From Microcoleus sp. FACHB-1515 (GTDB taxonomy: Bacteria; Cyanobacteriota; Cyanobacteriia; Elainellales; Elainellaceae): a DNA stretch of 64,000 nucleotides. Within the stretch, counting starts at the first letter, position 1. Each line of letters begins with the position of its first letter. The stretch spans positions 186,001 to 250,000 of the forward strand of contig NZ_JACJPO010000020.1 in NCBI RefSeq assembly GCF_014696105.1, read 5' to 3'. Positions 1 to 64,000 of the stretch are shown here, in pieces. The notes under the pieces were generated by a model. The model searched no databases. It worked only from the letters and a program-made list of their open reading frames with translations, and had not been told where the DNA came from. A program made the translations under genes and the position numbers.

Positions 1-786
1 CGCAATGCCGGATTCGATCGCTTGCAGCAGCAGCATCCCGATCTAGACTACGTGCAGTTCATCGACGGTGATTGCGAAGTGACAGCAGGCTGGCTCGATG
101 CCGCAGCGGAAGCACTAGACGAGCATCCAAACGTCGTTGCGGTTTGCGGCTGGCGACGAGAGCGCTATCCCGATCGCAGCGTCTACAACCGGATTTGCGA
201 TGTTGAGTGGCGATTGGGATCAGCCGGACTGGTGGAAAGCTTTGGGGGAGACGTGATGATTCGCGCTGATGCCTTCTCGAAAGTCGAAGGCTACAACAGC
301 AGCATGATCGCGGGAGAAGACCCGGAACTGAGCGTGCGGCTGCGGCGGATTGGTGACATTTTGCGGCTCGATCGCACCAGCACAGTTCACGATGCGGATA
401 TGCATCACCTGTCGCAGTGGTGGAACCGGATACAGCGCGGCGGCTTTGCCTATGCCTTGGTCGCCTCGATGTATGCGAACCAGCCAGAGCGCAAGTTTGT
501 CAGTGAAGCCCGTCGAATCTGGATTTGGGGCATTTTGGCTCCGGTTAGCGCGATCGCTCTTGCTCCCATCACGCACGGTATTTCGCTGGCAGCTTTCTTG
601 CGCTATCCGCTGGCGTCCCTCAAAACATTTCGCCGTACCACCCAACAAGGATTCTCGATCGCCGAATGCGTCGCCTGGAGTTTGTCCTGCGGCGTTTCGG
701 TTTTTCCAGAAGCGATCGGCGCTTTGCGATTTTACCTGCTGCAACTGCGCGGCCAGCAGGCTGAACTGATTGAGTACAAATCTTAA
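1..786 (+). CDS. Family 2 glycosyltransferase, C-terminal part (5' end outside window)
   Basis: The reading frame is open from base 1 (ARNAGF-type text RNAGFDR), so the start lies upstream. The visible part carries the GT-A metal motif DGDCEV, then a GGDVMIRADAF segment and a GEDPELSVRLRR motif, the usual acceptor-side ED motif of GT2 enzymes. Two hydrophobic stretches near the C-terminus (about residues 170-240) suggest membrane association. The substrate cannot be told. It converges with the next gene and the two overlap by four bases. Confidence 0.85.
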   Translation, partial: RNAGFDRLQQQHPDLDYVQFIDGDCEVTAGWLDAAAEALDEHPNVVAVCGWRRERYPDRSVYNRICDVEWRLGSAGLVESFGGDVMIRADAFSKVEGYNSSMIAGEDPELSVRLRRIGDILRLDRTSTVHDADMHHLSQWWNRIQRGGFAYALVASMYANQPERKFVSEARRIWIWGILAPVSAIALAPITHGISLAAFLRYPLASLKTFRRTTQQGFSIAECVAWSLSCGVSVFPEAIGALRFYLLQLRGQQAELIEYKS

Positions 787-2156
787 AGTACCAGCAGACC
801 GAGGCAAGAGGCGACTGTAGCAAACGCCGCTCGACCAATCCAGTTCCAGCGATCGGTCGGACGCGATCGCAACCAGGGCTGTGTCAGATAGTAGGTGATG
901 CCTGCGATCGCAATTCCTAACAGACCAAGCAGGGAAACTGGGATAGAAGTGCGTTCGATCGCCAGCAGCGGCACAAACAGCAGCAGCCAGCTTTTACCGA
1001 TGTAAAGGATGACGCGCCCGATCTGAGCAGGCAGCCAGTAAGCAGTTGGCGGCAGTCCAGCAATCCCAATAATCGCGAGGCTTGCCGCAAAGCCGATCGT
1101 GTAGGGATACAACAGGTTTGATCGCTCCCAAATGCCAAACAGAAACAGCCACAGCGCTCCCGCCGCGACGACGCTCATGACCGCGTAGATGTTGTGAACG
1201 CGCACCCAGCCGCAGGTTTCATCAGCCGGAAGCCAAGGCATTGATTGGCGATCGCGCTCCTCCAACTTTGGATCAACTCGTCGCATCAGCAGCGGATAGC
1301 ACAAGAAAACCGTCAAAGGCGACAAAAGCCACTGCCAACCGCCGATCGACCAGCTTAGATAGCCGAATAAAGTCGCTCCCATCAGGGCACTATCGTTGAG
1401 CGTCGTGCGTCTGCGCCAGGTCAGCGTGAAGATGACGAGGGCGATCGTGATCACCAGTCGCGTCAGCAGGGCAGGCACGTCCATTTCGAGATGCGTCCGC
1501 AGCAGCAAGTAGCCACCGAGCGGAATGAAAAAGTTGTCGAGTCCCCGCCATGCGATCGCCTCCAGCAGCATGACGAGCAGACCGAGAATCACTGAGATCA
1601 GCAAGGTTTCCGCCCGCCCGACTTCACTCAATAGCAGCAAGGGGACGTGAACGCTAAAAAACGCCAGCGTGAAAAAGGCGATCGATCCTTCGGCGCTCTT
1701 TTGGCCTTCTAGCGTTTCGTAGCGGACTGTGCCGTAACGCACTCCGATTAAAGCAGCTAGCGCATCCGCTAGGGTGAGCATCAAAATTGGGATGCAGTAG
1801 AGTAGCGGCTCTTGATGGGCGAGGCAGAAGAGGAGGGCGATCGCCGCCGGAAAGTAAACTTCACCGAGCGATCGGCGTTCGACTCCACCCAAAACGCTGC
1901 CGAACTCGTTGCGGAGTGGGGCATAGAGGCGGATGGCGAGGAGGGTGGCGATGGCGATCGCGGTCAGCAAAACGACCGGAAGCGGATCGTCAAACAGCCA
2001 GGGAAAACTCAGCGTCACTAAGCCCATCGGGATGTGCAGCAGCTTCCGCACGATTTCGGGATGCGGTGAAAATCGCCGCTGAATTTGCTTGAGGCCGACA
2101 ATCAATCCGCCCAGAATCGCGAGAATGAGCAGCATTCCCTCAGCCGCACTAACCAT
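783..2156 (-). CDS. Prenol/dolichol kinase-like membrane protein with DUF92-like second half
   Basis: A polytopic membrane protein of 457 residues. Residues 1-215 carry the marks of the CTP-dependent dolichol/phytol kinase family: RKLLHIPMG near 38, LADALAALIG near 129, KSAEGS near 153 and GLDNFFIPL near 205. Residues 249-290 (TTLNDSALMGATLFGYLSW, then GGWQW) resemble DUF92, the family of the plant phytyl-phosphate kinase VTE6. I infer a possible VTE5-VTE6-like fusion that would phosphorylate a prenol twice. Its ATG overlaps the stop of the upstream DUF3419 gene (TAATG), so it is the last gene of the five-gene operon. The kinase-family call is good; the second-half call is tentative. Confidence 0.75.
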   Translation of the reverse strand: MVSAAEGMLLILAILGGLIVGLKQIQRRFSPHPEIVRKLLHIPMGLVTLSFPWLFDDPLPVVLLTAIAIATLLAIRLYAPLRNEFGSVLGGVERRSLGEVYFPAAIALLFCLAHQEPLLYCIPILMLTLADALAALIGVRYGTVRYETLEGQKSAEGSIAFFTLAFFSVHVPLLLLSEVGRAETLLISVILGLLVMLLEAIAWRGLDNFFIPLGGYLLLRTHLEMDVPALLTRLVITIALVIFTLTWRRRTTLNDSALMGATLFGYLSWSIGGWQWLLSPLTVFLCYPLLMRRVDPKLEERDRQSMPWLPADETCGWVRVHNIYAVMSVVAAGALWLFLFGIWERSNLLYPYTIGFAASLAIIGIAGLPPTAYWLPAQIGRVILYIGKSWLLLFVPLLAIERTSIPVSLLGLLGIAIAGITYYLTQPWLRSRPTDRWNWIGRAAFATVASCLGLLVL

Positions 2157-3256
2157 TAGACGATCTCCTCAACGACGAATCGGCTGTAGAAGAACGCTTT
2201 GTCTTGTGCGTAGAGGGATTCAGCTAAATCGGTGAGCGGATGGAGGCAATCGCTCATCTGATCAGGACGAGTCCGAGGCGCAAGCATATTCCAGTAGACC
2301 AAGCGACCGTTCGATCGACCCGAATCGACCAATCGATCGAGAAGCTGATAGTAATTCGGCAAAGACAAATACTCGAAAATGTCGCTGAGATTGTAGGAAT
2401 CGATCGCATTTTTGCCAACGCGATCGAGCGCATCTTCAATCGAACCGCAGTGCCATTCGAGGCGATCGAGATTCGATCGGATTGCATCAAAATTTTCAGG
2501 CCGCAAAGCATAAGGCAAAGCAGTCAGGTGGCGACCTGTGAGAATCCATTGCAGATAGGGATTTTCGGCGGGATCAAGTTCCGTCAAGGCGTAGCGGGTG
2601 CGATCGAGCAGGCGATCGGCCACATTGCCTTCGACGTAGCGGAAAAAGCTGGGATCGCGTCCGGCTCGTCCCATGACGAAGCGGGAGAAAAAGATGCGAA
2701 ACAGCGATCGCCAGCGCCAAGTGTTCCAGGTGCGATCGTAGAATTCTTGTCGTTCGATTCCGCCTTGTAGAAGCTGGGTGACTTGCGATCGACTGTGAAC
2801 GAGGGGCAAAATTCGCTGACGAAACAGAGCAAAGTAGCGCTCGAATTTGCCGACTGAACCAATGCCGCGATCGATCCAGTCGGGATGTGAATCCCAAAAA
2901 TAACGGACATCCGGCGAAAGTTGGCTGCGGCATTTCTGATAGAAATCAGCGCGATTTCCAGGTTGCGAACCAATTAAAGTCAGCAGTTCTGAATGTTCGA
3001 GTTCGCGATAGGCGGCGACGCGCAGTTCAAGGCAGGCTAGCTGAGCGGGACTGAGATCGACGGCGATGACGCGATCGGGATTTTTGCTGAGCAGGGCAAG
3101 CGTATTGTCTCCGGCAGAGGCGATCGACACACAAACATGACCGCGCTGCACGTTCATCGCTTCCAGCAAAATATCGGCATCTTCCCAACATTGGGCATAG
3201 CGAATTTTTGAAAAATCGGCGCGGGTTGCAACTTCGGTTGTGAGGGTTGCGGTCAT
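2156..3256 (-). CDS. DUF3419 family S-adenosylmethionine:lipid 3-amino-3-carboxypropyl transferase-like (BtaA-like)
   Basis: 366 residues matching the DUF3419/BtaA family: CWEDADILLEAM near 23, the SAM-binding glycine-type motif SIASAGDNTLALL near 44, and an acidic strand end IAVDLSP. BtaA moves the 3-amino-3-carboxypropyl group of SAM onto diacylglycerol in betaine-lipid synthesis. No BtaB-like N-methyltransferase is nearby, so a classical betaine lipid is not implied. The gene overlaps the upstream dikinase by four bases (ATGA) and the downstream kinase by one, so all three are probably translationally coupled. The acceptor here is unknown. Confidence 0.8.
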   Translation of the reverse strand: MTATLTTEVATRADFSKIRYAQCWEDADILLEAMNVQRGHVCVSIASAGDNTLALLSKNPDRVIAVDLSPAQLACLELRVAAYRELEHSELLTLIGSQPGNRADFYQKCRSQLSPDVRYFWDSHPDWIDRGIGSVGKFERYFALFRQRILPLVHSRSQVTQLLQGGIERQEFYDRTWNTWRWRSLFRIFFSRFVMGRAGRDPSFFRYVEGNVADRLLDRTRYALTELDPAENPYLQWILTGRHLTALPYALRPENFDAIRSNLDRLEWHCGSIEDALDRVGKNAIDSYNLSDIFEYLSLPNYYQLLDRLVDSGRSNGRLVYWNMLAPRTRPDQMSDCLHPLTDLAESLYAQDKAFFYSRFVVEEIV

Positions 3257-5937
3257 GCTTCACCTCCGGTTAGGGCAACGGGGCGCTCAGGCTCAACTTC
3301 GCTCAGGCGGTGAACTTGGCCTGTGCTGCCGTCCATTTCAACAAGGTCGCCGTCTTGGAGCCAGTCGAGTAGGCCGGGGAGGGAAACGATCACGGGCAGG
3401 TTGAGTTCGCGGGCGACGATCGCGGCATGGGACAAAACGCCGCCGCGCTCGACGAGGACGCCTGCCGCACCGGGGAAGAGAAGAATCCACCCGGGATCAG
3501 TTTGTTTGGCGACGAGGATCGATCCGGGGCGGAGGACGGCGGTTTTGGGGTCGGTGATGATTTGGACGGGGGCACGAACGATGCCGGGACAACATCCGAT
3601 GCCTTGAGGGGTGTCGGGTGTCGGGGGTCGGGTGTCGGCGGTAGACCGGAAGGTTTGGGCGTGGTGGGTGATGCCGTGTGTTTCCAATCGATCGCCCGGA
3701 GCCGCCATTTTTGCATACTTGGCAAATTCGGCTTGGCGGATGGCAATTAACCCTTTGAGGTCGGTGGTTGTCGTTGTGCCGTCAACGTATCCCAAAAGTT
3801 CGGGAATTTCGAGGTAGAAGACATCTTCGGGTGAATGGATGGCATCGATCGCCCACAAACGCCGACCCAATTCCACGACAATGCGGCGGACGCGACCAAA
3901 CAGGCGGGTGCGTTCAAATCGGAGGTTTTCGCGATCGCGCACTCGCGCTCTGGCCTGATGCAAAACGCGATCGAACACCCAACGACGAATCGGATTTCTA
4001 ATCAGTTGGGCAACTTTAGCTTCGGCCTGTTGACGTGGGGAAGTGGTTGGTGCGGATGCGGCGATCGGCTGACGGGCAAGCTGTCCGATCGATCGCAACA
4101 GCATGATCGGATTGTCGTGCAGCGTCGGACTTTCAAGCTTGAGTTCTTCGAGGCAGCGATCGCCAAATCGATCGAGATAGTCTTGATATTGCGTTTGGAA
4201 TTGGAGTTGATTTTTCAGTTCGGCTGTGATTTCTGGAAGTGAACCGGAGCAGAGGAGTTCTGCAAAGTCGGGAGATTGAGCGGCGATCGCAGCCAGTTCG
4301 CGAATTCGGCGGGCGGGTTCGGCGCTGATCATGCCGCCTTCGCCGCCGATTAGGTCGTTTTGCAAAGTGCCGGAATCGCTGCACCATTTGACGCAGAGCG
4401 ATCGCAGCAGGCCGTAGAAAATCATCGCGAAGAAATCGTTGACGATCGGCGCATCCCAGCGGGTCAAGAGTTGCCGTTCCAAGTCGTAGTAGTGGGCGGC
4501 GAGTTCGTCAGGCCGCAAGGTAGAAAGATCGATTTCGGTTAGGGCGGAATCGAGGCGTTGATAGAAGCGGCGAATCTGCTTGGGCAAGGTTGCGAAGTTG
4601 ACGAGCAGGCCGCGCAGGGTGTTGGCGAAGCTGAGGCTGTCTTGGAGGCGATCGCGCCAGTTGGCCTTTTCCAAAGTGGCGATCACATCGGGCGGCAGAG
4701 GTTCACGAACGCCCATCATCTGCTCCATGAAGCGCTGATTCATCTTGAATCCGGGCAGGAGGGCGAGGAGGCGATACCAATTAATCAGGTTGTAGTAGAT
4801 GCGTCCGCGAATCAGGCCGAGCAGACAGCGGAAGGTCGTGTCTTGGGCGGCGATCGCGCCTTCTGACACGCCCATCATCCGGCAAAACTGGCGATACACT
4901 TCGGCATAAGCGTGACGGACGAAGGAGAAAGTGAGCGGAGTCGTGATGCCGCCGTAGCTTTCCGAGATGTTGCTGTTGTCCCACAGGATGCGAGTTCCGT
5001 CGGGGTCGGGCAGTTGCGCCAGCGTGGTGATTGGGCGGGCTTGCAAGAGGTAGAGTTTGCCTTGCGCGATCGCCCATTCGATATCTTGCGGACAATTCGA
5101 TCGCCGCTCTACTTCCCGCGCAAGAGAGACAATTTGCAGAATTTGAGCATCCGTGAGGGCGGGCTGTTCGGCCAAAGCGGGATCGATCGCTTCCACCATC
5201 ACACCGTTTAGGCTCGATCGATGCGCGATTTCCTTGCAGGCAATTTGGCGAGATGTGATGTTGCCTGCTCGATCGACTTCGTAAGTATCCGCATCCACTT
5301 CACCCCCAACTAAGGCACTCCCCAAACCGTAGACGGCAGAGACGATCGACACGCCACGCTGACCTGTGACCGGATGAGCGCTGAAGGCAACTCCGGCAAC
5401 TTCGGCATCGACCATCTTTTGAATCAGGACGGCGGGCGCGGTGGCGGGCGGCAAATTGTGTTCTTGGCGATAGGCAACGATTCGATCGCTAAATGCCGAT
5501 CGCCACACGTCGAGAATTCGATCGGCTACTTGGTCGATCGGGACAAACAGAAAGCTTTCGAGTTGGCCTGCGAAGGAGCGATCGCCGTCTTCGTCAAGGG
5601 CAGACGATCGAACGGCGACTCGTTCTCCGTTGGGGCAGAGTTTCGCGAGGGCGGCGGAGAGTTCGGATTGGATGGTGGGATGGAGGAAACAGCCGTCCCC
5701 CTCATCCCCTAACCCCTTCTCCCACCGGGGGAGAAGGGGAACCGAACCTCCGGAGTTCAAAGTCCCTCTCCCCTCAGTGGGAGAGGGATTTAGGGTGAGG
5801 GTGGCTGTTTGCATGTCAAACGCAGCAGGCGATAAGGCGATCCATTCGGGAATCGGAAAGCCTTTTAGCTTTGCCAGTGCGCCCGCTTTGCCGCCAAGCT
5901 GCTCGATCGATCCACTTCCATCCACAACAAATTTCAT
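3253..5937 (-). CDS. PEP synthase/rifampin-phosphotransferase-like dikinase
   Basis: 894 residues in the order ATP-grasp domain (about 1-330: GGKAGALAKL, VAVRSSALDEDG, DIEWA, LLQARPI), a variable helical domain (330-770), and a mobile phosphohistidine domain (780-880) with the phospho-acceptor His near 837 in GGVLSHAAIVARE. It lacks the C-terminal PEP-binding barrel of true PEP synthase. Length and order fit rifampin phosphotransferase-type enzymes, which use ATP to phosphorylate a hydroxyl group on a substrate held by the middle domain. Two repeats are translated in frame: a hairpin repeat at residues 45-82 and a heptamer repeat near 775. It is the third gene of the operon. The substrate is unknown; a prenyl or mevalonate-type alcohol is only a guess. 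Confidence 0.8.
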   Translation of the reverse strand: MKFVVDGSGSIEQLGGKAGALAKLKGFPIPEWIALSPAAFDMQTATLTLNPSPTEGRGTLNSGGSVPLLPRWEKGLGDEGDGCFLHPTIQSELSAALAKLCPNGERVAVRSSALDEDGDRSFAGQLESFLFVPIDQVADRILDVWRSAFSDRIVAYRQEHNLPPATAPAVLIQKMVDAEVAGVAFSAHPVTGQRGVSIVSAVYGLGSALVGGEVDADTYEVDRAGNITSRQIACKEIAHRSSLNGVMVEAIDPALAEQPALTDAQILQIVSLAREVERRSNCPQDIEWAIAQGKLYLLQARPITTLAQLPDPDGTRILWDNSNISESYGGITTPLTFSFVRHAYAEVYRQFCRMMGVSEGAIAAQDTTFRCLLGLIRGRIYYNLINWYRLLALLPGFKMNQRFMEQMMGVREPLPPDVIATLEKANWRDRLQDSLSFANTLRGLLVNFATLPKQIRRFYQRLDSALTEIDLSTLRPDELAAHYYDLERQLLTRWDAPIVNDFFAMIFYGLLRSLCVKWCSDSGTLQNDLIGGEGGMISAEPARRIRELAAIAAQSPDFAELLCSGSLPEITAELKNQLQFQTQYQDYLDRFGDRCLEELKLESPTLHDNPIMLLRSIGQLARQPIAASAPTTSPRQQAEAKVAQLIRNPIRRWVFDRVLHQARARVRDRENLRFERTRLFGRVRRIVVELGRRLWAIDAIHSPEDVFYLEIPELLGYVDGTTTTTDLKGLIAIRQAEFAKYAKMAAPGDRLETHGITHHAQTFRSTADTRPPTPDTPQGIGCCPGIVRAPVQIITDPKTAVLRPGSILVAKQTDPGWILLFPGAAGVLVERGGVLSHAAIVARELNLPVIVSLPGLLDWLQDGDLVEMDGSTGQVHRLSEVEPERPVALTGGEA
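3604..3643. repeat. Heptamer-type tandem repeat inside the dikinase gene
   Basis: Successive GTGTCGGG/GGTCGGG units lie in the coding region and are read on the minus strand as an Asp/Pro/Thr-rich linker (PPTPDTP) just before the conserved GIGCCPG motif. It resembles the short tandemly repeated heptamers known from cyanobacterial spacers, but here it is translated. Confidence 0.7.
5692..5814. repeat. Palindromic interspersed repeat translated in frame
   Basis: Two strong hairpins, one at about 5713-5739 (CCCCTTCTCCC pairing with GGGAGAAGGGG) and one at about 5764-5787 (CCCTCTCCC pairing with GGGAGAGGG), are joined by a short spacer. Read on the minus strand they give LTLNPSPTEGRGT and RWEKGLGDEG, a signature of the intergenic palindromic repeat common in cyanobacteria. 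It interrupts the ATP-grasp domain between a conserved EWIALSP segment and the next helix without breaking the frame. Confidence 0.85.
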
Positions 5938-5947
5938 TGCTTTTCTC

Positions 5948-6835
5948 TCAGTAAAAAATCAGCGGCAGCACACCCAAACTTAAATTCACCAGCAGCGTCC
6001 AGATTCCCGCCATCAGTTCGATCGCCTGTGCCGATTTCAAAGTTGGACGCATCCAGAAACGTCCTGCTAAGACGATCGAAATTCCTAAGAGAGCCAGCAC
6101 GATCGCGATTGCAATCCAGTAGCGAATCTGGACGGCTGCACCAATCGCCGCAATTCCGGCAATCCAGAGTGAACCGAGCCAAGCGGCGATCGCATTCGTC
6201 TGTCCCCAAAGTGCGGTGTAGGTTTCGACTCCGGGTTCTTCCGCTTCGGGAGCGCGGATTTTGCGACCCAGTTCGATCGCCAGTCCGTTTCCGTAGCTGA
6301 CGGCCAGAAACCAGAGCAGCGCGATCGGGAAGTTACTCGATCGCAGCCAGTCGCAGCTTGAGGCATACAGCGCGAGCAGCGGCATGATCAGCATGTGGGA
6401 CAGGAGGTAGGCGATCGGATGACTTTTTAGCCAGTCAGGAACGAAAAATTCGTGCCGCATCAAGGTCGTGTAGAGCCAAATGATCGCCAGCAGCAGAACG
6501 GATTTCCAGCCGAGAGCGATCGACAGACCCAGTTGAATCGGGGCACAGCCCCAGCCGATCGCCCGCAGTTCGCTCAGCGTCACCAAGCCTCGCGGGACGG
6601 GACGATATGGCCGATAGCGAAAGTCGTCCTCGAAATCTTTGAACTCGTCGGCAATTCGCAGTTGTAGGAAGGCGAGGAAGAGGACGATGAAGGCAACTAG
6701 GGCGGCTCCCGGATCGATCGAACTGCCCGTTAACTGGTGCGAATAGCCGATCGCCCCAGCGCTAAAAATCGCGATCAGCAAACCGTGCTTGAAGATGGGA
6801 AAGCGCTCTTTTTGATAGATCCACCAGCAATTCAT
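5948..6835 (-). CDS. UbiA family prenyltransferase
   Basis: 295 residues with about eight hydrophobic segments. The first Asp-rich motif is ADEFKDFEDD at residues 62-71, followed by the typical RPVPRGLV. The second motif is degenerate (IELGRKIRAPEAEE near 187-200), as in some UbiA subfamilies. UbiA enzymes move a prenyl chain from its diphosphate onto an aromatic ring or a glycerol-type acceptor in the membrane. Its start overlaps the stop of the HMG-CoA reductase gene (ATGA), and it ends 10 bases before the dikinase. The acceptor is unknown; the neighbours suggest a dedicated prenyl-lipid product rather than chlorophyll or quinone synthesis. Confidence 0.85.
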   Translation of the reverse strand: MNCWWIYQKERFPIFKHGLLIAIFSAGAIGYSHQLTGSSIDPGAALVAFIVLFLAFLQLRIADEFKDFEDDFRYRPYRPVPRGLVTLSELRAIGWGCAPIQLGLSIALGWKSVLLLAIIWLYTTLMRHEFFVPDWLKSHPIAYLLSHMLIMPLLALYASSCDWLRSSNFPIALLWFLAVSYGNGLAIELGRKIRAPEAEEPGVETYTALWGQTNAIAAWLGSLWIAGIAAIGAAVQIRYWIAIAIVLALLGISIVLAGRFWMRPTLKSAQAIELMAGIWTLLVNLSLGVLPLIFY

Positions 6836-8136
6836 GACGATCCTCCTTTGCCTCGTGCCAATCGCTGATGAGCGCGGGCAAATTCATCGCTGCACATCGC
6901 CCCGATAATCGACAGTTCGCCGGAGAGCAGTAAGGCCGCGCAAACTTCCGCAAAGGCTTTCGCGTGTCCGGTTCCTGCAAGGCCGAGAATTTCGAGACAG
7001 GCTTGCTGGCTGGGGAGTCCCGTTCCGCCGCCCACCGTTCCGACGATCAAATTGGGAAGTGTCACAGCGGCATAGAGCGCTCCGGATTCGGTCACTTCAA
7101 AGCGCGTTACGCCGATCGCCGACTCCGCGACGCAAGCCGCATCTTGACCGCAGGCGATGAACAGGGCGGCCAGTCCATTGGCGTAATGTCCCTGAACGCC
7201 GATCGTGCCAGCCAGTGTGCCGCCGATCGCAGACATCCGCCAGTAGTTGACCATTTCTGCGGGAGTCGATCGCAACCGTTTTTTCACCAGTTCCGCAGGC
7301 AGCGTCACTTCTGCCGTCACCTTTTTGCCGCGAACGGAAAGGAACGATTGGGCACTCGCTTTTTTGTCGCCGGACAGATTCGCCTCGACAAAAGCGTACT
7401 GCGGGGCGATCGGCGATTGGGCGCGGATGTAGTCGCAGACGGCTTGGGTGGCGATCGTCACCATGTTTTGGCCTGCCGCATCTCCGGTTGTGAACTGAAA
7501 ATCGAGATAAACGTGGTTGCCTTCGACCGTGATTCGCATATCGGTGAGCTTGCCGTGTCTGGTGGTGGATTCGGCAATTTGCTTGAAGGCGGCTTGCTGG
7601 GCGATCGCCCACAGCATAAACTTTCCGACTTCCTCCAAATTGCGAAAGGCAAACCCCGGAGCGCGACTGACGCCTTCATTCAGCAGCATTGCCGTACAGC
7701 CGCCCACTTCGCTAATGAGCTGTGCGCCTCGACTGTAGGACGCCACCAATGCCGCCTCAGTCGTCGCCAAGGGCACATAGTAATCGCCCTGAGCAAACAA
7801 CCCGTTCACGCGCAAGGGGCCAGCAATCCCGATCGGCAATTTCACCGTGCCAATAAAGTTCTCGATATTGCGCTCATACCGCTGCATCTGGACTTCAGTT
7901 TGAGCATCCAGGAGATTCGATCGCACTGCATCCGTTGCATCGAGAATCTGCCAGCGTCGATCGATCGCCTCAGCCGAAATCCTCGCACCACCCTTGATTT
8001 TGGCGGCGGGTGCGATCGATTTGGGGGCAAGATCTTGGGTCAGGGCAGCGATCGAGTCCGTTCCGGCAGCGCTGCGCGATCGAGCTTGGAGCAGTTGCGT
8101 CAGGTAGTCGCTGGCTTGCCGATAGTGTGTTGCCAT
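6832..8136 (-). CDS. Class I HMG-CoA reductase (soluble, catalytic domain only)
   Basis: 434 residues, the size of a stand-alone catalytic domain, with no membrane anchor. The family text is clear: ENFIGTVKLPIGIAGPL (residues 92-108), TTEAALVAS, GDAAGQNMV, IACGQDA, GTVGGGTGLP. The catalytic set is complete: Glu127 in TTEAAL, Lys258 in GDKK, Asp332 in GQDAA and His423 in RAHQR. The enzyme reduces HMG-CoA to mevalonate with NAD(P)H. Cyanobacteria normally use the MEP pathway, and no HMG-CoA synthase, mevalonate kinase or decarboxylase gene is visible here, so the true substrate or product use is open. It is the first gene of the five-gene operon. Confidence 0.93.
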   Translation of the reverse strand: MATHYRQASDYLTQLLQARSRSAAGTDSIAALTQDLAPKSIAPAAKIKGGARISAEAIDRRWQILDATDAVRSNLLDAQTEVQMQRYERNIENFIGTVKLPIGIAGPLRVNGLFAQGDYYVPLATTEAALVASYSRGAQLISEVGGCTAMLLNEGVSRAPGFAFRNLEEVGKFMLWAIAQQAAFKQIAESTTRHGKLTDMRITVEGNHVYLDFQFTTGDAAGQNMVTIATQAVCDYIRAQSPIAPQYAFVEANLSGDKKASAQSFLSVRGKKVTAEVTLPAELVKKRLRSTPAEMVNYWRMSAIGGTLAGTIGVQGHYANGLAALFIACGQDAACVAESAIGVTRFEVTESGALYAAVTLPNLIVGTVGGGTGLPSQQACLEILGLAGTGHAKAFAEVCAALLLSGELSIIGAMCSDEFARAHQRLARGKGGSS

Positions 8137-8464
8137 AGGAGTGCATCTATCCGCTGACTGAGGTGAATGCGGGATATGCCTACTCTATGGATTCGCAGTG
8201 CTATTTGTGCGGATGGCTGTACCAGTCTGTGCTGCGGAACATTGGGGTTGTGGGGCGATCGAGCTTTGCTTCCTAATCACTTGCGTTAAAGCAGTAACTC
8301 ACAAGAAACACTACTTTGTCTTCAGAGAAGTAAAACTTTGCATCAACCAACCTAACTTATATGGCTTTATACTAAAGCGAGTTGATAGAATTACCTGAAC
8401 TTGTCACCAAAAAAGAACCTGATGTTTGTCAGTTGGTAGTTATAAGCTACTTTGTGAAGATACA
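8137..8464. other. Spacer upstream of the HMG-CoA reductase operon
   Basis: 328 bases between divergent genes, so it should hold the operon promoter on the minus strand. A 66-codon open frame at 8198-8398 has no protein-like features and is not called. No convincing promoter hexamers, riboswitch or terminator were seen. Confidence 0.5.
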
Positions 8465-8806
8465 ATGACGCAAAACAACATAGATTGGTGGGTTGACCTT
8501 ACGTCCATACTGACTTTTTTCATTACACTAGCAGGTGCTTTTGTCGGCATTTATGGATATTTGAGATATCAGTGTGAATTTCGTCAAAAGAACAAACGTC
8601 TTGAAAATTATCTTCGACGTGAAAAAGAAAAAGGTGAAGATCGTGGTCAACGTTCAGTGCTACGAATCATGCGTGATATTGGATTGACCGAGGATGAAAT
8701 GCTCAAAATAAGTTTTCATAACCCGAAAGTGAGCAGACGGGTTGGCAAAGATGAATTCACTGGTCTTGCAAGCGCACTTCTCTTTGAATATGTAGAGCGC
8801 TCGTAG
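8465..8806 (+). CDS. Small membrane-anchored hypothetical protein
   Basis: 113 residues if started at the ATG before TQNNIDWW; an upstream GTG-type start 39 bases earlier is less likely. One transmembrane segment (about 14-36, ILTFFITLAGAFVGIYGYL) is followed by a basic, charged cytoplasmic tail (RREKEKGEDRGQR) and a mixed C-terminus. The base composition is more AT-rich than the operon upstream and fits the start of the accessory region. I do not recognise the family. Confidence 0.6.
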   Translation: MTQNNIDWWVDLTSILTFFITLAGAFVGIYGYLRYQCEFRQKNKRLENYLRREKEKGEDRGQRSVLRIMRDIGLTEDEMLKISFHNPKVSRRVGKDEFTGLASALLFEYVERS

Positions 8807-8927
8807 GGCGAACGTGAGCTTCAATTCTTAACAAATACGCTCAGTTAAATCTTTGGCTCAAAAAACATCGACAATTTGTTTGATTTGGTTAAAGTATTTG
8901 ATCGCATCCTCACAGCACAGAAAAGTC

Positions 8928-9060
8928 GATCGCACTCCCCAAAATCAACTGGAGTTCGATGGCTTCGCCGCCTCCGGGCGCTTTTGCAAGATGAGGATCG
9001 ATACGCTTCGCTGCCCAGAGCGAGTGGGGCGATCGCGAAGCGCTCCCGGAATGGTATCGA
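8928..9060 (+). repeat. Mosaic dispersed repeat, copy 1 (downstream of the toxin)
   Basis: Contains CAAAATCAACTGGAGTTCGA, GCGCTTTTGCAAGATGAGGA and GCCCAGAGCGAGTGGGGCGA, then a copy of the short ATCGC-flanked element (about 9032-9059). Nearly the same string recurs at 9725-9840, on the other side of the DUF433/DUF5615 pair. Confidence 0.75.
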
Positions 9061-9100
9061 GGTTCTTGGGGACGATCGTGTAGAGGCGATCGATATAACC

Positions 9101-9433
9101 TCAGTACAGTTCTAAGCAATGTAAACTCGGATTGCTCAAAAGCTCTTGGATTGCTTCTACTCCAGAGCGCATCAGCGCTTCAATTTCTGGAGTCGGCGCA
9201 TTTCCACAGCGGAGCCAAATCACTTTAGGCGGAGAACCATACAAACGGCTTCTTTCCGCAAAATCTGCATCCTGAGTCACAATGCAAAAATCGCCTGTTT
9301 TCGCAAACTTCCAAATTTCAGTATCCGTCTTCTCTGCTAGCTGATGAAACTGAACGTGACTGGAATCAGGAAAAATATCTGCTAACCGAGAGACTAGTTT
9401 GCGACTTAAATTTTGATCAAACAACAGCTTCAA
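9101..9433 (-). CDS. DUF5615 PIN-like toxin
   Basis: 110 residues beginning at a TTG that overlaps the antitoxin stop (TTGA). This places the family start text LKLLFDQNLS exactly at the N-terminus, whereas the longer open frame only adds the antitoxin gene read out of frame. It carries the PIN-like acidic residues (FDQN, VTQDADF near 58) and IWLRCGN near 76. DUF5615 proteins are predicted RNases of DUF433-DUF5615 toxin-antitoxin pairs. The TTG start would lower toxin synthesis relative to the upstream antitoxin. Confidence 0.85.
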   Translation of the reverse strand: MKLLFDQNLSRKLVSRLADIFPDSSHVQFHQLAEKTDTEIWKFAKTGDFCIVTQDADFAERSRLYGSPPKVIWLRCGNAPTPEIEALMRSGVEAIQELLSNPSLHCLELY

Positions 9434-9666
9434 GCAGCACCCACCACAGCCACTAAGCGATGTTCTCGATCGGCAGCAAACGCTAAACAAGCGCGAATAT
9501 CTGCTTCGGTCAACTCAGGAAAATCATCTAAAATCTCTGCGTGAGACATTCCCGCCGCCAGCCAGCCCAGCACATCATAAACTGTGATTCGCATTCGTCG
9601 AATACAAGGTTTCCCGCCTCGTTTATCTGGCTCGATCGTAATAATATCGCGGTAGCTTGTTGTCAT
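9430..9666 (-). CDS. DUF433 antitoxin
   Basis: 78 residues starting at MTTSYRD. DUF433 text is clear: GGKPCIRRMRITVYDVLGWL (residues 19-38), then ILDDFPELTEADIRACLAFA. It is a small helix-turn-helix-like protein that neutralises and represses the DUF5615 partner overlapping its stop. The pair sits between two copies of a mosaic repeat. Confidence 0.9.
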   Translation of the reverse strand: MTTSYRDIITIEPDKRGGKPCIRRMRITVYDVLGWLAAGMSHAEILDDFPELTEADIRACLAFAADREHRLVAVVGAA

Positions 9667-9724
9667 AGTGAATTGAATAGCATCTGAGTTTAGGATAAAC
9701 GAATGTGGCCGATGCTGTATCGGA

Positions 9725-9840
9725 TGGAGCGATCGCACCTCCAAAATCAACTGAAGTTCGATCGCTTTTGCAAGAGGGGGATCGATACGCTTCGCTGCCC
9801 AGAGCGAGTGGGGCGATACCGTTCCACAAGCTTCGCGATC
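9725..9840 (+). repeat. Mosaic dispersed repeat, copy 2 (upstream of the antitoxin)
   Basis: Repeats copy 1 at 8928-9060: CAAAATCAACTGAAGTTCGA, GCTTTTGCAAGAGGGGGATC and GCCCAGAGCGAGTGGGGCGA. The short ATCGC element at its end is inverted here (GATACCGTTCC...GCGATC). A third, shorter copy lies at 10449-10531. Confidence 0.75.
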
Positions 9841-9881
9841 GCAGAGCACTTACAATTCCAGTGGTGTATCGATTGCAGTAA

Positions 9882-10206
9882 ATGTACCAACTTGACTTTA
9901 CGCCAACTGCTGCTGGTCATCTGCGGGCATATCGAAAGTTTGAGCAGCAAATTATTTTGGATGCGATCGCTTTAGCGCTCCCGGAACGGTATCGCGACCC
10001 AGCTACCAAATCAACCCATCACTGAAACCCGTAACCGAAAGCGACTCGGTGAAAATGAGGTGTCTGACTGGGAATTGCGGGTCGATAGCTTTCGAGTGTT
10101 TTATGATGTGGTTATCGAGGATGAGGGTGGGATTGTCAAGATCAAGGCGATCGGGCATAAAGTGCATAACAAGCTTTACATCGGCGGCAAGGAGTTTCAG
10201 CTATGA
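9882..10206 (+). pseudogene. RelE-type toxin gene interrupted by a 25-bp repeat insertion
   Basis: The ATG at 9882 opens MYQLDFTPTAAGHLRAYRKF and QQIILDAI, a RelE-family N-terminus. The frame then runs into 25 extra bases (9966-9990) and stops after THH. Removing those bases rejoins the frame as ILDAIATQLP, then ITETRNRKRLGENEVSDWEL, FRVFYDV and KIKAIGHK, ending at a TGA that overlaps the next ATG. The intact product would have been an mRNA interferase of about 100 residues. As it stands the gene gives a 46-residue dead peptide. Confidence 0.9.
9971..9995 (+). repeat. Short dispersed element inserted in the relE-like gene
   Basis: A 20-base core (TTTAGCGCTCCCGGAACGGT) followed by ATCGC, with another ATCGC immediately before it (9966-9970). 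This is what a 20-bp insertion with a 5-bp target duplication inside a GCGATCGC site would leave. The same core recurs at 9032, 9814 (inverted), 10505, 11429, 13478 and 13880. Confidence 0.85.
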
Positions 10207-10448
10207 AAATCATCGAACTCGAAACTGAACAGCTAACACTTGCTCAAGTCATGACTTTAGCTAAAAACGAAGCCATTGTATTACGACAACCCGATGGCAA
10301 ACTATTTGCACTTGCACCCGTTGATGATTTTGAAGTTGAAGTAGAACTACTCAAAAAGAATACTGAGTTCATTGAATTTCTCAAATCGCTTTCTCAAGAA
10401 GAAGCAACGATTTCGCTGCAATCATTACGAGAAGAATTAGGCTTGTGA
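10203..10448 (+). CDS. Antitoxin of the interrupted RelE-type module
   Basis: 81 residues, with the ATG overlapping the toxin stop (ATGA). The text KNEAIVLRQPDGKLFALAPV, DDFEVEVELLKKN and EEATISLQSLREELGL is a common cyanobacterial small antitoxin placed next to RelE-like toxins. It is still intact although its toxin is broken, so it is now an orphan antitoxin. Confidence 0.75.
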   Translation: MKIIELETEQLTLAQVMTLAKNEAIVLRQPDGKLFALAPVDDFEVEVELLKKNTEFIEFLKSLSQEEATISLQSLREELGL

Positions 10449-10531
10449 TGGGCGATCGCTTCGCCACCCAGAGCGCTTTTGCAAGATGGGGATCGAGTGG
10501 GGCGATCGCGCGGCTTGCGGAACGGTATCGC
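10449..10531 (+). repeat. Mosaic dispersed repeat, copy 3 with short element
   Basis: Holds GCTTTTGCAAGATGGGGATC and GAGTGGGGCG, then the ATCGC-flanked element in the form GCTTGCGGAACGGT (10505-10531). It abuts the truncated DUF4258 gene. Confidence 0.7.
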
Positions 10532-10539
10532 TCCGTCCC

Positions 10540-10734
10540 GGTCACACCACAGATCAAACAGCTAGCACCATACTTATCTTCAGGATAATCCTCAATGACT
10601 TGTCCTGGAGCAATTGCCTCCCGAACTTCCTGTACTCGAATCTGCCGCAGAATCGACTGATCAACGGCGTGCTTAGAAAACTCAAACTCGTCCGCAGCGA
10701 CTTTGCGACGTATTTCTTCAACAAGCGCTGTCAT
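10540..10734 (-). pseudogene. DUF4258 protein gene, C-terminus replaced by repeat DNA
   Basis: The N-terminal 65 residues are DUF4258-like: EFEFSKHAVDQSILR, VREAIAPGQVIEDYPEDKYG, CLICGVT. The family normally continues with a His/Tyr-containing C-terminal strand region (a RelE-like fold). Here the frame enters repeat DNA and reads GTERYRSASRAIAP onwards to 10381, which is translated repeat. I read it as a truncated toxin-like gene. Confidence 0.7.
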
Positions 10735-10810
10735 AGCTCGATCGTACCTGCTGTTGATGCCTTTGCGATCGCCCTCTCAAAGACAAGAACGAGCGCCCCC
10801 CAAAAAAACA

Positions 10811-10842
10811 CCCTCGCCCGTAGGAGGCGAAGCCCTCGCCCC
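10811..10842. repeat. CGCCCGTAGG repeat, copy 1
   Basis: CCTCGCCCGTAGGAGGCGAA with a partial inner palindrome (CGCC/GGCG). It directly abuts the 3' end of the first DUF29 gene. Other copies are at 11471, 12769 and 13423. Confidence 0.7.
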
Positions 10843-11298
10843 TCATTCCGGCAAGAAACCCGCCTCCAAAACTTGTGCAGAAGTGTACGGGCACGATCGC
10901 AGAAAAGTGCTTGCGGGTAGTCCGGTTTCGATGCTAGCAAGTTCGATCGCATCTTCATAACATTCTGCAAACATCTCTTCCAAGTACCGTTTGAGACTAG
11001 GCGAGTCTTTGAATGCTTTACGAATGCGTCGGCGATGTTCAGCAATACTTGCTTGCCAGCTATTGCTTCGGCGTTCTGGTTGAAATTGCCACTTCAGAAG
11101 GTGAACCAAAATGACGGTAAGGTTACTCTCTAAACTTCTCCGCTCACTGCGCCCCATGTCTTCGATCTCTTCAATCAGATTTTCCCAATCGATCGCCCCA
11201 TAGTTTTGCTGTTTCATCTGGTCGATCGTCGTCTCAATCCACTGAAGATAATCGGTTTCGTACAGATTTTGACGTTGGGCGTTCAGTTCGGCTGTCAT
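10843..11298 (-). CDS. DUF29 family protein, copy 1
   Basis: 151 residues with the DUF29 signature: ETDYLQWIETTIDQMKQQ, DWENLIEEIEDMGRSERRSL, HLLKWQFQPERRSNSW, then a C-terminal SCPYTSAQVLEAGFLPE. DUF29 is a helical family frequent and often multicopy in cyanobacteria, of unknown biochemical role. A second copy of the same length lies 200 bases upstream in transcription order, so the pair arose by tandem duplication. Confidence 0.85.
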   Translation of the reverse strand: MTAELNAQRQNLYETDYLQWIETTIDQMKQQNYGAIDWENLIEEIEDMGRSERRSLESNLTVILVHLLKWQFQPERRSNSWQASIAEHRRRIRKAFKDSPSLKRYLEEMFAECYEDAIELASIETGLPASTFLRSCPYTSAQVLEAGFLPE

Positions 11299-11428
11299 GG
11301 TTGAATCCTACCTGGTTGTTCTAATCCTCATTTTAGAGTTGTCTTGCGAGACACGAGACAGGACAACAAGACAGGGCGGCAATACCGATTCGATTGCAAA
11401 CTCGATCGCCTCCACAGCAAAAGAAGCG

Positions 11429-11502
11429 ATCGCGAAGCTTGCGGAACGGTATCGCCCCACTCCAATCAACCCCGCCCGTAGGCGGCGAAGCCATCGCTCC
11501 TC
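11429..11502. repeat. Short ATCGC element plus CGCCCGTAGG repeat, copy 2
   Basis: The ATCGC-flanked element (GAAGCTTGCGGAACGGT) is at 11429-11455, followed by CCCGCCCGTAGGCGGCGAAG at 11471-11502. The latter abuts the 3' end of the second DUF29 gene just as the first copy abuts the first, so the duplication carried its flanking repeat. Confidence 0.7.
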
Positions 11503-11956
11503 ACTCTGGCAGAAAACCCGCCTCCAGAACCTGTGCAGATGTGTAAGGGCACGATCGCGGAAAAGTCGATTCTGGCAACCCTGTCTCTGCGCTGGCTTGT
11601 TCGATCGCAGCCTCGTAGCATTTCGTGAATACTTGCTCTAAGTAGGGCTTGAAGCTTGGAGATTCTTCTAAATCTTCGAGAATGCGTCGGCGATGTTCAA
11701 CAATGCTTGCTTTCCAACTATTGCTTCTTCGCTCTGGTTGAAATTGCCACTTGAGTAGATGAGTTAGAAGAATGACAAGACTACTTCTAAATCCTTTTCG
11801 TGCGCTGCGCCCCATGTCTTCAATCTCGTCTATTAAATTTTCCCAATCGATCGCCCCATAGTTTTGCTGCTTTAACTGGTCGATCGTCGCCTCAATCCAC
11901 TGAAGATAATCAGTTTCATACAAGCTTTGGCGTTGGGCATTCAGTTCGGCTGTCAT
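11501..11956 (-). CDS. DUF29 family protein, copy 2
   Basis: 151 residues, clearly paralogous to the gene at 10843-11298: identical blocks include MTAELNAQRQ, YETDYLQWIE and HLLKWQFQPERRSNSW, and the same SCPYTSAQVLEAGFLPE end. Differences cluster in residues 50-65 and 85-135. Its role is unknown. Confidence 0.85.
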   Translation of the reverse strand: MTAELNAQRQSLYETDYLQWIEATIDQLKQQNYGAIDWENLIDEIEDMGRSARKGFRSSLVILLTHLLKWQFQPERRSNSWKASIVEHRRRILEDLEESPSFKPYLEQVFTKCYEAAIEQASAETGLPESTFPRSCPYTSAQVLEAGFLPE

Positions 11957-12173
11957 AATTCAAATCTTGGCTGAATCAGCATAACAATTATTTTAAGTGC
12001 TGAATCAATAGAAGACACTAAAGATGAAGCGATCGCCCTCCCTCAAAGCCAACAAAAGCACGATCGCCCTCCCTCCATTCCACAAAAGCGATCGCTCCTC
12101 ACAAAACAACATTTGCAATTCTTCAAGCCATCGATACAATAAATGCAGGTAACACTTGACCAGTCAATACTAA

Positions 12174-12407
12174 ATGAGTTCAATTCCTGATTTGCTACTT
12201 CGCATTACTCAAACTCCGGGTCAATGCGGTGGTCGTCCTTGTATTCGAGGGATGAGAATTCGTGTTAGCGATGTTTTGGAGATGCTGGCTGAAAATGTTA
12301 GCGTTAGTGAAATTCTTGAAGATTTCCCTGATTTAGAGCCTGAAGATATACAAGCTTGTCTTTTGTTTGCAGCACGACGCACCGCTTTTCCTCGGCTGAC
12401 TGCATAA
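12174..12407 (+). CDS. DUF433 antitoxin
   Basis: 77 residues: GQCGGRPCIRGMRIRVSDVL (16-35), ILEDFPDLEPEDIQACLLFA, and a family-typical ARRTAFPRLTA tail. It pairs with the DUF5615 gene that begins at or before its stop codon. Confidence 0.9.
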   Translation: MSSIPDLLLRITQTPGQCGGRPCIRGMRIRVSDVLEMLAENVSVSEILEDFPDLEPEDIQACLLFAARRTAFPRLTA

Positions 12408-12706
12408 GAGTCTGGATTGATGCTCAGCTACCGCCTACTTTGGCAAACTGGATTAGCAGTAATTTTGATGTAGAGGCAATTGCTCTCCGAGAAATTGGCC
12501 TACGAGATGCGAAAGATATTGAGATTTTTGAGGCAGCAAGAACTGAGAATGTTGTGATTATGACGAAGGACAGCGATTTCGTTGATCTCGTTTGTCGGCT
12601 AGGAACACCACCGCAAATTCTATGGCTAACTTGCGGTAACGTGACGAATCGCAATCTACGACAACTGCTTACAATTACATTGCCTGCCGCGATCGAACAA
12701 CTCTAA
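12404..12706 (+). CDS. DUF5615 PIN-like toxin with abnormal start codon
   Basis: The family normally begins MRVWIDAQLPP, overlapping the DUF433 stop as ATGA. Here the corresponding bases are ATAA: ATA AGA GTC TGG, so the stop is kept but the start ATG has become ATA. Translation would need an ATA start, or the upstream TTG at 12356 giving 16 extra residues that have no family resemblance. The body is intact: RVWIDAQLPPTLANWI, IMTKDSDFVDL, ILWLTCGN. The toxin may therefore be weakly expressed or silent. Confidence 0.75.
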   Translation: MRVWIDAQLPPTLANWISSNFDVEAIALREIGLRDAKDIEIFEAARTENVVIMTKDSDFVDLVCRLGTPPQILWLTCGNVTNRNLRQLLTITLPAAIEQL

Positions 12707-12745
12707 CAAGGAGAAATGATCGTAGAAATTAGCAGTAATTCCTAA

Positions 12746-12828
12746 AGCGATCGCCCCCCAACAAAACACCCTCGCCCGTAGGAGGCGAAGCCACCGCCCC
12801 CAACAAACCCAACAAAAGCGCGATCGCC
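12746..12828. repeat. Composite HIP1-bounded repeat, copy A
   Basis: Runs from GCGATCGCCCCCCAACAAAA through the CGCCCGTAGGAGGCGAAGCC unit to CAACAAACCCAACAAAAGCG and a closing HIP1 site. Very similar strings are at 13400-13485 and, shortened, at 14165-14240. Confidence 0.75.
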
Positions 12829-12855
12829 TTGAGGTCAGTCAATTTTTTCTGCAAA

Positions 12856-13110
12856 CTAACTCGCTGACTGCTCAATTAGTTTTTGCTGTAGCCAAAGGTT
12901 GACAAGTACCTCAATCGTTACGCCACGCCTTTTAGCTTGCTGTTCAATCGCATTAAACAGTTCTATTTCGATCGGCACAGCACAAGTAATTTCAAATTCA
13001 ATATCAGGCGTGTCGGTATCAAAATCAGTAAGGTCGTGTGTGTCCCAGAACTCACCAATTTTTTCGTCTGTCTCTGCTTTTGAAATGCTGCTGAGTTTAT
13101 TTGCGTCCAT
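12856..13110 (-). CDS. BrnA/CopG-type antitoxin
   Basis: 84 residues. The N-terminal EFWDTHDLTDFDTDTP is the CopG-antitoxin (BrnA-like) signature. The C-terminal part (EIELFNAIEQQAKRRGVTIE, then LVNLWLQQKL) fits a ribbon-helix-helix DNA-binding domain. The gene overlaps the BrnT-like toxin gene by 14 bases and follows it, the usual BrnT-BrnA order. Confidence 0.85.
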   Translation of the reverse strand: MDANKLSSISKAETDEKIGEFWDTHDLTDFDTDTPDIEFEITCAVPIEIELFNAIEQQAKRRGVTIEVLVNLWLQQKLIEQSAS

Positions 13111-13384
13111 ATGCTTTGCGCTCCTTTTTGCTCATGTCCCGTGCGCTGATGATAATTGCTGTTTGATTTTCAGGCTTGTAGATGAAAAAGACTGACAGGT
13201 ATCTTCCTGCAAAGGTTCGCCCGAAGGCAGCATACACGTCATTTCCTTCAGTATGACCCTTCTCGGCAAATCTGATGCGCGGTTGGGTTAGAAGAACCTG
13301 ACGAGCTTCGTTACAAGTAACGCCGTGCTTCGCCTGAAGCTTTTCTTCAATGTAGTCTGGGCAAACGATCGATTCAATTCTCAT
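13097..13384 (-). CDS. BrnT-like (DUF497) toxin
   Basis: 95 residues from the ATG of MRIESIVCPDY; the longer frame upstream reads repeat DNA. The text EEKLQAKHGVTCNEARQVLL, IRFAEKGHTEGNDVYAAFGR, RYLSVFFIY and ARDMSKKERKAYGRK is typical of BrnT, a RelE-fold RNase. Promoter and start lie right beside a composite repeat. Confidence 0.85.
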   Translation of the reverse strand: MRIESIVCPDYIEEKLQAKHGVTCNEARQVLLTQPRIRFAEKGHTEGNDVYAAFGRTFAGRYLSVFFIYKPENQTAIIISARDMSKKERKAYGRK

Positions 13385-13399
13385 AGGACAAGTGTACCA

Positions 13400-13506
13400 A
13401 GCGATCGCCCCCCAACAAAACACCCTCGCCCGTAGGCGGCGCAGCCACCGCTCCCCAGCAAACCCAACAAAAGCGCGATCGCGAAGCGCTCCCGGAACGG
13501 TATCGC
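13400..13506. repeat. Composite HIP1-bounded repeat, copy B, with ATCGC element
   Basis: The same layout as 12746-12828 (CCAACAAAACACCCTCGCCC, then GTAGGCGGCGCAGCC), continuing into the short element GAAGCGCTCCCGGAACGGT flanked by ATCGC (13478-13506). Confidence 0.75.
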
Positions 13507-13567
13507 CCTCCCCATTGATAAAAGCGATCGCCCCTCACAAAACAACATTACTTGAGGTGCGATCGAC

Positions 13568-13919
13568 TCACTCAGCTTCTTCAAACCCTAGCCAGAATAG
13601 CAACACTTGCTCAACTTCCACTAGTTGCTCTGATGTTAAAGTTCCTAATTTGCGAATCAGCTTTGCATGAGAAGTTGTTAAGAGATTTTGTACGTCAAAT
13701 GCTCCGGCTCGGAGAAAGTTGACTTTGATTTCTACTTCAAATCTTGAACCTCGCAATCGAGTTGTGTGAGGGATGAGAGTTGCTAGGGCGCGATCTTGCT
13801 CTACAGCAGGAATGCTGATGACTAAACAAGGTCTGATTTTAGCGGTGTAGCCTAAATCGACAAGCCAAACTTCGCCACGATCGCGCTAGCGCTCCCGGAA
13901 CGGTATCGCAACTACTCAT
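13568..13919 (-). pseudogene. MazF/PemK-type toxin gene interrupted by a 25-bp repeat insertion
   Basis: The ATG at 13919 overlaps the antitoxin end and reads MSSCD, then enters 25 extra bases and shifts frame (TVPGALARSW, stop soon after). Removing them gives MSSCDRGEVWLVDLGYTAKI, then RPCLVISIPAVEQDRALATL, HTTRLRGSRFEVE and FLRAGAFDVQNLLTTSHAKL, a MazF-family endoribonuclease of about 108 residues. Only the C-terminal 62 codons remain open as a separate frame (13568-13756). The toxin is presumably dead. Confidence 0.9.
13885..13909 (+). repeat. Short dispersed element inserted in the mazF-like gene
   Basis: Core GCTAGCGCTCCCGGAACGGT (13885-13904) between ATCGC at 13880-13884 and ATCGC at 13905-13909. 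The arrangement and 25-bp net size are identical to the insertion in the relE-like gene at 9966-9995. Confidence 0.85.
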
Positions 13920-14109
13920 AAGCTGCTTCTTGTCGATCGAGTTCTAAAAATAACTCTTCGGCATTGAACGCTAATTCTTCATCTGTCAATGGCGGAAAAT
14001 CAAGATGAAGAATTCGCTTAAAGATTTCGAGAGCAAGATCTAGCTGTTCCGACTCTGGTAGGCGATCGAAAAGCTCCAAAAGTTCCTGTGCAGAAGTAGT
14101 CATACTCAT
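13912..14109 (-). CDS. Antitoxin of the interrupted MazF-type module
   Basis: 65 residues, acidic and helical: SAQELLELFDRLPESEQLDL, ALEIFKRILHLD, then LTDEELAFNAEELFLELDRQ. This is the common small cyanobacterial antitoxin preceding MazF-like genes. A second in-frame ATG two codons in is an alternative start. It overlaps the toxin start by eight bases. Intact, while its toxin is broken. Confidence 0.8.
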   Translation of the reverse strand: MSMTTSAQELLELFDRLPESEQLDLALEIFKRILHLDFPPLTDEELAFNAEELFLELDRQEAAYE

Positions 14110-14143
14110 CTACCTCAATCGTTCTCACACGATAGCACAAGCA

Positions 14144-14262
14144 GCGATCGCCCTCCCTCAAAGCAAGAGCGATCGCCCCCACACAAACCACCCTCGATCG
14201 CCGCCCAGCAAACCCAACAAAAAGCGCGATCGCCCCCCCACAAAACAACATTGCTTGAGGAG
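14144..14262. repeat. Degenerate composite repeat, copy C
   Basis: HIP1 sites alternate with CAACAAAA/CCCAACAAA and C-runs (GCGATCGCCCCCACACAAAC, CAGCAAACCCAACAAAAAGC), as in copies A and B but without the CGCCCGTAGG unit. No gene lies in this spacer. Confidence 0.6.
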
Positions 14263-14284
14263 CGATTGTAGCAATTGCCGTCTA

Positions 14285-15232
14285 TCAGAACAAGCCACCG
14301 AACAAAACATCTAATCCGTCTAATTCTTCAATCTTTTCGCGCTCCCTAGAAGTTAGCTCTCTTGAAATATGTGGAAAAAGCTGGATCACAAGATGCTCTA
14401 GTTTCTTATGATACTGTTCACTGTATTGTGTACCAGTTTGTAGCTGAAAAATGATTGAGTTGGTAAATTTCAAGTAAGCACTAGGAATACAAAGGTCTGA
14501 GAGATCTCGCCAGCCATCCATAAGATTTTGTGATCGAAATCGTCTTCGTAGCTCTCTGTCACATGCTCCCCTACAGCACCAGTAAATATCTTCATATCGT
14601 TCTCTTGTTTGCCCATTGACTTGAATAAAATTGAATCCAAATCCGACGATGCCTTCCGGTGGTTCTAGCAAGGGTTTACCACAAGCCTCACAAGTTAACG
14701 TTTCGTCAATTTCAAAGAGATTAGCTGGCTGCGGGTTTTCTCGTCGCCATGTTTTTATGGAATTAGGAAAATAACGTTCAGCAAGCGTAAGTCCCTCCAA
14801 AGAACTCAATAATTGTGATTCAATGCTCGCCCTGTCAAAAATCTGATAATGTAAGCCTCGATTTTCTTCAAGTCCTTTTAAGCGGTTTGTTAGCGAAGAA
14901 GCGGGTAAGGTCGAATAGAAACCTATAAAGCCGCAACAGTCATGTGACTGTACTCGCTCAAGAATATCAGGCTCATCACTAAGTACGGTAGAATTGCCAG
15001 AGTGCGCTTTATGTTTGCAGCTAACTAACCAACGAACGATTGTCTCTCCCCCTACTCCTTTGCGCGTTTCAACCGCAATAAGATCGCGGCCTGCATCCTG
15101 TCCACGATCAGGCCCACGTTTGATAGAGTAACCAGCCATAAGAAGAAAATCTCTAGCAAATAATTCAAAAGCATCTTGTTCACCATTTGATTGATTTGCT
15201 CTTGGAATTTCTTTAAAGTCAAGAACTGTCAT
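14285..15232 (-). CDS. Mrr-like PD-(D/E)XK restriction endonuclease family protein
   Basis: 315 residues from the ATG of MTVLDFKEIP; the longer frame reads into low-complexity DNA. The nuclease motif is at residues 20-75: EQDAFELFARDFL, GPDRGQDAGRDLI (Asp50) and RWLVSCKHK (CK at 72-73), as in Mrr-type enzymes. A later segment has two Cys pairs (CEACGKPLLEPPEG and WCCRGACD) that may bind zinc. The C-terminus is helical and unknown. No methylase is adjacent, so it could be a type IV, modification-dependent enzyme. It sits between toxin-antitoxin genes and clpB. Confidence 0.75.
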   Translation of the reverse strand: MTVLDFKEIPRANQSNGEQDAFELFARDFLLMAGYSIKRGPDRGQDAGRDLIAVETRKGVGGETIVRWLVSCKHKAHSGNSTVLSDEPDILERVQSHDCCGFIGFYSTLPASSLTNRLKGLEENRGLHYQIFDRASIESQLLSSLEGLTLAERYFPNSIKTWRRENPQPANLFEIDETLTCEACGKPLLEPPEGIVGFGFNFIQVNGQTRERYEDIYWCCRGACDRELRRRFRSQNLMDGWRDLSDLCIPSAYLKFTNSIIFQLQTGTQYSEQYHKKLEHLVIQLFPHISRELTSREREKIEELDGLDVLFGGLF

Positions 15233-15555
15233 AGTAAAAAACTCCCGTCTAGTTGTGGGTTGGGTCAAATTCTCTTTAAACAGTACTGCTAAGTGAAATG
15301 ATTGTCCGGGAGGCTTTTGTATGTTTCTAGAGAAAATATCTGTTTTAGCAAATCTAGGCATTTGACTGAAGTGATCAGTTTGAAAGTACCGATCGCCCCC
15401 CCCCCCTACGGCACTCCCCCCAAACCCGATCGCAAAACCCGATCGCCTCACCCCCTCCCGCCTGCATACAATTGGAGCATTAGCTTAACGGATGAGGGTC
15501 GGTTCAGCATGGCTGTCGCCCTGATCCCTAACCCCTAATCCCTAACTCCTAACCC
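15233..15555. other. Divergent spacer between the nuclease gene and clpB
   Basis: Contains a run of 11 C at 15396-15406, HIP1-like sites and a heptamer-type repeat next to clpB. No clear promoter hexamers and no CIRCE-like inverted repeat (TTAGCACTC type) were seen. Confidence 0.5.
15525..15555 (+). repeat. Tandem CCCTAA-type repeat abutting the clpB start
   Basis: Successive ATCCCTAACCCCTAATCCCT and AACTCCTAACCC units end one base before the clpB ATG. It is the short tandem repeat type seen between cyanobacterial genes. It occupies the place of a ribosome binding site, and none is visible. Confidence 0.8.
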
Positions 15556-18174
15556 ATGCAGCCAACCAATCCCAATCAATTTACCGAAAAGGCGTGGGAG
15601 GCGATTACCCGAACTCCCGACGTTGCCAAGCAAGCGCAGCACCAGCAGATCGAATCTGAACATTTGATGCGATCGCTGCTCGACCAAGAAGGATTGACCG
15701 CGAGCATCTTGAGCAAAGCAGGCATCAACACGCAAAAGCTGCGCGACTATACGGATGACTTTATTAGCCGCCAGCCGAAAGTTTCCGGTGCGGGTTCGTC
15801 CGTGTATCTGGGGCGATCGCTCGATACCCTGCTCGATCGGGCTGAGGCGTTTCGCAAAGAATTTGGCGACGAGTATATTTCGATCGAGCATTTGCTGTTG
15901 GGCTATGCAAAAGACGATCGATTTGGTAAGGCGATGTTCCAGGAATTTCGCCTGGATGAAAACAAGCTGCGCCGCACGATCGAACAGGTGAGAGGCAATC
16001 AAAAAGTGACCGACCAGAATCCCGAAGGAAAATACGAAGCATTGGAAAAGTACGGTCGTGATCTGACGCAGTACGCTCGTGAAGGCAAGCTCGATCCGGT
16101 GATTGGACGAGATGACGAAATTCGCCGCACGATTCAGATTTTGTCGCGCCGCACGAAGAACAATCCGGTGCTGATTGGTGAACCGGGCGTGGGTAAGACC
16201 GCGATCGCCGAAGGACTCGCCCAGCGGATTGTCAGCGGCGACGTGCCGCAGTCGCTCAAAGACCGCAAGCTGATCGCGCTGGACATGGGCGCACTGATCG
16301 CCGGAGCCAAATACCGAGGTGAATTTGAAGAACGCCTCAAAGCCGTCCTCAAAGAAGTCACCGATTCTCGCGGCACGATCATTCTATTTATTGACGAAAT
16401 TCACACGGTCGTCGGCGCGGGCGCAACGCAGGGCGCAATGGACGCCGGAAACCTGCTCAAGCCGATGCTGGCGCGGGGTGAACTCCGCTGCATCGGTGCG
16501 ACCACGCTGGACGAATACCGCAAATACATCGAGAAGGATGCCGCCTTGGAACGGCGATTCCAGCAGGTCTACGTGGATCAGCCGACAGTCGAAGACACGG
16601 TTTCGATTCTGCGCGGCCTGAAAGAACGCTACGAAGTGCATCACGGCGTCAAGATTTCCGACAGTGCCCTCGTTGCTGCCGCCGCACTTTCGACCCGCTA
16701 CATCTCCGATCGATTCCTGCCTGACAAAGCGATCGACCTGGTAGACGAAGCCGCTGCGAAGCTGAAGATGGAAATCACCTCGAAGCCGGAAGAGTTGGAT
16801 GAAGTCGATCGCAAGATTCTTCAGCTTGAGATGGAGCGGCTGTCGCTGCAAAAGGAAACCGATCGCGCCTCTCGCGAACGACTAGAGCGGATCGAGAAGG
16901 AACTGGCCGACCTCAAGGAAGAGCAATCCGCCCTGAATGCTCAGTGGCAGGCCGAAAAGGATGTGATTACGGACATCCAAAAGCTGAAGGAAGAACTCGA
17001 TCGCCTCAACGTCGAGATCGCGCAGGCCGAACGCGACTACGACCTCAACCGCGCTGCCGAATTGAAGTACGGCAAATCGACGGACATCCAGCGGCAGCTT
17101 GAAGAAGCCGAGCAAAAGCTGGCGGAAACGCAGACGACGGGTAAGTCGATGCTGCGCGAAGAAGTCACCGAGGCCGACATTGCCGAAATCATCTCGAAGT
17201 GGACGGGCATTCCGATCAGCAAGCTGGTCGAATCCGAGATGCACAAACTCTTGCAGCTTGAAGACGAACTGCACAAGCGCGTCATTGGTCAGGCCGAAGC
17301 GGTGACAGCGGTTGCGGATGCGATTCAGCGATCGCGTGCCGGACTCGCCGACCCCAATCGCCCCACAGCGAGCTTCATCTTCCTTGGCCCCACTGGAGTC
17401 GGCAAAACCGAACTCGCCAAAGCCCTCGCCGCCTACCTGTTCGATACCGAAGAAGCCCTCGTCCGCATCGATATGTCGGAATACATGGAGAAGCATTCGG
17501 TTTCGCGCCTGATTGGTGCGCCTCCCGGATACGTGGGCTACGACGAAGGCGGCCAGCTTACCGAGTCGATTCGCCGCCGTCCCTATGCCGTGATTCTGTT
17601 TGACGAAATCGAAAAGGCGCACCCAGATGTCTTCAACGTCATGCTGCAAATTCTCGATGATGGTCGCGTCACCGATTCGCAAGGCCACACGGTCGATTTC
17701 AAGAATACCGTGATCATCATGACCAGCAACATCGGGTCGCAGTACATCCTCGATGTGGCGGGTGACGATCGCCACTACGACGAGATGCGCGGTCGCGTTA
17801 TGGAAGCGATGCGCCAAAGCTTCCGCCCCGAATTCCTCAACCGCATTGACGAAATCATCATCTTTCACGGCCTCGACAAGTCGGAACTGCGTGAGATCGT
17901 CAAGCTGCAAGTTGAGAGATTGGGAAGGAGACTGGGCGATCGCAAAATGTCTCTCCGCCTCTCGGATGCCGCCCTCGACTTCCTCGCTGAAGTCGGCTAT
18001 GACCCGGTTTACGGCGCACGCCCGCTCAAGCGAGCCATCCAGCGCGAACTCGAAACGCAAATTGCCAAAGCCATCCTGCGCGGCGACTTCAACGATGGCG
18101 ACACGATTTTTGTCGATGTCGAGAATGAGCGGCTGGCGTTTAAGCGATTGCCTGCTGAGTTGGTGACGCTGTAA
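15556..18174 (+). CDS. clpB: ATP-dependent disaggregase ClpB
   Basis: 872 residues with full ClpB order: N-terminal Clp_N repeats (1-150), first AAA domain with [13 protein letters not shown], the ClpB-specific coiled-coil middle domain (about 405-525, [20 protein letters not shown]), second AAA domain with [12 protein letters not shown], and the D2-small domain. It extracts proteins from aggregates with DnaK. It lacks a ClpP-binding loop as expected. The start matches the family ([17 protein letters not shown]). A strong terminator follows 26 bases after the stop, so it is monocistronic. Confidence 0.97.
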
Positions 18175-18200
18175 GGAGCGATCGGGTTTTGTAAGTTTGG

Positions 18201-18228
18201 GGGTGGGCAGCAATGCTCACCCTTTTTT
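18201..18228 (+). terminator. Rho-independent terminator of clpB
   Basis: Stem GGGTGGGC (18201-18208) pairs with GCTCACCC (18215-18222) with one G-T pair, has a six-base loop, and is followed by six T. Confidence 0.85.
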
Positions 18229-18280
18229 GTTGGCTGTGTTGCTTGCAGTGAGGCCGATCCAGGATAAAAGTTTTAAATGT

Positions 18281-18309
18281 TTGACAAACTTCTTTGGTTT
18301 CAGTACCAT
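18281..18309 (+). promoter_or_regulatory. Sigma-70 type promoter
   Basis: TTGACA at 18281-18286, a 17-base spacer, then TACCAT at 18304-18309 (four of six matches to TATAAT). It lies 26 bases before the GTG of the next gene and after the clpB terminator, so the three-gene unit 18336-20067 has its own promoter. Confidence 0.6.
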
Positions 18310-18335
18310 AGCTTTGTAGATGAGAGAAAAGTGCT

Positions 18336-18710
18336 GTGTCTAAAAACTTCAAAGTAGTTCCCATTTCCGAACTACGAATCAGGTTGACAAAGATCAAGCG
18401 GCAAGTCCAGTTGGGACAGCAACGTATTGTTGTAACTCACTATGGGGAGACAGTAGGATTTCTACTGCCACTAAGCGATCTAGCTCCTGATTGCAACGTT
18501 CCAATTCAGAAGTCAGTAGAAATGCCTTTAACCAGGTTCAGAGAAGAATTAACTGAAACATGGGAGCTTCTCGAATCTAATGTTGATTGCATATACTTGA
18601 CTTTCCACACCCGTTGCATTATGGCTTTTGTTAATCGACGCTTAAGTCCTCATCTTTCAATTCCAGTATTTGACTATTCTGGAAAAGTCTTGCTGGTTGC
18701 TGACGACTGA
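18336..18710 (+). CDS. Phd/YefM-like antitoxin with a second Phd-like repeat
   Basis: 124 residues, GTG start. Residues 9-50 (ISELRIRLTKIKRQVQLGQQ, RIVVTHYGETVGFLLPLSDL) are a Phd/YefM-type DNA-binding fold. Residues 63-105 (LTRFREELTETWELLESNVD, CIYLTFHTRCIMAFVNRRL) follow the same pattern, so the protein looks like two Phd halves in tandem; this second assignment is my inference. It is the first gene of a unit with a RelE-like fusion and a nuclease, and probably represses the promoter just upstream. Confidence 0.65.
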   Translation: MSKNFKVVPISELRIRLTKIKRQVQLGQQRIVVTHYGETVGFLLPLSDLAPDCNVPIQKSVEMPLTRFREELTETWELLESNVDCIYLTFHTRCIMAFVNRRLSPHLSIPVFDYSGKVLLVADD

Positions 18711-18745
18711 TCCCTCATTCATGACTAACTGGAACGGTACAGAGA

Positions 18746-19624
18746 ATGTTTCAACTGATTTCTGGCAATCGCTTGGCAACCGAAATACTGACAAAGCTCC
18801 ATAAACGAGACAGCCGATTTGATGATGCTGCAATGTATCTACAGAGGCTTGCTCAAGCGGGTCATCTTTTTGGTGCTAAACTTATTCGCTTTGCCCAAGA
18901 CTTAAGCATTTGCGAAGGTTTTCAAATTTCTTGTCGTTCTTGTCAAATTGTCTACACAGTTGAAACCAAGAAGAAACAGATCAAGATATACGGATTTGAA
19001 ATGGATGCTTCTCAAAGATTTTCGGCATACATCGATTCAATTGAAACGGGTTGGCAAAGTGAAGAAACAGAAGTGGAAATTTACATTCCTCAAGCCGATC
19101 GTCCTGACAAGCTGATTCGCACTTTAGAGTTGGTTTGTGAAGGATATACCAATTCGTTTGACTTGGGCGTTGGATTGGGTCATGGAGGAAGAAAATATAA
19201 TCTTGATGACATCGCCCGTCATGGCTCATATTTTGCCAGAGCAGCAGAGGAGCTTAAACTTTTAACGCATCGCAAAGAAGGCCGCTCCTACAAGTACGAA
19301 CTGACAACTGTAGGAAGGTACATCGCAACCTGCCGCGATCGAACTGCAAAAGAACGCCTGCTAGCAAAGGCAATGCTTGGCTTCTACCCAGTCCAGGCAG
19401 TTTTTAATGAAATTACTAGAGCCAAGCAGAATCTAACACGCGAGTTAGTCGAAGAGATAATCGAGCTTGTTAGCCCTGGCAATCACAAGGCTGAAACCAT
19501 CACAAGGCGGGCAAATTGCCTGATGAAATGGGTAACATGGGTTGCATTTATTGAGGAAGTTCCAATCTTTCACCAGAACGAGACTCAAGACACGGCAGAG
19601 CGCCAGTTAACTCTTGAGTTTTAG
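18746..19624 (+). CDS. RelE-like N-terminal domain joined to a winged-helix-type region
   Basis: 292 residues. Residues 1-85 look like a RelE/Gp49-type toxin fold: MYLQRLAQAGHLFGAKLIRF, then CQIVYTVETKKKQIKIYGFE. Residues 115-292 are helical with a basic patch near 253-263 (ITRRANCLMKWVTWV) similar to DNA-binding segments found in restriction-linked proteins. No catalytic residues can be assigned safely. It starts 35 bases after the antitoxin-like gene and is followed 23 bases later by the nuclease. A toxin with an added DNA-binding or regulatory module is the simplest reading. Confidence 0.5.
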   Translation: MFQLISGNRLATEILTKLHKRDSRFDDAAMYLQRLAQAGHLFGAKLIRFAQDLSICEGFQISCRSCQIVYTVETKKKQIKIYGFEMDASQRFSAYIDSIETGWQSEETEVEIYIPQADRPDKLIRTLELVCEGYTNSFDLGVGLGHGGRKYNLDDIARHGSYFARAAEELKLLTHRKEGRSYKYELTTVGRYIATCRDRTAKERLLAKAMLGFYPVQAVFNEITRAKQNLTRELVEEIIELVSPGNHKAETITRRANCLMKWVTWVAFIEEVPIFHQNETQDTAERQLTLEF

Positions 19625-19647
19625 AAATGAAATCTAGAGGGTAAACA

Positions 19648-20067
19648 ATGTCATCGGGTTCTAGAGCAAACTTGTCAGGAAAAACAGCCGAACATATTCT
19701 TGCTTGTATTCTTAAGCATCACGGCTTTGTAGTAAAACCACAGTATATTGCTGGCCGTAGCATTTATGACTGTGAGCTAAAGATCGATCTGTTTGTTGAG
19801 GGAATTCCTGCGTTTCCAAAAGGTTTAGCTGTTGAATCCAAATGGCAAGACGTTAAAGGATCGGTAGACGAAAAGCTACCTTACCTGGTTACTAACATCA
19901 AGTCGATTTATCCTTTTCCTGCGGTCATTGTCATTCATGGAGGTGGCACTCGACCAGGAGCAATTAGGTGGTTGAAATCTCAGGTTGATCAAGACAAATT
20001 GATTGCTGTTCTTTCACTAGAAGAATTTGTTTCTTGGGTTACTCGTAAACTAACTTTAGCAGCTTAG
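19648..20067 (+). CDS. PD-(D/E)XK nuclease-like protein
   Basis: 139 residues. The core follows the PD-(D/E)XK plan: helix with Glu15 (TAEHILACILKHHGF), strand KIDLFVEG with Asp47, strand AVESKWQ with Glu63 and Lys65, then a hydrophobic strand AVIVIHGGG. The size fits a compact restriction-type nuclease. It follows the RelE-like fusion gene on the same strand, 3 bases before the next DUF433 gene, so it may be co-transcribed with both. Confidence 0.7.
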   Translation: MSSGSRANLSGKTAEHILACILKHHGFVVKPQYIAGRSIYDCELKIDLFVEGIPAFPKGLAVESKWQDVKGSVDEKLPYLVTNIKSIYPFPAVIVIHGGGTRPGAIRWLKSQVDQDKLIAVLSLEEFVSWVTRKLTLAA

Positions 20068-20070
20068 CTT

Positions 20071-20406
20071 ATGGAATCCGTCATTGCTGAACACATCGAA
20101 ATTACGCCTGGGATTTGTGGCGGCAGAGCGAGGATTGCCGGACATCGAATTCGGGTGCAAGATATTGTCGTTTGGAGCGATCGCCTTGGCCTCTCCCCAG
20201 ACGAAATCGTCACGCACTACCCTAGCATCACGCTAGCCGATGTTTATGCTGCCTTGGCTTACTATCACGATCACCTAGAAGAAATTCGATCGCAAATTCA
20301 AGCCGACGATGCCTTAGTCGCTCAGATGCAGGCCGAAACGCCTTCGCTAGTTCAGCAGAAATTGACCGAACAAAATGTCCGCAACAGTTCGCTTCCATCT
20401 GGGTGA
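20071..20406 (+). CDS. DUF433 antitoxin, extended form
   Basis: 111 residues: TPGICGGRARIAGHRIRVQD, IVVWSDRLGLSPDEIVTHYP, LADVYAALAYYHDH, then a charged helical tail (EEIRSQIQADDALVAQMQAE) that shorter DUF433 proteins lack. It overlaps the DUF5615 gene by 32 bases. Start 3 bases after the nuclease stop. Confidence 0.9.
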   Translation: MESVIAEHIEITPGICGGRARIAGHRIRVQDIVVWSDRLGLSPDEIVTHYPSITLADVYAALAYYHDHLEEIRSQIQADDALVAQMQAETPSLVQQKLTEQNVRNSSLPSG

Positions 20407-20710
20407 AAACGTCAGCAATGCAGTAGCGGAAGGCTTGCGGCGACGCAGCATCGATGTGACAACAACCGCAGAGCAAGGACTACTGGGTGTATCCGATGAA
20501 GAACAACTTGCATTTGCAACGGCTCAGCAAAGAGTGCTGTTTACACAAGATGCCGATTTGCTCAGACTGCATCAAGCTGGAATGACTCATGCAGGCATTG
20601 CTTTTTGTCGGAACAACACGCGATCGATCGGCGAAATCATCCGAGGCTTAGTTTTGATCTGGGAACTCGTTGAACCCGAAGAAATGGCTGGACGAGTTGA
20701 ATTTTTGTGA
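20375..20710 (+). CDS. DUF5615 PIN-like toxin
   Basis: 111 residues with MSATVRFHLGENVSNAVAEG at the N-terminus, FTQDADLLRLH near 57-67 and a C-terminal ILIWELV-type helix. Predicted RNase partner of the overlapping DUF433 gene. Confidence 0.88.
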   Translation: MSATVRFHLGENVSNAVAEGLRRRSIDVTTTAEQGLLGVSDEEQLAFATAQQRVLFTQDADLLRLHQAGMTHAGIAFCRNNTRSIGEIIRGLVLIWELVEPEEMAGRVEFL

Positions 20711-20723
20711 GGGCGATCGCTAT

Positions 20724-20975
20724 CTACTCCAAATCAGTTCCGTCCCACATCTCGGATAGCGGAATTCGATCGCCCGACTTTGCCTGCTGCAATGCTTGCT
20801 GAAGACTTGCCTTAATTTCCTCAACAGGCGTATCGTCTGAATCGTCTGTTTCTTCAGCAGGTTCCGAAAATAGCAGAATGACGCGCACACGACTAGAAGC
20901 AGCCGCTTGGATTGGCGCATCTAGCAGCAGATTTCCTTCAGCGTCAATTGTGCCTGTGACTTCGATCGCCCTCAT
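20724..20975 (-). CDS. RelN-like antitoxin, no partner toxin
   Basis: 83 residues: MRAIEVTGTIDAEGNLLLDA, SRVRVILLFSEP, then an acidic tail (ETDDSDDTPVEEI). This matches the cyanobacterial RelN antitoxin family, which normally precedes a RelE toxin. No toxin follows on the same strand; the gene to its left is a plus-strand DUF5615 gene ending 13 bases away. An orphan antitoxin. Confidence 0.65.
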   Translation of the reverse strand: MRAIEVTGTIDAEGNLLLDAPIQAAASSRVRVILLFSEPAEETDDSDDTPVEEIKASLQQALQQAKSGDRIPLSEMWDGTDLE

Positions 20976-21053
20976 AACTTACCCTGTCCGCTACATGAAG
21001 TGTAAGCGATCGCGCCTCTGTTACAGTGAAAACATCCCAGCTAGCCACCTGTC

Positions 21054-21332
21054 ATGCAAAGTTATCCTCTCGCAGAACTGGGCGATGCGCGACTCAAGGA
21101 AGTGTTTGAGCAGGCGATCGCTGAACCCGTGTTGCTGACGGAAGAATCGCAGCCGAGCTATGTAATTTTGTCGGCTCAGAACTACCAGCAACTCATTCAG
21201 CGACTGAGTGAGCTTGAAGATCGGCTTTTGGGGCAGTCTGCTAAGGATGCGCTGGGGCGATCGCACATGGTTGGTACAGAAACCTTCACAGCAGAACTGG
21301 AGCGACTGGCCGCATTAGACAGCGGGCAGTAG
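21054..21332 (+). CDS. Phd/YefM family antitoxin
   Basis: 92 residues: AELGDARLKEVFEQAIAEPV, LLTEESQPSYVILSAQNYQQ is the Phd fold. The C-terminal half is the toxin-binding tail. One base separates its stop from the RelE gene, so the pair is an operon. Confidence 0.88.
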   Translation: MQSYPLAELGDARLKEVFEQAIAEPVLLTEESQPSYVILSAQNYQQLIQRLSELEDRLLGQSAKDALGRSHMVGTETFTAELERLAALDSGQ

Positions 21333-21333
21333 G

Positions 21334-21615
21334 ATGGCAAAGCTTGATGGTCTTGCGATCGTTCTCGATTTTCTTCAAGGACTACAGCCCAAGATTGCGG
21401 CTCAAATTGCCAAAAAAGTTCTAGCGCTTAACGTAGAGCCAAGGCCGATCGACAGCAAAGAACTGACTGGTTATCCGGGCTACTACCGAGTAGACAGCGG
21501 CGAATACCGAATTGTTTATCGATTCAAACCTGGCGAAGATTTAGTTGAAATCGTTTTAGTTGGTAAACGCAATGATGATGAAGTTTACAAGCAACTGAAG
21601 CGATTGTTGGGATAG
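21334..21615 (+). CDS. RelE family toxin
   Basis: 93 residues, intact: FLQGLQPKIAAQIAKKVLAL, ELTGYPGYYRVDSGEYRIVY, then VLVGKRNDDEVYKQLKR with the basic and Tyr residues used by ribosome-dependent mRNases. It follows the Phd-type antitoxin. This is one of the few RelE genes in the window without an insertion. Confidence 0.92.
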   Translation: MAKLDGLAIVLDFLQGLQPKIAAQIAKKVLALNVEPRPIDSKELTGYPGYYRVDSGEYRIVYRFKPGEDLVEIVLVGKRNDDEVYKQLKRLLG

Positions 21616-21674
21616 AGTGATTGGCGTAACCCACACAGAATCGATCGCCCCTGTGACTTGTGAAACAGGCACTT

Positions 21675-21884
21675 TCAACCCTGATTCAAGCGGATCAACC
21701 GAAACAACTCCTCAGAAATGCTTTTTGCCAAGGTTGATTCCATCGGGCAGCTTACCGTTCGACGTTCAGGCTGAAACCAAGCGATCGCCTCCTCCAACTG
21801 CTGAACCGAGTACGGCTCCTGCGTCAGCATCCGAATCAGCAGATTTTCCACAATCAAGGCTTGTGAGTCGTTGAGAACGAGCAT
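21675..21884 (-). CDS. Small hypothetical protein
   Basis: 69 residues, MLVLNDSQALIVENLLIRML at the start, with a strong Shine-Dalgarno AAGGAGGT inside the end of the upstream small gene. I do not recognise the family. The strong ribosome site and short spacing to the upstream small frame support a real two-gene unit. Confidence 0.5.
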   Translation of the reverse strand: MLVLNDSQALIVENLLIRMLTQEPYSVQQLEEAIAWFQPERRTVSCPMESTLAKSISEELFRLIRLNQG

Positions 21885-21885
21885 T

Positions 21886-22014
21886 TTAGCGACCTCCTTT
21901 TTCAGCTTTTGCCAAAATAACGAGGGCTTTGTCGATGTCTCGAATCTTGATTGCCCGAAGTGCGGTCAGGATCGATCGAATCAAAGCAACTTCGTCGTCT
22001 GAGAGTGTGACCAT
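21886..22014 (-). CDS. Very small hypothetical protein
   Basis: 42 codons: MVTLSDDEVALIRSILTALR, then AIKIRDIDKALVILAKAEKG. It is a predicted amphipathic helical peptide. Its 3' end contains the ribosome site of the next gene, with only one base between its stop and that ATG. Function unknown. Confidence 0.5.
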   Translation of the reverse strand: MVTLSDDEVALIRSILTALRAIKIRDIDKALVILAKAEKGGR

Positions 22015-22159
22015 TTGCAAAACTCCTTCAGTAGCCACCCTATGGTTTGTTTGATTGGGCTACTTGAAATCTAATATACCGTAGTGTGGCATGTTTCACA
22101 ACACGGCAAATAAAACATTTTGCAACTGTGATCAGAGACAATGACATTGACGGATCTAG

Positions 22160-22375
22160 GTGTCGATCGTGGCGGCAAAGAAACGAAAGCCAGAGATTCG
22201 AGTGTTTGTTGAGGAAGACTTGGATCGGCTCCTCAAGGCACTTTCGGGTCTCAAAGACACTTCATTAAGCGGTTTGGTGAATGAGGCGATCGAGTTTTAC
22301 ATCAATCACAATGCGGATGTACAAAAGTTGATTAAACGGTTCAACCTGGAAGACCTGAGTAATTTGGAAGAATAA
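22160..22375 (+). CDS. Ribbon-helix-helix (CopG/Arc-type) protein
   Basis: 71 residues from a GTG; a second GTG three codons later is an alternative. The text KPEIRVFVEEDLDRLLKALS is the strand and first helix, and SLSGLVNEAIEFYINH the second helix. Likely an antitoxin-type repressor. A second ribbon-helix-helix gene follows 10 bases later. Confidence 0.65.
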   Translation: MSIVAAKKRKPEIRVFVEEDLDRLLKALSGLKDTSLSGLVNEAIEFYINHNADVQKLIKRFNLEDLSNLEE

Positions 22376-22385
22376 AATTTGCTCC

Positions 22386-22541
22386 GTGACGACCGATAAA
22401 GCCAGAATTACCGTGTACTTGCCTCAAGCGCTAAAAGATCGCTTATCTGTTGAGGCACAGAAGGATAAGCGATCGGTCAGTGTGCTGATTGAGATCTTGA
22501 TTTTGGAAGCTTTAGAAGCTAGAAACAGCAAGCAATCGTAG
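22386..22541 (+). CDS. Short ribbon-helix-helix protein
   Basis: 51 codons, GTG start: ARITVYLPQALKDRLSVEAQ, then DKRSVSVLIEILILEALEA. This is a minimal CopG-type DNA-binding domain. It lies directly after another ribbon-helix-helix gene; no toxin is visible after them. Confidence 0.7.
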   Translation: MTTDKARITVYLPQALKDRLSVEAQKDKRSVSVLIEILILEALEARNSKQS

Positions 22542-22626
22542 CGATCGCGATGCAACTTCCGAACGCTGAAATCTCCTTCATCAACTTTTCCTCGGCTCAC
22601 CAGTTGCTACATCTTGAGGTAATGCA

Positions 22627-22917
22627 ATGCTCAACACCCTCAATCAACTTCAGCTTTTAGATGTCATTGCCCTCAAAGAACCATTACCTGAAAATGGGTT
22701 ACTTGCAGGTCAAGTGGGAACGATCGTCGAACTTTTAGCCCCTGATGTTTACGAGGTTGACTTCAGCGACAACAACGGCCAAACCTATGCCATGCTATCG
22801 CTCCACACAAGCCAACTGCTCAAACTACACTACGTTTGGATTTTGATCGATCGCAGTGCGGTGAGAAGCGATCGCATCCGCGCTAGCGCGTGCCGCTGCC
22901 CAGCAGAAACAAGCTGA
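22627..22917 (+). CDS. DUF4926 domain protein
   Basis: 96 residues; the first 67 are DUF4926: LLDVIALKEPLPENGLLAGQ, VGTIVELLAPDVYEVDFSD, YAMLSLHTSQLLKLHY. DUF4926 proteins are small, found next to DUF6883 or other toxin-like genes in cyanobacteria. The last 28 residues are translated HIP1-rich spacer and overlap the 3' end of the convergent protease gene, so the natural stop was probably lost. Confidence 0.75.
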   Translation: MLNTLNQLQLLDVIALKEPLPENGLLAGQVGTIVELLAPDVYEVDFSDNNGQTYAMLSLHTSQLLKLHYVWILIDRSAVRSDRIRASACRCPAETS

Positions 22918-24382
22918 TCATCGTGACGCTGTTCCACAAGCTGTGCAGCAGCATTGAAGCTAGCAAATTGCGCGATCGCGTATACACAAATCCCAAGACA
23001 GCGCCCAAAACCGTCAGCGGCAGCACTTCCGACAAGCTGAGGTGCGCGATCGCAAAAATCAAGCTGCTTAATCCGATCGCGCCCCACACGGGCAAGTAGC
23101 GCGTCAGTGAGGGCAAGAGAAATCCGCGAAACAGCGTTTCCTCAAAAATTGGGGCGGCCACCGCAGCGGTAAATAGAAAAATCAGCAGAGAGATGCGATC
23201 GCCTTCTTGCAGCACCAGTTGCAACAGCGGATTGCTGCCGCCTTGCCCTTGCCAAATGCGCGAATTGACGATCGACACCACAATCATCAGCGGCAGCGCG
23301 ACAAAATAGCCGCCCAAGCCCCACAGCGCCCAGCGGCCACCGAACTTGAACTGAAACCAGCCGTCGGGCAACGGCAACCAGCGACGCACAGCCAGATACA
23401 GCACCAGCAGGCCAGAACTTGCCATCAGCAGATAGAACGTCAGCGAGAAGACGGCTTGCGATCGCACTCCAAACCCAGAGAATTTCAGACCCGACAGTTG
23501 CAGCGTCAGGGGCAAAAAGACCTGCCCAACCAGGAAAAAGCCGACCACCAGCACCAGCACGATCGTTTCCCAATTCCAAGGAACGCTCCAGCCGCCATCG
23601 AGTGCGAGAACCGCTTCTTTGCCGCGCACCACGCGCTGCACCACCAGAAATACGAGCAGGCCGATTCCGGTTAAAACTCCCAGTACAGGAACCGTTCCGA
23701 CTAGCGCCAGTTTGCCGATCGTTTGCTGTGCCGTTTCTTGTTGCGCCTGCTCAAGCTGGGCGATCGCATCCGATCGCTGCTGAAGTTCATAGAGCTTGTG
23801 CAGTGCCGTGTAGCGAAACCAGCCGTCGAGCGAAGCTTGAATTTGGCTTTCGGCATCGGGCAGCAGACGCGGCGGTTCGCTCCACAAGCCGCTCAGCACC
23901 GCAGCGATCGCTTCTCGCTGCGGACTGGTGACTTGCCTCCAAGTTTCGATCGCGGCCTGCCCGTTATTTTGCTTTGCCTGCAACAATCCAATTCGCAGAT
24001 CGAGGTCTTGCAACTCCGCTTGCTCGCGGACGATCGCAGGCTTCAACTTCTCGACAGTGGGTTTCGGCAGCAGTCCGGCTGGTTCAAGCGCGGCGTCTGC
24101 AAGCTGTTTTTCCAGCTTGTCCAAATTTTTCTGGGCAGTCTGCCGCACCTCTTGATATTGCTCTAATGCGGTTTTGAGCGGTTCTGCCCCAACGATCGCC
24201 GTGCGTAGATTTGGCTGCGTCTGGTCTGCTTGAAGTTCGCTGGCGTGCAGCAGCAGATCGGTTTGCGATAGCTCCAGTCGATCGGAGATTTGCGGCTCGT
24301 TCCAACTGCTCAGCAGGTTCGTTCCCACCAAAAACACGACAATCAGCGTCAGCCCAGCCAGAATCAATCGTTTCAGCGTCAT
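22883..24382 (-). CDS. CPBP family intramembrane metalloprotease
   Basis: 499 residues from the ATG of MTLKRLILAG, preferred over an upstream TTG because the signal-anchor then starts at residue 3. A long extracytoplasmic helical region (30-220, coiled-coil-like EKQLADAA, EREQAELQDL type) is followed by about seven membrane segments. The CPBP/CAAX motifs are present: EETLFRGFLLPSL near 422, a His in FAIAHLSLSE, and HSLWN near the end. Such proteases cleave prenylated or other membrane substrates; the long N-terminal domain is typical of the cyanobacterial form. Confidence 0.9.
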   Translation of the reverse strand: MTLKRLILAGLTLIVVFLVGTNLLSSWNEPQISDRLELSQTDLLLHASELQADQTQPNLRTAIVGAEPLKTALEQYQEVRQTAQKNLDKLEKQLADAALEPAGLLPKPTVEKLKPAIVREQAELQDLDLRIGLLQAKQNNGQAAIETWRQVTSPQREAIAAVLSGLWSEPPRLLPDAESQIQASLDGWFRYTALHKLYELQQRSDAIAQLEQAQQETAQQTIGKLALVGTVPVLGVLTGIGLLVFLVVQRVVRGKEAVLALDGGWSVPWNWETIVLVLVVGFFLVGQVFLPLTLQLSGLKFSGFGVRSQAVFSLTFYLLMASSGLLVLYLAVRRWLPLPDGWFQFKFGGRWALWGLGGYFVALPLMIVVSIVNSRIWQGQGGSNPLLQLVLQEGDRISLLIFLFTAAVAAPIFEETLFRGFLLPSLTRYLPVWGAIGLSSLIFAIAHLSLSEVLPLTVLGAVLGFVYTRSRNLLASMLLHSLWNSVTMISLFLLGSGTR

Positions 24383-24423
24383 AGTTGCCCAGGAAATTGC
24401 GCGATCGCACTTGCTCGATCGAG

Positions 24424-24624
24424 ATGGAAACGAGGGCAAGCCAAATCACCCTCAACCTGGATTATGGCATTTTGCTCGATCGACGGAGCGGCGATCGCTT
24501 TACCAGCGGCAGACAAGGCGGTGAAGTCACTGAAGCTGATTTGTTGGGCAATCAAACGGAAGCCCTCAAATCCTTGCAGGCAGCACTTGCCGATCGCGGT
24601 AGAATGCAATCTGGCTTGCACTGA
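24424..24624 (+). CDS. Small hypothetical protein
   Basis: 66 codons from the ATG of METRASQITLNLDYGILLDR. It lies divergent to the protease gene and 25 bases before the phosphatase gene on the same strand. The composition looks protein-like, but I do not recognise the family, and no strong ribosome site is seen. Confidence 0.35.
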   Translation: METRASQITLNLDYGILLDRRSGDRFTSGRQGGEVTEADLLGNQTEALKSLQAALADRGRMQSGLH

Positions 24625-24649
24625 ATTTGGTTTGCACTGAGAGGGCAAC

Positions 24650-26005
24650 GTGGCGACTCGCGTGATTTTGGTTCGGCATGGTGAAAGTACGTTCAACGTC
24701 GATCGCATCGTTCAAGGTCACTGTGACCAATCGTTTTTGACTCAAGCAGGGCGATCGGGAGCGCAGCAAGCGGGAATCGCGCTCAAAGATGTCAAGTTTG
24801 ATGCGATCTACAGCAGTCCGCTGCGACGGGCGCGTGAAACAGCAGAGATTATTCGATCGACCTGGGGAGGCGATCGCCCCCAACCGGAAATTCGCTTCAC
24901 CGACAACCTGAAGGAAATCAACTTGGTGCTGTGGGAAGGCATGAAGTTTGACGAGGTGAAAGCCAAATTTCCCGAAGGCTTTCGCCAGTGGACGGAAGCG
25001 CCGCACGAACTTTGTATGCAGATTGAAAAGGCTGGGGCGATCGAAAACTTCTACCCTGTCCCCGCGCTGTATGACCAAGCCCGCAAACTTTGGCAAGACA
25101 TTTTGCCCCAGCACGACGGGCAAACCGTGCTGATCGTCGGACACAGCGGCATCAATCGCGCCTTGATCAACACGGCTGTCGGACTGGAGCCGCAAGACTA
25201 TCCGCGAATGCACCAGTCAAACTGCGGCATCAGCGTTTTGAACTTGAATGGGCTGCTGGGCGACATGGTGCAGATGGAATCGGTGAATCTCACCGCGCAT
25301 CTGGGCGAAACCTTGCCGAAACTGCGGCGCAAGCAAAAAGGGATTCGGCTGTTGCTGGTGCGACATGGCGAGACGGATTGGAATCGGCAAAAGCGCTTTC
25401 AAGGCCAGATCGACGTGCCGCTGAACGAGCAGGGACAGATTCAGGCAGAGCAGGCGGCAGCGTTTTTGCGCGATGTGCCGATCGATCGCGCCGTCAGCAG
25501 CCCGCTTCTGCGTCCCAAACAAACGGCTCAGGCCATTTTGCAGCATCACCCCGATGTCGAACTGGAATTCATCGACGATTTGCAGGAAATTAGTCACGGA
25601 CTTTGGGAAGGCAAGCTGGAAGCGGAAATCGAAGCGGCTTTTCCGGGCGACTTGCATCAGTGGCAGAAACTTCCGCATACCGTGCAAATGCCCGGAGGTG
25701 AAAATCTCCAGCAGGTTTGGGATCGATCGAGCCGCGCTTGGGAGGCGATCGTTTCCTCCACCGAACTGCGCGACGATCGCCCCACAACGGTTCTTGTCAG
25801 CGCTCACGATGCGGTCAACAAAGCGATTTTGTGTCATCTGGTCGGCTGGAGTCCTGAACATTTCTGGGCATTCAAGCAGGGCAACGGAGCCGTCAGCGTC
25901 ATCGACTATCCCAAAGGCGCAAGCGACAAACCGATTATCAAAGCGATGAACATTACGTCGCATTTGGGCGGCGTGATCGATCGCACAGCGGCAGGCGCAC
26001 TGTAG
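24650..26005 (+). CDS. Double-domain histidine phosphatase (phosphoglycerate-mutase-like)
   Basis: 451 residues, GTG start, with two histidine-phosphatase domains: ILVRHGESTFNVD (5-17) with YSSPLRRARETAE, and LLLVRHGETDWNRQ (about 228) with SSPLLRPKQTAQA. Each domain carries the phospho-acceptor RHG motif, and both look complete. The second His near VLIVGHSGINRAL and VLVSAHDAVNKAI is also present. Cyanobacterial members of this superfamily include phosphoserine phosphatases; the substrate is not determined here. Confidence 0.9.
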   Translation: MATRVILVRHGESTFNVDRIVQGHCDQSFLTQAGRSGAQQAGIALKDVKFDAIYSSPLRRARETAEIIRSTWGGDRPQPEIRFTDNLKEINLVLWEGMKFDEVKAKFPEGFRQWTEAPHELCMQIEKAGAIENFYPVPALYDQARKLWQDILPQHDGQTVLIVGHSGINRALINTAVGLEPQDYPRMHQSNCGISVLNLNGLLGDMVQMESVNLTAHLGETLPKLRRKQKGIRLLLVRHGETDWNRQKRFQGQIDVPLNEQGQIQAEQAAAFLRDVPIDRAVSSPLLRPKQTAQAILQHHPDVELEFIDDLQEISHGLWEGKLEAEIEAAFPGDLHQWQKLPHTVQMPGGENLQQVWDRSSRAWEAIVSSTELRDDRPTTVLVSAHDAVNKAILCHLVGWSPEHFWAFKQGNGAVSVIDYPKGASDKPIIKAMNITSHLGGVIDRTAAGAL

Positions 26006-26050
26006 CCCATTTGTAGCCCATCAGGTGCTACGATTTCAGCCGTTCCCTGA

Positions 26051-27358
26051 ATGGTTTTCGCCATGCCTCGTCACCTGTTGCGCCAAGTCCGGCTGATTGA
26101 TCCGATCGCTTCCCTCGATCGCGTCACGGATGTTTTGCTAGCCGATGGCGTGATTGCAGAAATTGCCGACTCGATCGACGCGCAGGCAGATGAAGTGATC
26201 GATCGCCCTGGTTTAGTGTTGGGAACTGGACTGATCGACCTCTACAGCCATTCGGGAGAACCCGGATTTGAATCTAGAGAAACGATCGATTCCCTCATGC
26301 AGGCGGCCAAAGCAGGCGGCTTTACGCAGGTGGCAATTTTGCCTGACACGCATCCTGCTGTGGACAATCCGGCGAACGTCGATCGAGTGCGGCAACTCGC
26401 GCAAGGCGACGAAGTGCAGCTTCACGTTTGGGGTGCATTCACGCAAGATGCCGCAGGTAATGCGTTGAGCGAACTGGTGGAACTAGCGGCAGCAGGCGTA
26501 GTGGGATTTGCCGACGGTCAGCCGATCGCCAATTCTGCTTTGTTGCGTCGCCTGTTGGAATACACGCAGCCGATCGATCGTCCGATCGCGCTTTACTGCT
26601 GCGATCCCAAGCTTGCTGGCAATGGCGTCATGCGTGAAGGGGCAAACTCCATTCGGCTGGGTCTACCCGGAAATCCAGCCATGTCCGAAACCAGCGCGAT
26701 CGCGGCTCTGCTGGAAATTGTCGCTGAGATACACTACCGCACCGGGAGTACTGTGCGACCAGCCAAGCTGATCCGGGACGGATCGCCCGTTCACCTGATG
26801 CGCCTCTCGACCGCTCGCAGCGTTGACCTGATTCGCACGGCCAAAGCGCAAGGACTGCCGATTACCGCAAGCACAACCTGGATGCACCTGCTGCTCGACA
26901 CCAATGATTTGATCAGCTACGCACCCAGTCTGCACCTTGACCCACCGCTGGGCAACCCGATCGATCGCCAAGCTCTCATTGCCGGATTGCAAGACGACAC
27001 GATCGACGCGATCGCCATTGATCACAGTCCGTTCACCTATGAAGAAAAAACGGTGGCGTTTGCCGAAGCGCCCGCAGGAGCGATCGGGCTGGAGCTAGCC
27101 TTGCCGCTGCTGTGGCGTTGTTTGGTGAAATCAGGGCAGTGGACGGCGATCGATCTGTGGCGCAAGCTGAGCGTTGATCCGGCTCGCTGTCTGGGCTTGA
27201 GTTTGAATGCGATCGAACCTGGAAAACCCGCCAACTGCATTTTGTTTGACCCTGAGCAGATTTGGCGGGTCGATGAGCAAACGCTGAAATCGCGATCGAG
27301 CAATACGCCTTGGTATGGTCAGGAGATCCAAGGGCGCGTGGTGCGAGTTTGGCGTTGA
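26051..27358 (+). CDS. Dihydroorotase-like protein with altered metal ligands
   Basis: 435 residues, an amidohydrolase of the dihydroorotase family (GTGLIDLYSHSGEPGFESRE, GGFTQVAILPDT, EPGKPANCILFD). The canonical DxHxHxREPG motif is DLYSHSGEPG: the first metal His is Tyr and the substrate-binding Arg is Gly. DHAPHT is DHSPFT, losing another His. The protein may be an inactive, structural partner of ATCase, or a cyanobacterial variant. An in-frame ATG at 26063 is an alternative start. pyrE lies 2.4 kb downstream on the other strand. Confidence 0.85.
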   Translation: MVFAMPRHLLRQVRLIDPIASLDRVTDVLLADGVIAEIADSIDAQADEVIDRPGLVLGTGLIDLYSHSGEPGFESRETIDSLMQAAKAGGFTQVAILPDTHPAVDNPANVDRVRQLAQGDEVQLHVWGAFTQDAAGNALSELVELAAAGVVGFADGQPIANSALLRRLLEYTQPIDRPIALYCCDPKLAGNGVMREGANSIRLGLPGNPAMSETSAIAALLEIVAEIHYRTGSTVRPAKLIRDGSPVHLMRLSTARSVDLIRTAKAQGLPITASTTWMHLLLDTNDLISYAPSLHLDPPLGNPIDRQALIAGLQDDTIDAIAIDHSPFTYEEKTVAFAEAPAGAIGLELALPLLWRCLVKSGQWTAIDLWRKLSVDPARCLGLSLNAIEPGKPANCILFDPEQIWRVDEQTLKSRSSNTPWYGQEIQGRVVRVWR

Positions 27359-27463
27359 ATGAGGGAAGGCTGTTGCGTCAGTGCGATCGAATATTCAATT
27401 CACCGTCACGATGTGCGCCACAGCAAAAAATTCTGACTCTTTTCGCAGGTAGAACTTGCAGCC

Positions 27464-28471
27464 TCAACACATGCAGCGCTCAATTTTTTGATTGAGGAGT
27501 TGCAGTTCATCGTGTAGGCGCTTTGGTGACTCGTTAAGAGTATCCGCGATCGCTGCAAATCTCCAGCGCCAATCAAGTCGCTCTAGCGCTTGCTGATAGT
27601 TTTTTTCTGCTTGCTCGGCTCTCCAGTTTCGCGCTGCTTCAAAGATAATTTGTAGCCCCTCTTGGATGTGAACCGACTGCAAATCCAGAGTCGCACCTTC
27701 CCACAGTAAGCGATCGATGCTTGGCGCTTTAGGCGGAATTCCGGCCACAACCGCGCCACAAGCCAAAGCATCAACCCAGCGCCCCGTCAAATATTCACGC
27801 GATGGATGCGTGTAGGTTGTTGGATTGGCAATGTTAGAAAAAGCAAGCGAAAACTTTGTTTGACGATAAAACTCCATGAGTTTAGCTTGATTTTCGTTTG
27901 CATTTGCAAAGAATTGGGGTCGTCCATGAAAGCGCAGGTTTCGATCGAGACAAAACTGTGCGGTTTGTGAATCATCTTCCCATTCAAGTGGCTGTCGTCC
28001 AACACGAACTAAGTCCCAAATTCGGTTTGAATTTCTTCCCCCAAGCCGTAAAGCATCGCTGCCCCAAGGCAGCCAGGTTGTTGGAGTTTTCATCAGCTTT
28101 TGCCATTCCAACACGTCTTCTTGAGTCGTGACAAAAAGGTGATCAAAGAGCTGAGAGACCTGCATGATTTTTGGTATCCAATCCACCCAATAGGAATCAA
28201 TAATCCAGGCTGCAATCCGGTTAAAACGTTTTCTCCAACCTTGAATCAGCGAGAGAGACAAAAGAAGGGTGGGGTTTGGACAGATGAGCAGGCAAGATTC
28301 GCCGCCTGTATTTTTTCGTCTTCTCAAAAAATATTCTAGCTGCTGAAAGCGGTTTGGCCTCTTACCATCCAACACCAAAAGCTCGGCTTCAAACAGTTCT
28401 ACTGCAAGATTAACCATGTAGGTTAATGGTTCCCATCCCGCTCCCAAATTCGTGTAGTAGACGATCAGCAT
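27464..28471 (-). CDS. GT1-like glycosyltransferase family protein
   Basis: 335 residues from the ATG of MLIVYYTNLGAGWEP; an upstream ATG-type start adds ten residues. The C-terminal half has the layout of a GT-B donor-site domain: LTGRWVDALACGAVVAGIPP, then LLWEGATLDLQ and a final helical region. The N-terminal half is hydrophobic and less typical. Base composition is more AT-rich than flanking genes. Donor and acceptor are unknown. Confidence 0.6.
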   Translation of the reverse strand: MLIVYYTNLGAGWEPLTYMVNLAVELFEAELLVLDGKRPNRFQQLEYFLRRRKNTGGESCLLICPNPTLLLSLSLIQGWRKRFNRIAAWIIDSYWVDWIPKIMQVSQLFDHLFVTTQEDVLEWQKLMKTPTTWLPWGSDALRLGGRNSNRIWDLVRVGRQPLEWEDDSQTAQFCLDRNLRFHGRPQFFANANENQAKLMEFYRQTKFSLAFSNIANPTTYTHPSREYLTGRWVDALACGAVVAGIPPKAPSIDRLLWEGATLDLQSVHIQEGLQIIFEAARNWRAEQAEKNYQQALERLDWRWRFAAIADTLNESPKRLHDELQLLNQKIERCMC

Positions 28472-28796
28472 GGAAATTCTGTTAAGAGATGGTGTTTGCA
28501 CAAGGTTGTAACCACCATTAATCAGGCAAACGAATTAAACAACTGCAATTGAGAGGAGATGCACTATTTTCTCAAGATAGGTGTCACATTATTTGAGTTG
28601 CGCTAAGGGACAAACGTGAATCGAATTTGTTACTTTTCAGCGGCTAAACTGTATTGTGCTTGTTATATTAACTACACTGCTTCATAACATTCTCAGTGAC
28701 CGTAAATTTAAGAAAATTGAGTATAAAAAATACCACCTTCGCGTAAAAACAATTGGTCTTGCTATTGTTGATCTGGTTGTTAAAAAATTGAAATAG
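28472..28796. other. AT-rich spacer
   Basis: 325 bases upstream of the glycosyltransferase-like gene and downstream of the rarD gene. Clearly more AT-rich than the genes around it. No gene, hairpin or recognisable repeat was found; the promoter of the glycosyltransferase gene should lie here. Confidence 0.5.
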
Positions 28797-29762
28797 TTAG
28801 TGATGGCGCGATCGCTGCCAGACCGCGCTCAGCGAGAAAATCAGCAGCGCCGACCAGATACAGCCAAACGTGACGGCATGAGCGGGCGTGAACGGTTCGC
28901 GATACAGCCAAACGCCCAGCAGCAGTTGCAGGCTGGGCGCGAGGTACTGGCAAAAGCCTAAAGTTGAAAGCTGAAGCCGCTTGGCGGCATTGTTGAACCA
29001 CAACAGCGGCAGCGAAGTCGCGACGCCTGCCCCAACGAACAGCAGATTAATTCGCCAGTCTGTCCCAAAATGACCGACACCTGTGGCCGCCCAATAGCCA
29101 ACCAGCAGCAGCGCGATCGGCGTGATCAACAGCGTTTCGATCGCCAGCCCAACCATTGGCGCGACTGGAACAATTTTGCGGAGCAGTCCGTAAAAGGCGA
29201 ATGAAAACGCGAGTCCCAAGGCGATCGCCGGAACCTGACCGACATTCCAAACAAAATAGCCCACGCCGACAGCGGCCAGCAGCACAGCCGCCACCTGAGC
29301 GCGAGTCAACCGCTCTTTGAGAAATACAAAGCCCAGCAGCACGCTTGCCAGCGGATTGATGAAATAGCCCAGACTGGTTTCGACAACGCGATCGCTGTTC
29401 ACGCCGTAGATATACAGTCCCCAGTTGAACGTGAGCAGGAGGGCAGTGGCAAGAAGCAGCGCGATCGCTTTTGGTTTCCGAATCGCTTCGGCCAGTTCCG
29501 ATCGCCGCTTCAGCAGAACTAGCAGTCCGGTCAGCAGCACCATCGACCAGATCATGCGGTGGCTCAACACTTCCACAGCCGGAATTTGCCCAAACAGCTT
29601 CCAGTAAATGGGCAGCATTCCCCAAGCAGCATAGGCCAATATCGCGTAGAGCAGTCCGGTAGAAGCGGGTCGGCGGTTCAAAGATTGATCAGGTGAATTT
29701 AGGGCAGGAATTGATTGTAGCGGTTCTCCCAAAGCGCGATCGATTGATTCGATCGATTGCAT
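28797..29762 (-). CDS. rarD: RarD-type EamA transporter
   Basis: 321 residues with about ten membrane segments in two EamA repeats. Typical text: AYAAWGMLPIYWKLFGQIPA, EVLSHRMIWSMVLL, TFNWGLYIYGVNS, VETSLGYFINPL, LPLLWFNNAAKRLQLSTLGF, QYLAPSLQLLLGVWLYREPF. RarD-like proteins are inner-membrane exporters of metabolites of uncertain identity. The N-terminal 33 residues are extra and may not be translated; ATGs further in are possible. Confidence 0.9.
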   Translation of the reverse strand: MQSIESIDRALGEPLQSIPALNSPDQSLNRRPASTGLLYAILAYAAWGMLPIYWKLFGQIPAVEVLSHRMIWSMVLLTGLLVLLKRRSELAEAIRKPKAIALLLATALLLTFNWGLYIYGVNSDRVVETSLGYFINPLASVLLGFVFLKERLTRAQVAAVLLAAVGVGYFVWNVGQVPAIALGLAFSFAFYGLLRKIVPVAPMVGLAIETLLITPIALLLVGYWAATGVGHFGTDWRINLLFVGAGVATSLPLLWFNNAAKRLQLSTLGFCQYLAPSLQLLLGVWLYREPFTPAHAVTFGCIWSALLIFSLSAVWQRSRHH

Positions 29763-29792
29763 CCATGAATGAATTGCATTGGCAGCGATCGA

Positions 29793-30389
29793 TCACCCGT
29801 GCAGTTGTGCCCAGCGTGCTTGCAGATCGGCGATTGAAAAGACGGTATCGAACTGCAAATTCTGCTGCTGATAAAGTTCCGCGCCGCCCTGCTGTCGATC
29901 GACCAGGGCAATGATGCGATCGACGCTGTATCCCGCTTGGCGCAGGCGATCGACGGCTTTGAGGGCGGATTGTCCAGTTGTGACGACATCTTCAAGGACA
30001 ACAACCGAACTGTTTTCAGGCAGCGCCAGCCCTTCGATGTAAGCCTGTGTGCCGTGTCCTTTGGCTTCTTTGCGGACGATGAGAGCGGCGATCGATCGCG
30101 CCTGCGTTGCGCCGACAACGCTGACTGCGCTGACGATCGGGTCGGCTCCGAGCGTCAAGCCTGCAACCGCTTGAGTGTCGGCAGGCAACATCGACAGCAG
30201 CACACGCCCAACCGCAAGCGACCCTTGTGGATGCAGCGTCACCTGCTTGCCGTTGATGTAGTAGGTGCTGCGCTGGCCGGACGAGAGCAGAAAATCGCCT
30301 TCGCGATAGGCGACTTGACAAAACAAATCGAGCAAATATTCACGCAGTTTAGCAATATCGGTGAGCGAAGCAAGCACAGTAGCATCCAT
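29793..30389 (-). CDS. pyrE: Orotate phosphoribosyltransferase
   Basis: 198 residues from the ATG of MDATVLASLTD; the longer frame upstream is spacer. The PRPP-binding motif is VVVLEDVVTTGQSALKAV (about 125-142), with EGDFLLSSGQRSTYYINGK near the N-terminus and VRKEAKGHG as the flexible-loop Lys region. It makes OMP from orotate and PRPP in pyrimidine synthesis. Confidence 0.96.
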   Translation of the reverse strand: MDATVLASLTDIAKLREYLLDLFCQVAYREGDFLLSSGQRSTYYINGKQVTLHPQGSLAVGRVLLSMLPADTQAVAGLTLGADPIVSAVSVVGATQARSIAALIVRKEAKGHGTQAYIEGLALPENSSVVVLEDVVTTGQSALKAVDRLRQAGYSVDRIIALVDRQQGGAELYQQQNLQFDTVFSIADLQARWAQLHG

Positions 30390-30586
30390 AGCGATCGAAT
30401 AAATTCCTCTCAATAGCCTAGCTTTGGTTGGGCAATTGGGGAATTGCAAAATTTCGCGATCGACTCGCTCAACGAATTGAGAAATTCCTGCTCAAACCGT
30501 CATTTTGACCGCAAATGATGGGCAGAATTTGATTACCTTTTTCACAAAGGCATTATGATGAAGAATCAATGCGAGGAGTTGAACGT

Positions 30587-31096
30587 ATGTCTATGAAACT
30601 GCGGGGAATATTCACAGGGCTAACAATCGCAATGGCCGCTAGCTCGATCGGCAATGTCGCAGCCGCACAAACTGTTAATCCAAGCGATCCGCCTCGTCCA
30701 CTCAATGATGAATTTCTGCGAGCGTTTTATGCCAACGACGGCAACTTTTATCAAAACCGCAGGCTCGGTCGCCAAATTGATTTTGTGTTGGGCGTGGGAA
30801 CCAATTTTCTCAACAGCTTCACAGACAATGAAATCGCTGGAGATGGACGAGCAGTCGATCGCCTCTATCGCGAAGCACTGCGCGATCAAACTTTAAGCGA
30901 CGGCATTATTCGCACACCCGATCAAGAAAATCCTTTTGATACTTCGCTGCTGTTGCTGCCTGCTTCTTCGGCCACGCTTTCAACCGTCAATGACATTCCG
31001 CCCGTTCCGGTGGTGCCGTTTTCGCCGCCGCCCGCTCCCGTGCCCGAAGTCGCCCCGCCAGCGGCTCCCAGCGCTCCCGTTCCTGCTCTTTGGTAG
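30587..31096 (+). CDS. Secreted or periplasmic hypothetical protein, proline-rich tail
   Basis: 169 residues from the ATG preceded by GAGGAG. A signal peptide (about 1-28, cleavage after VAAA) is followed by a mixed domain (NDEFLRAFYANDGNFYQNRR, FVLGVGTNFLNSF) and a Pro/Ala/Val-rich C-terminus (PPAPVPEVAPPAAPSAPVPA). The tail may span the periplasm or peptidoglycan. I do not recognise the family. It is followed by a terminator. Confidence 0.75.
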   Translation: MSMKLRGIFTGLTIAMAASSIGNVAAAQTVNPSDPPRPLNDEFLRAFYANDGNFYQNRRLGRQIDFVLGVGTNFLNSFTDNEIAGDGRAVDRLYREALRDQTLSDGIIRTPDQENPFDTSLLLLPASSATLSTVNDIPPVPVVPFSPPPAPVPEVAPPAAPSAPVPALW

Positions 31097-31138
31097 AGCG
31101 ATCGCGCTTGTCTAATTAACGTTTGGTGAATCTTTTTG

Positions 31139-31171
31139 AAGATGCTTAAGCGATCGCTTGGGCATCTTTTT
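31139..31171 (+). terminator. Rho-independent terminator
   Basis: AAGATGC (31139-31145) pairs with GCATCTT (31162-31168). The inner part AAGCGATCGCTT is itself palindromic, extending the stem, and T residues follow. It ends the gene for the proline-rich protein. Confidence 0.75.
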
Positions 31172-31271
31172 AATTTTGCCATCGAATTTCATGCGGTAGG
31201 CGTATTCCTCAATGCGGTTATTTTTGGACATTTCTGCCACACTTAAAAAATGCTGATTGTTGGAAAAGAAT

Positions 31272-32936
31272 ATGGCTAAACCTGCAATTTTCACCGTTGA
31301 TGATGACCCCGAAGTGTTGCAGGCGATCGCCCGCGATTTACGACAAAAATATGGCGATCGCTTTCGGATTGTTCGCGCCGATTCAGGTCAAAGCGCGATC
31401 GATGCAGTGGAACAGTTGAAGCTGAGAAACGAAGCGATCGCTTTGTTCTTGGTCGATCAGCGGATGCCACAGATGAACGGCGTTGAATTTTTAGAGCAGG
31501 CGCTGCCGCTTTTTCCTGATGCAAAACGCGCCTTGTTGACGGCTTATGCCGATACGGATGCAGCCATTCAAGCCATTAACAGTACCCAAATTGACTATTA
31601 CCTGCTGAAGCCTTGGAATCCGCCAGAAGAAAAACTTTATCCGGTTCTTGATGATTTGCTCAATGATTGGCTCGCCTCATTTCGCCCGCCGTTTGAAGGC
31701 ATTCGCGTCGTCGGCAATCGCTGGTCGCCGCAGTCGCATCAGGTGAAAGATTTTCTCGCGCGCAACCAAGTTCCCTATCAGTGGATGGACATTGAACTTG
31801 ACTTGGAAGCGGAAAAATTAGTTACATTTGCGGAGTCGAACTGTCACCAAGATTTGCCGCTGGTTCTGTTTCCTGACGGCTCCAAACTGATCAAACCGTC
31901 CAACCTACAAATTGCTGAAAAAATTGGCCTTAGAACACAAGCCGATCGCCCCTTCTACGATCTCGTCATTGTCGGTGGTGGTCCGTCTGGACTCGCAGCG
32001 GCAGTGTATGGCGCATCTGAGGGACTCAGCACCGTGATGATTGAGCGCGAAGCTCCGGGCGGACAGGCCGGATCAAGCTCGCGCATTGAAAACTACCTCG
32101 GCTTTCCCGTTGGCCTGAGCGGAGCAGATTTGGCGCGTCGCGCCGTGACGCAAGCCAGACGATTTGGTGTGGAACTGCTGTCGCCGCAGGAGGTGGTGCG
32201 GGTGCGCGTGCAAGATCCCTATCGCGTTGTAGAACTTCAAGACGGCAGCGAAATTAGCTGTCACGTTTTGCTGATTGCAACGGGCGTGTCGTATCGCAAA
32301 CTGGATGTGCCGGGACTCGATCGCCTCACGGGAGCAGGCGTTTACTACGGTGCAGCCATGACCGAAGCGCTCTCCTGCTCTGGCGAAGATGTTTACATTG
32401 TCGGCGGCGCAAACTCAGCCGGACAAGCGGCGATGTACTTCTCCAAATACGCCGGACGAGTGATCATGCTGGTGCGCGGCGAATCGCTCACCAAAAGCAT
32501 GTCGCAATATTTGATCGACCAGATTGAATCGACCGAAAATATCATCGTGCGCCCGTTCACCACTGTTCAAGAAGTTAAGGGCGACACGCATCTTGAAGCG
32601 CTGACGATCGCCGATGCCCGCACGGGAGGAACTGAAACGGTTCCCGCCGCTTCTTTGTTTATCTTCATCGGTGCAAGTCCGGGAACCGACTGGCTGGACG
32701 GCACGGTGGAGCGCGACAAACAAGGCTTCGTCCTCACAGGTCCCGATCTCATGCTGGAGCGCAAACGTCCGAAAGGCTGGACGCTCGATCGCGACCCGTT
32801 CCTGCTGGAAACCAACGTCCCTGGAATTTTTGCCGCTGGCGATGTACGTTACGGCTCGGTGAAGCGCGTCGCGTCCGGCGTGGGAGAAGGCGCGATCGCG
32901 GTGCAGTTTGTGCATCGCTATTTGAGCAAAGTGTGA
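31272..32936 (+). CDS. Response regulator fused to a thioredoxin-reductase-like flavoprotein
   Basis: 554 residues. Residues 1-125 are a receiver domain (IFTVDDDPEVL, phospho-acceptor Asp in LFLVDQRMPQMNG, Lys in YLLKPW). Residues 150-225 are glutaredoxin/thioredoxin-like without a CxxC (RVVGNRWSPQSHQVKDFLAR). Residues 235-550 are the FAD/NAD(P)H part of thioredoxin reductase (VIVGGGPSGLAAAVYGASEG, VYIVGGANSAGQAAM), but the redox CxxC of the NADPH domain is absent (MTEALSCSGEDVY). It pairs with the histidine kinase 185 bases downstream. Likely a redox-linked signalling output without disulfide reductase chemistry. Confidence 0.9.
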   Translation: MAKPAIFTVDDDPEVLQAIARDLRQKYGDRFRIVRADSGQSAIDAVEQLKLRNEAIALFLVDQRMPQMNGVEFLEQALPLFPDAKRALLTAYADTDAAIQAINSTQIDYYLLKPWNPPEEKLYPVLDDLLNDWLASFRPPFEGIRVVGNRWSPQSHQVKDFLARNQVPYQWMDIELDLEAEKLVTFAESNCHQDLPLVLFPDGSKLIKPSNLQIAEKIGLRTQADRPFYDLVIVGGGPSGLAAAVYGASEGLSTVMIEREAPGGQAGSSSRIENYLGFPVGLSGADLARRAVTQARRFGVELLSPQEVVRVRVQDPYRVVELQDGSEISCHVLLIATGVSYRKLDVPGLDRLTGAGVYYGAAMTEALSCSGEDVYIVGGANSAGQAAMYFSKYAGRVIMLVRGESLTKSMSQYLIDQIESTENIIVRPFTTVQEVKGDTHLEALTIADARTGGTETVPAASLFIFIGASPGTDWLDGTVERDKQGFVLTGPDLMLERKRPKGWTLDRDPFLLETNVPGIFAAGDVRYGSVKRVASGVGEGAIAVQFVHRYLSKV

Positions 32937-32953
32937 GGCGATCGAGTGCCTTG

Positions 32954-33058
32954 AACTAAAGTTCGGGCTGACAGCTAAAGTCAGTTGAAACTGACTGGGA
33001 TCGAACTTTAACCCATTTCAATGGGTTATCGCTTTTAGCCTGAAATTGATTTCAAGGC
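32954..33058. repeat. Cluster of four small hairpins
   Basis: AGTCAGTTGAAACTGACT (32979-32996), AACCCATTTCAATGGGTT (33010-33027), an imperfect CCTGAAATTGATTTCAAGG (33040-33058), and AACTAAAGTT near 32954. These look like an intergenic hairpin repeat of cyanobacteria and lie between the flavoprotein and kinase genes. Confidence 0.7.
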
Positions 33059-33121
33059 TTGTTCTCAGCCAATCCGATCGCCCGACGATCGAATCAGGAA
33101 AACCTCTTCAGTGGAGCAGCC

Positions 33122-34522
33122 ATGAGCGGACTTTGTGTGGATAGTTTGCTGACGATCGAACTGTTTCAAATTTTGCCGAGAACGCGCTTGGAATGGGTGT
33201 GCGATCGCGCTCAAGAAATTCGCTTAGCAACAGGCGATGTTTTTGTGCGCGAAGGCGATCCGGGGCGCGGATTCTTGATTTTGATGGAAGGTCGAATCAG
33301 CATTACGCGCACCAGTGAAGGAATCGAAATGCCGATCGGTCAGCACGAAGCACCCGCCTTTTTTGGCGAAGTTCAAGTGTTGACCGGAGACCGAACGCCC
33401 GTGACGCTCTATGCCAAAACAGACTGCCGAATTTTTCAAATTTTGGAGGAAGATTTTCTTGAACTGCTGCATGAATGCCGCGAGTTTGAGCGCAAAATTT
33501 TTCAAGTTGTTGCACAGCGATTGCGCGGATTGGAATCGTTCATTCGCAATCGCGAAAAGATGGCGGCATTGGGTACGCTTTCGGCTGGATTGGCACATGA
33601 ATTAAACAATCCGGCTGCGGCAGTGGTGCGAGCGATGCAGGATGTTGTTCCGGCGTTAGTGGAACTGCAACGAATGAATTTAGTGGCAGGTCGGGCGCAG
33701 ATGGATGACGATCATGTGCAGCAGTGGACAAACGTGCGCGATCGCGGTCACGATACGATTCTCAATCATTCCCTTAGTGTGATGGCGGTGAGCGATCGCG
33801 AAGAGGAACTGCTCGACTGGCTGGAAAATTATGGCATTCATGATGCGTGGAAACTAGCGGCACCGCTGGCAATGGGAAATGTTGATCCAGACACGCTATC
33901 GATGCTGATGGAACGCTGGCAAGATGACCCGACTGAACTGCGAGAAATGGGAATCCGCTGGCTTGCACTTTCTTTTGATGTGATGACTTTAATCACTAGT
34001 GGATTGCGGGGCGCACAGCGAATTTCCGAACTTGTTCAGGCAATGAAATCCTACTCACATCTCGATCAAGGAGCACAACAACTCATTGATATTCATGAGG
34101 GCATTGAAGACACTGTGCGGCTGTTTGGCTTCAAGCTGAAGCAAGGCATTGAAATTAAACGCTGTTACGATCGCACCCTGCCGAAAATCCTTGCTTATGG
34201 CAGCGAACTCAACCAGGTCTGGACAAATTTAATTGACAATGCGATCGATGCAATTGCAGGCAAAGGCACAATCCAAATTGCCACGATGCGACTGGGCGAT
34301 CGAATTCAAGTGCAGTTTACTGATTCGGGAACGGGCATTCCGATCGAAATTCAATCGCGCATCTTTGAACCATTTTATACAACCAAACCCGTCGGTAAAG
34401 GCACTGGCCTCGGCTTAGAACTGTCTCGCCGCATCATCGAAAATCGGCATGGCGGCACAATTTCACTTCAGTCGAAACCCGGAGAAACCAAGTTCAACAT
34501 TTGCCTGCCGATCACTCATTAA
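33122..34522 (+). CDS. Cyclic-nucleotide-binding domain sensor histidine kinase
   Basis: 466 residues from the ATG of MSGLCVDSLLTIE. Residues 15-135 form a cyclic-nucleotide-binding-type barrel (VFVREGDPGRGFLILMEGRI, PAFFGEVQVLTGDRTPVTLY). The phospho-acceptor His is in AALGTLSAGLAHELNNPAAA (about 160-180), and the ATPase domain has NLIDNAIDAI, DSGTGIP and GTGLGLELSRRII. There is no membrane segment, so it is cytoplasmic. The adjacent receiver-flavoprotein gene on the same strand is its likely partner. Confidence 0.92.
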   Translation: MSGLCVDSLLTIELFQILPRTRLEWVCDRAQEIRLATGDVFVREGDPGRGFLILMEGRISITRTSEGIEMPIGQHEAPAFFGEVQVLTGDRTPVTLYAKTDCRIFQILEEDFLELLHECREFERKIFQVVAQRLRGLESFIRNREKMAALGTLSAGLAHELNNPAAAVVRAMQDVVPALVELQRMNLVAGRAQMDDDHVQQWTNVRDRGHDTILNHSLSVMAVSDREEELLDWLENYGIHDAWKLAAPLAMGNVDPDTLSMLMERWQDDPTELREMGIRWLALSFDVMTLITSGLRGAQRISELVQAMKSYSHLDQGAQQLIDIHEGIEDTVRLFGFKLKQGIEIKRCYDRTLPKILAYGSELNQVWTNLIDNAIDAIAGKGTIQIATMRLGDRIQVQFTDSGTGIPIEIQSRIFEPFYTTKPVGKGTGLGLELSRRIIENRHGGTISLQSKPGETKFNICLPITH

Positions 34523-34530
34523 TCAACCCG

Positions 34531-35070
34531 CTACTGCTGATTTAATCGGGCTTCAAGTTCTGCAATGCGATCGAGCATTCGCTGCTTTTCGGCATCGATC
34601 GCACTTTGCAGCGCAATCACTTCACTGTGTCGCGCTTCGATTTCTTTGGCTTTTTGCTCTAGCTGCTGCTTTTCGGCTTTCAGCTTTTCTTCCAGGTCTT
34701 GAATTTGGTCGCGCCGCGCTTCCATTTCCAGCGATCGCCGTCCCAATTCTTGACTTTGCAGAGTAAGCGATTGTCGCCACTGCTCGGCTCGCTGTTCTTC
34801 TTGCTGCAAAGTTTCGGGCGTGATGCCAACCGCAAGATATTGTTCTACCAAATCAAGTACCCAATCTTTGGCAGATTCGGCCTCGATCAGTTCGCCTGAT
34901 GCGGCCAGCTTGACCAGCAGCAGCACGCCAATTTCATAGTCGAGGCGATCGACAGTGGCGATCGATTCACTAGACAGCACTTCCCAAACCGGATCGGATT
35001 TTTGGACCGCCAGCAGTTGAAGGGTTGTCTTCTCGGTGGATTGGGTTTTTACCTGCGCCAGATGCAGCAT
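34531..35070 (-). CDS. Coiled-coil hypothetical protein
   Basis: 179 residues. The first 85 are mixed (VWEVLSSESIATVDRLDYEI), then a long predicted coiled coil from about 90 to the end (EEQRAEQWRQSLTLQSQELG, EKLKAEKQQLEQKAKEIEAR). It resembles the C-terminal coiled tails of cyanobacterial transposase-related or DUF4351-type proteins, but no such domain is seen. It converges with the kinase gene, 8 bases apart. Confidence 0.6.
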   Translation of the reverse strand: MLHLAQVKTQSTEKTTLQLLAVQKSDPVWEVLSSESIATVDRLDYEIGVLLLVKLAASGELIEAESAKDWVLDLVEQYLAVGITPETLQQEEQRAEQWRQSLTLQSQELGRRSLEMEARRDQIQDLEEKLKAEKQQLEQKAKEIEARHSEVIALQSAIDAEKQRMLDRIAELEARLNQQ

Positions 35071-35189
35071 GAATTCAAAAATGACCCAACTTTGACAATC
35101 AGTATACCCTTCAAGCTAGACAAGATTAGTATCTCGAAAGTAGCGAAATCTCGACCCTAAAATTGAGATGAATCAAAAGGAAGGTAAAA

Positions 35190-35729
35190 ATGTCACTCAC
35201 ACTCAAAGATTTAGAAAAGCTGCAAGCCAACTATCCAGATTATCGAATGGAGTTAGTCAATGGAGAAATTGTTGTAACGAGTCCGTCAGGGTATGAATCA
35301 GAAGAAGTTGCAACCGAGATGGCTCGTCAGCTTGGCAATTGGGCAAAGCCGCGCCAGCTTGGACGAGTCACCGGATCAAGTGCTGGATTTGTTTTGCCAA
35401 ACTCGGACATGCGTGCGCCTGATGTATCGTTTGTTCTGGCAGAACGGTTGCGCCGCAGTCCGCGCAGCTTTGCTGAACTCGCACCGGATCTAATCGTAGA
35501 AGTGAAGTCGGCCAGCGACAGCCTTACCGGACTGAGAAACAAAATTGACAGCTTTTTGGCAGAAGGAACGCAGGTTGGTATCTTAATCAATCCAGAACAG
35601 CGATCGCTCGAAGTTCGCCGCTCCAACGCAGCACCCGTCACGCTGCAAGACGGCGAGATTCTGACGCTGCCCGATCTACTGCCCGGCTGGGAACTGGTCA
35701 TCAGCGAAATTTGGCCGCCGGAATTCTAA
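35190..35729 (+). CDS. Uma2 family (DUF820) endonuclease-like protein
   Basis: 179 residues with AAGGAAGG just upstream of the ATG. The PD-(D/E)XK plan of Uma2 proteins is clear: MELVNGEIVVTSPSGYESEE, APDVSFVLAE with Asp near 75, and PDLIVEVKS with Glu and Lys near 103. Uma2 genes are very numerous in cyanobacteria and of unclear role. It overlaps the 3' end of the convergent hydrolase gene by four bases. Confidence 0.9.
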   Translation: MSLTLKDLEKLQANYPDYRMELVNGEIVVTSPSGYESEEVATEMARQLGNWAKPRQLGRVTGSSAGFVLPNSDMRAPDVSFVLAERLRRSPRSFAELAPDLIVEVKSASDSLTGLRNKIDSFLAEGTQVGILINPEQRSLEVRRSNAAPVTLQDGEILTLPDLLPGWELVISEIWPPEF

Positions 35730-37333
35730 GGAGCGACGGGTAATTCGAGGAACGATCGCCCCGCTCCCCCAATTCTCAAAGTGATCACTCGCGCCTCAAT
35801 TAGCCGACTGTCGCGTGGAGCATCACCCGTTCCCGCATTCACCGCATACGCAGGCGAACAGGCCGCACTCAAACTCAAGCGCAAGGCGTGACCCGCCGCA
35901 ATTCGCGCACAAGTTGGCTGTAAGGGAATGCGGAGCGGTGAACTCGACAAGTCAAACCGCGCATAGCCCTGAGTGATGTTGAAAATGCCGATCGAGTGCA
36001 CGTCCGACAAAACCGCACATAGATCAAAACTGGCTGCATCCGCAACGCAATCCACTTCAAGCACCACTTCACCTGCCAAATGCAAATCTGCGCTGAGCGG
36101 TTCACTCGTGTAGGTCAAAATGTCCGATCGCCCGTCGAGGCTCGATCGATCGAACGATCCTGCCGGAAAGGTTGCATGTCCGCCCAAAGCCGGAACGGGT
36201 CGCCAAGGATCATGCACGAGCAGTTCGAGGGAACGATCGGGAATTTGTTCAACAAGCTGACCTTCGGTTTCGCTCAGGCTGGCGAGTCCGGTTGAAGTGA
36301 GATAAAGGAGTTGGGGGTTCGTCGTTGGGTATTCGGGAAAGCTGCGCCAGCGATCGCCAAACATCTCGAAGCAGTGGACGGGCGGTTCGTCGAGCAATCC
36401 GGTATCTTTGCCTTTGAGGAAGTGATCGAACCAGCGAATTTGGATGCGATCGATATCGTGGTTTGCCGCCGCGCCAAAATCGATCGCGCCCACGCGCCGA
36501 CTCCAAGGCAAATGCGCCCAAGGGCCAACATACAGATGTTGCGGCTGAGTCCGTTCTGCCATTTCGCGATACAGCCGCATTGTGCCGCGCAAATAGATGT
36601 CGAACCAGCCGCCCACATGCAGCATCGGTAAATCGACATCCTGTAAATTCGGCTTGAGGTTTTGCCAGTATTCGTCGGGTGTGGGATGGGCGATCCAATC
36701 GTGGTAGAAGGAATCGGGGGCGAGTTCTTCGAGCAGGAGCGATCGCACATTGACGGGATCTTGCAGCGGTATTCGCGCTGCTGCATACAGCCGTTTGTAT
36801 GCCGATTCGTCGCCTTTGCGTCTGGCTGTTTCTGCGGCTAGCTGAATTGCCCAGCCCAAACTTTGCTGATAGCAGAACGCGCCATTTTCATAGGCCCAGT
36901 CGTGGTAGAGGTCATAGCCCACCATTGCGGGCGCGATCGCCTTGAGCGCACTCGGTTTTGCACTCGCGGCGTAAAGCTGAGTCATCCCCTGATACGAAAA
37001 GCCATACATCCCAACCACGCCTGTACTGCGGGAAAGCTGAGAGACCCAGTTCACCGTATCTTCGCCGTCTTCGACTTCGTGCCCGAATAGGGAAAACTCG
37101 CCCTCGGATGTGCCGCGTCCGCGTGTATCTTGAATCACGACGATGTAGCCCTGCGCGGCGTACCAAGTGGGGTGAGCATAAACGACGGTGGAGGCGATCG
37201 ATCGGCCATAGGGCTGCCGCATCAGCAGAACCGGAAATTCACCGTCCGCATCGGGATAGTAAACATCCGCATCGAGCCGAATGCCGTCTCGCGTCCGCAT
37301 CGAAACGACTGTGGGAGGAAGCACGTTCAGCAT
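35726..37333 (-). CDS. CocE/NonD (S15-type) alpha/beta hydrolase
   Basis: 535 residues: N-terminal hydrolase domain with DVYYPDADGEFPVLLMRQPY, DTRGRGTSEGEFS and the nucleophile Ser in VGMYGFSYQGMTQLYAAS, then a C-terminal jelly-roll domain (DLHLAGEVVLEVDCVADAAS, IPLQPTCARIAAGHALRLS). The family includes cocaine esterase and X-Pro dipeptidyl peptidases. It is the last gene of a minus-strand group behind a cupin and a RutB-like hydrolase. Confidence 0.88.
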   Translation of the reverse strand: MLNVLPPTVVSMRTRDGIRLDADVYYPDADGEFPVLLMRQPYGRSIASTVVYAHPTWYAAQGYIVVIQDTRGRGTSEGEFSLFGHEVEDGEDTVNWVSQLSRSTGVVGMYGFSYQGMTQLYAASAKPSALKAIAPAMVGYDLYHDWAYENGAFCYQQSLGWAIQLAAETARRKGDESAYKRLYAAARIPLQDPVNVRSLLLEELAPDSFYHDWIAHPTPDEYWQNLKPNLQDVDLPMLHVGGWFDIYLRGTMRLYREMAERTQPQHLYVGPWAHLPWSRRVGAIDFGAAANHDIDRIQIRWFDHFLKGKDTGLLDEPPVHCFEMFGDRWRSFPEYPTTNPQLLYLTSTGLASLSETEGQLVEQIPDRSLELLVHDPWRPVPALGGHATFPAGSFDRSSLDGRSDILTYTSEPLSADLHLAGEVVLEVDCVADAASFDLCAVLSDVHSIGIFNITQGYARFDLSSSPLRIPLQPTCARIAAGHALRLSLSAACSPAYAVNAGTGDAPRDSRLIEARVITLRIGGAGRSFLELPVAP

Positions 37334-37337
37334 CGGT

Positions 37338-37793
37338 TTAGGCTAAAAGCGCAGCCGGAGCGCGACGGAGGACAGCCATATCTTCGGCATCAAGCTCGAC
37401 CTGGACACCGCTGCGAATGAGTTCCGCGAAGTGTTCGTTGGGAACCATAATGGTCAAGGTGTAAAGTCGCTCTGCCCCAGTATTTTCAATCTCATGAATT
37501 CCAGTGGGCGGCACGAGCAGGCTATCTCCAGCCTGAATCGGAACAGTTTTGCCATCACAGGTTGCTGTGCCTTCGCCTTTCAGGACGAAGAACATTTCAA
37601 CCGCCATTTGGTGTCGGTTGGGCGGCGTTTTTCCACCTACATCGAAGATTTCGACGCAAAAGGTGAGCGACATGTTGGCGATTACGGGGTCGAAGACGAG
37701 CGCCAGTCGATTTGTCGCATCAGGGCTGATACGAAACGCCTGATATTCCGTCGGCGATTTGATAACGGGAATCACACAGCTTTTGGAATTCAT
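37338..37793 (-). CDS. Cupin domain protein
   Basis: 151 residues. Cupin motif 1 is RHQMAVEMFFVLKGEGTATC (about 60-79) and motif 2 is PPTGIHEIENTG (about 95-106). The metal-ligand pattern is partly kept: His in RHQMAVE, Glu in EMFF, His in GIHE. The stop is 4 bases before the CocE-like gene start, so the genes are co-transcribed. Enzyme or ligand-binding role unknown. Confidence 0.85.
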   Translation of the reverse strand: MNSKSCVIPVIKSPTEYQAFRISPDATNRLALVFDPVIANMSLTFCVEIFDVGGKTPPNRHQMAVEMFFVLKGEGTATCDGKTVPIQAGDSLLVPPTGIHEIENTGAERLYTLTIMVPNEHFAELIRSGVQVELDAEDMAVLRRAPAALLA

Positions 37794-37812
37794 GGTTGAT
37801 TTCTCCAGATTG

Positions 37813-38616
37813 TTAAGCGTCGGGCAATCGGCGGCTTTCGTTCATCTTCACGGCATCTAGAATATTGTGCGAACTGCACACAAAACCAAAACACTGTCGG
37901 ACGTTGTAGATCGTCGCTTGCCAGCAATATTCCGGTGAAGTGGTCGCTGTGCAGTCGGAGACGAGAATGCAGTCGTAGCCGAGGAAGTTTGCGTCCTGCA
38001 AAGTCGCCATGACGCACTGATCGGCGTTGACTCCGGTGAAAAAGAGCGTCGATCGCCCCAAGTTCCGCAAAATGCTATCCAGCGGCGTATCCCAAAATCC
38101 GCTCATCCGATACTTATCGACATAAATATCATCTGGCAACTGCTCTAGTTCATCGACAACTGCCGCCGCCCAACTGCCCTTTTGCAAAACGGGTGCTTGA
38201 TTGGCAGGCAAGGGATCGCCTAAACCGACGCCTAAGCCAGTCGGATTGTAAACATGGCGAACGCTGGCGCTAATGTTGATTAAATCCGCGCGATTGCCCC
38301 AGTTCAGCCAGATCACGGGAACCTGCTTTTGCCGCAGGGCGGGCAGGAGAGCTTGCAGCGGCGCGATCGGACTTTGCGCCGGACTGACATCCACGCCAAT
38401 ATGCGCCAGCCAGCCATCCGGGTGACAAAAATCGTTTTGCATATCGACCACGACGATCGCCGCTTTCGCCAAATCAAGTCGCACATCTTTTGTTTCGGTT
38501 GCCAGCGTAATCGGCTGCGGTGTCAAAGGCGGGCGTGTGATGTCGGCAAAGTTGGCATCCACCGACCACGCATTCGGCGGCACACCCAAGGTTTGAAGCG
38601 ATCGATTGGTTGGCAT
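37813..38616 (-). CDS. RutB-like cysteine hydrolase (isochorismatase family)
   Basis: 267 residues with the full Asp-Lys-Cys triad: Asp58 in VVVDMQNDF, Lys168 in VDKYRMSGFWDTPLDSIL and Cys201 in GVNADQCVMAT. Around the Lys it reads like RutB, the ureidoacrylate hydrolase of pyrimidine breakdown (QKGSWAAAVVDEL, SGFWDTPLDSILRNLG). Biuret hydrolase and other amide hydrolases share this fold. It starts the minus-strand trio (hydrolase, cupin, CocE-like). The amide substrate is not certain. Confidence 0.85.
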   Translation of the reverse strand: MPTNRSLQTLGVPPNAWSVDANFADITRPPLTPQPITLATETKDVRLDLAKAAIVVVDMQNDFCHPDGWLAHIGVDVSPAQSPIAPLQALLPALRQKQVPVIWLNWGNRADLINISASVRHVYNPTGLGVGLGDPLPANQAPVLQKGSWAAAVVDELEQLPDDIYVDKYRMSGFWDTPLDSILRNLGRSTLFFTGVNADQCVMATLQDANFLGYDCILVSDCTATTSPEYCWQATIYNVRQCFGFVCSSHNILDAVKMNESRRLPDA

Positions 38617-38803
38617 GACACTGAGTCTAAATACTGCTGTCGTATGCCAAAAGCCTAGCTTGCTTCCGTAACGTGAGGCACGAACCGTTCTGTAGAACGC
38701 GAGAATCTGTCATAGGAAGTAGAAAAACTTAATCTTTTGTGACTGGAGCGATCGAACTCCACAAGCAGGCTCGATATAATCAGCGCAAGCACAGCTACTC
38801 CAA

Positions 38804-39469
38804 ATGTCGATCGCCCCTCAACCTTCAATCACAATTCCGCCGCTGCACCAGTGGATTGCTGCAACTTGGGCAGAGTATGTTGTGCTGCGGGATGCGCCGA
38901 TCGAGGAACGGATGCGACTATTTTTCGATCGCGGCAGGATGTGGCTTGATATGGGCGGAGAAGGAATTAATCATTCTCAGGTCAGCGATTTGTTGACAAT
39001 GCTGTTTGGATTTTGGGCAGTGCAGCATCCAGAGCAGATGTACAACTCGTTTGGTCGCTGCCTGTTAGAGAAACCGGAAACCCAAGCTTGTGCGCCGGAT
39101 CTTGTTCTTTATATCGGTGAGGATTATCCGCGCTGGCGGGAAGGTGAACCGCGCCGCATTGACTTGTCACGCTGGCGAGTTCCAAATTTGGTAGGTGAAA
39201 TTGGTGATACAACTTTGGCGACAGATTTAGATGAGAAGAAACATTTGTATGAAGCGCTAGAAATTCCGGAATATTGGGCGATCGATGTGCGCGGCAGACG
39301 CATTTTTGCTTTTGAGTTACAGTTAGGAAAGTATGAGATTTGTACGACTTCTCAAGCATTGTCAGGATTGCCGATCGCGCTGTTAGAGCAAGCGATCGAT
39401 CGGCTTGCTGAAGAAACAAATACCAGTGCAGCAGCTTGGTTTGCTCAGCAGCTTCAATCGCTGAAGTGA
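38804..39469 (+). CDS. Uma2 family (DUF820) endonuclease-like protein
   Basis: 221 residues with the Uma2 layout: an N-terminal variable part, CAPDLVLYIGEDYPRWRE with Asp near 97, then PNLVGEIGDTT and LATDLDEKKHLYEALEIPEY, WAIDVRGRRIFAFEL. The second catalytic strand reads VGEIGD rather than VEVKS. It is a different subgroup from the gene at 35190. Confidence 0.88.
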   Translation: MSIAPQPSITIPPLHQWIAATWAEYVVLRDAPIEERMRLFFDRGRMWLDMGGEGINHSQVSDLLTMLFGFWAVQHPEQMYNSFGRCLLEKPETQACAPDLVLYIGEDYPRWREGEPRRIDLSRWRVPNLVGEIGDTTLATDLDEKKHLYEALEIPEYWAIDVRGRRIFAFELQLGKYEICTTSQALSGLPIALLEQAIDRLAEETNTSAAAWFAQQLQSLK

Positions 39470-39488
39470 TCGATCGCTTTGTAGATTT

Positions 39489-39878
39489 TTAACTGCCGCA
39501 GTAAACGATTAAATCAATCTCGACATCGCCCAATCCGGCCAGTGCAGTGACGCCGATCGTGGTGCGGCAGGGCAGGCGATCGCTGGCGAAATACGAGGCA
39601 TAAATTTCGTTGACGATCGGAAAAAAGCGGAAATCGGTCACAAAAATTCGCGACATTGTGACGCGATCGAAACTCGTGCCGCAGTGGTCTAGAACGAGCT
39701 TGAGATTTTCCATGACGCGGCGAGTTTGGTCTTCGATCGCTCCTCGGACGACTTCACCTGTCGCCGGATCTTCGGCCAGTTGCCCGGTCACAAACAGCAA
39801 ATCTCCGGCGCGAACCGCGTGCGAATAAGGAGCGACCGGAGGCAAAATATCAGTGGGTAAAGTAATGTATTCCAGCAC
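39489..39878 (-). CDS. RidA/YjgF/RutC family protein
   Basis: 129 residues: PVAPYSHAVRAGDLLFVTGQ, TRRVMENLKLVLDHCGTSFD, RIFVTDF, and the Arg in LPCRTTIGV that binds carboxylate in RidA deaminases. RidA removes reactive enamine/imine intermediates; RutC is the relative in pyrimidine breakdown. It lies between a RutB-like hydrolase and an amidohydrolase, which suggests a shared nitrogen-compound pathway. Confidence 0.93.
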   Translation of the reverse strand: MLEYITLPTDILPPVAPYSHAVRAGDLLFVTGQLAEDPATGEVVRGAIEDQTRRVMENLKLVLDHCGTSFDRVTMSRIFVTDFRFFPIVNEIYASYFASDRLPCRTTIGVTALAGLGDVEIDLIVYCGS

Positions 39879-39973
39879 GGGTTCAGTATAAAAACGACAG
39901 TTCAGCCTAGCTTGAAATGATACGCTAGAAGCGCTTGTGTACAGATGTGAAGGCTAGGGTTAAGGAAAGTAAA

Positions 39974-41389
39974 GTGAACTACACAATTCGAGGCGCGATC
40001 GTTCCCGGCTGTTTCAATCAAAATGAGGGCTACGAATCGATCGATGTGCAAATTGTTGATGGACGGATTGCAGCGATCGGGTCAGGTCTGGAGGTGCAGG
40101 GAACCGCGATCGACGGCACAAACAAGCTGCTGCTGCCCGGATTTGTCAACGCGCACACGCACTCCTCAGAAATGTGGCAGCGCGGCAGCATTCCGCCTCG
40201 ACCGCTGGAGCTTTGGCTAGCTGAACTGTACGATTTTTCGCCGCTCGATCCGCAGCATATTTATCTGAGCGCTCTGCATACGGCAGCGGAAACTTTGCTG
40301 ACGGGCGGAACCTGCGTCGTTGATCATCTCGTCCTGATTCCGCATCGGGAAATTGAGACGATCGCCGCTGCCGTCCGAGCGTATCGCGAAATTGGCATTC
40401 GCGCTTATGTTGCGCCGCTGATTCAAGACCAATCGATCTCGACGGGAATTCCAGAAGGCGGAGCCGAGCGCGAACATGAAGCGTTTCCGCGCACCACTGA
40501 GGAAGTGCTGGCGTGGCTGACCGAGGCGATCGAACAGTTCCACCGTCCCGATGAAGGCATTTGCATGATGCCCGCCCCGACCGGGATTCACCTCGCCTCA
40601 GATGCGCTGCTGAAAGGCTGCGTCGAGCTGAGCGATCGCTATGATCTTTGCCGCCACACGCATCTGCTGGAAACCAAAGCACAAAAGCTGATTGCCGAAG
40701 AAAAATATGGCTACAGCGCGGTTGAACACCTGAAGCGACTTGATTTTCTCAATGAGCGCACCTCACTGGCGCACTGCGTTTGGCTGGACGATGCAGATAT
40801 TGAAATTTTGGCGGCGACGCGATCGACCGTCGTTCACAATCCGCTGAGCAATCTGCGTCTGGGCAGCGGCATCGCGCCAATTCTCAAATATCGTCGGGCA
40901 GGCGTCAATGTCACGTTTGGCTGTGACGGCGCGGCCAGCAATGATTCGCAAGATGTCCTCGAAGCAATCAAGATCGGCTCGATGCTGCACAACGTCACGG
41001 ATTTGGATTATCGCGAGTGGATCACGCCGCGAGAAGCGATCGAAATGGCGGCACTGGGCGGCGCGATCGGGCTGGGCATGGCCGACCAGTTCGGCAGTCT
41101 CACGATCGGCAAGCAGGCGGATCTGGTGCTGTATGACCTGACGAATCTTTCGCTGCTGCCGCGCACTGACCCGATCGGCCTGCTGGTCTGGGGTCGTCCA
41201 ACCCAAGTGGTTCACAGCGCTTGGGTCGCAGGTCGGCAAGTCATCGCTGAGGGTCAACTCACCACGATCGATCTGGCTCACCTCCAGCAAGAACTGTTTC
41301 GCCACAGCAATTGGCACAGCAATCGATCGTCTCCGCAGGCAATGGCTGCTGAATCGCACTATCGATCGGTAATGGGACTGAAGCCCTAA
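39974..41389 (+). CDS. Amidohydrolase of the SAH/8-oxoguanine deaminase-atrazine hydrolase group
   Basis: 471 residues from the GTG at 39974, chosen because AAGGA lies 8 bases before it; a longer frame starts at 39935. Metal motifs: GFVNAHTHSSEMW (HxH), CRHTHLLETKAQ, SLAHCVWLDD and the Asp in FGCDGAASND. The family hydrolyses cyclic amidines or amines (8-oxoguanine, S-adenosylhomocysteine, triazines). The lead-in CFNQNEGYESIDVQIVDGRI is typical. The substrate is unknown. It diverges from the RidA gene by 95 bases. Confidence 0.88.
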   Translation: MNYTIRGAIVPGCFNQNEGYESIDVQIVDGRIAAIGSGLEVQGTAIDGTNKLLLPGFVNAHTHSSEMWQRGSIPPRPLELWLAELYDFSPLDPQHIYLSALHTAAETLLTGGTCVVDHLVLIPHREIETIAAAVRAYREIGIRAYVAPLIQDQSISTGIPEGGAEREHEAFPRTTEEVLAWLTEAIEQFHRPDEGICMMPAPTGIHLASDALLKGCVELSDRYDLCRHTHLLETKAQKLIAEEKYGYSAVEHLKRLDFLNERTSLAHCVWLDDADIEILAATRSTVVHNPLSNLRLGSGIAPILKYRRAGVNVTFGCDGAASNDSQDVLEAIKIGSMLHNVTDLDYREWITPREAIEMAALGGAIGLGMADQFGSLTIGKQADLVLYDLTNLSLLPRTDPIGLLVWGRPTQVVHSAWVAGRQVIAEGQLTTIDLAHLQQELFRHSNWHSNRSSPQAMAAESHYRSVMGLKP

Positions 41390-41461
41390 ATCGCAATGGC
41401 GATCGGTGGCGTTCAACAATCTGGTAAAAGCAGTTGCTTCCGTGCTATGGTTAGTAACTGC

Positions 41462-41533
<72 letters not shown>

Positions 41534-41647
41534 TTCTAAAGTTAGCGACGATGATGCAAGCAGTCATGCTGCGATCGAAGTGTCATACTTGACGCATGAT
41601 TCCTCACGTATAATCGCTTCTGCTGACTCGCAACTGCATCTGACGAT

Positions 41648-42439
41648 ATGAACAGGCGTGGTCTTTTGGTTGTGCTGGGCTTGCTTGCGGCCTTACTGCT
41701 GTCTGCGGCCTTGAGGTTTCTGCTTCCATCGACCCAGGCAGAATCGACCACGCTGCTGGTCGCGGCGGCAGCCAGCCTACAAAATGTCTTAGAAGAACTT
41801 GATCCCAGCTTTGAGCGCGGCAATTCCGGAATTACCATCAACTACAATTTCGCGGCATCCAGTCCGCTTCAGCAGCAGATCGAGCAGGGAGCACCCGTTG
41901 ATGTGTTTATTTCAGCCGCCGCCGCCCAGATGGATGCGCTGCAAACTCGCAACTTGATTTTGCCGGAAACTCGGCGCAATCTCTTAACCAATGAACTGGT
42001 GCTGATTGTTCCCAGTCGCTCCACGCTAGAGCTAAGCACCTTTCAGCAGATGACCGAGGCCAGCATCAAAAGAATTGCGATCGGAGAGCCGCGCAGCGTC
42101 CCGGCAGGACGCTATGCCCAAGAACTGCTGGAGAATTTGGGCATTCTCGAATCGTTGCGATCGAAATTTGTCTACGGCAACTCGGTTCGCAGCGTCTTGG
42201 GAACGGTCGAGAGCGGCGATGCGGATGCGGGCATTGTTTACGCCACAGATGCTCGAATCTCCGATCGCGTCCGTCCGGTCGCAACGGCTCCCCGCAATTT
42301 GCATTCGCCGATCGTCTATCCGATTGCCGTGATTCGATCGAGCCGTCATCCGCAGGCTGCTCGCACCTACGCGGATTTTCTCAGCAGTCCAGCCGCTCAA
42401 GCAGGATTTCGACAAGCTGGCTTTGGCATTACTCAGTGA
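41648..42439 (+). CDS. modA: Molybdate ABC transporter, substrate-binding protein
   Basis: 263 residues with an N-terminal membrane or signal segment (about 5-25) and the ModA text: LLVAAAASLQNVLEELDPSF, NYNFAASSPLQQQIEQGAPV, DVFISAAAAQMDAL, GEPRSVPAGRYAQELLENLG, YATDARISDRV. It binds molybdate or tungstate in the periplasm. The stop is followed by GAGGAGG and the ModBC start 8 bases later, so the two are one operon. Confidence 0.95.
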   Translation: MNRRGLLVVLGLLAALLLSAALRFLLPSTQAESTTLLVAAAASLQNVLEELDPSFERGNSGITINYNFAASSPLQQQIEQGAPVDVFISAAAAQMDALQTRNLILPETRRNLLTNELVLIVPSRSTLELSTFQQMTEASIKRIAIGEPRSVPAGRYAQELLENLGILESLRSKFVYGNSVRSVLGTVESGDADAGIVYATDARISDRVRPVATAPRNLHSPIVYPIAVIRSSRHPQAARTYADFLSSPAAQAGFRQAGFGITQ

Positions 42440-42446
42440 GGAGGCG

Positions 42447-44288
42447 ATGATGCAGGTGGACTGGTCGCCGCTGTGGATTTCGCTCAGAACGGCTGGAGTG
42501 GCAACGATCGCCACATTTTTCCTCGGTACAGCGGCAGCTTACGGAATGCTGGGCTATCGCGGTCGCTGGAAACCGCTGATTGAGGGCGTGTTGATTGCGC
42601 CGCTGATTTTGCCGCCAACGGTTGTGGGATTTTTGCTGCTGCTGCTGTTTGGCAAAAACGGCTGGCTCGGTCAACTGATGCAGGCGTTTGATTTCTCGAT
42701 CGTCTTCACCTGGTATGCGGCTGTCGTCACGGCGATCGTCGTGTCGTTTCCGCTGATGTACAAAACCGCTTTGGGCGCATTCGAGCAGATCGACAGTAGC
42801 TTGCTGCAAGTTGCCCGGACATTGGGCGCATCTGAATTTCGGATTTTTCGCCAGATTCTTTTGCCGCTGGCAACACCGGGACTGGTGGCCGGAGTGACGC
42901 TGGCGTTTGCGCGGGCACTGGGCGAATTTGGCGCGACGCTGATGCTGGCAGGCAACATTCCCGGCCAAACGCAGACGATGCCAATGGCGATCTACTTTGC
43001 AGTTGAAGCGGGCGATCGCTCCCTCGCGTGGCTGTGGTCGATCGCCATTTTGACGCTTTCCCTGTCTGGTTTGATTACCGTCAATCGCTGGCAGCAGCTT
43101 GAACATCGCCACCCGCACTCAGGCCAGATCGAAGCGGATGAACCGCTCGATCGCAACGGCAGACGCCGCACACCTGCCCTGTTGCGCCATCAGTCACAAC
43201 CGCAGATCCTCGATTCAACTCGCGGCCTGCTTGTCGAGATCGAAAAGCAGCTTCCTTCTTTCCGGCTCGACACGGCGTTTACCGCTCAGTCCGGGTTGGG
43301 CATTTTGGGCGCTTCCGGTTCCGGCAAAAGCATGACGCTCCGCTGCATCGCGGGAATTGAAACGCCGACGCAGGGGAGAATTGTGCTGAACGGCAAAACG
43401 CTGTTCGATCGCGATCGCCACATCAACCTGCCTAGCCATCAGCGCAACGTCAGCTTGGTGTTTCAGAACTACGCGCTGTTTCCGCACCTGACGGTGAGTC
43501 AAAATATCGCCTTTGGCTTGCAGCATTTGTCTCGATCGCTGCGATCGCAATGCGTCAATCAGCAACTCGCAGCCGTGCAGATGCAGAACTTGGGCGATCG
43601 CTATCCGCATCAACTATCGGGCGGCCAGCAGCAGCGCGTCGCGTTGGCACGAGCCTTGGCAACCGAGCCAGAAGTGTTGCTGCTCGACGAGCCGTTTTCC
43701 GCACTTGACACCTACTTACGCAGTCAGATGGAGCGGCAGCTTTTGCAAACGCTATCGACCTATCGCGGCATTACGCTGTTTGTGACGCACAATTTAGAAG
43801 AAGCCTACCGAATTTGTGACAGGCTGCTGGTGATGTCCGGCGGAGTGCCGATCGCCCACGACTGCAAACACCGAATTTTCGAGCATCCGCAAACCGTCCG
43901 CGTCGCGCAACTGACCGGATGCAAAAACTTTTCCCATGCCGTGATGCAGTCGGCCAATTCAATTCAGGCGATCGACTGGGGCATTACGCTTCAGGTGATT
44001 GAAGCGATTCCCGATTCGTTTACGGATGTAGGTATTCGCGCTCACCAAGTCAAGCTGGCGATCGCTCCCAGCAGTCCCAACACCTACCCTTGCTGGCTCG
44101 CCGCCACCAGCGAAACGCCGCACCGCATGACGCTGTTGCTCAAACTTAACGCTCCACCCGCAGACGCCCAAGACTATCATCTTCAAGCAGAAATTTTCAA
44201 AGAAAAATGGCACGCAATCAAAGACCAGCCATTTCCCTGGTACGTGCAGCTTGAACCCAGCCGCCTCATGCTGATGGCAGATTGGTGA
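42447..44288 (+). CDS. modBC: Fused molybdate transporter permease-ATPase ModBC
   Basis: About 613 residues from the ATG after GAGGAGG; a neighbouring ATG one codon later is possible. Residues 1-225 are the ModB permease with five to six membrane segments and the EAA-type loop (ASEFRIFRQILLPLATPGLV). Residues 265-480 are the ModC ATPase: Walker A GASGSGKSMT, signature LSGGQQQRVALARAL, Walker B VLLLDEPFSALD. The C-terminal part carries a TOBE-type molybdate domain. The fusion is typical for cyanobacteria. Confidence 0.95.
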   Translation: MMQVDWSPLWISLRTAGVATIATFFLGTAAAYGMLGYRGRWKPLIEGVLIAPLILPPTVVGFLLLLLFGKNGWLGQLMQAFDFSIVFTWYAAVVTAIVVSFPLMYKTALGAFEQIDSSLLQVARTLGASEFRIFRQILLPLATPGLVAGVTLAFARALGEFGATLMLAGNIPGQTQTMPMAIYFAVEAGDRSLAWLWSIAILTLSLSGLITVNRWQQLEHRHPHSGQIEADEPLDRNGRRRTPALLRHQSQPQILDSTRGLLVEIEKQLPSFRLDTAFTAQSGLGILGASGSGKSMTLRCIAGIETPTQGRIVLNGKTLFDRDRHINLPSHQRNVSLVFQNYALFPHLTVSQNIAFGLQHLSRSLRSQCVNQQLAAVQMQNLGDRYPHQLSGGQQQRVALARALATEPEVLLLDEPFSALDTYLRSQMERQLLQTLSTYRGITLFVTHNLEEAYRICDRLLVMSGGVPIAHDCKHRIFEHPQTVRVAQLTGCKNFSHAVMQSANSIQAIDWGITLQVIEAIPDSFTDVGIRAHQVKLAIAPSSPNTYPCWLAATSETPHRMTLLLKLNAPPADAQDYHLQAEIFKEKWHAIKDQPFPWYVQLEPSRLMLMADW

Positions 44289-44388
44289 CAGAAGCGCGAT
44301 CGGGTTTGATGCTTCGCCTAACTTGGTCTACTGAAGTTTGTCGTGTGCGGTTCTTTGACACTAGGCTGCGTTTTCAGACTGCTCGATC

Positions 44389-44476
44389 CTCCCCAACCCG
44401 CCTTGAAAAGGAGGGAGCCGAACCACCCCTCAAAGTCCCCCTTGTTAAGGGGACAGGGGGATCGGTCCCCTTTGGC
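44389..44476. repeat. Interspersed palindromic repeat downstream of modBC
   Basis: CCTTGAAAAGGAGGG, then GTCCCCCTTGTTAAGGGGAC and GGGGGATCGGTCCCC form nested hairpins. The string is a typical cyanobacterial intergenic palindromic repeat. It sits between convergent genes and could act as a terminator. Confidence 0.75.
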
Positions 44477-44492
44477 GCTGTTAACATACGCC

Positions 44493-44876
44493 CTAGGCGG
44501 CAACGCGCAGCGATTCGATCGGATAGCCAACCGCCTTCCAAGCCGACAGGCCGCCGCGCAGCTCTGAAACACGCTGATAGCCAGCTTTACGCAGCAGTTG
44601 CGCTGCTTCTGCCGTTTCATCGTCGGTTTCGCCATACACATACAGGTCGCGATCGCGGCCAATGCTGGTCAACGCGCGATAGAGCAGTTCGGCAGCGGGC
44701 ATCGCCACCGCGCCTGGAATGTGACCGCTGTTGAACTCGGCGCGATCGCGGACATCGATGATCGTCAGCGCAGGTTCGCCCCAGTCGAGCCGGGATTTGA
44801 GGTCGTGAACTCGCGATCGAGCTTTCAGCGGAGCAGGAATCGGTAGAAAACCAAAAAGCTTGTGCAGAGGATGCAT
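44493..44876 (-). CDS. Rhodanese-like domain protein without the catalytic Cys
   Basis: 127 residues from the ATG of MHPLHKLFGFLP; the upstream extension is spacer. Rhodanese fold text: TIIDVRDRAEFNSGHIPGAV, MPAAELLYRAL, AAQLLRKAGYQRVSELRGGL, SAWKAVGYPI. The active-site loop reads DLYVYGETDDET: the position of the sulfur-carrying Cys is Gly, so sulfur transfer is unlikely. It may act as a binding or structural module. Confidence 0.88.
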   Translation of the reverse strand: MHPLHKLFGFLPIPAPLKARSRVHDLKSRLDWGEPALTIIDVRDRAEFNSGHIPGAVAMPAAELLYRALTSIGRDRDLYVYGETDDETAEAAQLLRKAGYQRVSELRGGLSAWKAVGYPIESLRVAA

Positions 44877-44982
44877 ATCACAGAACCAGCGCGTTACCCG
44901 TAATGTAACGATTGTTTCTATAAATTGCAAACATTTATTGAAATCTTCTTTACCAAATTGCGCTGATGTGCTTTGAGTATTT

Positions 44983-45372
44983 CTACCGCCAGTAGCGCCG
45001 ACCCTTCCAGAACACACCCAACACAATGCCGACGAGGGCAAGTTCACCCGAAAGCAAAGTCGGCAGAAAAAGAGACTTGAGCAATAGGGTAAGCATGACA
45101 CACAGCACCAGCGCCCAAAGCACACCCACATTTAGGAAGATTTGGCGATGCAAATGTTCTATCAAATAGACGGCGATCGCGCCCATCACAAAGGCAAATC
45201 CGATCAGCGTGAATGCGGCCAGCGTGGGCTGAAGCAGCACAATCGCCACCTGCCGAATGACGGGAACGCCAAGGCCGATCGCCAGCAGCGTGTCAACCAC
45301 AGTTGCAACGGCGGCGGCTTGGCTGAGGGCAAGCCAGGGAAATTGCTGAAGTCGTCTCAGAGGATTGGGCAT
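44983..45372 (-). CDS. Small membrane hypothetical protein
   Basis: 129 residues from the ATG of MPNPLRRLQQF, with about four hydrophobic segments (AVATVVDTLLAIGLGVPVI, LAAFTLIGFAFVMGAIAVYL, ALVLCVMLTLLL, LALVGIVLGVFW) and an Arg-rich C-terminus. I do not recognise it. The rhodanese gene follows 106 bases downstream on the same strand. Confidence 0.6.
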   Translation of the reverse strand: MPNPLRRLQQFPWLALSQAAAVATVVDTLLAIGLGVPVIRQVAIVLLQPTLAAFTLIGFAFVMGAIAVYLIEHLHRQIFLNVGVLWALVLCVMLTLLLKSLFLPTLLSGELALVGIVLGVFWKGRRYWR

Positions 45373-45559
45373 AGTGGACTGCCTTGAAAGGGCGCCTCGA
45401 TCGGTGCTTCCTAGCATAGCCGCAAGCTGAAATCAGTTCAGCGGCAAAGCGAATCTGGAAGACACGGTCTTTAGATCGATCGCCAACTTCTGCCGCAGTA
45501 TAGAGACTTGCAGTTGTGGCATTGATTACAGTGGCAAGTGAAGAGCGCGAACAAAAGCA

Positions 45560-46300
45560 ATGTCAGACTTGCGGCCAGACGAACAGGTGATTTCCCAGGC
45601 GATCGAACTTGGCCTTTCCACCCAGATCGAAACTGCTGAAGATCTCAATGTCGAAGTTCACACCGACTTGCTGAAAGCCGCGCAGGGCGAAGCCGATTCG
45701 GTGGCGATCGACGGCAAGGGCGTGGTGCTGCAACCGGATGTGCGCGTTCAGCAAATGGAACTGAAAACCGATCGATTGGCGATCAATCCGCTCAGCGCCC
45801 TGTTCGGTCACGTTAAGTTGAAAGAACCGCTGAACGCTCAGGCGCGAATGGTGTTGACCAGTGCAGATCTCAATCGCGCCATGAACTCCGAGTTTGTGCA
45901 AAGCAAAATGACTGCGATCGATCTCCTGGTTGAGGGCGTGACAATTCCGATCGAGATGCAGCCGCCACTGGCGATCGACCTGAGCACGCCTGGAAAAATG
46001 CGGTTTAGCGGCACGATGCTGGCGCACTATCCGGATGGCACGCGGCCAACGAGTTTCACCGCAGTTTGCTGTCCGCGTCAAGGAAATCAGCCGCCACTAC
46101 TCGAATCGTTTGACTGTCAGCCCGGACAGGGCGTCACCATTCCCTTTACGATCGCGCTGATGCAGAAAGCTCAAGATTTGCTCAAGTCGCCTTATCTGGC
46201 ATTGGAAGGAATGATTCTGCATGTCAAAGAGTTGTCGATCGTGGATGACAGCTTGATTCTTTCCGGTGAAGCTCTGTTAGCAGAAATTCCCTCAATGTAA
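45560..46300 (+). CDS. DUF2993 family protein
   Basis: 246 residues: AIELGLSTQIETAEDLNVEV, HTDLLKAAQGEADSVAIDGK, VVLQPDVRVQQMELKTDRLA, LFGHVKLKEPLNAQARMVLT, then LNRAMNSEF. DUF2993 is a cyanobacterial and actinobacterial beta-rich family related to lipid-binding (LmeA-type) proteins. No signal peptide is evident. Confidence 0.85.
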   Translation: MSDLRPDEQVISQAIELGLSTQIETAEDLNVEVHTDLLKAAQGEADSVAIDGKGVVLQPDVRVQQMELKTDRLAINPLSALFGHVKLKEPLNAQARMVLTSADLNRAMNSEFVQSKMTAIDLLVEGVTIPIEMQPPLAIDLSTPGKMRFSGTMLAHYPDGTRPTSFTAVCCPRQGNQPPLLESFDCQPGQGVTIPFTIALMQKAQDLLKSPYLALEGMILHVKELSIVDDSLILSGEALLAEIPSM

Positions 46301-46442
46301 TCGACGCTACAAACCGATCGACTTGTAATCGGCATTTCTGTCTAAAGAAGGAGCCGCCTGTAACTTAAGCTGTATCGCTGGCGGCAGCAGGCAGATTTAT
46401 AGTTGAAAGGAACGTTCATTCGCGATCGAAAAGCCTTTAGCA

Positions 46443-47978
46443 ATGCAATTTGTTACCGATCCGCCGATCGCTCTTAAAATTCGCAAAATGCGTCAGCGCG
46501 TCCGCTGGCAAGATCCGGTTGTGCGCGATCGCGGCATCGACCAAACGCGACTCGTGCTAGATAACGGCACCGACGATCCTGAATTCTCGTTTCTCGTCGT
46601 GGGCGACAGCGGATCGGGCGGACACCGAGGCCACAATCCCCAGCGGCGAATTGCCGAGTTGATGCTGGCACATCGCGATGCAGCGCGGTTTGTGCTGCAC
46701 ACCGGAGACGTGATCTATCTAGTCGGGTCGAGCGAATACTACCCCAGCAACTTCATCGAACCCTACCGCGAATTTTTGGTCGGTGGCGACAATCCCAAGC
46801 GGATCGCCTTTGACCAAATGGTGTTTAATCAGCCGTTTCTTCCGATTCCGGGCAATCACGACTACTACGATCTGCCGCTGGCCTACGGTTTTCTGGCGCA
46901 GGCCGCGCAGCCGCTTCGCTATCTCTTGCGATCGCGCCTTGATTTTGACATTGGCTGGCACGGTTCTGAGCAGGGCAAAGCCTACACTCGCGCCTTCATC
47001 GACTCGCTCGATCGCTTCCTGCTGCCCGGAGAGCTAGAGCGCCATCTCGATCGCCACTACACCGCCCAAACCGAAACAGGCCGCTGTTTGCGCTATGAAC
47101 CGGGAAGCTTCACGCGCCTGCCCAATCGCTACTACACCTTTCGCTGCGGCGGCGTCGATTTTTTTGCGATCGACTCCAACACGTTCAACGATCCTGACCC
47201 GCTCGAATCCGATGACGACGTGAATCGGCTGCGGGCGCGAATTGCGGAACTCGAAGGCGAAAAGCAAGCGCTGATGGCCGAATCGACCAAGTTCGATCCG
47301 AATGTGACCGAAGAAGCCGATCGCCTCGATGACATTCAAGCGAAAATTCAGCAGCTTGATGAAATGATCAACGACATTGAAAAGCAGATGAAGAGCGATC
47401 GCGAGGTCACCGTTGACACCGAGCAGCTTGACTGGCTCAAAGACCGCCTGATCGCCTCCTGGCAAAATCCGGATGTGCGCGGTCGCGTCATTTTCTTTCA
47501 CCATCCGCCCTACGTCACTGAGGCGACCAAGTGGTATCAGGCGCAAACGCTGGCGATCCGGCATCGGCTCAGGCGCGTCCTCAATGCCGTGTCGATCGAA
47601 GTTGAAAAACTGGCGGGCGATCGTCCCTTGGTCGATTTAGTGTTGAACGGTCACGCGCACTGTCTGGAATATCTCCGCACCGGAGACACCGGACACGCCG
47701 ATTCCAACATGAACTGGATCGTGTGTGGCGGCAGCGGCTACAGTCTGCGTCGCCAGCGCGAAGAAGGCGCAGACCTGATGGAAGAAGGTCGGATGGTAGC
47801 GCGATCGAAGCTGTTTGTCGGTCGCAACGGCCAAGGCTCGTTTCGCCGCCGTCCCTATTCGTTTCTGCGGATCGACGTAAAGCCCGGAACGCCTCCGAGG
47901 TTTGTCGTTCGTCCGGGTGTGGCCGAACGCTTTCAGGGCAAATGGAACACCTACAATGTCGATCCGTTCGAGATTTGA
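46443..47978 (+). CDS. Calcineurin-like metallophosphoesterase with coiled-coil insertion
   Basis: 511 residues. Metal motifs of the calcineurin-like phosphoesterase fold: VVGDSGSGGHRGHN near 58, HTGDVIYLVGSS, PIPGNHDYYDL near 137, FFHHPPYVTE and NGHAHCLEY near 401. A charged helical segment at about 262-325 (RLRARIAELEGEKQALMAES) is inserted between the metal motifs, probably a coiled coil. No signal peptide. The substrate is unknown. Confidence 0.88.
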   Translation: MQFVTDPPIALKIRKMRQRVRWQDPVVRDRGIDQTRLVLDNGTDDPEFSFLVVGDSGSGGHRGHNPQRRIAELMLAHRDAARFVLHTGDVIYLVGSSEYYPSNFIEPYREFLVGGDNPKRIAFDQMVFNQPFLPIPGNHDYYDLPLAYGFLAQAAQPLRYLLRSRLDFDIGWHGSEQGKAYTRAFIDSLDRFLLPGELERHLDRHYTAQTETGRCLRYEPGSFTRLPNRYYTFRCGGVDFFAIDSNTFNDPDPLESDDDVNRLRARIAELEGEKQALMAESTKFDPNVTEEADRLDDIQAKIQQLDEMINDIEKQMKSDREVTVDTEQLDWLKDRLIASWQNPDVRGRVIFFHHPPYVTEATKWYQAQTLAIRHRLRRVLNAVSIEVEKLAGDRPLVDLVLNGHAHCLEYLRTGDTGHADSNMNWIVCGGSGYSLRRQREEGADLMEEGRMVARSKLFVGRNGQGSFRRRPYSFLRIDVKPGTPPRFVVRPGVAERFQGKWNTYNVDPFEI

Positions 47979-48317
47979 GCGATCGCCGTTCAAACCGTCT
48001 TCATTCAGTTAAGGCGATCGATATAAAGTTTTACGCCCGTTTGGTGAATGTCGCAGCTTTGGCTGACATACGATTCGCTTGGTAGAAATCTTGGTGGCGC
48101 GAGGCGATCGCACCGCATTTTCTGCTCGCTCACAGACTGCTCTTCAACCTCGCGATCGAACAATTCATTGTCGTCGAACTAATATCAGTAATTCGATTGA
48201 TGAACCGTAGTATATTGGCAGCAGTACTTGCGCTGGACTCGCCTCCAACCTAAGCTGCTGATACATCAGAGCGCTGCTCAATCGATTTTTGCAGTATTTC
48301 CCAAGTAACAAGACGCT
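47979..48317. other. Spacer between the phosphoesterase and cysK genes
   Basis: 339 bases with HIP1 sites. No gene, clear hairpin terminator or promoter hexamer pair could be supported. Confidence 0.5.
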
Positions 48318-49280
48318 ATGCAAATTGCCAGAGACGTTACCGAACTGATTGGCCGCACGCCGCTGGTGCAGCTTAACCGCATTCCCCAAGCCGAAGCAGC
48401 AATAGCGCAAATCGTGCTCAAGCTCGAAAGCATGAATCCGGCAGCTTCGGTGAAAGACCGCATTGCTTTGAGCATGGTTGAGGCAGCAGAGCGATCGGGT
48501 TTGATTCTTCCTGGCGTAACCACATTAGTTGAACCCACGTCCGGCAACACGGGTATTGCGCTGGCAATGGTGGCGGCGGCTCGTGGCTATCGGCTGATTC
48601 TGACGATGCCCGACACCATGAGCGTTGAGCGACGCAGAATGCTCAGAGCGTATGGCGCAAAGCTGGAGCTAACGCCGGGAGTCAAAGGAATGCGGGGCGC
48701 GATCGTCCGTGCCCAAGAAATTGTCAGCGTCACGCCCAACGCCCATATGCTGCAACAGTTTCGCAATCCGGCCAATCCTCAGACTCACCGCGAAACAACG
48801 GCTGAAGAAATCTGGCAGGCCACAGAGGGCAAGGTTGATATTCTCATTGCCGGGGTCGGCACGGGCGGCACGATTACTGGAGTCGCAGAAGTGATCAAGG
48901 CGCGTAAACCCAGCTTTCAGGCGATCGCCGTTGAGCCAATCAGCAGCCCTGTTCTGTCTGGTGGTCAAGCGGGGTCGCACAAGATTCAGGGCATCGGTCC
49001 CGGATTTATTCCTGATGTTTATCGGCCTGACCTGATCGATGAAGTGATTACGGTGACGGACGAGCAGGCGATCGCCTATGGTCGCAGGCTGGCGAAAGAA
49101 GAAGGGTTGCTGTCGGGCATTTCAGCGGGAGCCGCTTTATTTGCTGCCATCAAGGTGGCGAAGCGGCCAGAGAATGCAGGCAAGCTAATTGTGATGATTC
49201 AACCGAGCTTTGGCGAGCGCTATCTTAGTACGCCCCTGTTCAAAGACCCAGATGAAGCCGAATGGCTCGATCGCGTTTAG
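48318..49280 (+). CDS. cysK: Cysteine synthase A
   Basis: 320 residues: [19 protein letters not shown] Lys in [16 protein letters not shown] (about 46), [21 protein letters not shown] phosphate loop [16 protein letters not shown] and [19 protein letters not shown]. It condenses O-acetylserine and sulfide to cysteine, PLP dependent. The N-terminus [12 protein letters not shown] is the family start. It converges with the minus-strand kinase gene. Confidence 0.95.
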
Positions 49281-49349
49281 CAAGTTTGATTCAGGCCTTG
49301 CTGACAGGCCGCTGGTCTCAGCCGATGTCACGATCGAGATGCATTCGCC

Positions 49350-51026
49350 TTACAGTCGTGCTGAGATTAACGTGCTGAAATCAAAGCGATACAAATGTCC
49401 AATTTCTGTTGACCAGGTGGCAATTTCAAGCTGAGAATCGATCGCGGCGATCACAGTTGGAGCGCCAATTCCGTCAATTTGTTCGCAGGGTTGTCCTTCC
49501 AAATCGAGCAAGACGATTTCACCCTGGGCACTGGCGCAGGCGTAGCCCCAAGCACCTGCGGCGATCGAGCAAGGGGCGATCGGCAGGTCAATTCGCTGAA
49601 GACGAAACGGCTTCACGTCGATCTGCAAAAGCTGGTTAGGCTGCTGGCGATCGATCGCCAAAAATTGACCTTGCGTCTGGCTAGGCGTGATTTGACTGAG
49701 CGCAGCAGCAATTTCAAAGCAGACCATCCGCCGACCTTGGCGCGTCCAAACTTCAATCTGCGTGTTGCTCTCATCTGCATGGCGGACGATCGCAAAATGC
49801 CGCGAACTGAGCATCACTACTTCAGCAGGTGATTCCAACACAGGACAAACGATCGATCGCCCTCCTGCCACCGTTTGAATTTTGATTGCTTCGGGTGAAA
49901 CCGCAACAAACCAACGGCCATTCGGCGCGATCGCCACTTGAGTTTCAGGCGCGATCGAACGGATCAATTGCAGTTTGGTGGAGTCGATCGGCTGCAAATG
50001 TAATGCTGTTTTTGTCAGCACAAAGCAGCCTTGCGGACGCAGCAGCAGCGATCGAACAGGTTCCGGCACGATCGTCTCAGTTTTGTCTCGGTGCAGGCGA
50101 ATTCCACGCGGCGAACTTGTCACCCAATAGCGATGCGATGCACTGGCAGCGAGGTAGTCAATCCGCTCTGAGAGCAGTTGCGCTGAGGCGGGGGCGATCG
50201 ATCGTGGCAGCAGCAATGGCGAATTTTGTAGCTGTGAAGCTGCCTTCAGCAGTGCCGTCTGCATCTGTGCTGCTGAGTCAAAGCGTCGCGCCGGAAGTTT
50301 TTGCAGCGCAGTTTTCACAATGGATTGCAAGCAATCGGGAATCACCTCGGACAAATCGATCGAATCATTCAGATGGGCGGACATCAGTTCGAGCGGTGTA
50401 CCGGAAAAAGGGCGATCGCCCGTGAGCAGTTCAAACAAAATTACGCCGACCGAGTAGAGATCCGATCGCACTGAATACTGACCGTAAAAGCGCTCAGGAG
50501 CCATGTAAGCAGGCGATCCGGTCTGCCCGCTGCCCGGATGATTGCATTCTTGACTGAGACGAGCAATCCCAAAGTCGCTGAGGCGGGCATTCCACCCGGT
50601 AGGCGCGATCGAGAGCAAAACATTTTCTGGCTTGATGTCGCAATGCACGATGCCGCGAGCGTGGGCATGATCGAGTCCAGCAAGAATATTGCACACAAGC
50701 TGAACGGCTTGTAAGGGTGGAATTCGCGTTTTGCTGAGGAGCGATCGCAGTGTGCCGCCTTCACAATAGTCCATCACGAGCGATCGACCTTGCGGCATGT
50801 GTTCGATCGCTCGACAAGCAACGATGTTGGGATGATCAACGCTCAGCAAAAACCGCAGTTCGCGCAAAAATTGACGAGTCGGAAATTGCGGCTCAAGCAG
50901 CTTGAGGGCAACCAGCCGACCTGTCGTGCAATGGACTGCACAATAGACGCGCCCATATTGTCCCTGACCAACCAGGCCAAGAATGCGGTATTGCGATCGA
51001 TTCGAGGTGCGGCTCAGCAATTTCAC
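49350..51026 (-). CDS. Ser/Thr protein kinase with C-terminal propeller-like region (SpkG position)
   Basis: 558 residues. Kinase domain 15-270: glycine loop GLVGQGQYGRVY, Lys in ALKLLE, catalytic HCDIKPENVLL, DFGIARL and APERFYGQYSVRSDLYSVGV. The HxD motif has Cys instead of Arg (HCD), a non-RD kinase. The rest (300-558) is beta-rich without membrane segments (WVTSSPRGIRLHRDKTETIV), perhaps a propeller. It is the last gene of the V4R/ferredoxin cluster, the place held by SpkG (slr0152) in Synechocystis. Confidence 0.88.
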   Translation of the reverse strand: MKLLSRTSNRSQYRILGLVGQGQYGRVYCAVHCTTGRLVALKLLEPQFPTRQFLRELRFLLSVDHPNIVACRAIEHMPQGRSLVMDYCEGGTLRSLLSKTRIPPLQAVQLVCNILAGLDHAHARGIVHCDIKPENVLLSIAPTGWNARLSDFGIARLSQECNHPGSGQTGSPAYMAPERFYGQYSVRSDLYSVGVILFELLTGDRPFSGTPLELMSAHLNDSIDLSEVIPDCLQSIVKTALQKLPARRFDSAAQMQTALLKAASQLQNSPLLLPRSIAPASAQLLSERIDYLAASASHRYWVTSSPRGIRLHRDKTETIVPEPVRSLLLRPQGCFVLTKTALHLQPIDSTKLQLIRSIAPETQVAIAPNGRWFVAVSPEAIKIQTVAGGRSIVCPVLESPAEVVMLSSRHFAIVRHADESNTQIEVWTRQGRRMVCFEIAAALSQITPSQTQGQFLAIDRQQPNQLLQIDVKPFRLQRIDLPIAPCSIAAGAWGYACASAQGEIVLLDLEGQPCEQIDGIGAPTVIAAIDSQLEIATWSTEIGHLYRFDFSTLISARL

Positions 51027-51036
51027 TGGTCTTGAA

Positions 51037-51690
51037 TTAAACGCACAACTGCTGCATGATTGCGTCGTGATCGAACTTCGTGATCAGCGGTTCAGCAGGC
51101 TCTAGCCGCTGCGCTAAGCCGAGGACGAAGTGATTGCGATCGGCTCCAAGAGATTCACAGGTCGTTTGGATGCAGTGCAAATCTTGTCCGGTAAGCTGGC
51201 TGAAAAAGGCGGCAAGAATACCCGCTTCGAGGAAGCAAACAGGCCGCGTACTGTTAGAAGCAAGCTGCGCGAAGGCCGAATTTTGAATTTTGGCGCTGAG
51301 AAATCCGCGTGGCTGATAGCTGAAGTCGAGTTCGATCGATCCCCAGCCGTGCGTTTGCCAGCACTGCTGAAGCGACTGGAGGAATTTGACCATCGGCAAA
51401 TCAGCGATCGATCGTCCGTGATAGTTTGACAGTTCTTCGTGAAAGCGACGGTAGAAATTTTTGCCCCACCAGCGACCACAGTTCATCAGTACCAGCCGCG
51501 ATGCTTGTCCGGTTTCCTTATCGAGTCCGCTATAAATCGCTTGAAGCAGCGTGGCGGGAAGGGCGATGAGGCGATCGCCCTGACGATTTTCGAGCAGTCC
51601 CATCTCGAGATCGCCGCGCAAGTAGGCGTCGGGCGCAAAGTAGCTGCTAGGAATGCGATCGTTGGTGAAGAGGTTGGCGACAGAGATCAT
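51037..51690 (-). CDS. V4R domain protein (slr0147-like)
   Basis: 217 residues with a 4-vinyl-reductase-type ligand-binding fold: LVLMNCGRWWGKNFYRRFHE, PVCFLEAGILAAFFSQLTGQ, DLHCIQTTCESLGADRNHFV. V4R domains bind small hydrophobic or tetrapyrrole-like molecules. In the Synechocystis cluster a gene of this type stands next to the phycobilisome-like gene. It precedes the kinase by 10 bases. Confidence 0.8.
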   Translation of the reverse strand: MISVANLFTNDRIPSSYFAPDAYLRGDLEMGLLENRQGDRLIALPATLLQAIYSGLDKETGQASRLVLMNCGRWWGKNFYRRFHEELSNYHGRSIADLPMVKFLQSLQQCWQTHGWGSIELDFSYQPRGFLSAKIQNSAFAQLASNSTRPVCFLEAGILAAFFSQLTGQDLHCIQTTCESLGADRNHFVLGLAQRLEPAEPLITKFDHDAIMQQLCV

Positions 51691-51709
51691 GGCGGTGAAG
51701 GTGAAAGAG

Positions 51710-52198
51710 CTAGCGAGAGCCGTTTGTGGCGGCTGTTCCGGTGTGCAGTAGCGTCGTTTGTGCCAGCACGAGCATTGGCTTGAGGCGCTGCATTTGCTGG
51801 GGGGTCAAGGTTTGCTGAAGCTGCTGGTTGAGGCTGCGATAGAGGGACGTGTCGATCGCCTGCGTTTGATAGACCTGCATCGTTGGTGTCAGCCAGTGCA
51901 GCAGACGTCGCTGTAGATAAATTTCGTCGTCGAGCAGCATTGCCATTGCGCTAGCTCGCAGCAGGAGGAGGGCATGTTTGAGGCTGCGAGCTAGCGTGTC
52001 GATCGAAGTGCTGGGGAAGTCGCGCTGTAGCTGATCGGCGACACGCTGCATCAGGTCTAGCTCTTGGTCGCGCAAACTGCGGTAGGCGTCAAGTCGTTCG
52101 GGCAGCGAGGTGATGTACTGGTGAATGCTGCCAATCTCATCGGGCTTAAGATATCGATTTTCAGCTTCGTCAAATAGCTGGGTGAGTTGTGGGTGCAT
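51710..52198 (-). CDS. Phycobilisome-like globin protein without bilin Cys (slr0146-like)
   Basis: 162 residues from the ATG of MHPQLTQLFDEAENRYLKPD. Helical, with the layout of a phycobiliprotein-related globin (YRSLRDQELDLMQRVADQLQ, LKHALLLLRASAMAMLLDDE). It has no Cys at all, so it cannot hold a bilin by a thioether bond. It is a diverged relative of the gene at 53231 in the same operon. Confidence 0.75.
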   Translation of the reverse strand: MHPQLTQLFDEAENRYLKPDEIGSIHQYITSLPERLDAYRSLRDQELDLMQRVADQLQRDFPSTSIDTLARSLKHALLLLRASAMAMLLDDEIYLQRRLLHWLTPTMQVYQTQAIDTSLYRSLNQQLQQTLTPQQMQRLKPMLVLAQTTLLHTGTAATNGSR

Positions 52199-52220
52199 AT
52201 GGGAATCCGGGGGTGGGGAA

Positions 52221-52496
52221 TTAGAACAAAGCCGAGAAATCATCGAGCGTGAAGTTGCGATCGCTCGGCGGCAGTTCTGGCTCAGCGAGTGGGGCGATCG
52301 CTCCAGCTTTCCAGGCAAAGCCGCTGAAAAACTGCTGTACGCTCATGGTCAAATTGAACGGTTCATTCGGTCGATCGAACTGCAAGGCGGCGGGGCGATC
52401 GCTCCAGTTGAAGCTGGAAAAGACGGATTTGACCGAAGCTTGCAAGAGAGAAGGGTCAACGAGTTCGGCACTGCTGCGTAGCAAGGTGAAGGTCAT
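52221..52496 (-). CDS. Small conserved-type hypothetical protein (slr0145 position)
   Basis: 91 residues from the ATG that overlaps the upstream V4R stop (ATGA): MTFTLLRSSAELVDPSLLQA, SVFSSFNWSDRP, MSVQQFFSGFAWKAG, FTLDDFSALF. No domain recognised. The translational overlap and place in the cluster support it as real. Confidence 0.7.
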   Translation of the reverse strand: MTFTLLRSSAELVDPSLLQASVKSVFSSFNWSDRPAALQFDRPNEPFNLTMSVQQFFSGFAWKAGAIAPLAEPELPPSDRNFTLDDFSALF

Positions 52497-53164
52497 TGCA
52501 GTTCTCCAGATCGGAGGCGCTTTTCGATATCGCGGGCGGTTGCGCCTTCGGTTTGCCAGAAGGTAGCGGCGTCGATGCGATCGCGTCCGCCCAACAAAAA
52601 TTTGCAGTAGGTTTCGCCCATCGAGTAGCACTGAAGCTCAATGCAGCTAAGCTGTTTGCGAACCAGTTCGGTGAAGAAGCCGGAGAACAATCCGGCGTAG
52701 AGGTAGCAGACGGGTTTGCCGACATCACCCAGGGTGCGAGCAACGGCAGAATCGAACAGGTTGATGAACATGAAGCCTTGTTTGCGATCGCCCATGTCAA
52801 CTTCCCAGCGTCCCCAGCCTTGGGCAGCAAGCGGCCACCACCAGGTTTCTAAAAGGAACATCAGGTTGGTTTGGCGAATCGATCGATCGAATTCTTTTTC
52901 AAACCAGGACTCGAAGAAAAAGGCGTCTTTTTGTCCCCACTCGCAGCCGATCGTATACATCGTGGCGGCGGCAGCATCGCCGACTTCGTCTTGCAGTCCT
53001 TCGACCAGTCCGATGATGAAGTCTTCAGTGGTGAGAATGTTTTGGCTGTCGTTCCAATCGACGATCGTGCCTTTGTCGGGGTCGAACTGAAAGAATTCAC
53101 GAAAGCCGTAATGATTGTGCTTTTTGGGATTTCGCAGTTTGGGATGTGCGGTTGCCGTTGTCAT
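52493..53164 (-). CDS. V4R domain protein (slr0144-like)
   Basis: 223 residues from the ATG of MTTATAHPKLR. The V4R core is at about 60-200: AAAATMYTIGCEWGQKDAFF, VCYLYAGLFSGFFTELVRKQ, LSCIELQCYSMGETYCKFLL, GGRDRIDAATFW. It is a ligand-binding fold, with four Cys in the C-terminal part. In Synechocystis the slr0144-slr0152 cluster affects photosystem II assembly and repair. Confidence 0.82.
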   Translation of the reverse strand: MTTATAHPKLRNPKKHNHYGFREFFQFDPDKGTIVDWNDSQNILTTEDFIIGLVEGLQDEVGDAAAATMYTIGCEWGQKDAFFFESWFEKEFDRSIRQTNLMFLLETWWWPLAAQGWGRWEVDMGDRKQGFMFINLFDSAVARTLGDVGKPVCYLYAGLFSGFFTELVRKQLSCIELQCYSMGETYCKFLLGGRDRIDAATFWQTEGATARDIEKRLRSGELQ

Positions 53165-53230
53165 CGAAGTTTCTAGAAGGGAATTATCAAGCTTGTTCAA
53201 AAAGTGCCCGATCGCAAAGGGAAACTAACG

Positions 53231-53704
53231 CTAGCTGATGCCGAGCGATCGGCGGTTGAGTTCGAGAATTGGGCAGAAGAGTTTGGCTTGGGGTGGGGTG
53301 AGGTGCTGTTTGACGATGTCCTGCATGAGTTCGTAGGTGACGTTGCAGGAACGCTGAGCGCCAAAGGCTTTCATTACGGTTTGCATCCAGAAGAGCAGAC
53401 GATCGCGCAGGGTGTCGGGGTCGTTGAGGAGCATGGCGATCGCGGAGTAGCGCAAAACGCGGATCGTGTCACGCTTCCATTTGGCGGTGATGTCTTCGCT
53501 GCCGCTGCGGAATAGCGTCGGGTCGAGCGCTTGCATTTTGGTTTGAAGCTGCTGAATGATGGTGGCTTCGGCTGCTTGCAGTTTTTGGTAGGTTTGGGCG
53601 CGGAGGTGAAAGGTTTGGGCGATTTCGGTGAGGAATTGTAGTTCGGTGTCGGTGGCGTAGCGTCCGTCGATTTCTTGGCTGAGGTGTTGGAGTTGGCTCA
53701 ACAT
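53231..53704 (-). CDS. Phycobilisome-like globin protein without bilin Cys
   Basis: 157 residues from the ATG of MLSQLQHLSQEIDGRYATDT with GGAGGAAAAA just upstream. Phycobiliprotein-like helices: AKWKRDTIRVLRYSAIAMLL, FGAQRSCNVTYELMQDIVKQ. The bilin-binding Cys of allophycocyanin (in CLRD) corresponds to Thr here; the two Cys present lie elsewhere. A non-pigmented family member in the photosystem II assembly cluster. Confidence 0.8.
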   Translation of the reverse strand: MLSQLQHLSQEIDGRYATDTELQFLTEIAQTFHLRAQTYQKLQAAEATIIQQLQTKMQALDPTLFRSGSEDITAKWKRDTIRVLRYSAIAMLLNDPDTLRDRLLFWMQTVMKAFGAQRSCNVTYELMQDIVKQHLTPPQAKLFCPILELNRRSLGIS

Positions 53705-54013
53705 CGTTTTTCCTCCTTTTTCAGGAACTCTTGGAAGTAGAATTCCCGGATGGGAAGGTGGAATCGCGATCGCCAATAGGCTTTCTCTTGTCAGGACTAC
53801 TTTTGATTTCCGAGCCAGTGGAGGCTAGGGGCGTTGCCCCTCCTCCACACCTCCAACCCCAGCAGGGAGAGTGCCTTTCCCTGCACCCTACGCAAGGGAT
53901 TGTCTGTGGGCTTCAATGTGGCGCTACGCATCTGCTTACCCGCCGCGTCCCTCGTTCCCGATCCTCCTGCCCTCTGCCTTTTGCCCTCTGCCCTCTGTCT
54001 CCATCCGATCGCC
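53705..54013. repeat. Repeat-filled gap within the assembly cluster
   Basis: 309 bases without a gene. Contains the hairpin AGGGGCGTTGCCCCT (53827-53841), an AGGGAG/CTTTCCCT hairpin, and a tandem heptamer run CCTCTGC (about 53966-53999, GCCCTCTGCCTTTTGCCCTC). The cluster is split here, so the downstream genes may need their own promoter or rely on read-through. Confidence 0.7.
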
Positions 54014-54499
54014 TTAAAAATTTCGTGTCTGCGAAAAATATTCGTTTAAGCGAAAGCTCGTGGTGTCTTTGATTTGGTTGAGGGTCGATCGCGTAATCAG
54101 CTTCCCTGCCTCTACAAGCACCTGACCTGTCACTGGATGGAGTAGATTCTGTTCGGCGCGGCGACCGATTAGGGCTTCGATGTCTTGGAGGGAATTGACG
54201 TACATCCCTGGTGGCAGTTCGACAACAACGCCGTTGCCCAAAACGCGGGCTTGGCAGGCGAGGCGCGAGTTGGTGTTGCAAGACGTGATTACTTCTAGGG
54301 TGCGCTGTTCGCGGCGGTTGATTGGGGTGAGCGCGTCCATGCCTTGCTGTACGAAGACGTGGCAGGTGGCGCACATGCCGCGTCCGCCGCATTCTTTGAG
54401 AACGTCGAGGTCTTTGTTGAGCAGAACGGAGAGGAGGTTGCCGTTGGTTTCGACGGAGGTTTCGATCGCAATTGGCTCTAGCCGGACGATTTTCGCCAT
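54014..54499 (-). CDS. Plant-type 2Fe-2S ferredoxin domain protein (slr0148-like)
   Basis: 161 residues. Cluster Cys pattern: KECGGRGMCATCHVF (three Cys, C-x5-C-x2-C) and the fourth Cys in SRLACQ. Residues 90-161 form an extra C-terminal region (YVNSLQDIEALIGRRAEQNL, ARSTLNQIKDTTSF type) not present in photosynthetic ferredoxin. It fits the slr0148-type ferredoxin of the photosystem II assembly cluster. Its start shares one base with the upstream gene stop. Confidence 0.88.
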   Translation of the reverse strand: MAKIVRLEPIAIETSVETNGNLLSVLLNKDLDVLKECGGRGMCATCHVFVQQGMDALTPINRREQRTLEVITSCNTNSRLACQARVLGNGVVVELPPGMYVNSLQDIEALIGRRAEQNLLHPVTGQVLVEAGKLITRSTLNQIKDTTSFRLNEYFSQTRNF

Positions 54500-55248
54500 T
54501 ACAAAGAATCCTTTTGAGTTTCAGGGGAAAAAAGTAGGTGATACGACTGCGGATCAAGATTGTGCTGAATCAAAATCGGAAAGTCGCGGATGATTTTGGT
54601 GCCGCGATCGACAAATGTTGCTGCCCAAACTTGAATCTGCTGCTGAGTCTTGGCATTAATTCGGGTAGATGCACCTGTGAATTGAATGCAGGCCGTGCGA
54701 TCGACCTCGAAGGCAGCCAGTTCTTGTTCAGTGGGGCGCGTAGCCTTCCAGTAGTTGCTGCTGACGGTTGCGCCAAGATAGCGGCTAGCAAGCTGACTCA
54801 TTTGATTGAGCGCGTTGACGAGATCGGCGGGGTCGATCGCAGCTTCAGTCAATCGCTTTGGGTAGCGCTGCTCAGATAAGGTAATCGTTCCCGACAGCAG
54901 ACGAAAGGTTGCGATCGCGCTGGCAAAATCTTGAAGTTCGAGTTTGAGTCGTTCAATCTGCGCGTGATGAACTGCGTCAAACTCAACGCTTGCTAGAATC
55001 AGCAGCACCAAGCCGTGAGCCAGCTTGTAGAGATGCACCTGATAGCGGACAAACTGAAATTCAAATCGCTCAAAATTGGCAGGCGTGGTGATCATCACCT
55101 GATGAATGCCTTGAGCTAGCATTTCGCGCTGTGGCAGGCTCAAGATTTGGTCAAGACCGCAAAAAAATGGACGCGATCGACCGTCCATGAGAGCAACGCC
55201 TGCAATTCCTGGTAAATTCAGAAAGTCTTGGACAACCTCCCGCTTCAT
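54499..55248 (-). CDS. Conserved-type hypothetical protein with roadblock-like N-terminus
   Basis: 249 residues. The N-terminal 100 (FLNLPGIAGVALMDGRSRPF, FVRYQVHLYKLAHGLVLLIL) look like a roadblock/LC7-type domain. The C-terminal part (VDRTACIQFTGASTRINAKT, QQIQVWAATFVDRGTKIIRD) is unknown. It is the first gene of the minus-strand cluster, with rbcR divergent 238 bases away. No exact counterpart in the Synechocystis cluster is claimed. Confidence 0.65.
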   Translation of the reverse strand: MKREVVQDFLNLPGIAGVALMDGRSRPFFCGLDQILSLPQREMLAQGIHQVMITTPANFERFEFQFVRYQVHLYKLAHGLVLLILASVEFDAVHHAQIERLKLELQDFASAIATFRLLSGTITLSEQRYPKRLTEAAIDPADLVNALNQMSQLASRYLGATVSSNYWKATRPTEQELAAFEVDRTACIQFTGASTRINAKTQQQIQVWAATFVDRGTKIIRDFPILIQHNLDPQSYHLLFSPETQKDSL

Positions 55249-55486
55249 AAGCCGCTTTAAAGATAGATTGATTGACTTTTCGTTTGAAATTTTTGCGGCG
55301 CAACGAAGCAGTTGGACAGGTGGAACAACTTTATTGCAGTTTGCGCCAATAAGGTTTACTGATGGGATATGGTTAGTTTGCGTTTACATGACCTGAGGCG
55401 GTCGCTCGCTTCAGCGCCGCAGTGCTACACACACCTGGAGGCATATTTTCGCCACAGGATTGTTCCTCTCAGGCTGAAAATTATCT

Positions 55487-56497
55487 ATGTCTGACCTTCC
55501 TTTCACGCTGGATCAACTCCGCATTCTCAAGGCGATCGCCGCTGAAGGCAGCTTCAAACGCGCCGCCGATAGTCTATACGTCTCGCAGCCTGCCGTCAGC
55601 TTGCAGGTGCAAAACCTCGAACGCCAACTTGATGTGCCCCTGTTCGATCGCGGCGGCAGACGCGCCCAACTCACTGAGGCAGGTCATCTGCTCTTGAGCT
55701 ATGGCGATCGCATCTTGACGCTGTGTCAAGAAACCTGTCGGGCGATCGAAGATCTGCAAAATCTGCAAGGCGGCACGCTGATTGTCGGCGCGAGCCAAAC
55801 GACCGGAACATATTTGCTGCCCCGCATGATCGGCTTGTTTCGCCAGCGCTACAGCGATGTGGCCGTTCAGCTTCATGTGCATTCAACGCGCCGAACCGCT
55901 TGGAGCGTCGCCAATGGACAAATCGATCTGGCAATCATCGGGGGGGAAGTGCCTCCAGAACTACAAGAATCTCTCGAAATTATTCCCTATGCGGAAGATG
56001 AACTCGCACTGATTCTCCCAGTCGATCATCCGCTCGCTCGCAGTTCCGCGATTCAAAAAGATGACCTCTACAAGCTCAACTTCATCGCCCTCGACTCGCA
56101 ATCGACGATTCGCAAAGTCATCGATCAGGTGTTGACGCGCTGCGGCATCGAAACGCGCCGCCTCAAAATCGAAATGGAACTGAATTCGATCGAGGCGATT
56201 AAAAACGCAGTGCAGGCCGGACTGGGCGCGGCGTTTGTCTCGATCAGCGCGATCGAAAAAGAGCTACAGATGGGCGTATTGCATCGCGCAGGGGTTGAAG
56301 ATGTCGTCGTGACGCGAATGCTGTCGGTGATCATCAATCCAAATCGCTATCGATCGAAGGCCGCAGAAGCGTTTACGCAAGAAATTTTGCCGCAGTTTGC
56401 CACGCATATTCCCGCTGCCGATCGAACGGCGATCGTGCATGAAGTGCTAGATTCGCGTCCGCTAGAGCCGACTTCTTCACACTCAGCCGGAAGTTAG
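55487..56497 (+). CDS. rbcR: LysR-type carbon-fixation regulator RbcR
   Basis: 336 residues. The N-terminal helix-turn-helix ([40 protein letters not shown]) and effector domain ([60 protein letters not shown]) match RbcR/Ycf30 closely. It activates RuBisCO and other carbon-fixation genes in cyanobacteria and plastids. Divergent from the photosystem II assembly-type cluster, whose promoter lies in the shared spacer. Confidence 0.93.
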
Positions 56498-56533
56498 CAC
56501 TTATAACAAAGGTAGAGCTAGCCCTTTACATTC

Positions 56534-57964
56534 ATGGAAGTTTACTGCACTCGTCCGGGCTGTCCCCGTCCCGTCAACCAATTCGCTGACCTCGATGACA
56601 AAGAGACTCGTCAGCGAGTGCAGCAAAAATTCTGTACGACCTGCGGAATGCCGCTGATTTTGGTCGGCCACTACATTCCGCAAAAGCTGCTTGGCAAAGG
56701 CGGATTCGGAGCGGCGTTTTTGGGGCGCGATCGCTACACGCCCTCGATGCGCTATTGCGTCGTTAAGCAGTTTCAGCCCGCAGCCGATCTCAGCCCGCAG
56801 CAGCTTCAGGTTGCTCAAAGTTTATTCGAGCGTGAAGGCGAAGTGCTAGAGCAGCTTGGCAACAAGCATCCGCAAATTCCTGATTTGTTTTCGTTTTTTG
56901 AACTGGATGTGCCCAGCATGGGCGGCGGCAAGCCAACACGCTACTTTTACCTGGTGCAAGAATTCATCGATGGCAAAAACCTCGAAGAAGAACTCGCAGC
57001 CAAAGGTAAATTCAGCGAAGCCGAAGTGCAAGAAGTGCTGACTGAAACGCTGAAAGTTTTGCAGTATGTTCACGACAACGGCTCGATTCATCGCGACATC
57101 AAGCCGTCCAACATTATGCGTCATCGCAACGGACGGCTGTATCTGCTCGATTTTGGCGCAGTCAAGCAAAAAGTGGCACAGGGCGTTGGCTCACCAGGGA
57201 AATCAACAGGCATCTATACGCAGTGGTACGCTGCTCCAGAGCAAATGCGCGGCAACGAAGTTTATCCTTCATCTGACCTGTACGCGCTGGCCGTTACTTG
57301 TATCGCGCTGCTGACTGGAAAGGAGCCGGAAGATCTTTTTGATTCCTACAACAACCGTTGGAGTTGGCGTCAGTACGCGCAGGTGAGCGATCGCCTCGAA
57401 GCCGTCCTCAACCGAATGCTGCAACCCAATCCGGGCGATCGATTTGCCTCAGCCAACGACGTGCTAGCTGCCCTTACAACTCCCACGCCACCGCCGACTG
57501 CTCCACCCACTCAGGTTCCCGTTTCCCCGCCTGTCGTTTCGCCGCCCCCGATTTCCCCACCCGGAACGCCGCCTCAACCACCCATTTCTCCGCCAGTTGC
57601 ATCGCCACCTCAATTTTCGACGCTGGAGTTGCTAGGCAATGCGGCGTTCACCGGATTTGAAGGCGGACTGTTGGGCATTGCCGCGTTGAGCGTATTGGGA
57701 ACGACGCTGATCGGCTCTGGCTTTTGGCTTGTCCTCCTTGGAGCGTTGGTCTTTCTGCAAAACCGCCGCACGATCGAAGGCAAAGATTTTCTAATCATTA
57801 GTGCGATTACCTTGGCGGTGGTTTGGTTTGTTCCGGCTTTGCGGGATGTGGTCAGCGCGAATGCAGCGGGGGTCGTTGTCATTGCAGCGATGGCAGGACT
57901 TGTGGCGATCGCAATCATGGCCGTATTCCAAATTATCTATAAGCTGCTCTCTCGCATCCTTTAG
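56534..57964 (+). CDS. Membrane-bound Ser/Thr protein kinase with N-terminal zinc ribbon
   Basis: 476 residues. Residues 1-45 hold a four-Cys zinc-ribbon type motif (YCTRPGCPRP, FCTTCGMPL). The kinase domain follows (LLGKGGFGAAFLGRD, VVKQF, SIHRDIKPSNIMRH, DFGAVKQ, YAAPEQMRGNEVYPSSDLYA). A proline-rich linker (310-360, PVSPPVVSPPPISPPGTPP) leads to three or four membrane helices at the C-terminus. This layout is common among cyanobacterial kinases. Start 36 bases after rbcR stop; possibly co-transcribed. Confidence 0.92.
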   Translation: MEVYCTRPGCPRPVNQFADLDDKETRQRVQQKFCTTCGMPLILVGHYIPQKLLGKGGFGAAFLGRDRYTPSMRYCVVKQFQPAADLSPQQLQVAQSLFEREGEVLEQLGNKHPQIPDLFSFFELDVPSMGGGKPTRYFYLVQEFIDGKNLEEELAAKGKFSEAEVQEVLTETLKVLQYVHDNGSIHRDIKPSNIMRHRNGRLYLLDFGAVKQKVAQGVGSPGKSTGIYTQWYAAPEQMRGNEVYPSSDLYALAVTCIALLTGKEPEDLFDSYNNRWSWRQYAQVSDRLEAVLNRMLQPNPGDRFASANDVLAALTTPTPPPTAPPTQVPVSPPVVSPPPISPPGTPPQPPISPPVASPPQFSTLELLGNAAFTGFEGGLLGIAALSVLGTTLIGSGFWLVLLGALVFLQNRRTIEGKDFLIISAITLAVVWFVPALRDVVSANAAGVVVIAAMAGLVAIAIMAVFQIIYKLLSRIL

Positions 57965-58019
57965 GAGTCGAGCGGTCTGGATGTGTATGATCAATACACT
58001 TCCGCGATTCACCGCTGCC

Positions 58020-59435
58020 ATGTCCACCAAACCGAAAAACGAAACGCTGATCCTGTTCCTTGCGCTGCTGATTACAGGCGTTCTGATCGCGCTTGGGCTA
58101 GGATTCTTTCGCAATCAAATCCCCGGCCTCAGTGGAAATAGCGGAACGGGCGGCACCGGAGGAAGCGGAGGAAGCTCGATCGAACAGGTGAGCGATCGAC
58201 TCAGCACAGGCGATCGCATTTTGGTTTCCGACGATGTCACACCCGATAAGCAGGCGGGCATCGACGCAATTAAAGCGGGCAATTTTGGCGAAGCGGTGAC
58301 TCGGTTAGAAGCGTCGTTGCGATCGCGACCCAACGATCCCGAAGCGCTGATCTACCTCAACAACGCGCGGATCGGCACGAATCGATCGTATGAAATTGCG
58401 GTTTCTGTGCCGATCGGCAGCGACATCAACGGCGCAAAAGAAATGCTGCGCGGCGTCGCCCAAGCACAAAATGCCGTTAATCAGGCGGGCGGCATTGGCA
58501 ACGTTCCGCTGAAGGTACTCATCGCGAACGATGACGACAGTGCGGATACGGTCAAGGAGGTAGCAGCCGCTTTAGTAGCCGATCCAGATGTGCTAGGCGT
58601 GGTGGGTCACTTTGCCAGCGACACGACGATCGCCGCCTCAGAAGTCTACACGCAGGGAAAACTCGTTTCAATTTCGCCCGTCAGTACGTCTGTGAAGCTC
58701 TCTGGCCTCAGTCCCTACACCTTCCGCACCGTACCGAGCGACTACGTGGCCGCTCGCGCGCTCGCCAACTACATGCAAACCACGCTGAATGAGCAGCGAT
58801 CGGCAGTTTTCTTCAATTCTCAAAGCGGCTACAGTCAGTCGCTCAAATCGGAATTTGTCACGGCTCTGTCTCTCGGAGGCGCACAGGTAACAAACGAATA
58901 TGATTTGTCGCAGGGCGGCTTCAGTCCGGCTCAAAGCGTCAATGAAGCGATCGCACAGCAGGCAACGGTTCTCGCTCTGTTTCCCAATTCCGGCTTGCTC
59001 GATCGCGCTTTGCAAGTCGCCGAAGTCAACGGCAATCGCCTCAAGCTGCTCGGCGGCGATGATGTCTATTCACCGAAAACGCTCGAAGTCGGTGGGGCTT
59101 CTGCCGTTGACATGATTGTTGCAGTTCCCTGGCACGTCCTGGCGCATCAGGGCACACCGTTTGTGAACGAATCACGTCAGCTTTGGGGTGGCGATGTCAA
59201 CTGGCGCACGGCAATGACGTATGACGCTGCTGCGGCTTTGATTGCCGCTTTGGGACGTAACCCGACTCGTGACGGGGTTGAGCAAGCCTTGCGATCGCCC
59301 GATTTCTCGGCTCAAGGTGCGTCGGAAACGGTGCGGTTTTTGCCTTCGGGCGATCGCAATCAGGGCGTGCAGCTTGTCACAGTCAAAACCGGAAATCGAT
59401 CGGGCTTTGGCTACGATTTTGTGCCGATTCCTTAA
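58020..59435 (+). CDS. Amino-acid-type ABC substrate-binding protein, membrane anchored
   Basis: 471 residues from the ATG of MSTKPKNETLIL; an upstream ATG at 57981 is possible. N-terminal anchor (8-30), a Gly/Ser linker (GNSGTGGTGGSGGSS), a short TPR-like helical segment (AGIDAIKAGNFGEAVTRLEA), then the type 1 periplasmic-binding fold (IAVSVPIGSDINGAKEMLRG, VLGVVGHFASDTTIAASEVY, RTVPSDYVAARALANYMQTT). Such proteins are related to LivJ/UrtA; the ligand is unknown. Transporter subunits are not adjacent. It follows the kinase by 55 bases. Confidence 0.85.
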   Translation: MSTKPKNETLILFLALLITGVLIALGLGFFRNQIPGLSGNSGTGGTGGSGGSSIEQVSDRLSTGDRILVSDDVTPDKQAGIDAIKAGNFGEAVTRLEASLRSRPNDPEALIYLNNARIGTNRSYEIAVSVPIGSDINGAKEMLRGVAQAQNAVNQAGGIGNVPLKVLIANDDDSADTVKEVAAALVADPDVLGVVGHFASDTTIAASEVYTQGKLVSISPVSTSVKLSGLSPYTFRTVPSDYVAARALANYMQTTLNEQRSAVFFNSQSGYSQSLKSEFVTALSLGGAQVTNEYDLSQGGFSPAQSVNEAIAQQATVLALFPNSGLLDRALQVAEVNGNRLKLLGGDDVYSPKTLEVGGASAVDMIVAVPWHVLAHQGTPFVNESRQLWGGDVNWRTAMTYDAAAALIAALGRNPTRDGVEQALRSPDFSAQGASETVRFLPSGDRNQGVQLVTVKTGNRSGFGYDFVPIP

Positions 59436-59473
59436 TCTAGGCGTAACCCAAATTCGCAACTTGCCGTTGTACT

Positions 59474-59743
59474 GTGAAGTCATTGGCGATCGGACGGCAA
59501 TCAGGTCAGTTTGTCGCGCCCTATCAGGGGCAAATTTTTCTGTCGCCGCAGTGTCCAGGTCAGCGGACGCAGCTTGACCTGGACGCGCTGCGCGATAACT
59601 ATCCGCTGACGCGCCGACTGTTTGTGATCGTGAAGCAAAACGGCCAGTCCGATCAGCAAGCAGGCGAGGCGTATGCCAACCTGCTGCTGACAAGGCAGGG
59701 ACAAGACCTGTTGAGGCAAGCAGGCTTTGTCCCGATTCGTTAG
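59474..59743 (+). pseudogene. C-terminal fragment of a PstS-like binding protein
   Basis: 89 codons. The end NYPLTRRLFVIVKQNGQSDQ, AGEAYANLLLTRQGQDLLRQ, AGFVPIR is the C-terminus of a phosphate-binding-type (PstS-like) protein. The N-terminal 300 or so residues of that family are missing; the upstream gene is a different protein. A gene remnant, overlapping the 3' end of the Crp/Fnr gene by four bases. Confidence 0.65.
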
Positions 59744-60429
59744 CGCTGAAGCACAGCCGACTCCGCTGGGATGCACAACAGATTATCGCCATACGATCGA
59801 ATCAAGCCGCGCTGCCGCAATTTACCCATCAATCGCGTGACGGTGACGCGCGTTGAACCGATCGCGCTGCCAATCTGAGCATGAGTGAGCGCCCAAGGCA
59901 GGCAGTAGCCTTCCTCACAAGGTTCGCCAAACTCTTCGATCAGCAGCGTCAGGAAACCGAGGAGGCGATCGATCGTTCGCCTTTGACCCAAAGTGCTCAG
60001 CCACAACAGTTTGCGCTGATGTTGATAGCGAAAGGCGTCTAGCACTTCACGACGGAAGTGCGGCCAGTTGTCTAAATCATGCCAGTAGAGCCAGATCACC
60101 GCTGTTTGATCGACATGGGCGAAGCTTTGCAGCGTGAATGGAGACTGCGAAACAATCTCAAATGGTTGACCCGCACCCACAAAGCCCAAAAATGCTTCTT
60201 CGGAGTTGATGCGGGGCAAGCGCGAATTGCTCGGCGTGGCGCTGACTTGGGCTTCACCCACCAAGCGCACAGCGCCCCGCTGTACCAGATAGAGCAAACC
60301 GGGGCGCGTCGGAATCTTTTCGTCTTTGGCAAACGTGCGACAGCGATAATGCTCTTGCGCCCAGTCGAGAATGCGCTGCCAAGTCAGAAACGGTCTTGCG
60401 GTCTCGGATTGTGTGTTCACTGAGTACAT
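59740..60429 (-). CDS. Crp/Fnr family transcription regulator
   Basis: 229 residues. Residues 30-140 form an effector-binding barrel of the Crp type without an obvious cAMP signature (LYLVQRGAVRLVGEAQV). The C-terminal helix-turn-helix is LTHAQIGSAIGSTRVTVTRL, MGKLRQRGLI. The start region is duplicated: two ATGs 19 bases apart lie in different frames, and only the nearer one opens this protein. A near-consensus Crp box is 180 bases upstream. Confidence 0.88.
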   Translation of the reverse strand: MYSVNTQSETARPFLTWQRILDWAQEHYRCRTFAKDEKIPTRPGLLYLVQRGAVRLVGEAQVSATPSNSRLPRINSEEAFLGFVGAGQPFEIVSQSPFTLQSFAHVDQTAVIWLYWHDLDNWPHFRREVLDAFRYQHQRKLLWLSTLGQRRTIDRLLGFLTLLIEEFGEPCEEGYCLPWALTHAQIGSAIGSTRVTVTRLMGKLRQRGLIRSYGDNLLCIPAESAVLQR

Positions 60430-60453
60430 AGGGGTTCACTGAGTACATAGGGA
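60416..60453. repeat. 19-bp tandem duplication over the crp-like gene start
   Basis: TTCACTGAGTACATAGGGG is followed directly by a second TTCACTGAGTACATAGGG. Each copy contains a minus-strand ATG (60429 and 60448); the outer ATG opens a short frame that overlaps the gene and ends inside it at 60254. Confidence 0.85.
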
Positions 60454-60782
60454 GAGTTCAAGGTAGTCCGTCAAGAAGCTGCTAGCCGCAACTGGCTGAG
60501 CGCACCGCGCATTCGACACAACTTCTCAAATCGGCTTTATTTGGGACACGGTAGAACTAGCTTAACTTCATCGCTTTTTATTAAAGTAGGGAAAAGTACG
60601 GACAGATGTGCATTTTGTCACATTTCTACAGTTGCAGACTACGATCGCGCTATTTTCCCTGATTAAGTTTTATCCGTTCTTTGCAAAATTGGCGCATTTA
60701 AGTTGTGAATTGATCCACGCTGTCTGCTTATCCTACGCGATCGTGCGGAGTCTGGCGATCGCGCTGTTGCAAGCCCAGTCTA
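60430..60782. other. Divergent spacer, crp-like gene to DALR-domain gene
   Basis: 353 bases. It holds the duplicated start region near 60450 and a Crp-type box at 60607-60622. The rest is AT-richer than the surroundings with no gene. Promoters for both flanking genes should lie here. Confidence 0.5.
60607..60622. promoter_or_regulatory. Crp-type operator candidate
   Basis: TGTGC-N6-TCACA, nine of ten conserved positions of the Crp consensus TGTGA-N6-TCACA used by cyanobacterial SyCRP1-type regulators. It lies 180 bases upstream of the crp-like gene and 160 upstream of the DALR-domain gene, so it may control either. Confidence 0.45.
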
Positions 60783-61577
60783 ATGTCTGCAAAAATACCG
60801 AGCTGGTCAAACCAAACTTGTAAAGATTTTTTTCAAACTCGCTCATTTGCTTTGTCCCTGAGCCGATCGATCGCGACTTCGCTTTGCGAACCCATTGCGC
60901 CACTTCGCCGCCACTCTGCCCAGTGGCCGATTTGCTACGAAAGCGCGATCGCCCGCAAACTCGCCGCCCAGCAGCAGCGATCGCCCGCAGTTGTAGCTGC
61001 CGAAATTGCCGCCACTGTTACGGTGGTCGAAGGCTGGCAGATTCACACCAGTCCATCCGGTCTTCTCCGCCTTCAGGCCAGCGAACCGAACATTGCGGCT
61101 GAATTACAGCGATTGCTGGCCGTTCCAACAGGCTGCACGTCCGAACTGCATGTTGAGCGATCGCGTCCGCCTGACCAGCTTTTTCGCGTGCAGTACGTTC
61201 ATGCCCGCTGCTGGATGCTGCTGCAATCGGCAGGGCGAGAAGGTTGGTTTGAGCGATCGCTGCCGCCGCCTGCACTGCCCTGGCTAACGCGCAAGGGTAA
61301 CTTGCGGCTGCAACAGCAGGCTGAGCGGCAAGCGATCGGCTTGCTGTTTGATGCGGTTGATGCGCTGGCTTTGGAGCAGACGAGCGATCGACTGTGGAAA
61401 CAAGCGGTTAGCCTTAGCTGCCAGCTTGACGCCTTTCATGCCGCCTGCCGAATCTGGAGCGAATTTAAAGAAGATTTACCTTTGGCACAAGCACGGTTGG
61501 GCTTAACCTGGGCAGGCCAACAACTGCTGCAAGTGCTGCTCAACGCTCTAGATCTGGATGCGCCAAAATTGCTCTAG
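60783..61577 (+). CDS. DALR anticodon-binding domain protein (stand-alone)
   Basis: 264 residues. The C-terminal part (FRVQYVHARCWMLLQSAGRE, LDAFHAACRIWSEFKEDLPL, AQARLGLTWAGQQLLQVLLN) is the DALR tRNA-binding domain of arginyl-tRNA synthetase. The N-terminal part (AIARKLAAQQQRSPAVVAAE, IHTSPSGLLRLQAS) resembles the ArgS N-terminal add-on domain. There is no catalytic domain, HIGH or KMSKS motif, so it cannot charge tRNA. A known cyanobacterial oddity of unknown role. Confidence 0.85.
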   Translation: MSAKIPSWSNQTCKDFFQTRSFALSLSRSIATSLCEPIAPLRRHSAQWPICYESAIARKLAAQQQRSPAVVAAEIAATVTVVEGWQIHTSPSGLLRLQASEPNIAAELQRLLAVPTGCTSELHVERSRPPDQLFRVQYVHARCWMLLQSAGREGWFERSLPPPALPWLTRKGNLRLQQQAERQAIGLLFDAVDALALEQTSDRLWKQAVSLSCQLDAFHAACRIWSEFKEDLPLAQARLGLTWAGQQLLQVLLNALDLDAPKLL

Positions 61578-61673
61578 GTTGCGTTTTGTCATATCTGCGA
61601 CATATTTCCTACAAAAGGGTGACAAATCAAGAGGAGTCTGCTACTGTATTGGAGTGTGAGGAGCGAACCAGCA

Positions 61674-61716
61674 AGAGCGCCGAGACGAAACACGGTCAGT
61701 CGTCGGCGCTCTTTCT
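61674..61716 (+). terminator. Stem-loop terminator of the DALR-domain gene
   Basis: AGAGCGCCGA (61674-61683) pairs with TCGGCGCTCT (61703-61712) around a loop, followed by TT. Ten perfect pairs; the T tract is short. Confidence 0.6.
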
Positions 61717-61720
61717 GCAT

Positions 61721-63181
61721 CTATACCGTCCTCAGCAGCAAATAGCTTCCTTCGCGGACAGTCTGCCCGATCGACTGCAATCCTTTCACCGTCAGTTCGT
61801 GAGCCGTGTAGCCACTCGCCGCTAAAGTTTGCTCAAAATCTTGCCAGTTTGAAAATCCAGTTTTGACCTCACAAAGCAGATTGGGAGCTGTGCGATCGCT
61901 TCTCAAAGCCAACAGCAACCGAACCGCTTGATCGATCGGCAGCTTCAATAACTTTGGCGATTCAACCAACAGGCGATCGATCAGCGTGGCGTCCACTTCT
62001 GCTTGCGTCGCTTGCACCTGAGGAAAACGATTGAGGCGAATGGTTTCGAGTAGCTGTGCGTAATGATCACAGTTTGATTCGATCGCAATGACTTTACCGC
62101 GATCGCCTACTGTCTTCGCTGCTAGTGCCACAAAGTAGCCAATTTCAGCATCTAAATCGACAAAACTATCCCCAGGCTGCAACAGTTGCATCAGCAGTTG
62201 TGACGCTGCTGGCTGATAGTATCTTCCCTGCTGAAAGGCCAGTAGCATTTGCTGCTGCTTCGGTAGGTTCGGCTTCAAAAGCAATTTGCATTCGGTTTGA
62301 TTGGGCAAATGAAGATTGGCGATCGTGGGCTGAATCGATTCGCTACGCGAGTCTAAGGAGCGAACAGGTAGCGGCGTTTCTTCTACGAAAATGCTGGCTT
62401 CTCCCATCAGCGCTAGACCGGATTTTAAAGATTGCAACGGCAAATTCATCTGCTGCATTAATCGCCGTGCATCCGTTTCGCGATAGGGCGCAGTGCGGCT
62501 AAACAAATTCATGTCTCGACGCACCGCAGGCTTAAGCTGCCCTTCTGAATTGACCTGCTTCCATTCATAGGTTGCGTCAATTTCAGATTTGCCATAGCTC
62601 CAGTGCAAATGCTCAGTTAAAACATTTGGAATATAGTGCAGTCGATCGAGCCGCTGCGCTAAATCCATAATCCACAAATCATCATACAAACATTCAAACA
62701 GTCCAGTGGTGAAATACCCTAAGGTTAAACACCAGCGACGACTGACGATCGGAAACGTGCATAGCTTCGCGCCCCAGTGTCCATCATTAAACCAGGCACA
62801 AAAAATTTCATCTTCAAATCGCTGAATTTCTGATAGTAATCGATCGTCCCACCCTGTTGTATTGTAAGTTTGATCGTCTGCCGCCATAACCAGTAAGTCA
62901 CCTTGACTGCGAGCAGCTAATTCGTTCCAAGCTTTAGAAATTCCGATCGGTTCGCCAATCATCAAAGCGCAGCGCAAAAATCGATCGAACTGCGATTTGT
63001 GTTGCTGAAAGGCTTGAATATAATTAGTCTGTTCAGCGTCGTTGTTATCGACATAGAACAGCAGTTCGACTCGCTTCGGTTGGCTGGCAGTTTGCAGAAC
63101 GCTCAAGGCTAATCGAACTGCTTGCTCGGGTCGTCCTCGCGTCGGTGCGAGCAGTGAAATTGTGGCGTTTGCGTTCAGCAT
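61721..63181 (-). CDS. Glycosyltransferase fused to a FkbM-like methyltransferase
   Basis: 486 residues from the ATG of MLNANATISLLAPTRGRPEQ, which overlaps the upstream stop (TAATG). Residues 1-240 are a GT-A type domain (VELLFYVDNNDAEQTNYIQA, LLVMAADDQTYN, DLWIMDLAQRL). Residues 330-486 are a SAM-dependent methyltransferase of the FkbM kind (PGDSFVDLDAEIGYFVALAA, VIAIESNCDHYAQLLETIRL). Fusions of this type decorate surface glycans. The neighbour is a galactopyranose-mutase-like flavoprotein. Confidence 0.8.
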   Translation of the reverse strand: MLNANATISLLAPTRGRPEQAVRLALSVLQTASQPKRVELLFYVDNNDAEQTNYIQAFQQHKSQFDRFLRCALMIGEPIGISKAWNELAARSQGDLLVMAADDQTYNTTGWDDRLLSEIQRFEDEIFCAWFNDGHWGAKLCTFPIVSRRWCLTLGYFTTGLFECLYDDLWIMDLAQRLDRLHYIPNVLTEHLHWSYGKSEIDATYEWKQVNSEGQLKPAVRRDMNLFSRTAPYRETDARRLMQQMNLPLQSLKSGLALMGEASIFVEETPLPVRSLDSRSESIQPTIANLHLPNQTECKLLLKPNLPKQQQMLLAFQQGRYYQPAASQLLMQLLQPGDSFVDLDAEIGYFVALAAKTVGDRGKVIAIESNCDHYAQLLETIRLNRFPQVQATQAEVDATLIDRLLVESPKLLKLPIDQAVRLLLALRSDRTAPNLLCEVKTGFSNWQDFEQTLAASGYTAHELTVKGLQSIGQTVREGSYLLLRTV

Positions 63182-64000
63182 TAGCGCACTCCTACAGGTC
63201 GAATAGGCACAGCTTGAAATAGCGATCGAAACAGCTTCATTGCTTCCCAGATGCAAACATCACTGTTGAAATATTGCCACTGTCCCCATCGACCGAGGCC
63301 GAAAATTTGACGATCGCGCATGTAGCTCAAAACGCGATCGATCGCCTGCGCCCGACCGAGCGTCGGAATGGGATAAGCATATTCATTGTGGTGAAAATAA
63401 ACGACATCCGTTGAAGTAGACCAGCGCTTTTGATTCGTCTCAAAATACACGCCATCTTTGCGGCTGTGCGGCGCAAAATTGTGAATAAAGAAGCGGCGGT
63501 GATGACGTAAATTCAGATCAGGTTCATAAATCCAGTGTGCTGTGAGATGCTTCGGTTGCTCATGCAGAGAAACGGTAATTGAGTTGTGCTGAAGCTGAGC
63601 GATCGATCGCTCAATCTCTGGTGAAGCAAATTCAAAATTCAGCTTTGACCAGGGAACGGTATTAATCACGATCGCCGCTTCAAATTCATCATTCACGATA
63701 ATTCTTTCACTAAAAATTGCCACATTGATCGCTGGCGTATTGAGTTGAATGTGATTTTGAACGGGACGAGCGATCGCGTCAAAAACAGTTTGAAAGCCGC
63801 CTTGCTTGGGATAGTAAAATCCTTCGTGGCTGGGCATCTTTCCGCTGGGTGCTTGCTGATGTTTGCAGGCGAACATAATTTCTTCTAGATTCAATCTCGG
63901 AATCTTGCTCAGCCAGTCGATGTCAAGTTCTTGCGGAGAAACGCCCCAGATTTTTGTGTTGTAGGGAATCATGTAGCTGTCGGCAATTCGATCGCCCAGT
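63181..64000 (-). CDS. UDP-galactopyranose-mutase-like flavoprotein, C-terminal part (5' end outside window)
   Basis: The frame is open to the right edge (LGDRIADSYMIPYNTKIWG), so the N-terminal FAD-binding part is missing from the window. The visible part has MIPYNTKIWGVSPQELDIDW, FYYPKQGGFQTVFDAIA and GLGRWGQWQYFNSDVCIWEA, the C-terminal signature of Glf/protoporphyrinogen-oxidase-like FAD enzymes that make or use galactofuranose. It overlaps the glycosyltransferase-methyltransferase gene by one base, so both are one operon for surface polysaccharide. Confidence 0.8.
   Translation of the reverse strand, partial: LGDRIADSYMIPYNTKIWGVSPQELDIDWLSKIPRLNLEEIMFACKHQQAPSGKMPSHEGFYYPKQGGFQTVFDAIARPVQNHIQLNTPAINVAIFSERIIVNDEFEAAIVINTVPWSKLNFEFASPEIERSIAQLQHNSITVSLHEQPKHLTAHWIYEPDLNLRHHRRFFIHNFAPHSRKDGVYFETNQKRWSTSTDVVYFHHNEYAYPIPTLGRAQAIDRVLSYMRDRQIFGLGRWGQWQYFNSDVCIWEAMKLFRSLFQAVPIRPVGVR

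Follow-up and report, generated by a model that had tools for sequence, protein, structure and literature searches.

Gene content of the locus

The window, by which we mean the whole 64,000-nucleotide stretch of DNA that was analysed, contains a five-gene operon on the minus strand. A gene resembling HMG-CoA reductase (HMGR) stands first, followed by genes for a UbiA-like protein, an Rph-like phosphotransferase, a DUF3419 protein and a polyprenol-kinase-like protein, with junctions of −4, +10, −4 and −1 bases (Table 1).

Table 1. Features of the operon and of the HMGR-like gene (positions within the window)
Feature	Position	Strand	Remarks
HMGR-like reductase	6832..8136	-	434 aa; ATG start; intact ORF
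E127 codon	7756-7758	-	catalytic residue
K258 codon	7363-7365	-	catalytic residue
D332 codon	7141-7143	-	catalytic residue
H423 codon	6868-6870	-	catalytic residue
Glu251 codon	7384..7386	-	place of human Ser684, HMG pocket
Met301 codon	7234..7236	-	place of human Lys735, HMG pocket; placed by counting without gaps from Asn320 (equivalent to Asn755)
UbiA-like membrane protein	5948..6835	-	295 aa; 4-base overlap with HMGR-like gene; PF01040
PEP-synthase/Rph-like ATP-dependent phosphotransferase	3253..5937	-	894 aa; PPDK_N and phospho-His domains
DUF3419 protein	2156..3256	-	366 aa; overlaps preceding gene by 4 bases; PF11899
Polyprenol-kinase-like membrane protein	783..2156	-	457 aa; overlaps preceding gene by 1 base

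The HMGR-like protein retains the class I catalytic residues

The HMGR-like protein scores 391 bits against PF00368 (gathering cut-off 27), which places it in the HMG-CoA reductase superfamily. Its best solved match is the HMG-CoA reductase 6hr7 (E=5e-88, 298.9 bits). The next five solved chains, which we take to be class I, score 181-190 bits, and the best of the remainder is 6dio, presumably class II, at 45.9 bits; judged by these alignments, the protein is nearer to the class I enzymes than to those of class II. It scores 328 bits against TIGR00533, the NADPH-HMGR equivalog model, below the curated cut-off of 441.8.

A sequence-only reading of this DNA had described a complete HMGR gene with catalytic Glu127, Lys258, Asp332 and His423. 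The gene is indeed intact, and each residue lies exactly where that reading put it, equivalent to Glu559, Lys691, Asp767 and His866, respectively. Among 88 aligned proteins, E127 is found in 87 (the other has a gap) and K258, D332 and H423 in all. The arginine that contacts the NADP 2'-phosphate (human R871) is retained as R428 in 26/26 aligned proteins, and R158 (human R590) and K259 (human K692) are also kept. The protein thus shares with class I HMGRs such as 6hr7 and human HMGCR its fold family, the catalytic Glu/Lys/Asp/His and the NADP-type C-terminal arginine.

No mevalonate-pathway companions found in the genome

The same reading had noted that no other mevalonate-pathway gene lies in the window and that cyanobacteria make isoprenoids by the MEP pathway. 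Our searches extend the first statement to the whole genome (5.79 Mb, completeness 100, 96 contigs) and agree with the second. The HMGR-like protein is the only PF00368 match in this genome at E<=0.001. For HMG-CoA synthase there is no PF01154 match at E<=1 in the whole genome, whereas 6 of 14 control genomes have one above the cut-off. Genome-wide, three GHMP kinases score above the cut-off; their best models are galactokinase, IspE and homoserine kinase, and none is a mevalonate kinase, phosphomevalonate kinase or decarboxylase. A fourth, weak GHMP match (16.8 bits) falls under the cut-off. The MEP enzymes DXR and IspE are both present. The PF01154 and GHMP kinase searches found no mevalonate pathway elsewhere in the genome, and the view that the HMGR-like gene is an orphan with respect to that pathway is supported.

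These results bear on the idea that the gene belongs to a relic or partial mevalonate pathway feeding isoprenoid synthesis. In its favour, the protein is intact and the cluster contains prenyl-related genes, but the lack of HMG-CoA synthase and of any mevalonate-pathway enzyme among the three kinases, together with the presence of DXR and IspE, makes this explanation highly improbable.

The HMG pocket is altered in all proteins compared

Ser684 and Lys735 of the human enzyme belong to the HMG-pocket residues listed in the available part of PMC7503714. At the Ser684 place, the 88 compared proteins have glutamate (82/88; E251 in the window protein) or aspartate (6/88). At the Lys735 place, all 88 have M, V, S, A, T, I, F or L (M301 in the window protein), and none has K or R. 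Five solved sequences, by contrast, show Ser and Lys at these two places in pairwise alignments. The placement of Lys735 differed between methods, falling on Ser302 in the multiple alignment and on Arg300 (with 6hr7) or Met301 (with human) in pairwise alignments; it was fixed as Met301 by the count given in Table 1.

The loss of charge is local to the Lys735 place and does not involve the whole stretch. A basic residue lies one position upstream in 59/88 proteins, and a family-specific arginine, Arg345, is present in 84/88 and could substitute for Lys735. HMG-CoA may still be a substrate, because R158 and K259 are kept, Arg345 may stand in for the lysine and 59 proteins have the basic neighbour. 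The earlier expectation that the enzyme should work is therefore divided: its chemistry should work, but its working as an HMG-CoA reductase is doubtful, since Ser684 and Lys735 are replaced in all 88 proteins. The combination of Glu or Asp at the first place with a non-basic residue at the second favours a special pathway or another thioester.

One potential counterexample to this pocket argument was considered and set aside. The HMGR of Ruegeria pomeroyi is active and NADH-dependent and is compared with class II enzymes in the part of PMC12292504 that was available. Given that comparison and the NADH dependence, it seems not to be the class I-like cluster protein.

Partner proteins suggest lipid-type chemistry

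The UbiA-like protein scores 41 bits against PF01040 (cut-off 34.2). Residues D63, E64, K66, D67 and D71 are present in 22/22 aligned proteins. UbiA prenyltransferases usually have a second Asp-rich motif; it is absent from this protein, which instead has E188, R191 and K192, likewise in 22/22. Because this motif is missing, prenyl transfer is uncertain.

The only Pfam domains reported for the Rph-like phosphotransferase are PF01326 and PF00391; the PEP-binding C-terminal domain was not reported. Its best solved relatives are 5hv2 and 5fbs, titled PEP synthase, which we take to be Rph. The RedH and PigC models match it below their cut-offs, and it also scores under the cut-offs of the listed PEP synthase models. 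It shares ATP-binding and phospho-His domains with Rph, the PigC/RedH ligases and PEP synthase; unlike them, it has a central domain of its own with the motif DNxNIxESYxGxxxP, invariant in 22/22 proteins.

BtaA, the SAM:diacylglycerol 3-amino-3-carboxypropyl transferase, presumably belongs to PF11899 (DUF3419), against which the cluster protein scores 225 bits. The predicted model of the latter (pLDDT 93) has a SAM-methyltransferase-like fold, its best Foldseek matches being SAM methyltransferases (E 1.7e-4, TM 0.27-0.33). Unlike BtaA systems, the cluster has no BtaB-like methyltransferase among its conserved partners.

The N-terminal half of the fifth protein is presumed, from sequence comparison, to belong to the superfamily of polyprenol/phytol kinases and CdsA. 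A profile of its positions 5-244 (A1) matches a second protein in 7/7 searched cyanobacteria (E 1.3e-35 to 5.9e-42). These second proteins, 232 aa long in both cases read and lacking Pfam and NCBIfam matches in the two scanned, are presumably phytol kinases. Within the family of the fifth protein, CTP_transf_1 (E 0.00087) and DUF92 (E 0.0097) were each matched by one member of 22. Its model aligns with CdsA 4q2g at Z 8.5, a borderline value for a helical membrane protein, and gave no Foldseek match under E 0.1. The half in question resembles phytol/farnesol kinase (VTE5, FOLK), dolichol kinase and CdsA; unlike those enzymes, the window protein and many relatives carry an extra C-terminal membrane half, which short Bacteroidota forms lack. 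In profile searches against solved chains, neither the DUF3419 nor the polyprenol-kinase-like profile matched any, and the profile of the GNAT protein described below matched none under E 0.2.

A seven-gene set recurs across bacteria

At other loci the same gene order is extended by a GNAT gene and an OleC-like AMP ligase gene, giving a set of seven. The nearest NCBIfam models of the ligase are OleC olefin beta-lactone synthetase and PRK09274 fatty acid CoA ligase, and it scores below both cut-offs; OleA, OleB and OleD are not among the recurring neighbours of the HMGR loci. We compared the 80 best HMGR loci out of at least 586 relatives, so that the following counts describe only the nearest part of the family. 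All seven genes lie on one strand at 50 of the 80 loci, and their order is identical at 43 (42 in a recount, owing to L061, whose Rph-like and DUF3419 parts are encoded by a single ORF). Going by record titles, these 50 loci represent nine phyla; for one further locus among them the title gives no phylum. At least one partner gene is present at 76/80 loci, in 13 phyla, and where at least 9 kb of downstream sequence is available the set is complete in 47 of 59. Carriers range from Bacteroidota and Roseobacters to cyanobacteria. In the window genome, the GNAT (368 bits) and the AMP ligase (678 bits; next best in the genome 61.6) are encoded on two further contigs, C27 and C58. A one-contig relative of the same family (G011) keeps all seven genes at five separate places. 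The window protein thus belongs to a widespread set whose seven components are retained together; unlike class I HMGRs, it is associated with six unrelated enzymes and no mevalonate genes.

In keeping with the association, two HMGR-negative cyanobacteria (G002, G005) lack the UbiA and DUF3419 genes and give just weaker matches for GNAT, ligase and kinase, which are also present in HMGR-positive genomes. The association also has exceptions on both sides. Five genomes of a family in another class of the phylum (f31) have all six other genes and no HMGR match, and G211, of the window genome's own class, has the UbiA, Rph-like and DUF3419 genes without HMGR. Because these genomes keep partners without it, the set can do without the reductase. 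Conversely, HMGRs of the subfamily occur without partners in the stretch covered at L049, L072, L086, L090 and the Vibrio loci L138 and L139.

The partners also bear on two other functions for the reductase. It could be a true HMG-CoA reductase that draws on HMG-CoA from another source, such as leucine breakdown, and makes mevalonate for incorporation into the cluster product. The AMP ligase would activate this mevalonate and the GNAT would transfer it, comparable to the use of mevalonyl-CoA in fungal siderophore synthesis (SidI/SidF). The ligase and GNAT are regular cluster members, and the four catalytic residues, R158 and K259 are kept. However, given the replaced pocket residues, the score under the TIGR00533 cut-off and the absence of HMG-CoA synthase, we regard this as possible but unlikely. 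Some class II HMGRs are degradative, and the enzyme might run in the oxidative direction, converting an exogenous alcohol such as mevalonate, with CoA, to an acyl-CoA as carbon source. HMGR activity can be assayed both ways, according to the available part of PMC12292504. The partners are of biosynthetic type, not lyases or thiolases, and the sequence is class I-like, which argues that this is very unlikely.

Sparse distribution among cyanobacteria

Sampling 386 genomes of the phylum gave a close HMGR homologue in 4, counting the window genome itself. Weaker or partial matches occur in 17 further genomes, 16 of them outside the class. Among the matches listed, the closest named relative is from a Leptolyngbyaceae bin (78%), and close relatives also occur in other phyla. 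The accompanying tree, built quickly and with long branches to the outgroup, served for clade and phylum spread only; it omits 21 rows (weak, partial or repeated matches: L017, L018-L033 and L134-L137) and includes four genomes of other classes twice. The 4/386 distribution leads us to reject vertical inheritance in most cyanobacteria, and with the tree it supports the sequence-only reading, which had named such inheritance as contrary to its proposal.

A foreign contig introduced by binning or assembly is another conceivable explanation, given a genome in 96 contigs and close relatives in other phyla. The contig that carries the gene in its interior is 388,811 bases long, however, and genes 70-74% identical to it occur in three further genomes of the class, including a single-contig one, so we give contamination almost no credence.

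A model for the cluster

Taken together, the changes in the pocket and the membership of a seven-gene cluster fit the suggestion, made from the sequence alone, of a special pathway or another thioester, and this is the explanation we favour. We consider it probable that the window protein is a class I-like HMGR neofunctionalised for a role outside the mevalonate pathway, acting in a horizontally spread lipid-type pathway whose substrate and product we infer. The enzyme would keep to standard HMGR chemistry, reducing a CoA thioester with NADPH, in two steps and by four electrons, to a primary alcohol. Its substrate would be an acyl-CoA other than HMG-CoA, plausibly the product of the cluster ligase. 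The DUF3419 protein may use SAM as donor of an aminocarboxypropyl group, the GNAT may acylate an amine, the Rph-like and CTP-kinase-like proteins may phosphorylate, and the UbiA-like protein may attach a lipid chain, prenyl or otherwise. We would expect the pathway to end in a membrane lipid or a lipid-linked metabolite.

A bolder form of this model, which we hold to be evenly balanced between right and wrong, is that an HMGR-fold enzyme which has given up HMG-CoA belongs regularly to a bacterial lipid pathway of seven genes, undescribed so far and horizontally spread, whole in nine phyla and partial in thirteen. This pathway would combine an aminocarboxypropyl group with a prenyl or acyl chain and at least one phosphate transfer in a membrane lipid new to chemistry. 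We found no description of the cluster or of an orphan class I HMGR in the open-licence PMC literature, which is weak evidence of absence; the available parts of PMC12292504, PMC13370337, PMC13001223 and PMC4390852 contain none.

In bacteria that use the MEP pathway, an orphan HMGR gene is easily mistaken for a stray mevalonate gene. Here, the fixed partners and the changed pocket make the role of such a gene directly testable. If the model is true, a subfamily of HMGRs uses a different substrate and points to a widespread pathway, and PF00368 alone would be unsafe as evidence of a mevalonate pathway.

The ebo cluster, likewise cryptic and of wide distribution, also includes a UbiA-like gene. 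To our knowledge it has none of the other six genes, and EboC is a weak match of the cluster UbiA-like protein (18.4 bits; cut-off 250).

The HMGR-like protein and the mevalonate pathway

The window encodes a class I-like HMG-CoA reductase homologue (HMGR-like protein), whose top alignment among solved structures is 6hr7 (E = 5e-88), which we take to be the class I enzyme of a methanogen. Next come further class I proteins, among them those of plant and human, at 181-190 bits, and the other eight solved matches, presumably class II, score at most 45.9 bits. The sequence-only reading had placed the catalytic residues at E127, K258, D332 and H423, and the alignment bears out these positions. The protein is the sole PF00368 match in its genome, G000 (5,785,258 bases, 96 contigs, completeness 100), and scores 328 bits against TIGR00533, a curated model of the true NADPH-dependent enzyme, versus a cut-off of 441.8.

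The same reading had seen no other mevalonate-pathway gene in the window, and this extends to the genome. HMG-CoA synthase has no match in G000 at E≤1, while the search scored above its cut-off in 6 of the 14 genomes used as controls. Three GHMP kinases exceed their cut-off and are, by best NCBIfam models, galactokinase, IspE and homoserine kinase; a fourth match is weak (16.8 bits, below cut-off) and its frame contains a stop. DXR is encoded as well. The MEP pathway is thus represented in G000, and the mevalonate pathway was not found.

Four further genes follow the HMGR-like gene, with junctions of -4, +10, -4 and -1 bases, a spacing as in a tightly coupled operon.

Positions of the genes discussed (ranges without a contig or locus are window positions; C27 and C58 are contigs of G000; G011 is a genome of the same class in one contig; L034 is the nearest named cyanobacterial bin)
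Feature	Position	Strand	Remark
HMGR-like	6832-8136	minus	434 aa; PF00368 391 bits, cut-off 27
UbiA-like	5948-6835	minus	downstream of HMGR-like gene
PEP-synthase/Rph-like (Rph-like)	3253-5937	minus	downstream of UbiA-like gene
DUF3419	2156-3256	minus	downstream of Rph-like gene
Membrane protein, polyprenol-kinase-like (MEM)	783-2156	minus	downstream of DUF3419 gene
GNAT of G000	C27:29536-30489		368 bits; away from operon
AMP ligase (OleC-like) of G000	C58:75613-77163		678 bits, next in G000 61.6; away from operon
HMGR of G011	2.62 Mb
UbiA-Rph-DUF3419 of G011	0.41 Mb
GNAT of G011	0.15 Mb
Ligase of G011	0.27 Mb
MEM of G011	3.64 Mb
Rph-like of L034	12265-14924		broken into four overlapping reading frames, through assembly error or decay
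DUF433/DUF5615 toxin-antitoxin type pair	9101-9849	minus	two small overlapping ORFs; by eye
Second DUF5615-like ORF	12356-12706		by eye
Tandem DUF29-like ORFs	10843-11298; 11501-11956		151 aa each; by eye

A recurring set of seven genes

Scanning GTDB genomes with the HMGR-like protein gave at least 589 stretches, at least 586 of them relatives. We kept the best 80 loci and searched them for the five window proteins and for two families that recurred in neighbour clustering, a GNAT and an AMP ligase, counting a partner if it scored at least 60 bits on the strand of the HMGR-like gene. Among these best 80 of at least 586 relatives, UbiA accompanies the reductase in 76, Rph-like in 71, DUF3419 in 63, MEM in 57, the ligase in 56 and GNAT in 55, and all seven genes lie on one strand in 50. 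The order HMGR-UbiA-Rph-DUF3419-MEM-GNAT-AMP is identical in 43 of the best 80, or 42 without L061, where one ORF holds both Rph-like and DUF3419. Contig ends account for many missing partners: where 9 kb or more of downstream sequence is available (59 loci), 47 carry the full set on a single strand. Among the 12 exceptions, L071 and L096 are complete but have GNAT and ligase in the opposite orientation, L049 and L086 lack every partner, L097 has UbiA and Rph-like only, and the remaining seven lack one or two. Record titles, many of them of metagenome bins, place the best 80 loci in 13 phyla and leave one locus unassigned. The 50 complete sets cover nine phyla, again with one locus unassigned, and 76 of the 80, spread over all 13 phyla, have at least one partner. 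The cluster is also present on a Roseinatronobacter plasmid, whose record runs at its edge into the end of an HMGR-like frame and is annotated with a UbiA family protein, a PEP/pyruvate-binding protein, DUF3419, two hypothetical proteins and an AMP-binding protein.

In a quick tree of 102 rows, a branch with SH-aLRT 98 separates 86 of them (the 80 loci, the window, three same-class genomes and two Vibrio proteins) from 6hr7 and the plant enzyme. Closest to the window lie L034 (Leptolyngbyaceae) and the rows of the window's class; Planctomycetota, Myxococcota and Pseudomonadota rows also belong to the smallest starred set.

Within the phylum, 21 of 386 sampled genomes have an HMGR match of any kind (E≤0.001). 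Full-length close proteins occur in four genomes of the window's class, G000, G011 (74%), G008 (71%) and G213 (70%); a fifth, G225, has a partial match of 117 residues (26%) with a stop. UbiA (E≤1e-20) and DUF3419 (>430 bits) occur within the class in the same four and in G211, with DUF3419 matches of about 200 bits in three more. In G011 the seven genes lie at five separate places, and the retention of the whole set after this separation speaks for a single function. G213 shows GNAT and the kinase-like gene solely as contig-end fragments; in the part of G008 examined, where UbiA is close to a contig end, no Rph-like gene was seen. The HMGR-negative class genomes G002 and G005 have no UbiA or DUF3419 match, and their GNAT, ligase and kinase matches are only weaker ones also present in the four HMGR-positive genomes. 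Outside the class, eight sampled genomes carry more distant class I-like HMGRs (36-45%); all except G035 have a UbiA match, and in G007 and G041 partner genes surround the reductase.

The partners also occur without the reductase. Five genomes of family f31, in another class (G003, G023, G086, G094 and G188), hold the other six genes complete in the order UbiA-Rph-DUF3419-MEM-GNAT-AMP with no HMGR match at E≤0.001. G211 has UbiA, Rph-like and DUF3419 together, of the MEM kinase-like gene only the shorter paralogue, and likewise no HMGR match at this threshold. The reductase thus performs one step that some lineages omit or achieve by other means. The f31 loci are L177, L176, L181, L178 and L179, respectively, in genomes of about 2 Mb.

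An altered HMG pocket

In established structures, Ser684 and Lys735 (human numbering) bind the HMG carboxylate. The human pocket, according to a review (PMC7503714), combines Glu559, Lys735, Asn755, Leu853 and His866 from one subunit with Ser684, Asp690, Lys691, Lys692 and Asp767 from its partner. Seven counterparts are kept in the window protein: E127 (Glu559), D257 (Asp690), K258 (Lys691), K259 (Lys692), N320 (Asn755), D332 (Asp767) and H423 (His866). We aligned 88 HMGR-like proteins, including four relatives that belong to other classes and fall beyond the main clade. At the Ser684 place, six residues before Asp690, 82 of them carry Glu and the other 6 Asp; the Lys735 place, 19 residues before Asn755 (ungapped), holds M 37, V 22, S 11, A 7, T 6, I 3, F 1 and L 1. 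The five solved sequences compared at these places all have Ser and Lys. The acid combined with loss of the lysine speaks for a substrate that would lack the HMG carboxylate and might carry an amine. R158 and K259, possible carboxylate contacts, are retained, a novel arginine (R345) is present in 84 of 88, and in 59 of 88 the residue immediately before the Lys735 place is basic, so the pocket change is an argument rather than proof.

NADPH is the likely cofactor, because R428, counterpart of human R871 in the NADP site (PMC7503714), is retained in 26 of 26. Met655 and Met657, listed there in the same site, are replaced by Ala221 (83/88) and Gln223 (84/88).

Partner proteins and a possible pathway

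The Rph-like protein has ATP-binding and phospho-His domains (closest solved relatives 5hv2 and 5fbs), and a Pfam scan reported no PEP-binding domain. The DUF3419 model has a SAM-methyltransferase-like fold (pLDDT 93). We take BtaA to belong to this family; BtaA is described as an aminocarboxypropyl transferase in a Nat. Prod. Rep. review (PMC10491745). The UbiA-like protein exceeds its Pfam cut-off, keeps the first acidic motif and has E188, R191 and K192 at the second in 22 of 22 aligned. MEM has no relevant Pfam or NCBIfam match, and 2 of 22 family members match CTP_transf_1 or DUF92 weakly. A second-look fold comparison ranked CdsA best (Z 8.5), and in all seven class genomes searched the N-terminal half of the MEM profile matches one further protein (E 1.3e-35 to 5.9e-42). 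This protein has 232 aa in both sequences examined and is, from length and motif, presumably a phytol kinase of the Synechocystis type; PMC9782597 describes such a kinase in Synechocystis. The ligase is closest to the PRK09274 and OleC models, below both cut-offs. GNAT exceeds the Acetyltransf_1 cut-off in both members inspected in detail, those of L035 and G000, and 16 of 21 members match at E≤1.

With the operon, the conserved gene set, the retained catalytic residues and the altered pocket established, a role can be proposed for each part. The ligase would activate an acid as thioester, which the HMGR-like protein would reduce to a primary alcohol; DUF3419 would provide an aminocarboxypropyl group, GNAT would acylate, the kinase-like Rph-like and CTP-kinase-like MEM proteins would phosphorylate, and the UbiA-like protein would attach a lipid chain. 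One order using all parts, a guess to which we give at best a slim chance, is an aminocarboxypropyl ether on a lipid alcohol, with the carboxylate activated and reduced to an amino alcohol, the amine acylated and the alcohol phosphorylated, giving a sphingolipid-like head. The acidic residue replacing Ser684 would be in keeping with an alpha-amino acyl-CoA as substrate.

Our search of open-licence papers found no account of the cluster or of such an HMGR. Orphan HMGRs are known in Vibrio, and they are also noted in Streptomyces (PMC13001223). The pathway to which this HMGR variant would belong looks undescribed.

Related reductases and neighbouring genes

Two Vibrio proteins (L138 and L139) share about 63% identity with the window protein; in both, Asp occupies the Ser684 place and Met the Lys735 place. 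Their genes stand alone, with no partner gene of the six found within roughly 10 kb. A more distant homologue (39.5%) on a Sinorhizobium plasmid, L141, is flanked by acyl-CoA carboxylase subunit genes and has Phe at the Ser684 place (ungapped count) and Arg replacing Lys259, possibly another re-tooled HMGR.

Six Bacteroidota loci have two extra genes adjoining the HMGR-like gene, one CDP-alcohol phosphatidyltransferase-like (family named by eye) and one for a small membrane protein, between HMGR and UbiA in L075, L082, L083 and L097 and beside HMGR in L086 and L104; this is a further hint of a phospholipid. A cytochrome P450-like gene (by eye) lies near the HMGR-like gene in 8 of 80 loci (L044, L052, L073, L090, L103, L109, L110 and L111). 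In the window itself, the tandem DUF29-like ORFs are identical at 118 of 151 residues, a duplication.
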